Source: a virus
Strand: one strand, 5' to 3'
DNA length: 27,357 nucleotides
IMG/VR virus record: IMGVR_UViG_3300044638_001587
Coordinates: 1-27,357 of that record
The position numbers were made by a program, and so were the translations under genes. Positions 1 through 27,357 of this stretch are shown piece after piece; the stretch's first letter is position 1, and every line of letters starts with the position of its first letter. Under the pieces are notes generated by a model, which did no database searches, was not told where the DNA came from, and saw only the letters and a list, made by a program, of their open reading frames with translations.

Positions 1-227
1 TAGTTACTCCACCCCGTCTGACTAAATGGCGTAAACGTACCCTGAGTCGTATTACCATTTCTAGTAATAGTGAAGTTGTTAGTGCTAGAGTCTAAGAACG
101 TATTGTTCTGCGCTCCGTTAGTGCTGGTGGTGTTAAGCAGTAACGTCACCAAATTAAAATAGGCATCCGTTACTACTGCAACACTAGCTTTTAATGAGGC
201 TATTACGCCTTGAATAATTCCGCTCAT
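1..227 (-). CDS. Tail-associated protein, N-terminal fragment (LamG-like family suspected)
   Basis: The first 75 codons of a gene that runs off the left edge. It starts at ATG 227-225, and this ATG shares one base with the TAA of the upstream tail gene (TAATG). The readable part is a hydrophobic N-terminal stretch (MSGIIQGVIASLKAS) followed by NNTFLDSSTNNFTITRNGN and a Thr/Gly/Ser-rich segment. That block is familiar from large phage tail proteins that carry concanavalin-A/LamG-like lectin folds; this is from memory and not from a search. Its place at the end of the structural operon, after two fibre-like genes, fits a distal tail or adhesion protein. The fold itself lies outside the window. 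Confidence 0.6.
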   Translation of the reverse strand, partial: MSGIIQGVIASLKASVAVVTDAYFNLVTLLLNTTSTNGAQNNTFLDSSTNNFTITRNGNTTQGTFTPFSQTGWSN

Positions 228-1279
228 TAGGTTAACCCGTTACCCGAAATAATCCATGTTGTCGAAGTCATTTTTACAGCCGTTGCCAAACCATAATTAG
301 CTAATGATCTGCTGCCCGTTGTGCCAGTTCCTGCTAAATACATCGTATCGCTTGTAATTGCAATGGTTACTACGTTTGCAGTCATGTTAATAAACGTGAT
401 AGCCGTACCAACTGGATAAGCTACGTTAGCATTTGAATCAATAGTAAATGTTCGTGCGTTTGCATCTGTTGATGGGTGGAATATAACTTTGCCAGCATCA
501 GCTAGAACCGTTGTGTACGCCGCTGATTGACTATTTATCGGCACATTTCTAAAACCAACACCGTCAGTGCCATCAACCGTACAACCTGACAAAGTGCCTG
601 AGCTTGGTGTGCCTAATACACCACCATTAACTACAGCAGCACCAGAGGAACCTATGTTGACCGCTAAAGCTGTAGCTACGTTAGTACCTAAGCCACTTAC
701 ACCCGTGGAAATTGGCAGACCTGTACAAGAACTCAGCGTACCTGACGTTGGAGTACCTAAAATTGGTGTAACCAGCGTTGGTGTATTGCTTAAAACAACA
801 GCGCCTGTCCCCGTGCTAGTAGTAACTCCTGTACCACCAGAAGCTACAGGCAGTGCAGTGCCCAGCGCTAAAGACGACAGGTAATTAGTTACGTCCACTA
901 CGTTAGTTGCGTTATTAAACACTAACATAGTCTTACCTGCGGCGACCGCAATACCCGTACCAGATGAATTTTTTACAGTTACTGCATCTGCTAGGCCGTT
1001 GTTGACGATGTATTGTTTAGCAATAGCTGGGACGATTAAGTTACGCGCCCCGCCAGAAGTGCCGGTCAAGTTAAGACGTAGGGCACGAGCGTTCTGCGCA
1101 GCATTAGTATCGGTAAGCGTTAGTGTTACATCAGCACTAGAAAACGCAACATCCACCGTACCTGTAATAGCCTGTTGAATCGCAGTGCCGAGGTTAGTGT
1201 TAGTTGTAGCACCCCATGTACCTGCTTGGTCACCCGTACCAATCAGTTCAAATTTTAAATCACTGTATGTACTTGCCAT
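227..1279 (-). CDS. Tail fibre-like protein
   Basis: A 350-residue Thr/Ala/Gly/Ser-rich protein with almost no Lys or Cys, as expected for a beta-rich phage fibre. Residues 20-38 (GTWGATTNTNLGTAIQQAI) form a block I know from N-termini of many phage tail proteins. Residues ~140-230 hold short fibre-like repeats (LPVASGGTG, LGTPTSGTLS twice or more, and VVLSNTPTL). The last ~100 residues look like a small beta-sandwich that may bind a receptor or another fibre subunit. It starts at ATG 1279 with AAGGAAG just upstream, and its stop overlaps the next start by one base. The role rests on repeat style and position; no enzymatic motif is visible. Confidence 0.75.
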   Translation of the reverse strand: MASTYSDLKFELIGTGDQAGTWGATTNTNLGTAIQQAITGTVDVAFSSADVTLTLTDTNAAQNARALRLNLTGTSGGARNLIVPAIAKQYIVNNGLADAVTVKNSSGTGIAVAAGKTMLVFNNATNVVDVTNYLSSLALGTALPVASGGTGVTTSTGTGAVVLSNTPTLVTPILGTPTSGTLSSCTGLPISTGVSGLGTNVATALAVNIGSSGAAVVNGGVLGTPSSGTLSGCTVDGTDGVGFRNVPINSQSAAYTTVLADAGKVIFHPSTDANARTFTIDSNANVAYPVGTAITFINMTANVVTIAITSDTMYLAGTGTTGSRSLANYGLATAVKMTSTTWIISGNGLT

Positions 1280-1288
1280 AATTCTTCC

Positions 1289-1969
1289 TTACTGATTAGT
1301 GTTTATGAGTGTCCAATCACCATCAACATTTGTGTCAATTGGTTCCCACAATAGCCTTCTGCTTACAACATCCTGCGCACGAGCTGTTTCATTAACCCCA
1401 ATAGAATACACTCCGTTAGGGAAAATCTGATCCGCTGCGTTACTTGTTTCGACAGCACTTACAATAAAAATACCTAACGTACTTACTATACTGTCTGCGT
1501 TTACCGTCTCTAGGGTTGTCGCAGGGAATACTGCGGTTACACTAGTTGTGTCTACACTGTTTGCTGTTTCATTTATATAGCTAATTACAAGGCTCGTTAT
1601 AGTTGCACTTGTTGTATCTACTATATTCGCCGTTTCTGACACCGACCCCGTTATAGGTACTGCAATATCTCCAGACGTTGAGTCAACGGCGTTAACTGTT
1701 TCAATAATACTTACTGCGATAGTCGAGGTAGTCGTTATAACTATATCAGTTGCATTCGCCGTTTCAGCTACAGAAGACAAAAAAGCAGGTGCAGAAGATA
1801 CCGTATCAGACGCGCTAACTAAACCGCCATCACCTAAACCCCAACCATCAGAACCCCAAGCACCAAGCCCCCAGCCCGCATTAGTAACTAACGGGTAATA
1901 GACCGAGCAACCCCACGCCGCAGGCCCGCCCCAGTCTCCACTGCTATAGCCACCATCGACTTGGGCCAC
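1289..1969 (-). CDS. Repetitive virion protein with ETANxxD repeats
   Basis: A 226-residue protein in three parts. Residues ~1-55 are Gly/Trp/Tyr-rich (GWGLGAWGSDGWGLGDGG). Residues ~55-205 hold about seven degenerate repeats built on V-x-ET-x-N-A-x-D-x-x-S, spaced roughly 22 residues apart. The C-terminus ends with a Trp-containing segment (LWEPIDTNVDGDWTLINTNQ). Similar ETAN repeats occur in phage tail and virion proteins of unknown function. GTG at 1969 is the only reasonable start: an in-frame TAA (stop of the upstream gene) lies 3 bases before it. The repeats suggest a modular beta structure, and the neighbouring fibre genes support a tail location. The exact role is unknown. Confidence 0.65.
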   Translation of the reverse strand: MAQVDGGYSSGDWGGPAAWGCSVYYPLVTNAGWGLGAWGSDGWGLGDGGLVSASDTVSSAPAFLSSVAETANATDIVITTTSTIAVSIIETVNAVDSTSGDIAVPITGSVSETANIVDTTSATITSLVISYINETANSVDTTSVTAVFPATTLETVNADSIVSTLGIFIVSAVETSNAADQIFPNGVYSIGVNETARAQDVVSRRLLWEPIDTNVDGDWTLINTNQ

Positions 1970-1972
1970 ACA

Positions 1973-2143
1973 TTACCCCGCAAGAACAATCTGATCTTCC
2001 GTGAACCAACGCTCGTGCGCTACGCCATCCGCAGTCCACTCCAATAGATAATAAATAATGCCGTCATCATCCATGCGCATCTTAACGATAGGGCCTTGTG
2101 GCACCACAGTATTAACCTTAACTACATCGCCTTTTTTAAACAT
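1973..2143 (-). CDS. Small conserved-type phage protein, 56 aa
   Basis: A short gene filling the gap between two tail genes. It starts at ATG 2143, preceded by AGGAGATAAAG, a good ribosome site, and ends in TAA at 1973. The protein begins MFKKGDVVKVNTVVPQGPI and continues with an acidic turn, YYLLEWTADG and a C-terminal ERWFTEDQI. Alternating hydrophobic residues and the KGD(V)V start suggest a small SH3-like beta barrel, similar to tiny barrels found in many phage operons. I see no catalytic residues. Its tight packing in the tail operon makes it very likely to be a real gene; function is unknown. Confidence 0.7.
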   Translation of the reverse strand: MFKKGDVVKVNTVVPQGPIVKMRMDDDGIIYYLLEWTADGVAHERWFTEDQIVLAG

Positions 2144-2155
2144 CTTTATCTCCTA

Positions 2156-2746
2156 TTAGGTCGCGTCAAGGTTAAACGTATAAGTAACTAGCAGAACGTC
2201 GCCATTAATAACAGCACGGTCACCGGGCGCTTGGAAATCCGAAACCGAGAACAATATGCCTGAGGTGCCTGACGCCACATTAGTCAAAAACGCGCCAGCA
2301 ATCGTAGTAGTAGCATTCATAGTAAATGAAGCTGTGTTCAACGCATTAGTAATGACCGACGGGTCAGCCGTAGTAGCTGTGCCAAACGTACAAGCTTTAC
2401 GATTACCAGAGTAATTAGTGTCTTCAGTCCAACCGCCAGAGCCAGTAGCACCGTGAGAAGCCAACGTATCACCAGCAGAGAAAGTAGTACCCGAAGCTGG
2501 GCCAGTGACCAAGCCTAGATACCAAGCAGCGGTGTAAGTTGTGCCGGTAAAGTATTTAGTGTTCATGTCTTGTAGGCCGACATTAACCACTAGGTTAGGG
2601 TTTGATTCTTCCCATTTCAGGTTGCCATCTTTGTCGCGGCAAGTGACAGTAAAAACACCGCCAGCAAACGCGTTATGAACAAAATCGGCTTTGCGTATTA
2701 CGGCACCTGAAACCGATTCGCTAGATTTAGAATTTTCAACACCCAT
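2156..2746 (-). CDS. Virion structural protein (tail region), 196 aa
   Basis: A 196-residue Thr/Ala/Gly-rich protein that starts at ATG 2746 behind GAGGAGTAATC. After a polar N-terminus come a beta-strand-like stretch (GGVFTVTCRDKDGNLKW), the block NLVVNVGLQDMNTKYF, and then alternating small and hydrophobic residues that look like a jelly-roll or beta-sandwich domain. The NxVVNxGLQDMN block is one I recognise from minor structural proteins of marine and freshwater phages. Being between the adaptor-type gene and the fibre genes fits a tail or baseplate component. The structural role is well supported by context; the specific role is not known. Confidence 0.65.
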   Translation of the reverse strand: MGVENSKSSESVSGAVIRKADFVHNAFAGGVFTVTCRDKDGNLKWEESNPNLVVNVGLQDMNTKYFTGTTYTAAWYLGLVTGPASGTTFSAGDTLASHGATGSGGWTEDTNYSGNRKACTFGTATTADPSVITNALNTASFTMNATTTIAGAFLTNVASGTSGILFSVSDFQAPGDRAVINGDVLLVTYTFNLDAT

Positions 2747-2755
2747 GATTACTCC

Positions 2756-3178
2756 TCAAGGAAAACGAATTAAAGCCGTCGTTGCTGTGTTAGCAGGCAT
2801 AGTGACGGTAAAAGTTTGGTTGTTACAGGTCTTATCCGACCCAAAGTTCAACACAGCTACAGACGCATTACTCTGAGACGTATTATAAATAAGCGCCCCA
2901 CGTACAGTAAACGACGCATTAGTCCACACTACGTTGTTAAAGTTTATGTACACAACTCCGTCTGCGTTAGTGTTTATGGTCACACCAGACATAGTAACGC
3001 CACCTGCTGTATACCCTGTACCCGTTGCTTCGTTCGTTGTTGAATACACCGTTGTATCTGGGCCTAACGTAGCAAAGGCTGTGTACAACGCCATCTTCAA
3101 AGTATTTGCCGACAAGTTCTGCTGGCCTTGAACCATCTGACTTTTGAAACTTGTCGTCAGTCCCTGTTGAATAGACAT
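2756..3178 (-). CDS. Virion structural protein (tail region), 140 aa
   Basis: A 140-residue protein beginning MSIQQGLTTSFKSQMVQGQQN. A helical N-terminal ~30 residues is followed by a Thr/Asn/Val-rich beta domain (residues ~30-138) with the core LKMALYTAFATLGPDTTVYSTTNE and an extended VYINFNNVVWTNASFTVRGALIY region. This organisation is common in phage tail proteins encoded just after adaptor genes. Its ATG at 3178 shares one base with the TAA of the upstream gene, so translation is coupled. No enzymatic motif is visible. A part in the tail tube, hub or fibre attachment is inferred from position only. Confidence 0.65.
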   Translation of the reverse strand: MSIQQGLTTSFKSQMVQGQQNLSANTLKMALYTAFATLGPDTTVYSTTNEATGTGYTAGGVTMSGVTINTNADGVVYINFNNVVWTNASFTVRGALIYNTSQSNASVAVLNFGSDKTCNNQTFTVTMPANTATTALIRFP

Positions 3179-3852
3179 TACGGATTAACCTTAATCTTTG
3201 CCTGCCCGTCGCGGTATGCGTCACCACGTTCGAGACCAGTTCCCAGACGATTCAACTGCATCATTGCGTCTTGGTATTTCTTTTCGTAATACGCTACCAT
3301 ATCCTGCTCACCCTTCATATAGATGATTGCTTCGACTAACGAGCCGTAAAGCAAAACAGGGTCATAGTTGTCGCCAAGCCATGTACGTCCATCAGCCGCC
3401 ACAGTAATTGATTGTGGGTAGTAGTAATAGTGCAGTTCAACGTCATACTGCGCATCAGGCGTAGGAGCCACAATAAAGCTCAACTCATCTGTAATTACAC
3501 TACTAGCTACTGTCGGGCCAAACAACGCGTAGTACTGTGGCAAACCCGTAGTGGTTGGGCTTGGGTACGCCGCCCGCATGAAGTTAACATCTTTGTTAAG
3601 TAAGTATTCAAATCTGCCGTCTGCATCTATCACCGCCAAAGAAAAGACCGATAGAAAATCAAGTGGGCAAGACAAATACTTATTGTTAGCGCTTACAAGT
3701 CCGGTGACGTTCTTACGTAATGCAGGTATCTGCACCGAGTTGTAGATGCGAGTTTCAGCCTGAGTCACAAAGACAGGTATGTTCGCTACGAATTCCGTTT
3801 CGTAGTTCTCTGTGTAAGACTTAATATTCGCAACTAACTCTACATACGTCAC
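3178..3852 (-). CDS. Phage head-tail adaptor-like protein
   Basis: A 224-residue mostly helical protein. The N-terminus (MTYVELVANIKSYTENYE, with QAETRIYNSVQIPALRK at ~30-47) and the later LLYGSLVEAIIYMKGEQDM plus YYEKKYQDAMMQLNR helices match the pattern of adaptor proteins that dock under the portal of short-tailed phages such as SU10. In those, helical bundles carry a beta insertion, here residues ~55-160. It starts at GTG 3852, preceded by AAGGAGTAAGCA; no closer ATG preserves the conserved N-terminus. The fold assignment is from sequence pattern, without a search. A gp4-like tail accessory protein also lies in this operon, so the two may form successive rings. Confidence 0.7.
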   Translation of the reverse strand: MTYVELVANIKSYTENYETEFVANIPVFVTQAETRIYNSVQIPALRKNVTGLVSANNKYLSCPLDFLSVFSLAVIDADGRFEYLLNKDVNFMRAAYPSPTTTGLPQYYALFGPTVASSVITDELSFIVAPTPDAQYDVELHYYYYPQSITVAADGRTWLGDNYDPVLLYGSLVEAIIYMKGEQDMVAYYEKKYQDAMMQLNRLGTGLERGDAYRDGQAKIKVNP

Positions 3853-3862
3853 TGCTTACTCC

Positions 3863-4126
3863 TTAGGCCATTGGGCCGCGAGCCATTACACCTTTAGTAG
3901 CTGCACCTGTACCACGAATCTTAATGCCGCTAGTCTTAGGCTCGCTAGTGTTGCCCTTGCTAATACCAGCAACAGAGATGTTCATGTTGTCCATGCACTG
4001 CGCACCAGTGGTGTACTTAGAATCAGCCTGAATGCTAGTAGCTTTACCCTTCATGTCATGCGGGGCAGCATACACAGCAGCTTGGCCTACTTCTTTACCG
4101 TTTTGCTTCTGAGAAAATTTAGCCAT
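3863..4126 (-). CDS. Small phage protein with C-terminal RGTGAATKG motif
   Basis: An 87-residue Lys/Ala/Gly/Met-rich protein. The N-terminal half includes QAAVYAAPHDMKGK, the middle is polar, and the C-terminus ends with GIKIRGTGAATKGVMARG. This tail is one I have seen in small proteins encoded near adaptor genes of aquatic phages. It is related in style to the RGKTKG tag of proteins further right in this operon. It starts at ATG 4126, overlapping the upstream TAA by one base. No known fold or catalytic residue is visible. A virion or packaged-DNA-associated role is possible because of basic charge and location; this is inference. Confidence 0.65.
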   Translation of the reverse strand: MAKFSQKQNGKEVGQAAVYAAPHDMKGKATSIQADSKYTTGAQCMDNMNISVAGISKGNTSEPKTSGIKIRGTGAATKGVMARGPMA

Positions 4127-4299
4127 TATCGACCTCTCTGGTTATTAGCACGCGCCATGTTGCGACCGACTTTACGCATAGCTTCGCCAGTAACGCCGCC
4201 TTTTTTCATGCCGTGCATTTTCTTCTCATGACCTTTAACCGCCTTTTTGGCGATCTTTTCCATGATCGGCTTGTCTTTTTTAACGTCATCGTGTTTCAT
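4126..4299 (-). CDS. Small basic phage protein, 57 aa
   Basis: A 57-residue, strongly basic protein starting at ATG 4299 with GGAGTAACT just upstream and ending in TAA at 4126. The N-terminal half is a Lys/Asp-rich amphipathic helix candidate (MKHDDVKKDKPIMEKIAKKA). The C-terminal half holds KKGGVTGEAMRKVGRNMARA and ends in NNQRGR. The KKGGVTxxAMRxxGRNxARAxNQ pattern recurs in tiny proteins of T7-like and other aquatic podoviruses, usually near head-tail genes. Function is unknown. Charge and position are compatible with binding DNA in the capsid or at the neck. Confidence 0.7.
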   Translation of the reverse strand: MKHDDVKKDKPIMEKIAKKAVKGHEKKMHGMKKGGVTGEAMRKVGRNMARANNQRGR

Positions 4300-4307
4300 A
4301 GTTACTC

Positions 4308-4721
4308 CTAAGTAATCGTGATGGTTACAGTTCCCACTACGCCAGCAGATGTTAGGTAGTTAGGCGTTAACCCAGCATCGTTCGCACTTGCACCGCCAAC
4401 CGGTGCCCAACCCCACTGGATAATCCGACTACCACCACTCGGATCACCAAAGTCTGTATTCAAAGTCAACTGCAATCCTGTATAACCAGACTGATAATAA
4501 CTATTATCTGGCCTTGGTTCTCTCAACGCTTGTGGGTCGTCCACCGGATACATACCTAACTGCAACTGCGGCTGATCGGGTTCCCAGCAATTTCTACATA
4601 CCTTAATGTTAACTTGCTTGGTCTTAATTGTCAGCTTCTTTAGCTCTTTCAGCTTATAGCGGAACCCACACCGATCACACTCGGATATGGCATTCTTACC
4701 GCTGGCAAACCTGTTACCCAT
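4308..4721 (-). CDS. Virion-region protein with N-terminal zinc ribbon
   Basis: A 137-residue protein with two clear CxxC pairs: CDRCGFRYK at ~15-23 and CRNCWEP at ~42-48. The ~25-residue basic spacer (KELKKLTIKTKQVNIKV) is typical of a zinc ribbon. Past residue 60 it changes to a Tyr/Gly/Ser/Pro-rich region with the sequence YQSGYTGLQLTLNTDFGDP and a beta-like Thr/Val C-terminus (VVGTVTITIT), which looks structural. Its ATG at 4721 lies 2 bases after the gp4-like gene, so it is co-translated. The metal-binding reading follows directly from the cysteines; whether the ribbon binds DNA or stabilises a neck protein is unknown. Confidence 0.7.
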   Translation of the reverse strand: MGNRFASGKNAISECDRCGFRYKLKELKKLTIKTKQVNIKVCRNCWEPDQPQLQLGMYPVDDPQALREPRPDNSYYQSGYTGLQLTLNTDFGDPSGGSRIIQWGWAPVGGASANDAGLTPNYLTSAGVVGTVTITIT

Positions 4722-4723
4722 GA

Positions 4724-5464
4724 TTAGATAAACGACTCACGAGGAACAAACCTATCAGCCGCCTTTTCTCTATCTTCGCCTGCCGCTAATTCCCAAGCCT
4801 CGTCATACATCATCTTTAATGCTTGAACACGCATAGGGTCGACTTCGGGTTTCTTAACAGAAAGCATATATGCCAGCCCCGCCACCATACAATTTATGAA
4901 GCGGAACGGAATGTCAATTACGTTAGTACCATCACCAGCGTCGTAAATACGCTTTAAACGCCAGTAATAAAATATGTAATACGGCTGCGCAGACGTACCT
5001 TGCTCTGGTGCAGGCCAGACATTAATCTGTGGGTATTTCGGTATAGCCACATTCGACCCTACTTGCTGCCCGCTCTGACGATTAACCCAGACTTGGATTG
5101 GGCGTCCTTGCGCGAGTTTGTTCGGGATGGTGGAGTAGGTAGAAACACTAATTCGGGTAATGTTGAGGTCAGTCTGGTTTGGGCCTTGACCAGAATCCGT
5201 ACGAATCACATGTTCAATTAAATCAACAGTATCAGCAGGTAAGTCATAAGTCGTCTGCCCCTGTACTAAGTTGATTGAGCCTTGCTCTATAGTCCATAGG
5301 TTAATGCCACGGTTAGCCCACTCAGCCGTTAGGAAATTCAAGCTACGACGCGCCGTACGGAAGTCATAACCCGTACGCAACTCTAAGCCACAACGCTCGA
5401 ACGCTTCCTCAAATATTTCATTGAGGGTCGGGTTAAACGCCGTAGTGTTAGTGGTATAAGCCAT
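4724..5464 (-). CDS. Tail accessory/head-completion protein, P22 gp4-like
   Basis: A 246-residue protein whose N-terminal ~65 residues form an expected helical bundle (NPTLNEIFEEAFERCGLELR, then ARRSLNFLTAEWANRGINLW). The A-x-x-x-LN-x-L-x-x-EW-x-x-x-GI-x-LW pattern resembles the P22 gp4 family, which assembles below the portal as the first tail ring. The middle is beta-rich (GQTTYDLPADTVDLIEHVIR, PQINVWPAPEQG), and the C-terminus is helical (MRVQALKMMYDEAWELAAGED). ATG 5464 overlaps the upstream TAA by one base. Assignment is by pattern and gene order, not by a search. A second adaptor-like gene lies three genes downstream. Confidence 0.7.
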   Translation of the reverse strand: MAYTTNTTAFNPTLNEIFEEAFERCGLELRTGYDFRTARRSLNFLTAEWANRGINLWTIEQGSINLVQGQTTYDLPADTVDLIEHVIRTDSGQGPNQTDLNITRISVSTYSTIPNKLAQGRPIQVWVNRQSGQQVGSNVAIPKYPQINVWPAPEQGTSAQPYYIFYYWRLKRIYDAGDGTNVIDIPFRFINCMVAGLAYMLSVKKPEVDPMRVQALKMMYDEAWELAAGEDREKAADRFVPRESFI

Positions 5465-5697
5465 TATCTAAATCCTGCCGTTTTCTTTGCAATGCTTTTA
5501 GGTTGCGCCACAAACTGCTTTCCTGACTTCTTCCCTGCCCGCTTTGCCTTCGTAGTGGCAGCGTACTCTGCTGGGCTTAGAGCCTTGATTGCCTTTTCCG
5601 GGAGATACCTCTCTCCTGTCTTTGACGACGGCTTTCCGCTTTTGGTTGTCCATTTCTGGTCACCCCACGACTTTAAGCTTTGTTGAGGGGCTTTCAA
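5464..5697 (-). CDS. Small basic conserved phage protein (KSGKPSS family-like)
   Basis: A 77-residue Lys/Ala-rich protein. The core SLKSWGDQKWTTKSGKPSS followed by TGERYLPEKAIKALSPAEYA and KRAGKKSGKQFVAQP is very characteristic of a small protein found in many phage genomes and some prophages, whose function I do not know. The start is TTG 5697, overlapping the upstream stop by four bases (TTGA); no ATG or GTG lies near the conserved core. The even spread of basic residues and lack of hydrophobic stretches suggest a nucleic-acid contact or a flexible virion component, which is inference. Confidence 0.7.
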   Translation of the reverse strand: MKAPQQSLKSWGDQKWTTKSGKPSSKTGERYLPEKAIKALSPAEYAATTKAKRAGKKSGKQFVAQPKSIAKKTAGFR

Positions 5698-5969
5698 TCT
5701 CTGTAACCCCCACCTGCTGCCTTGTACTTCTTAGCTACAAGCTGTGCTTTACGCGCTGACCACTGACCTGCACCGGTGCCATGAGTAGCTGCGGACTTTA
5801 CCTGCGACACAATCTTCTTACGAAGGTCAGGTTTAGTATAATTACCCGCAGCATTAACCTTCCCACCCTCTTTATACTGAGTGAAGTCAGTATCATCCCT
5901 ACGGGCTTTCTTCTTACCCTTAGGCATTTTAGATGGGTTAATGTCGCCCATGCCGCGTGAGGCCATCAT
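5694..5969 (-). CDS. Small basic conserved phage protein (GQWSARKAQL family-like)
   Basis: A 91-residue basic protein. Residues ~8-35 (GDINPSKMPKGKKKARRDD and on) are disordered-looking. Residues ~45-91 form a compact segment with YTKPDLRKKIVSQVKS and GQWSARKAQLVAKKYKAAGG, ending in GGYRD. This C-terminal domain is one I recognise from small proteins of many aquatic phages. It starts at ATG 5969, giving an ATGA overlap with the upstream gene; a second in-frame ATG follows at 5966. Role unknown. The conserved RK-rich helix is compatible with nucleic-acid binding. Confidence 0.7.
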   Translation of the reverse strand: MMASRGMGDINPSKMPKGKKKARRDDTDFTQYKEGGKVNAAGNYTKPDLRKKIVSQVKSAATHGTGAGQWSARKAQLVAKKYKAAGGGYRD

Positions 5970-6298
5970 TTTTTAGCCCTTCCGCCTTTTTTCATGCCCA
6001 TACCCATACCACCCATAGGACGAGCAGGCATTGCGGGACGAGCCATAGGACGAGCAGGCATTGCGGGACGAGCCATAGGACGAGCAGGCATTGCAGGACG
6101 AGCCATAGGACGAGCCGTAGGACGAGGAACCGCAGAAGCTTTCATTTTGTCAGCCATTGCAGGACGAGCAGGCATTACGGGTTTAGCCACAGGTTTAGGT
6201 GCGGATTTCATTTTGTCAGCCATTGCAGACTTTTTAGCTTGCTGCATCTTGCCTGCAGCGGCGGCTTTAGCCCTCATTGCTTCCATTTTATTAGCCAT
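5966..6298 (-). CDS. Low-complexity Met/Ala/Arg/Pro repeat protein
   Basis: A 110-residue protein, nearly all Met, Ala, Lys, Arg, Pro and Gly. The N-terminal ~45 residues look like a basic amphipathic helix (MANKMEAMRAKAAAAGKMQQ). The middle holds repeats of MARPAMPARP, encoded by 30-bp DNA repeats. The end is Gly/Met-rich and closes with MKKGGRAKK. ATG 6298 is preceded by AGGAGACGGAC, a clear ribosome site, so the gene is likely translated. No family is recognised. The composition (strong positive charge, no aromatic core) suggests an intrinsically disordered DNA- or protein-binding component. The KKGGRA end also appears in the neighbouring 123-residue protein. Confidence 0.65.
   Translation of the reverse strand: MANKMEAMRAKAAAAGKMQQAKKSAMADKMKSAPKPVAKPVMPARPAMADKMKASAVPRPTARPMARPAMPARPMARPAMPARPMARPAMPARPMGGMGMGMKKGGRAKK
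6013..6120. repeat. 30-bp in-frame tandem repeat, about 3.6 copies
   Basis: Copies begin at 6013, 6043 and 6073, with a partial copy at 6103. The unit starts CCATAGGACGAGCAGGCATT and differs by only one base between full copies. Because 30 bp equals ten codons, each unit adds one MARPAMPARP block to the basic protein encoded here on the minus strand. Near-identity at DNA level points to recent slippage or unequal recombination. There are no spacers, so this is not a CRISPR array. Confidence 0.9.
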
Positions 6299-6310
6299 GT
6301 CCGTCTCCTA

Positions 6311-6682
6311 TTAGCAAGCCCGTCCGCCTTTGTTCATCTTCTTAGCCATACCGCTATTTTTCAGGTCGTTGGAGTTGCCAGCCATCTTAATCATGGTGCC
6401 TTTGGTTTTGCCTTTAGAAGCAACGCCATCACGACTAGGAGCAGCAGTTTTAACAGCGCCCATTGACGTCATACCGCCATTAGCCATTTTCTTAGCTGGC
6501 TTAGCGCCTGCTTTTTTCTTCATCATTGCTATAAAACCTGAGTTCATTTTCGTAGCCATACCGCCTCCTGATTTAGTAAACTCTTTGCCCACGCTCTGCG
6601 GCACACCGGCCTTCTTAGCAAACGCAGGGTTGTGGGCAACCGCCTGCATAAACTTTTCCTGTTTTTTAGATACTGCGGGCAC
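6311..6682 (-). CDS. Small basic phage protein with RDGVASKGKTKG motif
   Basis: A 123-residue basic protein. The N-terminus (MPAVSKKQEKFMQAVAHNPA, then AGVPQSVGKEFTK) is a recognisable start found in many phage small proteins. The centre is Met/Lys/Gly-rich. Residues 83-95 read SRDGVASKGKTKG, a variant of the tag carried by two proteins upstream in this operon. The C-terminus ends MNKGGRAC. GTG 6682 is the start and overlaps the upstream TAG by one base (TAGTG); the sequence MPAVSKKQ supports it. Function is unknown. Confidence 0.7.
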   Translation of the reverse strand: MPAVSKKQEKFMQAVAHNPAFAKKAGVPQSVGKEFTKSGGGMATKMNSGFIAMMKKKAGAKPAKKMANGGMTSMGAVKTAAPSRDGVASKGKTKGTMIKMAGNSNDLKNSGMAKKMNKGGRAC

Positions 6683-7884
6683 TACCTATATCCTTTTAAT
6701 AGTCCGCCTAAAGCGTACATAGGATGGTTTGGCCCCATTTGTTGTTGAGGCGCAGCTTGCTGTGGGGCTTGTTGAGCCTGTTGAGCCTGTTGAGCCTGTA
6801 GCATAGCCAATAATTGTGGGGGTATACCTTGTGGTGGCATCCCCTGTTGCTGATCTATACCTTGTGGCATACCTTGTGGCGCGCCCTGCTGCGGCATACC
6901 GCCCATAATACCGCTCTGCATTTGCGCTATCTGTCCCGGCGACATCTGCTGTTGCGGAGGGCCATATATACCGCCTTGGTCGCCACCTGCGCCTATCATC
7001 GTAGTAGGAGCTTGTTGACTTGTGGGGCCTTGCTCATACCCTACTGGAACGGGCATGTTCTGCGTCATCTGAAAATATGGATTTGCGTAATTCTGCTGCG
7101 ACTGTCGCCGCTGCATCATCTCTTGCAAATATTGCATTTTATGTTGCTGCAACTGCTGTTGCTGAGCCGCTTGCTGCGCTGCCCTTTGTTCGTCTTCTGC
7201 GGTTCTAGCAGCCACTGCTTGTTGTTTTGTGGCTTCTATTATTGGTGCTTGTTCTTCCTGATACTGCGCATCAAGAACAGCTTTACCTTGCGACTGTATT
7301 TTTTCTATTTCAGCTTTAGCTTTATCAATAGCGGCTTGATTACTACTGCCCATATAGCCGGACGTTACTGGTTGATTTGCTTGTTTCTGAAGCTTCGCTA
7401 TTTGCGCTGCTTGAGCCGGAGTTAAACCCTCTTTATTTGGGGTAGACGCAGCTTTTTTTGCAGCAGCAGCTTTATCAGCAGCGGCTTTAGCTTTGTTCTC
7501 AGCAGCAGTTTTAGCAGCACTTTGTTTGTCTGAAGCGGCTTTAGCTTTAGCTTCAGCAGCAGATTTAGCAGCGTTGGCTTTTTTCTCAGCAGCCTCACGT
7601 TTAGAGTTAGCTTCTCTTTCTGCTTTTTCTCTAGCTTTATCCGCAGCCTCACGCTTAGCCTGTTCAGCTCTTTCTTTAGCTTGTCTAGCAGCTTCAGCTT
7701 TTTTTTCTTCAGCCTCACGCCTAGCGTTAGCCTCTCTCTCGGCTTTTTCGCGTTTAGCGTTAGCAGCTTGTTCGGCTTTTTCTCTAGCTCTATCCGCAGC
7801 TTCGCGTCTAGCGTTAGCAGCTCTTTCTTCCGCTTCGCGTTTAGCTTGAGCGGCTCTTTCGCGTTGTTCGGCTTTAGAAGCCAT
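6682..7884 (-). CDS. Long coiled-coil and Gln-rich protein
   Basis: A 400-residue protein in two parts. Residues 1-150 are almost only Ala, Lys, Glu and Arg (for example AKREAEERAANARREAADRA) and should form a very long single or coiled-coil helix, similar in style to TolA. Residues ~150-400 are Gln/Pro/Gly/Met-rich and probably disordered, ending MGPNHPMYALGGLLKGYR. It starts at ATG 7884. No signal peptide or membrane segment is visible. Candidates include an internal virion protein, an ejection-type protein or a fibre-linking rod. The helical half is repetitive at DNA level too, so length may vary among relatives. Confidence 0.65.
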   Translation of the reverse strand: MASKAEQRERAAQAKREAEERAANARREAADRAREKAEQAANAKREKAEREANARREAEEKKAEAARQAKERAEQAKREAADKAREKAEREANSKREAAEKKANAAKSAAEAKAKAASDKQSAAKTAAENKAKAAADKAAAAKKAASTPNKEGLTPAQAAQIAKLQKQANQPVTSGYMGSSNQAAIDKAKAEIEKIQSQGKAVLDAQYQEEQAPIIEATKQQAVAARTAEDEQRAAQQAAQQQQLQQHKMQYLQEMMQRRQSQQNYANPYFQMTQNMPVPVGYEQGPTSQQAPTTMIGAGGDQGGIYGPPQQQMSPGQIAQMQSGIMGGMPQQGAPQGMPQGIDQQQGMPPQGIPPQLLAMLQAQQAQQAQQAPQQAAPQQQMGPNHPMYALGGLLKGYR

Positions 7885-7886
7885 AA

Positions 7887-8129
7887 TTAGGCCCTCGTTT
7901 TTCCACGAATAGCAATACCGTCTGCGCGAGCAGAAGCAGTACCGCCTTTAGCGCGCCTTACTGGCGGGGTTTCCCCTGTGACAGTTTTAGATGCTTCATT
8001 TGCGGCTTTACGATTCGCAGCATCCATCTTGGCGTATAAAGCATCCAATTCAGGGACATCTTTACCTTTAGCCCGTTGCGCTTCAAGCTCGCGTATACGG
8101 GCTTCCATTTTTGCGAGATTGTCAGCCAT
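7887..8129 (-). CDS. Small coiled-coil protein with C-terminal DGIAIRGKTRA tag
   Basis: An 80-residue protein. Residues 1-45 form a coiled-coil-like helix (MADNLAKMEARIRELEAQRA). The C-terminus is a basic linker followed by GGTASARADGIAIRGKTRA. This final segment closely matches the end of the 307-residue protein encoded just upstream, as if the same tag had been placed on two carriers. ATG 8129 overlaps the upstream TAA by one base. I do not know the function of either protein. The tag resembles short C-terminal motifs seen in other phages. Confidence 0.7.
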   Translation of the reverse strand: MADNLAKMEARIRELEAQRAKGKDVPELDALYAKMDAANRKAANEASKTVTGETPPVRRAKGGTASARADGIAIRGKTRA

Positions 8130-9052
8130 TAATAAATTTTCCCTTTAGTCTTACCACGCTGAGCAATACCATCACCACGGGATGAAGCAGAAGATACGGA
8201 GCCACCGGACTTATAACTACGGTTAGGGCTTTTACTTGGAGAAAAATTAAACCTATTTTCTTCGTCCTGTTTTTTTATTTTTGCTGCAAGTGATGACATA
8301 GCTTTAGTTTTTGCTTCTGCGCTAGGCTCATCCGAAGATTTCACAACAGTACCGGCACGGGTTCTAGCAGTTCCAGTTTTAACCTCTGGAGTTCTAGCGG
8401 TAGTACCAGCGCGAGTTTTAGCCTCTGATTCTTTCTTCTCAGACTTTGATGCAAAACTCTGGCTACCTACATCTTCAGATTTAACAACATCTTTGTAAGG
8501 TGTAGGTTCTTTTTTGCGTTCAGGCTTACCCGGCAAGTTTTGAGATTTAGATTTATCTTTTAAAACGCCCGGTAAAGGTTTAGCATCTTCACCGACAGCT
8601 TTCTTAGGCGCAACTTCTTTCTTAGGCGCAGCTTCTTTCTTAGGCTTAGCATCCACGCGATTAATTGCTTCTTCATTGGTGTAGGTAGTACCACCTTTGG
8701 ATGGCGCTGGCTCAGGCTTTAAAGTGCTACCTTTTTCTGGTTCAGGTGTACGGCGGTAAGGGGCAAATTCTTTGCCCTCGATTTCTCTACCGGGACGACC
8801 TTTAATCTGTTCTTCAATAGTGCGAGCGCGGCGACCAGAGCCGCCTACAGACTCTAATTCATCAAACTTAGACGTGTCTTCTTTCTTGCCGCCAAACAGG
8901 CCAGATATTTTTTCTTTGACTTCGTCTAACGTATATTCTTTTGTTTTGGGACGTCCGTAAGGATTTTTACTATCCTCTTCAAATTCTTTGTCGCTACGCG
9001 TGCGTACTACGCTGCCTTCATCACCGGCGAATTTTTTAACTTTGCGTTTCAT
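8129..9052 (-). CDS. Disordered Lys/Glu/Pro/Ser-rich protein with DGIAQRGKTKG tag
   Basis: A 307-residue low-complexity protein of mixed charge, rich in Lys, Glu, Ser, Pro and Thr and poor in aromatic residues. Internal short repeats include APKKEVAPKK (residues ~140-150) and TARTPEVKTGTARTRAGTV (~218-237). The C-terminus, GGSVSSASSRGDGIAQRGKT followed by KGKIY, is the best copy of the tag shared in this cluster. The start is ATG 9052, overlapping the end of the holin-like gene by four bases (ATGA). No domain is recognised. It may be a virion-internal, disordered scaffold-like or DNA-associated protein; this is inference. Confidence 0.65.
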   Translation of the reverse strand: MKRKVKKFAGDEGSVVRTRSDKEFEEDSKNPYGRPKTKEYTLDEVKEKISGLFGGKKEDTSKFDELESVGGSGRRARTIEEQIKGRPGREIEGKEFAPYRRTPEPEKGSTLKPEPAPSKGGTTYTNEEAINRVDAKPKKEAAPKKEVAPKKAVGEDAKPLPGVLKDKSKSQNLPGKPERKKEPTPYKDVVKSEDVGSQSFASKSEKKESEAKTRAGTTARTPEVKTGTARTRAGTVVKSSDEPSAEAKTKAMSSLAAKIKKQDEENRFNFSPSKSPNRSYKSGGSVSSASSRGDGIAQRGKTKGKIY

Positions 9053-9240
9053 GGTTTGTCCTTAAATAGTTTGATTACACCTTTAACGGTATCTGTTTCA
9101 TAGATACGAAGGCTCAGCCAAATAATAGTAAGTATGCCGCCAACTAGGGCGACAATAGGAGGAAACCATGACATGAAGCCGCCTAGCCCCACAACTACAG
9201 CAGCACCGTCGGTCATTACTTTGATGTCGTGATTGTCCAT
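9049..9240 (-). CDS. Putative holin (small membrane protein)
   Basis: A 63-residue membrane protein. After a polar start (MDNHDIKVMTDGAA) there is a hydrophobic run (residues ~13-46, VVVGLGGFMSWFPPIVALVG then GILTIIWLSL) containing a central PP, which could form a helical hairpin or one long span. A charged tail follows (RIYETDTVKGVIKLFKDKP). Length, hydrophobic core and basic C-terminal tail fit phage holins, which permeabilise the inner membrane at lysis. The FMSWFPPIVALVGG...IRIYE pattern is familiar from putative phage holins. No endolysin is visible in the window, so the lysis role cannot be confirmed by neighbours. Confidence 0.65.
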   Translation of the reverse strand: MDNHDIKVMTDGAAVVVGLGGFMSWFPPIVALVGGILTIIWLSLRIYETDTVKGVIKLFKDKP

Positions 9241-9241
9241 A

Positions 9242-9496
9242 TCAGCACTTCCATGCCCTAAGAGATTTGTTAATCCGACTGTTCGGATCGTTTGCGGTTT
9301 TGGACGAAGTCAGTTTTTTCTTCATACCGGTCATGCGCGCACAGAAGGAGTCCTTGCGGGAGCCGCCCTCTGGCTGTGGGGCTTTCAACCCGGGTTTCCC
9401 CGGATTGGCCTTGTTGTAGGAGGCTCGCCCTTTGGCGTTCAAACCGCCCTTCTCGGACTTGCCTTCTTTCCTCTGCCATGCTGGGGTCTTAGCCAT
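9242..9496 (-). CDS. Small conserved phage protein (WQRKEGK...GGLNAKGRASYN)
   Basis: An 84-residue basic protein. The block WQRKEGKSEKGGLNAKGRAS, followed by PGKPGLKAP and a C-terminal FCARMTGMKKK with a final INKSLRAWKC, is a strongly conserved pattern I recognise in small proteins of cyanophages and many other aquatic phages. Its function has not been described to my knowledge. ATG 9496 overlaps the end of the upstream gene by 8 bases. The ordered Gly/Lys/Arg/Trp pattern suggests a compact nucleic-acid- or protein-binding module. Confidence 0.75.
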   Translation of the reverse strand: MAKTPAWQRKEGKSEKGGLNAKGRASYNKANPGKPGLKAPQPEGGSRKDSFCARMTGMKKKLTSSKTANDPNSRINKSLRAWKC

Positions 9497-9995
9497 AGTA
9501 AATAACGCTAGAAGTTATATTCGACATACTTAAATAAATGCCGTTAACAACTCTTACGCCTTCGCCCGGCAATAATGCGTTATTACTAAATACATCACCT
9601 GCACCAATATCGTAAGAAACTATCCAACGGGAAGCGTATAAACACGCAGTACCAGCAACAATTGTCCCAGTATTAATATCGGTAATGGTAAACGTACTTG
9701 AAGTTAAAACCGTAATTGTGTAGTTGCCGTTGGTAGCGGAATTACCAGATGCTGTAGCAAAAGAAAGTCCAACTACGTCCCCTGTAGCTAACCCATGAGA
9801 GGATTTTGTAACAGTAACTAAAGTACCAGCACGCTCATAAGTAGCGCTAACAGGGGCTGTAGCAGTGTCAAAAATATCTAACGTACCAGCAGAAGCAGTT
9901 CCTACTGTAGATAGCGCTTTTAACCTGTTTGGCCCAAGTACCGCAAACCCCGAATTATTGAGGTGTGCGGCTTTAACGTCATATTGCATAGCCAT
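9489..9995 (-). CDS. Virion-type beta-sandwich protein, 168 aa
   Basis: A 168-residue Ser/Thr/Ala-rich protein. After an N-terminal segment (MAMQYDVKAAHLNNSGFAVL) comes a domain with TLVTVTKSSHGLATGDVVGL, then NGNYTITVLTSSTFTITD. The VTxxxHGLxTGDxVxx...STFTI pattern occurs in many phage structural proteins as a small beta domain. The C-terminus (GEGVRVVNGIYLSMSNITSS) is also strand-like. It lies second after the transcription break downstream of the capsid gene, together with another virion-type gene. A decoration or capsid-surface role is possible. No enzymatic residues are seen. Confidence 0.65.
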   Translation of the reverse strand: MAMQYDVKAAHLNNSGFAVLGPNRLKALSTVGTASAGTLDIFDTATAPVSATYERAGTLVTVTKSSHGLATGDVVGLSFATASGNSATNGNYTITVLTSSTFTITDINTGTIVAGTACLYASRWIVSYDIGAGDVFSNNALLPGEGVRVVNGIYLSMSNITSSVIYYG

Positions 9996-10008
9996 ACGGC
10001 CTCCTCAA

Positions 10009-10488
10009 TTAGACGTTTTGTGCGCCGACCAGTGGATCAGTCACGTAGTAAGTGATGATGCCCGCGCAAGGGCCTGTACCAGCCGATGCACCTGTAGCAG
10101 CAGTCAAATAAACCAACTCAGACGTAGACATAGGAACGCCAAAAGACGCGCCGGGCAAAGTAGCCGTAGCTAGTGTAGTTGCTGTACGTGTAGTCGGTTG
10201 TTCATTGACCACAGCCGTTGGGCTTGCTGTGCCAGTGGTATATAGGGTAAAGCCAAAGTCCAAAGTACCGGCTGTTGTTGAATCAACAGTAGTTTGAACG
10301 CTAGTAATTACGGCACCTGCTGGGAGGATGACCGCTTGACCGCTAGCTTGATTTAATACATTGCCGGTTTGAGTAGCGATGTCGGCTACGTACCATTGGG
10401 CGACCATAAGGCCAGTGCCACAGTATGCAGTGCGCGTATTATCGCCGCCGCCCGAACGCCAAATACTTTGGGTAGTTGATAATGCCAT
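10009..10488 (-). CDS. Virion-type protein, 159 aa
   Basis: A 159-residue Thr/Ala/Val/Gly-rich protein starting at ATG 10488 behind GAGGACAATTCAAA. The N-terminus is polar (MALSTTQSIWRSGGGDNTRT). The rest alternates small and hydrophobic residues (ASGQAVILPAGAVITSVQTT, VYLTAATGASAGTGPCAGII) as in phage decoration or tail beta proteins. It is the first gene after the terminator that follows the capsid gene, and a 100-bp leader precedes it. Its stoichiometry may therefore be set separately from the head genes. Exact function unknown. Confidence 0.65.
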   Translation of the reverse strand: MALSTTQSIWRSGGGDNTRTAYCGTGLMVAQWYVADIATQTGNVLNQASGQAVILPAGAVITSVQTTVDSTTAGTLDFGFTLYTTGTASPTAVVNEQPTTRTATTLATATLPGASFGVPMSTSELVYLTAATGASAGTGPCAGIITYYVTDPLVGAQNV

Positions 10489-10591
10489 TTTGAATTGTCC
10501 TCACATGCGAGTTAAGTGCGACGATATGCATGTAACAGGCCGGGGCCATTCGTTCGCACCGGTTTCCCGGAATACTTCTTTATATCATAGA

Positions 10592-10617
10592 AAAAGGGGG
10601 CCGCAAAGCCCCCTTTT
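10592..10617 (-). terminator. Intrinsic terminator downstream of the major capsid gene
   Basis: Read on the minus strand, a 10-bp perfect stem (AAAAGGGGGC / GCCCCCTTTT) with a 6-nt loop starts 3 bases after the capsid stop codon and is followed by further T residues (TTTTTCT). It would end or reduce transcription leaving the capsid gene. The 10489-10590 leader beyond it holds a small CCGG-GAAA-CCGG hairpin but no promoter I can defend. Confidence 0.88.
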
Positions 10618-10619
10618 CT

Positions 10620-11528
10620 TTAAGCACCTGCTGAAGCAAACATGCCCAGTGGGTCAGACCAACCAAACGAATAACGCTCACGAGCCTTGTAACGTACGTT
10701 ACCGGTATCGAAATCGCCGTCCATCGAGTTAGCCAAAGGCGAACGAACAAAGTGCTTCATGCCGTTTGGAACGTCAGTGGTCAAGAACCATGCGTTTGTG
10801 TCGGTCAAGAAGTGGTTGATCGTATAGCCTTCTGGGATCGAACCGTTGTTCTTCAATGCGTTGATGTCGTTATCGTTAGTGCCGACGCGGAGTTCGGTTT
10901 CTAACAAGCGAGTTGCAACGAACTGGAGAGCAGGTGGAACAATCAGCTTTTTAGGCTTAGCTGCAATCAACAGGCCACGTTCATCAGTCCATGCGGCGAT
11001 CTGAATAACAGCGTTTTCCAACGAAGTCTCATTCAAGTCAGCAGGGGTTGAAGGAATGTTGCTGTTGTTGCCACCGTTTACCAAAGGATGCGAATCCGAG
11101 AACAGAGCCACACCATCACCACCGGGGTAGGACGCTGAGAAGCCGTTGTTCAAGACATTAGCTGCCTTAACTTGCTTGGTATACGACATAGCACGAGCCA
11201 GAGCCTTGGTGTAACGAGCAGACAAGCTGTCGTACAAGTTATCTTCGATGGCCTCTTCGGTCAGCGAGAAACCCAAAGCGATGGTTTCGTGGTTGTATCG
11301 AGCAGTCCAAGCTTCTTGCGCATTGTCATAAGCAATGGCGTTGCCCTCGTTTTTAACAGGGGCGGCTGAGAAGCCAGACAGCTTTGTTTCTTCTTCGAAG
11401 GAACGCTCGGAAGTCTCTGTTTCGTAGATTTCTTTGTGTTCTTCGCCGTAACGAGCATACTCCAAACCGAACAGGGCGTTCAGGCCGGGGAGCAGCTCTT
11501 TCAGTAGTTGTGCGCGTGAAATAGCCAT
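10620..11528 (-). CDS. Major capsid protein
   Basis: A 302-residue protein starting at ATG 11528 with AAGGAGCTAAATA upstream. It has the features of an HK97-fold capsid protein related to the Mu gpT group: an N-terminal helical arm (LLKELLPGLNALFGLEYARY), an extended E-loop-like segment (SERSFEEETKLSGFSAAPVK), the long spine helix region (LYDSLSARYTKALARAMSYT) and a hydrophobic P-domain core (PKKLIVPPALQFVATRLLET). It ends NVRYKARERYSFGWSDP. Scaffold, head-associated genes and portal lie directly upstream, and a strong terminator lies directly downstream. The family-level call is confident; the closer subgroup is from memory. Confidence 0.88.
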   Translation of the reverse strand: MAISRAQLLKELLPGLNALFGLEYARYGEEHKEIYETETSERSFEEETKLSGFSAAPVKNEGNAIAYDNAQEAWTARYNHETIALGFSLTEEAIEDNLYDSLSARYTKALARAMSYTKQVKAANVLNNGFSASYPGGDGVALFSDSHPLVNGGNNSNIPSTPADLNETSLENAVIQIAAWTDERGLLIAAKPKKLIVPPALQFVATRLLETELRVGTNDNDINALKNNGSIPEGYTINHFLTDTNAWFLTTDVPNGMKHFVRSPLANSMDGDFDTGNVRYKARERYSFGWSDPLGMFASAGA

Positions 11529-11539
11529 TATTTAGCTCC

Positions 11540-12244
11540 TTAAATGCCCGTTGGGTTGAGGTACTGATGTCCACCTGTCATTACAGTAGTTGTAGTAACA
11601 GTAATTGGAGGGCCAGCAGCGTAAACTGATGTCGCAACTGGGTAAGGTGCGTTGAATTTGCAAATAAACTCGCAGAACAAACCGGAGGCATTAGCAGTAT
11701 CAGGCACTACGTCAACTATGCGAATAGGCAATGAAGCCGTAGCTGTGTTGCCAGCAGCACTATAAATACCAACTCGTGAGTCGCCAGTAGTTGTCAAGCC
11801 AGCGTTCTGAACAAGTTCAGCATTCGAGCCAACCATCGTTTGACCCAAGAAAGCTACTGTCAGGCCATTGCCGCCTTCGGTTTGACCCGCGACCAGAACA
11901 GCTTTGAACAGAACATCAGGATCATCAGCAACATACGCGTAAACATCGGTGGCAGTAAGACCGCCGGGCCAATATTGAGCATAAGTTTTCTGACTATTGG
12001 TTGGGTTTGTGTAAACGCAACCGAGGAAAACACCAACAGGTGTAGCTGTAGCTTCGCCAACGTCTTTCTCAATAGTACCGCCAGCTACAATCTTAACTAC
12101 GTCACCGTAGAAAATGTTTGTAGCGTAGCTATTAGTTACTTTGAGTAGACGAGTAGAACCAGCAAACACCTGACCACCGATCAGATTGATCGGCTTTAGC
12201 CCGTAAGGGGCCGCTACTGTAGGGTAGGGCGCAGTTTGTGCCAT
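11540..12244 (-). CDS. Head-associated virion protein (decoration candidate)
   Basis: A 234-residue protein starting at ATG 12244 with TTGGAGTTTAATC upstream. The start (AAPYGLKPINLIGGQVFAGS) is a pattern I recognise from structural proteins encoded beside capsid genes in aquatic phages. It continues with a beta-rich body (YGDVVKIVAGGTIEKDVGEA, VGVFLGCVYTNPTNSQKTYA) and a hydrophobic Thr-rich end. Proteins in this slot, just before the capsid gene, are often head decoration or stabilisation proteins. The sequence has no protease motif, so the assignment rests on position and composition. Confidence 0.7.
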   Translation of the reverse strand: MAQTAPYPTVAAPYGLKPINLIGGQVFAGSTRLLKVTNSYATNIFYGDVVKIVAGGTIEKDVGEATATPVGVFLGCVYTNPTNSQKTYAQYWPGGLTATDVYAYVADDPDVLFKAVLVAGQTEGGNGLTVAFLGQTMVGSNAELVQNAGLTTTGDSRVGIYSAAGNTATASLPIRIVDVVPDTANASGLFCEFICKFNAPYPVATSVYAAGPPITVTTTTVMTGGHQYLNPTGI

Positions 12245-12270
12245 GATTAAACTCCAAAAAATTAAAAGGG

Positions 12271-12717
12271 TTAGCCTTTACCAAACGACGTTTTAGACTG
12301 TCTCTCAGCAAAAAGAGGCATCCTTGGGTCGTTTTCACGCATAAAACTGTTGTCGATTGCTAGGGTCTGCGCCTGAGTCTGGTTGTTGAAGTAAGCACTA
12401 CGCTGTTCAACAAATTCCGAGGGAGTCTTGCAAAGCAACAACCCACCGATCTCAACATTCTCTTTAAAGCGACTGTTAGGATCGATTAGCAGTTGAAATT
12501 TTGGTTGTTCCGACACTTTTACTGGTTCCCACCCTTCGCGTAACTTGCCTGACAAGTTGCGGGGGTCGGTTTGGTTCAAAGTCGAAACACGAACCCACCT
12601 ATACGCAAACCCCGGTTGTTTATCCGGTTCTGGAAGAGTCTCCGCAGGTGCCCACTGCTTGGGGCGTTCCTGTTGCGCACGGGTTTCTAATTCACGAGCA
12701 AGTTTGTTATCAGCCAT
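12271..12717 (-). CDS. Conserved head-operon protein, 148 aa
   Basis: A 148-residue polar protein. The centre contains FAYRWVRVSTLNQTDPRNLS, then GKLREGWEPV and a later VEIGGLLLCKTPSEFVEQR, which is a pattern I associate with a protein always found between scaffold and capsid genes in several groups of aquatic podo- and myoviruses. The C-terminal third is Gln-rich and helical (EQRSAYFNNQTQAQTLAIDN), ending NDPRMPLFAERQSKT. ATG 12717 overlaps the scaffold-gene TAA by one base. Function unknown; gene order suggests a part in head assembly. Confidence 0.7.
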   Translation of the reverse strand: MADNKLARELETRAQQERPKQWAPAETLPEPDKQPGFAYRWVRVSTLNQTDPRNLSGKLREGWEPVKVSEQPKFQLLIDPNSRFKENVEIGGLLLCKTPSEFVEQRSAYFNNQTQAQTLAIDNSFMRENDPRMPLFAERQSKTSFGKG

Positions 12718-13679
12718 TATCTGTTCTCCAATTTGAGTACTTCACGAGCGTACTGCTCCGGTGTGAGTCTGAATTTTTTTGCCAGCGCTGCTTGTGTCGC
12801 GGTCAATTTAACGCTCTTCGGAGCCGTACTTCGTTTAGCTGATGCTACAACTGTACTCGGCTTTTTCTGAGGTCTTGTCTCAGGTTCCTCATCTGAGGAA
12901 AATACTTCTGGAAACCGTTTGCGGATTGTTTTGTCAATCGTCGCGTAATATTCGTCAGTACCAATATATTGTGGGCCGTACTGTCGATACAGTTTCTGAT
13001 GTAAGCCTTTTGCAGCTTCGGTCATCTCCTCGTCTTTGTTGAACCAATTCGAGTTCCGACGCTGCCAATCTGTAAACTTTGGATCGGGTTCCTGATTTGT
13101 GTTGTCAGGTTGCGATCTTTGCGGCAGTTTTACTTCATTTTCTGAGTTTTGTAAAGTGGGCTGATAGTTTTTTGCACGATCCAACTTTAAAGTAGCTTCC
13201 GTGAGGGTCTTCTGAGCTTGGACTAGCCTCTCAGAGTCTCCAGTATCGTACGCGTCACGGTACTCCCGTTCAGCCATAGTAATTTCATTCTCGGCTGCTT
13301 CTTGTACAGTTGTCATATAGGCTTGTTCACCCGTCATCAGGGTAGACTTAAGCCGCTGGTTCTCTTCAAGAATAGACTGAGCTATCCGTAAAGCTTCTTC
13401 TTGCTCACGCCGCGCCGACTCCTTCTCACGACGCTCATCGTGCCATGCCTTCTTATACTGTTTAAACTTAGTAACTACCTCATCGGAGTACTCGCCTCCT
13501 TCGTCTGGTGTTTCTAAAGAGTTAACAATGTCTACCGGAAGGGGCTTTTTGCCACGGTCTTCTGGTGGGGTATCGTCCTCGATCTCAACACTAAATTCCT
13601 CTTCCTCATCTTCGGAGCGGGACATAGTTGTTTCTATTTCGTCGGGGAACTTGTATTCGTCTTGTTTAAAAGTAGCCAT
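12717..13679 (-). CDS. Capsid scaffold-like protein
   Basis: A 320-residue protein. The N-terminus is very acidic (SRSEDEEEEFSVEIEDDTPP). A long helical, Lys/Glu/Arg-rich middle follows (AWHDERREKESARREQEEAL, with AQSILEENQRLKSTLM and AENEITMAEREYRDAYDTGD). The C-terminus is basic (KRSTAPKSVKLTATQAALAK, then FRLTPEQYAREVLKLENR). An acidic start, coiled-coil centre and short basic helical end are the hallmarks of phage scaffolds, whose basic C-terminus contacts the capsid protein. The location between portal and capsid genes agrees. ATG 13679 lies 8 bases after the GroES-like gene. No protease domain is fused to it. Confidence 0.78.
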   Translation of the reverse strand: MATFKQDEYKFPDEIETTMSRSEDEEEEFSVEIEDDTPPEDRGKKPLPVDIVNSLETPDEGGEYSDEVVTKFKQYKKAWHDERREKESARREQEEALRIAQSILEENQRLKSTLMTGEQAYMTTVQEAAENEITMAEREYRDAYDTGDSERLVQAQKTLTEATLKLDRAKNYQPTLQNSENEVKLPQRSQPDNTNQEPDPKFTDWQRRNSNWFNKDEEMTEAAKGLHQKLYRQYGPQYIGTDEYYATIDKTIRKRFPEVFSSDEEPETRPQKKPSTVVASAKRSTAPKSVKLTATQAALAKKFRLTPEQYAREVLKLENR

Positions 13680-13687
13680 GTGGCCTC

Positions 13688-14077
13688 CTATGCTCGTGAA
13701 ATACCGCGCGGGTCTTGGACAACAGCTTCAACTGAGTCATCATTAATAAGGCGAAATTCCTTACCATGAATCTTCAAACGAGTACCGCTATTGGGACGCG
13801 CGAGAATAAAATCGCCTTCTTTGCACCACGGGCCAGATTTAAACCTGTCTCCTTGGTACGCATCAGGGCCTAATTTCACGACAAAAAAGACCGTGCTAAG
13901 GACTTCCTCATAGTGCATTGTTGCACCGGATTTGGCTAGTCCGCTGTCGTACTTGTCGTCAATTTCCGGTATGGTTACTAATATGTGATAGCCAGAAGGT
14001 TGCGGCAGTTGTTTCGCTTTATCTTCTGCATCTTGCGGAACTTCACCGCTTTCTGTAGCGATTACTAGTTCAGTCAT
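13688..14077 (-). CDS. GroES-like co-chaperonin
   Basis: A 129-residue protein. Residues ~28-120 follow the GroES beta-barrel pattern: SGYHILVTIPEIDDKYDSGL at the start of the barrel, a gap that would be the mobile loop (~46-60), VFFVVKLGPDAYQGDRFKSG, PWCKEGDFILARPNSGTRLK, and an end strand EFRLINDDSVEAVV. GPDAY, GDFIL and INDDSVEAVV correspond to the conserved barrel strands. By analogy with T4 gp31 it would cap host GroEL so that the capsid protein can fold. It lies between portal and scaffold genes, where such a helper is expected, and overlaps the upstream stop by 8 bases. Confidence 0.75.
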   Translation of the reverse strand: MTELVIATESGEVPQDAEDKAKQLPQPSGYHILVTIPEIDDKYDSGLAKSGATMHYEEVLSTVFFVVKLGPDAYQGDRFKSGPWCKEGDFILARPNSGTRLKIHGKEFRLINDDSVEAVVQDPRGISRA

Positions 14078-14267
14078 CGTCGTCTTGCTCCATTTTTTTA
14101 GCGAGGTCTTTAAGGTACAGCTCTACAACGGTGAGGCCTCGAATCTCCCCGCATAGTTTTTGGTACTCAGAAAAATCTCTAGCTGTGCCATCGCAAAGTG
14201 CTATCTGTAGCGGTTCGCGTCTCTCATTTATGTATGAGATGGTCACACTGATTATCTTTGTGTTCAT
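14070..14267 (-). CDS. Small conserved-type phage protein, 65 aa
   Basis: A 65-residue protein that starts at ATG 14267 with a 4-base ATGA overlap with the portal stop, and ends 8 bases inside the GroES-like gene. The N-terminal half is strand-like (MNTKIISVTISYINERREPL) and the C-terminal half helical (GLTVVELYLKDLAKKMEQ), finishing in four Asp residues. Overlaps on both sides make it a convincing coupled gene. I recognise no family. It may adjust portal or chaperonin translation or be a small head factor; this is open. Confidence 0.7.
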   Translation of the reverse strand: MNTKIISVTISYINERREPLQIALCDGTARDFSEYQKLCGEIRGLTVVELYLKDLAKKMEQDDDD

Positions 14268-16762
14268 TTCTTATCCTTGCCCTTTTGTGGTGGTTTGGAT
14301 TGCTGTTGGAACATACTTTGTTCACTTTGATGAGACTGCTGCATACGCATCTTGTTCATCTCCATGCCCATACGGAAGCCTTCTACTTTCTGTTCTTTCT
14401 CATTGCGTTGTGTATCGCTTGCATGTTTCATCGCCATGTTTGCACCGGCAATTTCTTTCTGTGCATCAATACGCGCCAACTCAATTTGCATCTGCTTATC
14501 TTTAGCCTCTGCATCAAGTTTATCTTTAGCGATCTTGCGTTGTACTTCGGCCTGTTTGATCTGCAATTCTTGCATTTGCATCTGAATGATTGGGTCTTGC
14601 ATCTGTTGCTGATTCTGCTGCTGTTGAGCTTCTTGCTGATGTTGTTGCAGCAGTTGTTGTGAAGCTTGTGCAGCCATCTGAGCAATTTGTGATTCCATAT
14701 CTTCCGGTATGGTTTGCTCATCTTCATAATCAGGAATCTGCATCCCAATCTGTGATTCAATTTGTTTCTTATACTCGTAACCCAAATGCTCGTTTATGTG
14801 AGCCATCATTGCTGCTTGTAGCCCCGGTGCGTTAGGGTTTTGTTGCAGTACAGATTGAATCTTAGGGTCTTGCATAGCTGATTGATGTACAGCCATGTGC
14901 GCCTGATGATCCTGATACATAAACGCTTTAACAGGTTTACCTTTTAGGATGTCCATGTTCTCTGTAACAGGGTCGCGTGGGCGCTGGTCGTCTTGCATCG
15001 GTACAAGTTTTGCGGCGTTCTTGATACCCAACACATCTAACATCTGACGATGTAGCAGTGGTAAGTCATACAACTGAGGAGCTTGTTGTGCTAGTTGTAG
15101 TACAGCTTGGTATTGAACGACCTTTTGCGCCATAGTTGCGCTGTTAGGGTCACTAACTGGTATCACATCTACTTGGTCATAATCAGACTGTTTAATCCGA
15201 CGACCGCCTTCTTCTGGGTCGTATGCGTACTCTTCCGGTGTGTAATCACGAATAATGTCTTTTAATAGACGAAACTCTTCGTGCATTGAGTAGTGAATAC
15301 GCGCCTGAATTGCAGACATCGTCTTCAATGTTTTTTCTAAAATAGCCAGCGTAGTCCCAACTGGGGACTCAGAAGACATATCAGATACAGCGATGTTGCC
15401 AGCATTAGCAAAGTTACGACCTTCTTCAATGATCTGATTCATCAAAGACGCTAAAACTTGTGACGGTTCCTTATAGGGTAGGGGCAAGATGTTGTCCCTA
15501 ATACTTCCACTCGGGACATCGACATCTCTAAATTCTCCCGGGGTGATGGGGGTGTCATCTCCCTTGACTCGCAGTCCTCTAGATTTAAGCCCACCCGGAA
15601 GGTTCGAGAGGGTGCCTGCATCAACCAATTGACGCAGAATGGATGTGCCGGATTTGGCAAAGGCCCCAATGAGGTGGATAAGGCCAAAATTATAGAAACC
15701 AAATCCGGGGATGTATCCATAGTGTACGAAGTGTGAGCGTTTTTGTTTTAACTCGTCATCGGGTTTCCAGTTGCGACGAATTGAAAGAATTGTTTGCGTG
15801 TTTTTCTCAATCGTAACGATGTACGGAAGAGCAATGCTCGTCTCTTCTCCATCTTCATCAACGTCTTCATAGCCGGGTAAGTCGAGGTCAACTTGCATCT
15901 CAAGGATGCGATAGCGGTCGTCTGACGTGGCCCTAAAGCCAAGTTTCTCAGCAATCTTTTTCTCAACTTCCTCGATAGTATTAACCGGGTCGCCAAGATC
16001 GACGTCGAGGTAAAAACCCGCAACCTGAAGTTTCCGTAGCTCATTCTCGCTTTTCCTCATAACGTGAGTTACACGTTCTGCTGTCTTTAACGAAGTAGCG
16101 CCGTAAGGTATAACTACATCTTCAGCAGGTACAAACAACGATACCTGACGACCCCATGATGGGTCGAAATACACCTTCTTAAACGCATTACCTGCTAGAC
16201 CCAAGCCCCACAACATACGCTCATGTTCAGGACGATACTCAGGCATTTCTTCCGTTAAACGGAAGTTCATATCCGTCTGTACACGCTCCGCCGCAGCTTT
16301 CTTCTCGGGAGTTTCTTTGCCAATGATTTTAGCTTTAACCGGGCCAGCAGCGGGGAACGTCTCCATGATCGTTTCGCTCTGGAACTTAACAAGCGCTTCA
16401 GAGAGAAGAGGATGTGTAACGCCGCATGCTCCCGCCCAAGGTTCCGTTCTTTCTTCAATCTTCATCCCCAACAGATCAAGGCCGTCTACATACGTCTGTA
16501 TCCAATCCTTGCGACTAGATAGGTCTTCTTCATACGCGTCTATTAATTCACCGGCTAAAAGAGTTAGCTCGTTGTCCGGTATGTATTCAGCTAAGTTATC
16601 TTCAAAGCTTTCTTCATCCTCATCTTTCGGCTCAATTTCAATCTCTAGCCCGTCTGTTCTAAGAGTTACCGACTCTGGGTCTTCAACCTCAATCTCCAGA
16701 TCAGGCTCTAATCCTTGTGCAATGCCTTGCGGGGCTGCATAAAGTGCTTTGTCGATACTCAT
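14264..16762 (-). CDS. Portal protein
   Basis: An 832-residue protein, long for a portal and near the P22 class (725 residues). The acidic N-terminus (~20-80) is followed by a conserved-looking core: RTEPWAGACGVTHPLLSEAL at ~105-124, then KFQSETIMETFPAAGPVKAK and MLWGLGLAGNAFKKVYFDPS. These match portals of P22-like and related short-tailed phages, where a dodecamer forms the DNA channel. Residues ~630-832 are Gln/Met-rich and helical (QMQMQELQIKQAEVQRKIAK), possibly a barrel extension into the capsid. It starts at ATG 16762, 2 bases after the oxygenase gene. Adjacent terminase and scaffold genes support the call. Confidence 0.88.
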   Translation of the reverse strand: MSIDKALYAAPQGIAQGLEPDLEIEVEDPESVTLRTDGLEIEIEPKDEDEESFEDNLAEYIPDNELTLLAGELIDAYEEDLSSRKDWIQTYVDGLDLLGMKIEERTEPWAGACGVTHPLLSEALVKFQSETIMETFPAAGPVKAKIIGKETPEKKAAAERVQTDMNFRLTEEMPEYRPEHERMLWGLGLAGNAFKKVYFDPSWGRQVSLFVPAEDVVIPYGATSLKTAERVTHVMRKSENELRKLQVAGFYLDVDLGDPVNTIEEVEKKIAEKLGFRATSDDRYRILEMQVDLDLPGYEDVDEDGEETSIALPYIVTIEKNTQTILSIRRNWKPDDELKQKRSHFVHYGYIPGFGFYNFGLIHLIGAFAKSGTSILRQLVDAGTLSNLPGGLKSRGLRVKGDDTPITPGEFRDVDVPSGSIRDNILPLPYKEPSQVLASLMNQIIEEGRNFANAGNIAVSDMSSESPVGTTLAILEKTLKTMSAIQARIHYSMHEEFRLLKDIIRDYTPEEYAYDPEEGGRRIKQSDYDQVDVIPVSDPNSATMAQKVVQYQAVLQLAQQAPQLYDLPLLHRQMLDVLGIKNAAKLVPMQDDQRPRDPVTENMDILKGKPVKAFMYQDHQAHMAVHQSAMQDPKIQSVLQQNPNAPGLQAAMMAHINEHLGYEYKKQIESQIGMQIPDYEDEQTIPEDMESQIAQMAAQASQQLLQQHQQEAQQQQNQQQMQDPIIQMQMQELQIKQAEVQRKIAKDKLDAEAKDKQMQIELARIDAQKEIAGANMAMKHASDTQRNEKEQKVEGFRMGMEMNKMRMQQSHQSEQSMFQQQSKPPQKGKDKK

Positions 16763-16764
16763 CT

Positions 16765-17310
16765 TTATTCCTCGTAGAATTTATATGCCCAGCACACGGC
16801 GGTATATCTAACCCCGCTTGTTACCGGTGTTACACGGTGTTCAGCTTTCGCGTCAAACACAACTATGTCCCCCTTGTTCTTCAGGAGGTTGTCGCTTTTA
16901 TCTTTAATCTGTAGCAGCCCACCCTCAAACTCTGATGGGTCATTTAAGAGCATCACTAACGATACTGCTCTAACCATGCCGTTTTTGGGCGGAAGCACGT
17001 CGTTATGCCACATGTAATGCCCACCTTCGCCGTATCTTATTACTTGAACTATGTCAAAGTCACATATAGAGCCTGCCCACTGCCCGTTCACATTACCGTC
17101 TACTAAGTAATTCTTACACACCGAGCCAAGCGGTGACATCAAGTCTTGCGACACAATACTAGCCCTGCGTAGTACCTTAGTTACTTCCGCTCCTGTGTCT
17201 TTATATATAGTGGCGTCTTGCGCCACAGACCAATCTATTGAGCCTTTAACGTAGTTACAAAACTCCCGTGGCATGGCCTTCTCGTAGTACATACAGGTGA
17301 GGTTGCTCAT
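16765..17310 (-). CDS. 2-oxoglutarate/Fe(II)-dependent oxygenase (prolyl-hydroxylase-like)
   Basis: A 181-residue enzyme. I use ATG 17310, one base after the terminase TAA; an upstream ATG at 17367 would overlap the terminase by 56 bases. The double-stranded beta-helix signature is intact: YGEGGHYMWHND supplies H102 and D104 (HxD), EHRVTPV supplies H158, and GVRYTAVCWA supplies R168, which should bind 2-oxoglutarate. GDIVVFDAKAEHRV is typical of the prolyl 4-hydroxylase/PKHD group. It would hydroxylate a protein side chain or other substrate using O2, Fe(II) and 2-oxoglutarate. Its position between terminase and portal suggests a virion or host-protein target, unknown here. Confidence 0.85.
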   Translation of the reverse strand: MSNLTCMYYEKAMPREFCNYVKGSIDWSVAQDATIYKDTGAEVTKVLRRASIVSQDLMSPLGSVCKNYLVDGNVNGQWAGSICDFDIVQVIRYGEGGHYMWHNDVLPPKNGMVRAVSLVMLLNDPSEFEGGLLQIKDKSDNLLKNKGDIVVFDAKAEHRVTPVTSGVRYTAVCWAYKFYEE

Positions 17311-17311
17311 A

Positions 17312-18826
17312 TTAATAGTAGGCCGCAGTTCTGCGGCGTCTAAATACAGGTATCTCGTCTGCCTCATCGCTTGGCAATTTAATAAAGCCTCCTTGCCTAA
17401 AACGAAGTAACGCTAGGGTTGTCGAGTCAACTAAGTCATCGTTCATACCTGACGGGAAGTCATTGCACTCCTCAACTACCTCCATCGCCCATCGCTTGTA
17501 TGGTGCCCACACAATTCCTGAACGGAACAAGTCAGACACCGCATTAACTCGGCTCACCTTATCTTGGCCTTTGCCCGGGGTAAACTCACCAACCGGTATG
17601 CCCATACGCCTAAACTCTTGGAATAACACTGATCCAGAAGACTTTTTCTCCACGATAAACGCATCGGGTTGCCACTCTTTGTATTCTTCTAGTACTAACG
17701 CTTTTAAATCAGGGTACTCCATGCGCTTCTTAATGCTGTTTAATAAGATAATCGCGTGATTATTAGTCTCTTCGTTGTAGAACACGCCCCATGTAGTTAG
17801 TGCGTTAAAGTCGGCACGGGTATTAGCTTCTTGGGCAGCGTCTAGCGCCATAATAATAAATTCGCAATGTGGTGGGTCTTCTTCTTCCCAGACTTTCCAC
17901 CACTCTTTCTTAATTAAGGCTCCTTCTTCCGACGTTGGCTGCTGCATGTACTGTGCATTCCAGTATCGAATATCCAGTGATGCCTTTTTCGCCAGCAACT
18001 CTTCAAGCGACCAAAATTCGGGCCAGAGAGGTTGTTCTTCTTCGGTAATGGCGGGGAACTGGACGACTTCCCACTCGTCAACTCCCTCAATGCGCTCCAT
18101 CTGCGTAACAATTTGTCCAGTAAGGTCAAGTTTGCTCCACCGTGTCATTACTACAATGATTGCGCCGCCCGGCATGAGACGCTGGATTGGGCCGCTCTGA
18201 AACCATTCCCATGCTGGTAGAAACACCTCTGGTCTTCCAAGCTTGGCTTCTTGTTCAGAATGCGGATCGTCAATGATGAACAAATCAGCGCCACGACCAG
18301 CCAAAGCACCACCCACACCGATGGCGAAATACTCTCCACTAAAGTTAGTACCCCACCTTGACGCCGATTTCGAGTCCGATTGAAGCTCAATCTGCGGAAA
18401 AATGTCACGATATGCCTCCGATCCGACCAAATTTCGCACCCTACGACCAAACTGAACCGCCAAATCAGCCGTGTGGGAGGCCATAATCACCTTTTTCTGG
18501 GGGTATTTACCCAAAAACCACGCTGGTGCTAGATAAGATATGAGTTCTGACTTGCCGTGACGGGGGGCGATGTTCACAATCACCCGTTTTTTCTTGCCAG
18601 CGGCTATTTCTTCAAAGATTCTTGCCAGTTTATAGTGGTGTGGCCCCACTTTGTAACCCGGATAGACATGTTTTACGAAATCTAGGAACGATTCTCGCCC
18701 CATTTTCTGAGCTACATCGGACTGATACCGCTTTAAAAGCTCCGCAACACGCCTTTTCTGCTTATCAGGCATGGTTGGCAGGGCTTCTTTGAGCTTAAAA
18801 ATGTCTTCTGAGGTTAGATTACTCAC
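17312..18826 (-). CDS. terL: Terminase large subunit
   Basis: The packaging motor ATPase and headful or site-specific nuclease. Walker A lies in VIVNIAPRHGKSELI, Walker B in GRGADLFIIDDPHSEQ, and a conserved VGGALAGRG segment precedes it. The C-terminal RNase H-type nuclease shows IIMALDAAQEAN (first Asp), PDAFIVEKKSSG and NDDLVDSTTLALL (late Asp cluster). I choose GTG 18826, 8 bases inside the end of the upstream gene, with GAGAG 7 bases before it. A TTG at 18847 would add seven residues. The size (504-511 residues) is normal for the family. Confidence 0.92.
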   Translation of the reverse strand: MSNLTSEDIFKLKEALPTMPDKQKRRVAELLKRYQSDVAQKMGRESFLDFVKHVYPGYKVGPHHYKLARIFEEIAAGKKKRVIVNIAPRHGKSELISYLAPAWFLGKYPQKKVIMASHTADLAVQFGRRVRNLVGSEAYRDIFPQIELQSDSKSASRWGTNFSGEYFAIGVGGALAGRGADLFIIDDPHSEQEAKLGRPEVFLPAWEWFQSGPIQRLMPGGAIIVVMTRWSKLDLTGQIVTQMERIEGVDEWEVVQFPAITEEEQPLWPEFWSLEELLAKKASLDIRYWNAQYMQQPTSEEGALIKKEWWKVWEEEDPPHCEFIIMALDAAQEANTRADFNALTTWGVFYNEETNNHAIILLNSIKKRMEYPDLKALVLEEYKEWQPDAFIVEKKSSGSVLFQEFRRMGIPVGEFTPGKGQDKVSRVNAVSDLFRSGIVWAPYKRWAMEVVEECNDFPSGMNDDLVDSTTLALLRFRQGGFIKLPSDEADEIPVFRRRRTAAYY

Positions 18827-19373
18827 TTTTTGACTCTCTAAACTCAACTTCTAGCACTTGTTCCTGTAGTACTTCTAGTGTCTGGAGTAGCTCTTTCTCG
18901 ACTTCCTCAATAGGCTGTATCTTTACAGTCATCTCTGTACGCTTCTTAAACGCATCGACGCCGTCTACCTCGCCTAATTTAGCAATAGCTGAAATCCTTG
19001 CCTTAGAGTCTTTGGCGTTCTCTATCTCGGATACGAGTTTGTTTACTACATATAGTTTTAGATCGGAGAGTTCCTCGACGATCATGCAGTTCGATTGGGC
19101 GACCATACCTGCAAGGTAGGCCATCACTTCATTGGGGTATTTAGCAAACTCCGGGCGGTGCGCCGGGTTCGTCATCATCTGCTTTGCCACTTCTCGGGCA
19201 ACCTCCATGTGTTCTGGAGTAGGTTCTATCGGGGTGTCATTAAGGTCTGCCACTAACTTAATAGTGCGCGCCCGCATTTCTAATTCTTCGTGCGGCGACA
19301 GTTGTGGCATAGCTTCAAAAGCTGAAGCTGGTAGAGGTATATCTTCATCGATGTTCGGGACAATCACATTCAT
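18819..19373 (-). CDS. Terminase small subunit candidate
   Basis: A 184-residue, mostly helical, acidic protein directly upstream of and overlapping the large terminase gene, the usual place for the DNA-recognition subunit. The segment DSKARISAIAKLGEVDGVDA with FKKRTEMTVKIQPIEEVEKE resembles the oligomerisation and C-terminal part of many small terminases. No obvious N-terminal helix-turn-helix is seen, and residues ~85-130 look like a helical bundle. It is the first gene of the late operon: ATG 19373 follows AGGAAGCCCA, with a sigma70-like promoter about 25 bases further upstream. Family assignment is by position and pattern. Confidence 0.68.
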   Translation of the reverse strand: MNVIVPNIDEDIPLPASAFEAMPQLSPHEELEMRARTIKLVADLNDTPIEPTPEHMEVAREVAKQMMTNPAHRPEFAKYPNEVMAYLAGMVAQSNCMIVEELSDLKLYVVNKLVSEIENAKDSKARISAIAKLGEVDGVDAFKKRTEMTVKIQPIEEVEKELLQTLEVLQEQVLEVEFRESKSE

Positions 19374-19403
19374 TGGGCTTCCTGTGGCCTATGTGATTTT
19401 CGG

Positions 19404-19431
19404 ACTATATCATGAAATATTGATTTTGCAA
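19404..19431 (-). promoter_or_regulatory. Late-operon promoter, sigma70-like
   Basis: On the minus strand: TTGCAA (19431-19426), a 16-bp spacer, then TATAGT (19409-19404). The predicted start near 19397 gives a leader of about 24 nt before the small terminase gene. It is the only plausible promoter I found upstream of the late operon. Confidence 0.5.
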
Positions 19432-19755
19432 TAGGGGAGGTTGGGACTCCTACCCGGGGGGTGTTTTGCAGATGGGAGTGCTGTAAGTGGTGATTTCAAT
19501 CGTATGGGGGTGGGGTATGAATATATTTAATGATGGTAATGTTAAGGTCGAGTACTAAATATTTTTTTGGACATTTTGGACAAGTAATAATAAGTATAGT
19601 TTAGAAATGGCGACTTTCTGGGGGGAGTAATAATAAATGTAGTCTGGATTTTGAAAAATGATGGGGTTATTTGTGCATCTCTTGGGGTGAGGGGTGAGCG
19701 ATGGTACCTAATGCCAAAAGGGGGGGTGGGGGGCGCGGGGGGTCACCCCCAAAAC

Positions 19756-19785
19756 TTGCTTTTTGTACTGGACATCAGCTATAAC
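19756..19785 (+). promoter_or_regulatory. Early promoter 1, sigma70-like
   Basis: TTGCTT (19756-19761), an 18-bp spacer, and TATAAC (19780-19785) inside TCAGCTATAACT. The same arrangement (N18, TCAGGTATAACT) recurs at the promoter near 20440, which supports both. A small hairpin (GCGAT-GTGC-ATCGC, 19799-19812) lies in the leader. Confidence 0.5.
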
Positions 19786-19830
19786 TTAATTATGCGAGGC
19801 GATGTGCATCGCTATAACAGAAAGGCTTAT

Positions 19831-20040
19831 ATGAAATACCTAATCAAGTTGTTGCAGCGGATTGAAACCACATGGTTCTTCTTTACTAGATACATGATCT
19901 GCATTCAGTGGCGCACCGTGAAGCAGACCAAGTTCTTTAAGACGTATGACGAAGCGTTGGAATGGTCTACTGGTTATCCAGTAGATGCAACGGTAATGAT
20001 AGGTAAGCGCGGCAGGATGTTAGCCGCACGCTATAAGTAA
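19831..20040 (+). CDS. Small basic early phage protein, 69 aa
   Basis: A 69-residue basic protein starting at ATG 19831, preceded by CAGAAAGGCTTAT. The reading frame stays open back to 19651, but that stretch is the G-rich tract and gives an unlikely Gly-rich sequence, so I exclude it. The protein has a helical N-terminus (MKYLIKLLQRIETTWFFFTR), aromatic and basic patches (QTKFFKTYDEALEWSTGYP), and a basic end (MIGKRGRMLAARYK). No family is recognised. As the first early gene it is a candidate host-takeover factor by position only. Confidence 0.65.
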   Translation: MKYLIKLLQRIETTWFFFTRYMICIQWRTVKQTKFFKTYDEALEWSTGYPVDATVMIGKRGRMLAARYK

Positions 20041-20048
20041 GACGGTAA

Positions 20049-20069
20049 GGGGACTGCCGCTCAGTCCCC
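20049..20069 (+). promoter_or_regulatory. Intercistronic hairpin
   Basis: A 7-bp perfect stem (GGGGACT / AGTCCCC) with a 7-nt loop between two early genes. Only ATCTTT follows and not a clean T-run, so it may be a weak terminator, an RNA processing or stability element, or an attenuator. Confidence 0.55.
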
Positions 20070-20089
20070 ATCTTTAGAAAGGTAGCAAG

Positions 20090-20290
20090 ATGAAACCACT
20101 ATTCAAGCATGACTGCACTAAGTGCAAGTTCATTGGTAATGTGTATGTAGAAGAGAGTAACAAGCGGATTGAAGCTGATCTATGGAAGAGCTGTGTCATT
20201 GGTGCTGATAGCTTTATCTTACGCTACTCAGAGGACGGGTCAGACTACAGCTGCTTCTCTAAAGAGTATCTATATAGATACTTGTACTAA
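20090..20290 (+). CDS. Small early phage protein, 66 aa
   Basis: A 66-residue protein starting at ATG 20090 behind AGAAAGGTAGCAAG. The N-terminus holds a CxxC pair (HDCTKCKFIGNVYV), and single Cys residues recur later, so a metal site is possible but not demonstrated. The rest is polar with many aromatic residues and ends SKEYLYRYLY. A strong terminator follows its stop by a few bases, so it is the last gene of the first early unit. No known family or function. Confidence 0.65.
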   Translation: MKPLFKHDCTKCKFIGNVYVEESNKRIEADLWKSCVIGADSFILRYSEDGSDYSCFSKEYLYRYLY

Positions 20291-20295
20291 CCTCG

Positions 20296-20315
20296 GGGGC
20301 TTCGGCCCCTTTTTT
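20296..20315 (+). terminator. Intrinsic terminator of the first early unit
   Basis: A perfect GGGGC-TTCG-GCCCC stem-loop (UUCG tetraloop) followed by six T residues, 5 bases after the stop of the 66-residue gene. Confidence 0.92.
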
Positions 20316-20326
20316 GTGCCCACTGT

Positions 20327-20409
20327 TTTGAAACCAGTTATGTCGTCGCGCGTGCATGGGCGCGTGCGTGTGGGCAAGCGGATTAAATAACAATTCACCT
20401 ATAGGTGAA
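20327..20409 (+). repeat. Duplicated intergenic module, copy A
   Basis: Starts with TTTGAAACCAGTT (20327-20339), continues with a CG-rich block and GCAAGCGGATTAAATAA, and ends in a palindrome. A second copy occurs at 21186-21262, again just after a terminator, with the identical 13-mer, a CG-rich block, CAAGCTCGTTAAATAA and a palindrome of the same frame. Confidence 0.75.
20394..20409. promoter_or_regulatory. 16-bp palindrome, operator candidate O1
   Basis: TTCACCTATAGGTGAA, a perfect 8+8 inverted repeat lying 3 bases before the -35 of the promoter at 20413. Related sites: 21247-21262, 21856-21871 and a degenerate one at 24951-24966. A repressor or activator site is the simplest reading. Confidence 0.6.
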
Positions 20410-20412
20410 AAC

Positions 20413-20442
20413 TTGATTAGTGAGCGCAATTTCAGGTATAAC
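20413..20442 (+). promoter_or_regulatory. Early promoter 2, sigma70-like
   Basis: TTGATT (20413-20418), an 18-bp spacer, and TATAAC (20437-20442). The -10 lies in TTCAGGTATAACT, which also looks like half of the palindromic operator (TTCAGGTATA), so a regulator of the O1 type could cover this promoter. Confidence 0.55.
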
Positions 20443-20490
20443 TATTCTACCGGATGCAATTTCGCACCGGCTTTTCGAAAGGTTGACATC

Positions 20491-21138
20491 ATGTCAAAAA
20501 CAAAATCAGTTGTAGAATTACAGTCCTATAAATCATTATCGGACTTTGGTTATAACGTCGCAAAACGTGCGGATGCAGTACGTGCGGATGGTGCATGGGC
20601 GCTTGATAACATTGTAGGCTTTCCAGAGGATATTTCACCTGAAGCAAGGGTTGAATTGAATGAAGGCTTTCGTCAACGCGCAAGTGAGTTGCCTAAGTAC
20701 GCCGAAATCGTTTACGGTGTAGTAGATGGAAACGTAATTCCATTATCGCAATTGTCGGGCGATGCACCGAAAGAACAATTCAAGGTCAACGTCGCAATGG
20801 TATTTTCATTCAGCCAACAGCAAATTGGTGCAATGAAAAGCGATGACCCAGCCAAGTATCGCGTGATTTATGATTTGCGTGATCGCGTAAATAAATATTG
20901 TTCTGGCAGGTTAGCTGATTTAAAACTAGCAGCTAAGAAAGTATTACGCGAAAGAAATCCAGAATCGCAAACAAGAGCGGCAACATTATCTTTTGGTGAA
21001 TTCATTGAAAAGACTCTCGACACAATGAAAACGCGATGCAAGTCTGCAGAAGCAAGGGGTAATGACCCAACTGCTAACAGCAGAGCATTAGAAAATGCAA
21101 TCATAGCCTTCAAGGTAAAGCTTGAAGTAACTAAGTAA
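20491..21138 (+). CDS. Early phage protein of unknown function, 215 aa
   Basis: A 215-residue mainly helical protein. I start it at ATG 20491, with CGAAAGG 8 bases upstream; the open frame extends to 20356, but that stretch covers the palindrome and promoter. The N-terminal half has LSDFGYNVAKRADAVRADGA and the middle FSFSQQQIGAMKSDDPAKYR. The C-terminal half is basic and helical (ADLKLAAKKVLRERNPESQT) with CKSAEARGNDPTANSRALEN at the end. No helix-turn-helix or catalytic motif stands out. It is a one-gene unit with its own promoter and terminator, flanked by two operator-like palindromes, so it may be a regulator or a DNA-associated protein. This is inference. Confidence 0.7.
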   Translation: MSKTKSVVELQSYKSLSDFGYNVAKRADAVRADGAWALDNIVGFPEDISPEARVELNEGFRQRASELPKYAEIVYGVVDGNVIPLSQLSGDAPKEQFKVNVAMVFSFSQQQIGAMKSDDPAKYRVIYDLRDRVNKYCSGRLADLKLAAKKVLRERNPESQTRAATLSFGEFIEKTLDTMKTRCKSAEARGNDPTANSRALENAIIAFKVKLEVTK

Positions 21139-21144
21139 TACCCG

Positions 21145-21175
21145 AAACCCTAGCCGAAAGGCTAGGGTTTTTTTT
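21145..21175 (+). terminator. Intrinsic terminator after the 215-residue gene
   Basis: CCCTAGCC-GAAA-GGCTAGGG with an extra three A/T pairs on the stem and eight T residues after it, beginning 6 bases after the stop codon. A textbook Rho-independent terminator. Confidence 0.94.
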
Positions 21176-21185
21176 CGCCCTGCGA

Positions 21186-21262
21186 TTTGAAACCAGTTGT
21201 TAGTTATCGCGCGCGCTCGGGCGCGAGCAAGCTCGTTAAATAAGACTTCAGGTATACCTGAA
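21186..21262 (+). repeat. Duplicated intergenic module, copy B, with palindrome O2
   Basis: TTTGAAACCAGTT at 21186-21198, a CG-rich block, CAAGCTCGTTAAATAA, and at 21247-21262 the perfect palindrome TTCAGGTATACCTGAA. Compared with copy A, the palindrome core has CC/GG exchanged on both sides, so symmetry is kept although the bases differ. Confidence 0.75.
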
Positions 21263-21764
21263 TTAACTCATAGATGACGCGAAGCGTAGAGACGCGCTAG
21301 TTATATAATTACGCGACACTTTTTAGCCCTATCATCTACCGTTTGCTTAAATGACGTAATTGGGGTTAAAAACTGTTCTGACAACTGTGTTGTTGTTCTG
21401 GCTACGGAACAGGATTTCGCCTTTTAAATCAACGACTTACGCACTTGTTCCAGTGTTCTGGTCATTTTAGGGGGTATGGGCAGAAACAGTGTTTTTTTCA
21501 GGTTGAACGTCCTTCGCGGCAAGTGCACAAAAAACACTCCCAACCAGCCATACCCTTTTTCACTACCAGAACAGAACACTATATATAGTATATAGTTTAA
21601 ATAATAAAGATAAAAAACCTAGTCTTTTCGCGGCATCTCAGCCATTTCTTACTGTTCCGGCAACACAAAAAAACCAGAACAAAAACAGTATTTTCTACTA
21701 CCTATAGTAGATTCTTGTTCCGGTTTTCCCTACACGCCCAGAACAAAAGTCTCACACAACTAGG
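21263..21764. other. Gene-free control region with TGTTCYGG motif array (candidate origin)
   Basis: About 500 bp with no convincing gene on either strand. It contains 11 copies of TGTTCYGG or close variants in both orientations (starts near 21374, 21394, 21405, 21446, 21454, 21566, 21572, 21653, 21674, 21716 and 21738). It also has an AT-rich stretch at ~21577-21617, a CTACTA-CCTA-TAGTAG hairpin at 21695-21710, and two copies of TTCGCGGCA (21513, 21627). Repeated sites plus an AT-rich tract resemble an iteron-type replication origin. A dense regulator-binding array is the alternative. No replication protein lies in the window to help decide. Confidence 0.6.
21472..21555. repeat. Nested inverted repeats
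   Basis: Outer arms GGGTATGG (21472-21479) and CCATACCC (21548-21555), inner arms AGTGTTTTTT (21488-21497) and AAAAAACACT (21529-21538), separated by 8 nt on the left and 9 nt on the right. Together they could form an interrupted long hairpin or cruciform with a ~31-nt apical loop. Confidence 0.75.
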
Positions 21765-21793
21765 TTGACTTATATGTCAAATAATGGTATAAT
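21765..21793 (+). promoter_or_regulatory. Main early promoter 3, sigma70-like
   Basis: TTGACT (21765-21770), a 17-bp spacer and a consensus TATAAT (21788-21793), the best promoter in the window. The -35 is embedded in the inverted repeat TTGAC-TTATAT-GTCAA, and the spacer carries ATATGTCAA, also found in the same phase at 23922. Confidence 0.78.
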
Positions 21794-21855
21794 TATAGTG
21801 TCAAGGGGCAATGTATCAGCCCTAAGGCACAAGCGGCAGCAAAGTTATTTAACAC

Positions 21856-21871
21856 TTCACGTATACCTGAA
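21856..21871. promoter_or_regulatory. Palindrome O3 in the leader of the main early operon
   Basis: TTCACGTATACCTGAA, one base different from the perfect palindrome at 21247-21262. It lies downstream of the predicted start site and 21 bases before the first ATG, where a bound protein could block elongation or an RNA form could affect translation. Confidence 0.6.
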
Positions 21872-21892
21872 CTAACCAGAAAGGAACCCATC

Positions 21893-22204
21893 ATGGGCAA
21901 ACTAAAACAAGCAATGATCGAGGCACAAGAACAGTTCTTTAGTTTCAATGAGCCACCCGACCTATCAATGGATGATCTAATTAAAGAAGATGTGTTCTTC
22001 CGTTACGGCATAGACATAGACGCAGCGCAGCGCGTTATGACATTGCTGAGAGTGTATCCACCACCTGAGCATTTGTACGTTACGCACCCAGAGTTGCACG
22101 TTGTATGGCTGAATGAATACATAGAAGACATGGAGAACAAGCATTGCAGTAAACAGCTTGAGCTTTTCAACGAGGGCAATATGCCTTGGACATGGGAGAA
22201 ATGA
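21893..22204 (+). CDS. Early phage protein, 103 aa
   Basis: A 103-residue acidic protein, first gene of the main early operon, starting at ATG 21893 after CAGAAAGGAACCCATC. It begins MGKLKQAMIEAQEQFFSFNE and continues with an acidic helical part (DDLIKEDVFFRYGIDIDAAQ) and a Pro/aromatic part (LLRVYPPPEHLYVTHPELHV). It ends NEGNMPWTWEK. I recognise no family. The next gene starts 1 base after its stop codon, so they are co-expressed. Confidence 0.7.
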   Translation: MGKLKQAMIEAQEQFFSFNEPPDLSMDDLIKEDVFFRYGIDIDAAQRVMTLLRVYPPPEHLYVTHPELHVVWLNEYIEDMENKHCSKQLELFNEGNMPWTWEK

Positions 22205-22205
22205 C

Positions 22206-22583
22206 ATGGGATACAGATCAGATATTACTTGCATCATGTACGCGACAGACAAGGGAAACGCAGGGCAACCAATGGTCAATGAGTTTATTAAGCAACGCAT
22301 ACCCAACTCAAGTGAGGGCACGGAGTTGTTTAAATACTTTACGTTCGACGAGAACAAAGCGTTGTTCCAAGCAGAGAGTTGGAAATGGTATCCAGACTAC
22401 GACGAGGTCAAGACGTTGGAGAATATCTTTAAAGAGTTTGCCGATACGTTTTGCGGAGAAAAAGAGGGTGCTTATGCGATGGAGTTCATACGCATAGGCG
22501 AGGATTGGGGAGACGTTGAGGCAAAGCGTATCGGCAACTACGATTGTCGTTTAGATTTACACCGCACCATTTACATTGATTAG
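22206..22583 (+). CDS. Phage protein with MGYRSDI N-terminus, 125 aa
   Basis: A 125-residue acidic protein. I begin at ATG 22206 because MGYRSDITCIMY is a start shared by many small phage and prophage proteins; the frame also extends to 22158, inside the upstream gene. It contains FTFDENKALFQAESWKWYPD and AYAMEFIRIGEDWGDVEAKR, giving a mixed alpha/beta look with many Trp and acidic residues. GGAG-type ribosome sites lie in the end of the preceding gene. Function is unknown; such proteins are often found in early phage operons. Confidence 0.72.
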   Translation: MGYRSDITCIMYATDKGNAGQPMVNEFIKQRIPNSSEGTELFKYFTFDENKALFQAESWKWYPDYDEVKTLENIFKEFADTFCGEKEGAYAMEFIRIGEDWGDVEAKRIGNYDCRLDLHRTIYID

Positions 22584-22593
22584 GAGTTCAGAC

Positions 22594-22812
22594 ATGGCTG
22601 AAGAGAACCACACCAGAAGCTGCATTATATGTGGCTCACCCGTGGCTCACGCACGGTGGGCGTTGGGATACAAGACTTGTATGCCATGCGGCGAGTCAGC
22701 ATCGCTGGGGATCAGGCGTTGTGTTGTGCCAATGCACAAGTCTAATTACGTGATGGTCACAGACATCACAGACTTACAAGGCATCAACAACAAGGGAGGG
22801 CTAGTTAAGTGA
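22594..22812 (+). CDS. Small zinc-finger-like early protein, 72 aa
   Basis: A 72-residue protein starting at ATG 22594, with AGGAGTTCAG immediately upstream. It has a two-pair Cys arrangement: CIICGSPVAHARWALGYKTC followed by MPCGE, so CxxC-x15-CxxC, a probable zinc finger with a further Cys at ~49. The C-terminal part (VPMHKSNYVMVTDITDLQGI then NNKGG) is a pattern I recognise from short phage proteins. It could bind nucleic acid or a host protein; the function is not known. Confidence 0.72.
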   Translation: MAEENHTRSCIICGSPVAHARWALGYKTCMPCGESASLGIRRCVVPMHKSNYVMVTDITDLQGINNKGGLVK

Positions 22813-23012
22813 GGGGGACAAATAACGCAGTAGTTGTCAGCGGTAATCTTCTTATGGCACGTCATGAGTTGGAACACGCAGCGTCACCCGCCGTTGAACT
22901 TAGACGAGGATTGATATGCGTGGAGATGCTGATGAGAAATCGTACTTTATGGATACCGCTGTTCAGGCAGAACATGTACAAGAAGTGGCATGGTTGTTTT
23001 TCTATTTTATGA
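22809..23012 (+). CDS. Possible small early protein, 67 aa
   Basis: Open frame from GTG 22809, which overlaps the upstream TGA (GTGA), so translational coupling is possible. The protein is basic and includes LLMARHELEHAASPAVELRR, but its C-terminal third (TLWIPLFRQNMYKKWHGCFS) looks like an out-of-frame reading and overlaps a second, more protein-like frame (22916-23038). An internal ATG at 22854 gives a shorter version. Kept at low confidence because no alternative gene explains 22813-22915. Confidence 0.4.
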   Translation: MRGTNNAVVVSGNLLMARHELEHAASPAVELRRGLICVEMLMRNRTLWIPLFRQNMYKKWHGCFSIL

Positions 23013-23038
23013 GGAGGGTTGATGATGGACATCGATGA
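22916..23038 (+). CDS. Possible 40-residue early peptide
   Basis: ATG 22916 follows GACGAGGATTGAT, a good ribosome site. The product is acidic and amphipathic: MRGDADEKSYFMDTAVQAEH, then VQEVAWLFFYFMRRVDDGHR. Composition is more like a real protein than the frame it overlaps (22809-23012). The next small gene begins 17 bases before its end. Both frames may be used, or only one; the sequence alone does not settle this. Confidence 0.45.
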   Translation: MRGDADEKSYFMDTAVQAEHVQEVAWLFFYFMRRVDDGHR

Positions 23039-23108
23039 TGTTGTAGGACTATTTTGTGGCTTGGTGTTGGCTGCATTGTTAGCCATGCTGTATGCGGGGA
23101 AGATATGA
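23022..23108 (+). CDS. Tiny single-span membrane peptide, 28 aa
   Basis: ATG 23022 (or 23025) stands behind GAGGAGGGTTG, one of the strongest ribosome sites in the region. The peptide is MMDIDDVVGLFCGLVLAALL followed by AMLYAGKI: an acidic N-terminus, one hydrophobic helix and a basic end, which predicts a type I-like membrane insertion. It overlaps the next gene by four bases (ATGA). Its size hides it from most gene callers. Confidence 0.5.
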   Translation: MMDIDDVVGLFCGLVLAALLAMLYAGKI

Positions 23109-23251
23109 ATGTACGTAACAACAAGCAGTCAATTAAACAAACAATACGCGACACCAAGCGGATACTTAGACGGCAGAAAGGCACGATATGGGAGCGTGAG
23201 TATTTGTTTGCACACATCAACAAAGTTAAAGGGAGATTGGGATGGATATGA
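23105..23251 (+). CDS. Small basic early protein, 48 aa
   Basis: A 48-residue, highly basic protein from ATG 23105, in a 4-base ATGA overlap with the membrane peptide. It begins MNVRNNKQSIKQTIRDTKRI and continues LRRQKGTIWEREYLFAHINK, ending VKGRLGWI. The frame stays open 17 codons further upstream, but this start is preferred because of the coupling. It is likely a single long helix and could bind nucleic acid; no family recognised. Confidence 0.6.
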   Translation: MNVRNNKQSIKQTIRDTKRILRRQKGTIWEREYLFAHINKVKGRLGWI

Positions 23252-23589
23252 ATGATGAAGGTTTGTACGAGCCAGTAGATGCACGACCACTAGAGAGCGG
23301 TGCAATACAAAAGATATACCGCTTTGCCAATGGGTACGGAGCGTCAGTCGTCAAGGGAGATCATACCTACGGAGGGGAAGAGGGACTCTGGGAGTTGGCT
23401 GTCATTACCTTTGCGGTCAAGGCAGACAATCACACTTACACGTTGTGCTATGACACTCCTATCACACAGGACGTTGAGGGTAATCTCAATGATGGTGAGG
23501 TAGAGGAGATACTTGACAAGATTAAATACCTACCCATGCGTGGGGATGATGAGATGCGTCAACAAGGAAACGAGAGGCAGCACGTATGA
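23242..23589 (+). CDS. Conserved small phage protein with FANGYGASV motif
   Basis: A 115-residue acidic protein. The motif YRFANGYGASVVKGDHTYGG followed by GLWELAVITF is one I know from many small proteins of diverse tailed phages; function is undescribed to my knowledge. The fold is probably a small beta-sheet, with a helical C-terminus (GEVEEILDKIKYLP). ATG 23242 has GGGAG 6 bases upstream; a second ATG at 23248 would make a 4-base ATGA overlap with the preceding gene. Its own stop overlaps the next ATG by four bases. Confidence 0.75.
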   Translation: MDMNDEGLYEPVDARPLESGAIQKIYRFANGYGASVVKGDHTYGGEEGLWELAVITFAVKADNHTYTLCYDTPITQDVEGNLNDGEVEEILDKIKYLPMRGDDEMRQQGNERQHV

Positions 23590-23807
23590 ACACCCTATAT
23601 GAGATAGCAACTGTAGTACTCGGTGTCTGGGTTTTAATACTTCACCTACGCCTGAACCGTAGGATGACCTTGGTGAACAAGTTAAGTCAGTCACTTGACT
23701 ACATTGCCGAGGGGAAGTGGGAGGTTAAACCAATTAAGGATGGCTTTGAGGTATACGACAAGTCAGACAACGAGAAGATGATCGCAGTAAGGAGGGTGAA
23801 GGCATGA
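23586..23807 (+). CDS. Small membrane-anchored early protein, 73 aa
   Basis: A 73-residue protein with an N-terminal membrane helix (residues ~4-22, LYEIATVVLGVWVLILHLRL) followed by basic residues (NRR) that would hold the rest in the cytoplasm. The soluble part (EGKWEVKPIKDGFEVYDKSD) looks like a small beta unit. ATG 23586 overlaps the upstream stop, and its own stop overlaps the next ATG (ATGA in both cases). It may act at the inner membrane early in infection; this is inference. Confidence 0.65.
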   Translation: MNTLYEIATVVLGVWVLILHLRLNRRMTLVNKLSQSLDYIAEGKWEVKPIKDGFEVYDKSDNEKMIAVRRVKA

Positions 23808-23980
23808 GCAACTGGCTTCGTTTGTTTTGCGCGGCAGCGCTGGTTGCGATCAGCTTGATGTCGTTGGGGGCATTCTTAGCCCACAGGTACATATATAAAA
23901 GTGGAGTAATTCGCTTGTATAATATGTCAAGTTATGATATACTTATAAGTAGTGGACAGTACAATCTACTGCGAAATTGA
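23804..23980 (+). CDS. Small single-span membrane protein, 58 aa
   Basis: A 58-residue protein from ATG 23804, overlapping the upstream stop by four bases (ATGA). Residues ~4-26 form a membrane helix (LRLFCAAALVAISLMSLGAF), followed by a short soluble tail. Its second half is also promoter DNA (see 23915-23943), so the tail may be under nucleotide-level constraint, or the functional part may be only the N-terminal anchor. Confidence 0.5.
   Translation: MSNWLRLFCAAALVAISLMSLGAFLAHRYIYKSGVIRLYNMSSYDILISSGQYNLLRN
23915..23943 (+). promoter_or_regulatory. Early promoter 4, before the AAA+/VWA genes
   Basis: TTGTAT (23915-23920), a 17-bp spacer and TATACT (23938-23943). The spacer holds ATATGTCAA at exactly the same phase as in promoter 3, and TATGNTATA and TTATA blocks also align. 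It lies inside the 3' end of the preceding small gene. Confidence 0.58.
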
Positions 23981-24035
23981 AATAAGAGTTCAGCGTCACA
24001 TGAAGTTCTATTTAATCACACAGAAAGGAATTGAG

Positions 24036-24947
24036 ATGAATATCTCTTTAAACAAACCGCAGCACGTAACGTCACTTGCAACCGCAGGTCTATTGGTATC
24101 GGTCGAGGTCAACGTATGGTCGGCGACCAAGCAGGACAGAGTCATCAGTAATGAGGTTACTACCGCAAAGAAAGCAGATCAGAGCGCGGGCAGGTTCGTA
24201 AAAAATCTACTGGCAAACAACATCGATCATAAGAATCTGTTGAACTATCGTCAGACTATCTATAACTGGATGCAACGCACAACATACCCGTGGAACAAAG
24301 CACAGGACTATCTGCCGCACGTATCTCTACCCAAGTTCATGCAGGAGTTCCACGACCACAAGGCAGAGTTTGAGCGTCTGCTAGATGAGTTTTGCAACAA
24401 CTATGCGGCGACCGTCTCCAACATGGCGTTCGCACAAGGTCAGATGTTCAACCGCAACGACTACCCAGATGTGGCTGAAGTGCGGAGTAAGTTCGGAGTC
24501 ACACTATATACAAGCGAGATTCCGGTGGGCGACTATCGCTGCGCGATAGCACAAGACTTGGCTGATGACTTAAACAACCATTACAACCAACAGGCCGAGA
24601 CAATAGTTCAGGGCATCCTGAACGATCAGATAGATCGGTTGGTTGAGGTGATGGAGAGTTTGTCCCATTGCTGTGACGTTGATGAGTACGTGGGCAAGGA
24701 CGGTGAGATGAAACAAAAACGCCGCAAGATATATGAAGGCACGGTGGCGAAGGCTAAAGAGTATTGCCATGTGTACAAAGACTTTAATCTGACAGGTGAT
24801 GCTAAGTTATCCGGCGTCATCACTCAGTTGGAGATGGCATTGCGAGGTGTTGATGCTGACATGTTACGTGAGTCAGACGCAGCGCGTTCGCAAGTCAAAG
24901 ATGAGGTGGACGATATTCTGTCCAAGTTTATGCCACGTAGTATTTAA
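24036..24947 (+). CDS. DUF3150-like protein, partner of the AAA+/VWA pair
   Basis: A 303-residue protein. I start at ATG 24036, with CAGAAAGGAATTGAG before it. An upstream in-frame ATG at 23952 lies inside the small gene and is less likely. The N-terminus (TAGLLVSVEVNVWSATKQD), a central helix pair (FMQEFHDHKAEFERLLDEF) and YPDVAEVRSKFGVTLYTSEI (143-162) match my memory of DUF3150 proteins, which are encoded beside MoxR-type AAA+ and VWA genes. The second half is helical. No catalytic motif is seen. The match is by pattern and neighbours. It probably acts with the two following genes, perhaps as a substrate adaptor. Confidence 0.68.
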   Translation: MNISLNKPQHVTSLATAGLLVSVEVNVWSATKQDRVISNEVTTAKKADQSAGRFVKNLLANNIDHKNLLNYRQTIYNWMQRTTYPWNKAQDYLPHVSLPKFMQEFHDHKAEFERLLDEFCNNYAATVSNMAFAQGQMFNRNDYPDVAEVRSKFGVTLYTSEIPVGDYRCAIAQDLADDLNNHYNQQAETIVQGILNDQIDRLVEVMESLSHCCDVDEYVGKDGEMKQKRRKIYEGTVAKAKEYCHVYKDFNLTGDAKLSGVITQLEMALRGVDADMLRESDAARSQVKDEVDDILSKFMPRSI

Positions 24948-24950
24948 TAA

Positions 24951-24966
24951 TTCACCCATAACTGAA
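24951..24966. promoter_or_regulatory. Degenerate palindrome O4 before the AAA+ gene
   Basis: TTCACCCATAACTGAA, with the same TTCA...TGAA ends and central AT as the three other palindromes, preceded by TATTTAATAA much like copy A. Its right arm merges with the GAAAGG ribosome site, so binding would affect translation of the ATPase gene. Weak by itself. Confidence 0.35.
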
Positions 24967-24980
24967 AGGTAAGACACACC

Positions 24981-26117
24981 ATGTCAAAACTAAACTTCAC
25001 CCAAACAATCACTATCGACCAAGCGGCGACAGTTGTTCCAATCCTATCCCAGACAGTTGAGGGAGAAGATTCTCACATCACACCAATCATAGTGAGTGAA
25101 CCCGGAGTTGGCAAGACTTCTGTCTTAAAGCTGATCGCTGAGAAAAACGGCGACAAGTGGCGCAAACCCAAAGACGTGTTTGCATCAGACAAGTATGAAT
25201 ACATTTACGTTGACTGTCCGGCAAAAGATCACATGGACATAGCAGCTACTATTCCTAACCATGCAACAAAGGCACTTGAGCAGTACGTTGGTTCGTTGTT
25301 CAACATGGGCAGCGACAAGCCCAAGATCATCATGCTTGACGAGGCGTTCAAAGTTCCTAAGTCTATGGGTGTGTTGTTTACTCGACTAATGCTAGAACGT
25401 ATGGTGGGTGACGTATCGTTACCTATGGGTTCTATGGTGTTCGGAACAAGTAACAACGGAAGCGATGGCGTAGGTGATTTCGTACAGGCACATCAGGGCA
25501 ATCGTATTTGTTTATTCCGTATGGAAAAACCCGATGCGCGGCGTTGGAATATATGGGCGGGTGAGAATGGCGTGTCAGTTACTTTGCGTTCGTTCGTTGC
25601 TATGAATCCACGTTGTTTGGCGTCTTACATGGACGGTGGTCAGGAGAACAATGAGTTTATATTTAATCCAACCAAGGCAGGGCAAGGCGTGTCGTTCGTG
25701 TCCCCACGTTCATTGTACAAAGCCAATCGTATCGTAACTAACCGCGAAGTTTTGGGTTCACAGGTGGCTGAAGTGTTACTTGCAGGAACAATCGGTTTAG
25801 CGGCGGCGAAAGCGTTGTCTGTCTTTATGGAGATGGAGTCGCAGGTTATTAAAACTAAGGACGTGGTTGCTAACCCAGAGGGTGTACCCATGCCAAACGA
25901 TATGGCTGCACTTTGCATGATGATGTTCAATGCGGTGGATGACTTACAAACACAGGACGAGTTGTCTCAATACATGAAGTTCATCAAGCGTATGAATCAC
26001 AGCGAGTTGCAGTCGGTGTTCTTCACTATGTTGATGGGTAATAAACGCACTACTAAACTTGCCGCTAACAATGATGACGTTAAGGCATGGACTAAAGACA
26101 ACTACAAGTATCTGTAA
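24981..26117 (+). CDS. MoxR-type AAA+ ATPase
   Basis: A 378-residue ATPase. Walker A is SEPGVGKTS (residues 39-47), Walker B is IIMLDE (116-121), and sensor 1 lies in MVFGTSNNG (152-160, Asn 158). FTRLMLERM and the PMGSM loop following Walker B suit the AAA+ core of the MoxR/RavA group, which drives remodelling together with VWA partners. The C-terminal part is helical. Arg-finger candidates exist around R137/R140 but I cannot fix them. It starts at ATG 24981 with GAAAGG about 12 bases before, and lies 33 bases after the DUF3150-like gene and 14 before the VWA gene. Confidence 0.85.
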   Translation: MSKLNFTQTITIDQAATVVPILSQTVEGEDSHITPIIVSEPGVGKTSVLKLIAEKNGDKWRKPKDVFASDKYEYIYVDCPAKDHMDIAATIPNHATKALEQYVGSLFNMGSDKPKIIMLDEAFKVPKSMGVLFTRLMLERMVGDVSLPMGSMVFGTSNNGSDGVGDFVQAHQGNRICLFRMEKPDARRWNIWAGENGVSVTLRSFVAMNPRCLASYMDGGQENNEFIFNPTKAGQGVSFVSPRSLYKANRIVTNREVLGSQVAEVLLAGTIGLAAAKALSVFMEMESQVIKTKDVVANPEGVPMPNDMAALCMMMFNAVDDLQTQDELSQYMKFIKRMNHSELQSVFFTMLMGNKRTTKLAANNDDVKAWTKDNYKYL

Positions 26118-26131
26118 TCTAGGAGAACAAT

Positions 26132-27357
26132 ATGTCATATCTATCAGACGAAGAAAGACTAAAGAAGAATCACATCATCATGATGCGTCACCCAGAGACA
26201 GCGTTGTACGGCAGCGTGATGTTGATGGGTAACAGCGAGGTGGTAGAAGGTATACCTACCGCATACACCGATGGTGAGAACAAGCGTTATGGCAAGGAGT
26301 TTATGGCTACCTTGTCTGATGCGGAAGCGAGGGCGGTGGTGCTGCATGAGAATCTGCATGTAGCGTTACTTCATATTCACAGACATAAAGACTTGATGAA
26401 GGAGGATCACGTTCTAGCTAACGTGTCGATGGATATAGTCGTTAACAACATCATCGATAACATCAAAGGTCAACATCAATCGCAACCATTGTGCAAGTTA
26501 CCTGATAGCGCAATCATAGATCACAAGTTCGATGGGTGGGCGGTGCGTGAGATATACAACGAACTACAGAAACAAAATCCACAACGTAAGAAGAAGTGTA
26601 GTGGTGGCGGTGGTGGAGGTGGTAATGGTGGCGGAAGTGGTGGCACTAACCCTGATGATGGTGATGAGAATAACAGTTCAGGTCAGGGTGAAGTCATAAA
26701 CATCAACGGCAAACAAGTCACCGTTCAAGATGGTGATGAGCATGACATGAGCGGAGCCGAGGGTAAGGATGTTAAGGAGTTGAAGGAGTACGAGGAGAAG
26801 GTAGGTCGTGCGTTGCGTGAGGGTGGCATGTTGGCAGGTCGTCTTGGAGCTAACATCCCGCGTGAGATAAGTCAGTCATTGGAGATACCGATCAACTGGA
26901 AGGATGAGTTCCGTGACTTTGTATCTAATAGTGTACGAGGTAAGGACGAGATGACATGGCGTAGGTTCAACCGTAATCTCTTGGCTAATGACATTTACGC
27001 ACCAAGCGAGGACACAGAGACATTGACCGAGGTATGCGTGGGCATCGACACGTCTGGGTCTATTGGCACAGAGGAGCTTGGCGCGTTCGCTTATCAGTTG
27101 CAGACGATCTGTGATGTATGTAAGCCAGACACGGTGAGAATACTCTGGTGGGATACAGAGGTACATGGTGAGCAGGTGTTCGCAGGTGACTCACCTAACA
27201 TCAAAGATATTCTCAAGCCAATGGGCGGTGGCGGCACTATGGTGTCGTGCGTCTCGGACTATCTGAAGGATAAGAAGTACACGCCGGATTGTCTGGTGAT
27301 CTTTACCGATGGCTACGTTGAAGATAAACCAAGGTGGGAAACTGGCATCGATACTCT
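26132..27357 (+). CDS. HExxH metallopeptidase-like/VWA fusion protein, 5' part
   Basis: Open from ATG 26132 (AGGAGAACAAT upstream) to the window edge, 408 codons, C-terminus missing. Residues ~15-150 resemble the N-terminal domain of DUF2201 proteins, with HENLH (72-76) as an HExxH zinc site. Residues ~155-215 are a Gly/Asp-rich linker (a run of seven Gly at ~158-164). Residues ~300-408 are a VWA domain with MIDAS residues D306-T-S-G-S310, a Thr in GGGGTMVS (~369) and FTDG (D393). VWA partners of MoxR ATPases bind metal and target proteins. Here the metallopeptidase-like domain may be catalytic or a remnant; the third zinc ligand is not identified. Confidence 0.82.
   Translation, partial: MSYLSDEERLKKNHIIMMRHPETALYGSVMLMGNSEVVEGIPTAYTDGENKRYGKEFMATLSDAEARAVVLHENLHVALLHIHRHKDLMKEDHVLANVSMDIVVNNIIDNIKGQHQSQPLCKLPDSAIIDHKFDGWAVREIYNELQKQNPQRKKKCSGGGGGGGNGGGSGGTNPDDGDENNSSGQGEVININGKQVTVQDGDEHDMSGAEGKDVKELKEYEEKVGRALREGGMLAGRLGANIPREISQSLEIPINWKDEFRDFVSNSVRGKDEMTWRRFNRNLLANDIYAPSEDTETLTEVCVGIDTSGSIGTEELGAFAYQLQTICDVCKPDTVRILWWDTEVHGEQVFAGDSPNIKDILKPMGGGGTMVSCVSDYLKDKKYTPDCLVIFTDGYVEDKPRWETGIDT

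Follow-up and report, generated by a model that had tools for sequence, protein, structure and literature searches.

SaPI Rep helicases recognise an origin made of iterons through their C-terminal domain (PMC7581432), and the oppositely oriented repeats of SaPI origins load two hexamers head to head (PMC9894130). PrimPol-type primases fused to DUF927 helicase domains have also been described in mobile elements (PMC5862659). The locus considered here lies in the window, by which we mean the whole stretch of viral DNA that was analysed (27,357 nucleotides, IMG/VR record IMGVR_UViG_3300044638_001587), and consists of 11 copies of the word TGTTCY (plus strand) or RGAACA (minus strand) between positions 21374 and 21745. 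It seems reasonable to argue, with a probability of roughly 0.8, that a tailed phage replicates from this array, which would work with a phage-encoded PrimPol-DUF927 initiator, both the binding and the initiation being inferred from sequence comparisons.

The 11 sites start at 21374, 21394, 21406, 21446, 21454, 21568, 21573, 21653, 21676, 21716, and 21740. A first-pass annotation of this DNA had claimed about 11 TGTTCYGG-type motifs in both orientations over the same interval, far more than chance would give, and both its count and its coordinates turned out to be exact. From the rate in the rest of the window, 0.62 copies of the 6-mer and 0.04 copies of the exact 8-mer TGTTCYGG are expected in the array interval as against 11 and 7 observed (Poisson P of 7e-11 and 4e-14, respectively), the 8-mer being found three more times in the remaining 27 kb. 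Elsewhere in the window, the densest 372 bp hold three TGTTCY/RGAACA sites, and the count never rose above four when the intergenic region was dinucleotide-shuffled 2000 times. The array stretch is bounded by a terminator after the open reading frame 20491-21138 and by the open reading frame 21893-22204. Its left core iterons (21446-21459, plus strand) form a direct pair with an 8-bp period (TGTTCCAGTGTTCT), its right core iterons (21568-21578, minus strand) form an overlapping opposed pair (AGAACAGAACA), and these opposed TGTTCY clusters stand about 110 bp apart. The tight pairs noticed earlier are thus present at 21446/21454 and 21568/21573, as is the AT-rich tract reported among the motifs (21574-21620, 83% AT), a candidate DNA-unwinding element; the distal iterons follow at 21653-21745 in the orientations plus, minus, plus, minus. 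The direct pairs are spaced as GTTC-N4/N5-GTTC, which rules out an alphaproteobacterial LexA operator (GTTC-N7-GTTC), as the first-pass annotation had already concluded.

Relatives were collected by a protein search with p214, the product of 20491-21138, which returned 23 viral contigs at 33-90% identity; larger contigs were found also via the replication protein and were analysed whole or in pieces. The conservation set comprises the 18 phage contigs that cover the array interval, window included. Such a comparison with related phages had been suggested from the sequence alone, and it found the sites lost in none of the 18: each carries a single array at this locus, including those whose neighbouring protein is only about 23-38% identical. 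The shared gene order runs terL, p214, array, p331, AAA ATPase, VWA protein, family A polymerase, SNF2 helicase, and a 953-aa primase-helicase. The array lies shortly downstream of p214 in nearly every contig that is long enough, and about 1.1 kb downstream of it in L007 and L009; L005 keeps p214 and has a single site over its last 897 bp, too short a stretch for the loss of an array to be judged. Among four near relatives, one of 65 iteron columns is variable versus 107 of the 373 other gap-free columns (P 8e-8). The layout of the relatives begins with an IHF-consensus-like 13-mer (WATCAANNASTTA) and has as its shared core two or three direct sites (period of 8-9 bp), a spacer of about 100-140 bp that usually holds GCAAGTGCA, and two or three opposed sites; an AT-rich tract and then distal sites come after the opposed sites in the aligned relatives, and an early sigma70-type promoter usually follows the array. 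De novo k-mer clustering on whole contigs was rejected since it was swamped by coding repeats, yet in several contigs it singled out GGAACA/AGAACA at the array. In most contigs the GC-skew minimum is 2-3.5 kb away from the array; it was left out of the evidence because gene direction switches within that same distance, with which the skew is confounded. A nucleotide search against known phages gave no match to the window, and a genome-collection search for the host was uninformative because its three matches were all metagenome bins of different groups.

The window's own 13-mer, AATCAACGACTTA (21427-21439, plus strand), which sits next to the left core iterons, fits the IHF consensus WATCAANNNNTTR as quoted in PMC10380432. 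Twenty matches to this consensus occur in the 10.8 kb of arrays, where 0.44 would be expected, and 14 of the 18 arrays are positive; the exact 13-mer is absent from the other four. The stricter form has 20 copies in the 18 arrays and just two in the remaining 829 kb, a specificity beyond that of the bare IHF consensus. The likeliest binder would be IHF, and some other protein could bind instead, the N4 of the 13-mer being more constrained than IHF requires. Inside the core spacer, the word GCAAGTGCA (21519-21527, plus strand) is kept in 13 of the 18 arrays; GCRAGTGCA lies in the spacer of as many arrays and has 10 copies in the other 829 kb. The GCAAGTGCA word is possibly a priming start or the site of another protein.

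The window is a 27-kb fragment that ends before the replication genes, and the gene of the presumed initiator lies outside it. A near relative, the near-complete contig G001 (p214 90% and terL 95% identical to those of the window), encodes the 953-aa protein with PrimPol, DUF927 AAA+ helicase, and C-terminal winged helix; the array of G001 is at 6.2-6.6 kb and this gene at 23.7-26.6 kb, about 17 kb apart. The protein matches DUF927 (PF06048, E 1.5e-15) and, weakly and below the curated cut-off, a Cch-type helix-turn-helix (PF18662), and a profile of 35 relatives searched against the PDB found Cch (5dgk, E 7e-14) and SaPIbov1 Rep (8tch, E 7e-11). The predicted model of the 953-aa protein (mean pLDDT 81) has strands and a helix-turn-helix at residues 849-938; its residues 369-951 align with 5dgk and 8tch at Z 30 and 26, the alignment extending to residue 947-951, and residues 1-202 align with the S-2L PrimPol (6zp9, Z 19). 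In the record of Rhizobium phage RHph_TM3_14A (MN988472, 42239-45322), the homologue bears the name putative integrase, which is probably a mistake.

An initiator that recognises the iterons would be expected to diverge together with their word, the arrangement of the sites being preserved. In G042 and G044 the iteron word is TGTKCC with the layout kept, and the helix of the winged domain is VSVSAAEKSW-like as against mostly SSREFE-like in the TGTTCY members; the word and the helix thus appear to change together, in a comparison that has few lineages behind it. The terL-p331 interval of both contigs also carries repeated palindromes, CGTTACAA-N-TTGTAACG or CTTACAA-N-TTGTAAG, around genes; they look operator-like, and their word is lineage-specific. 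Pseudomonas phage Rollin, whose initiator protein is 24% identical, has eight of the nine TTGCATA copies of the 50 kb examined within bases 260-680, inside its first 700 gene-free bases: three one way, three opposed with a 9-bp period and adjoining an AT-rich tract, and two more. This enrichment is post hoc, the word having been chosen after looking at the region. The strict 13-mer was defined on other contigs before Rollin was searched, and its only occurrence in the same 50 kb, AATCAACCACTTA at 324, falls among the TTGCATA copies. Several AAAAGGTAGnAAnTTnCTACCTTTT palindromes are also found in the gene-free region of Rollin (L091, 1-500). The 50 kb examined of RHph_TM3_14A yielded no clear iteron word, and their only two IHF-consensus matches lie in one AT-rich gene-free stretch.

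The p214 gene (20491-21138, plus strand) is directly upstream of the array and is a conserved neighbour that evolves fast; its product, of unassigned fold, gave no PHROG match, no significant known-fold match, and no homologue among known phages, and a protein of this family nearly always adjoins the array. An intrinsic terminator (CCCTAGCCGAAAGGCTAGGG-T8, 21147-21174, plus strand) stands between this upstream gene and the array. On the other side, a sigma70-type promoter, TTGACT-N17-TATAAT (21765-21793, plus strand), the sole such match in the window, starts the rightward early operon, and the same promoter type adjoins the array in many relatives. In the early promoters of the window and of G004 (11848), G024 (17944), and G030 (54518), the -35 and -10 boxes enclose a shared ATATGTmAA core that is not part of the usual sigma70 consensus. 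A 16-bp palindrome, TTCASGTATACSTGAA, is found on both sides of the array (21247-21262 and 21856-21871) and again at about 20394, before p214; it may be an operator or a leader hairpin. Only three or four palindromes of this type occur in the whole contig of a near relative, and in the G005 clade a similar position is taken by TTCAACAGGTGTTGAA.

Our best reading of the array is a bidirectional iteron origin with head-to-head loading by the phage initiator. The winged helix of the phage PrimPol-DUF927 helicase would bind the iterons, and the opposed clusters would load two helicase hexamers head to head on DNA folded by a host bending protein, probably IHF. Melting would take place at the AT-rich tract, and the PrimPol domain of the helicase would make primers, perhaps at GCAAGTGCA, for extension both ways by the phage family A polymerase. 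The proposal of the first-pass annotation, phage-initiator sites with the layout of an iteron origin, is supported by the enrichment, the single locus, the retention in all 18 contigs, and a fitting initiator homologue; to that idea the present analysis adds the initiator, the 13-mer, and the motif switch. It is tempting to generalise to a modular origin of widespread uncultured phages, in which one PrimPol-helicase-winged-helix protein would recognise, unwind, and prime, the word being exchanged while the IHF-type site, the opposed geometry, and the AT-rich tract stay, and GCAAGTGCA would be the PrimPol start; we advance this wider scheme tentatively, and it may well fail in one part or another.

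The array could instead be an operator, on which a phage repressor or activator would control the early promoter at 21765-21793 with no role in replication. Some 20 bp separate its end from a perfect -35 box downstream, and in many relatives the array is likewise followed by an early-type promoter; against this, the sites are confined to one locus, the further copies of this promoter type in G004, G024, and G030 lack any site within 300 bp, and an operator would not need as many as 11 opposed sites spread across 370 bp, together with an AT-rich tract and a 13-mer at the flank. No regulator gene was identified, whereas a fitting initiator exists, and we regard a purely regulatory array as improbable. 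The first-pass annotation had left the choice between an initiator and a master regulator: its initiator half stands, and its regulator half is weakened by the single locus and by the promoter copies without sites. It is just as improbable, in our opinion, that the array is an origin bound by a different phage protein, such as p214, which would then recruit the helicase. In favour of this, p214 abuts the array in nearly all relatives and is without a match in known phages. Against it, the protein is helical with no recognisable DNA-binding fold, diverges to about 23% identity even as the TGTTCY core persists, and went unmatched in G035, G042, and G044 despite their arrays, a result to be read with the caveat that divergence can hide homologues.

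Two further explanations were considered. What is conserved may be a folded element, a large stem-loop as proposed for pRN1, and the opposed iterons do allow a strand of 130-170 nt to fold at -28 to -56 kcal/mol. Once the iterons are removed, the spacer of most relatives has no fold more stable than those of its dinucleotide shuffles (z of -2.1 to +1.9), and the inverted sites themselves therefore account for most of the pairing. A conserved spacer hairpin of the pRN1 type was rejected on these values, which leave the folded element a very slim chance. Centromeres also show clustered short sites in both orientations, and the array might accordingly be a parS-like centre for partition or DNA condensation instead of an origin. 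We hold this to be the least credible of the four, as the scanned early proteins of G001 (a subset of its open reading frames) include no ParA/ParB match and replication genes fill the early half of that genome.

On the origin reading, a large group of environmental phages, familiar chiefly through metagenomes, would gain a defined origin together with a named candidate initiator. The same reading would supply a ready system for testing whether a bacterial MCM-like helicase with a fused primase loads head to head, and the changed iteron word in related lineages makes a recognition code of the winged helix directly testable.

Set beside the systems already described, the array comes close to those of SaPIbov1 Rep (PDB 8tch) and SCCmec Cch (PDB 5dgk). 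A homologous DUF927 AAA+ helicase with a C-terminal DNA-binding domain is common to all, the winged helix resting here on the weak PF18662 match and the model, and the SaPIbov1 origin likewise has short iterons in opposed orientation. The differences are that a PrimPol is here fused to the helicase, that an IHF-type 13-mer is present, and that the array of G001 is not directly downstream of the helicase gene: SaPI origins adjoin rep, whereas about 17 kb separate the two in this nearest relative. The array would thus work like a SaPI/Cch-type origin, yet we do not class it as a member because it is far from the initiator gene. Phage P4 alpha also joins primase, helicase, and winged helix in one protein, and P4 ori and crr, two elements as opposed to the single array here, are made of short iterons in both orientations; the P4 iteron GGTGAACAG(A/T) would have GAACA in common with the array word. 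The alpha origin-binding domain is absent among the PDB profile matches listed. ORF904 of pRN1 (PMC4234260) is a PrimPol-helicase-winged helix protein that similarly acts at a separate cis element; in contrast to the stem-loop origin of pRN1, the iterons are conserved here and the spacer fold is not. Finally, the iteron plasmid origins of RK2, R6K, and pSC101 share with the array the iterons, the AT-rich tract, and an IHF-type site. An origin of that class, with direct iterons of 17-22 bp and a RepA/RepE-type initiator, was rejected since in place of direct repeats of about 20 bp the array has a period of 8-9 bp and opposed clusters, and its candidate initiator, a PrimPol-helicase, is itself the helicase.
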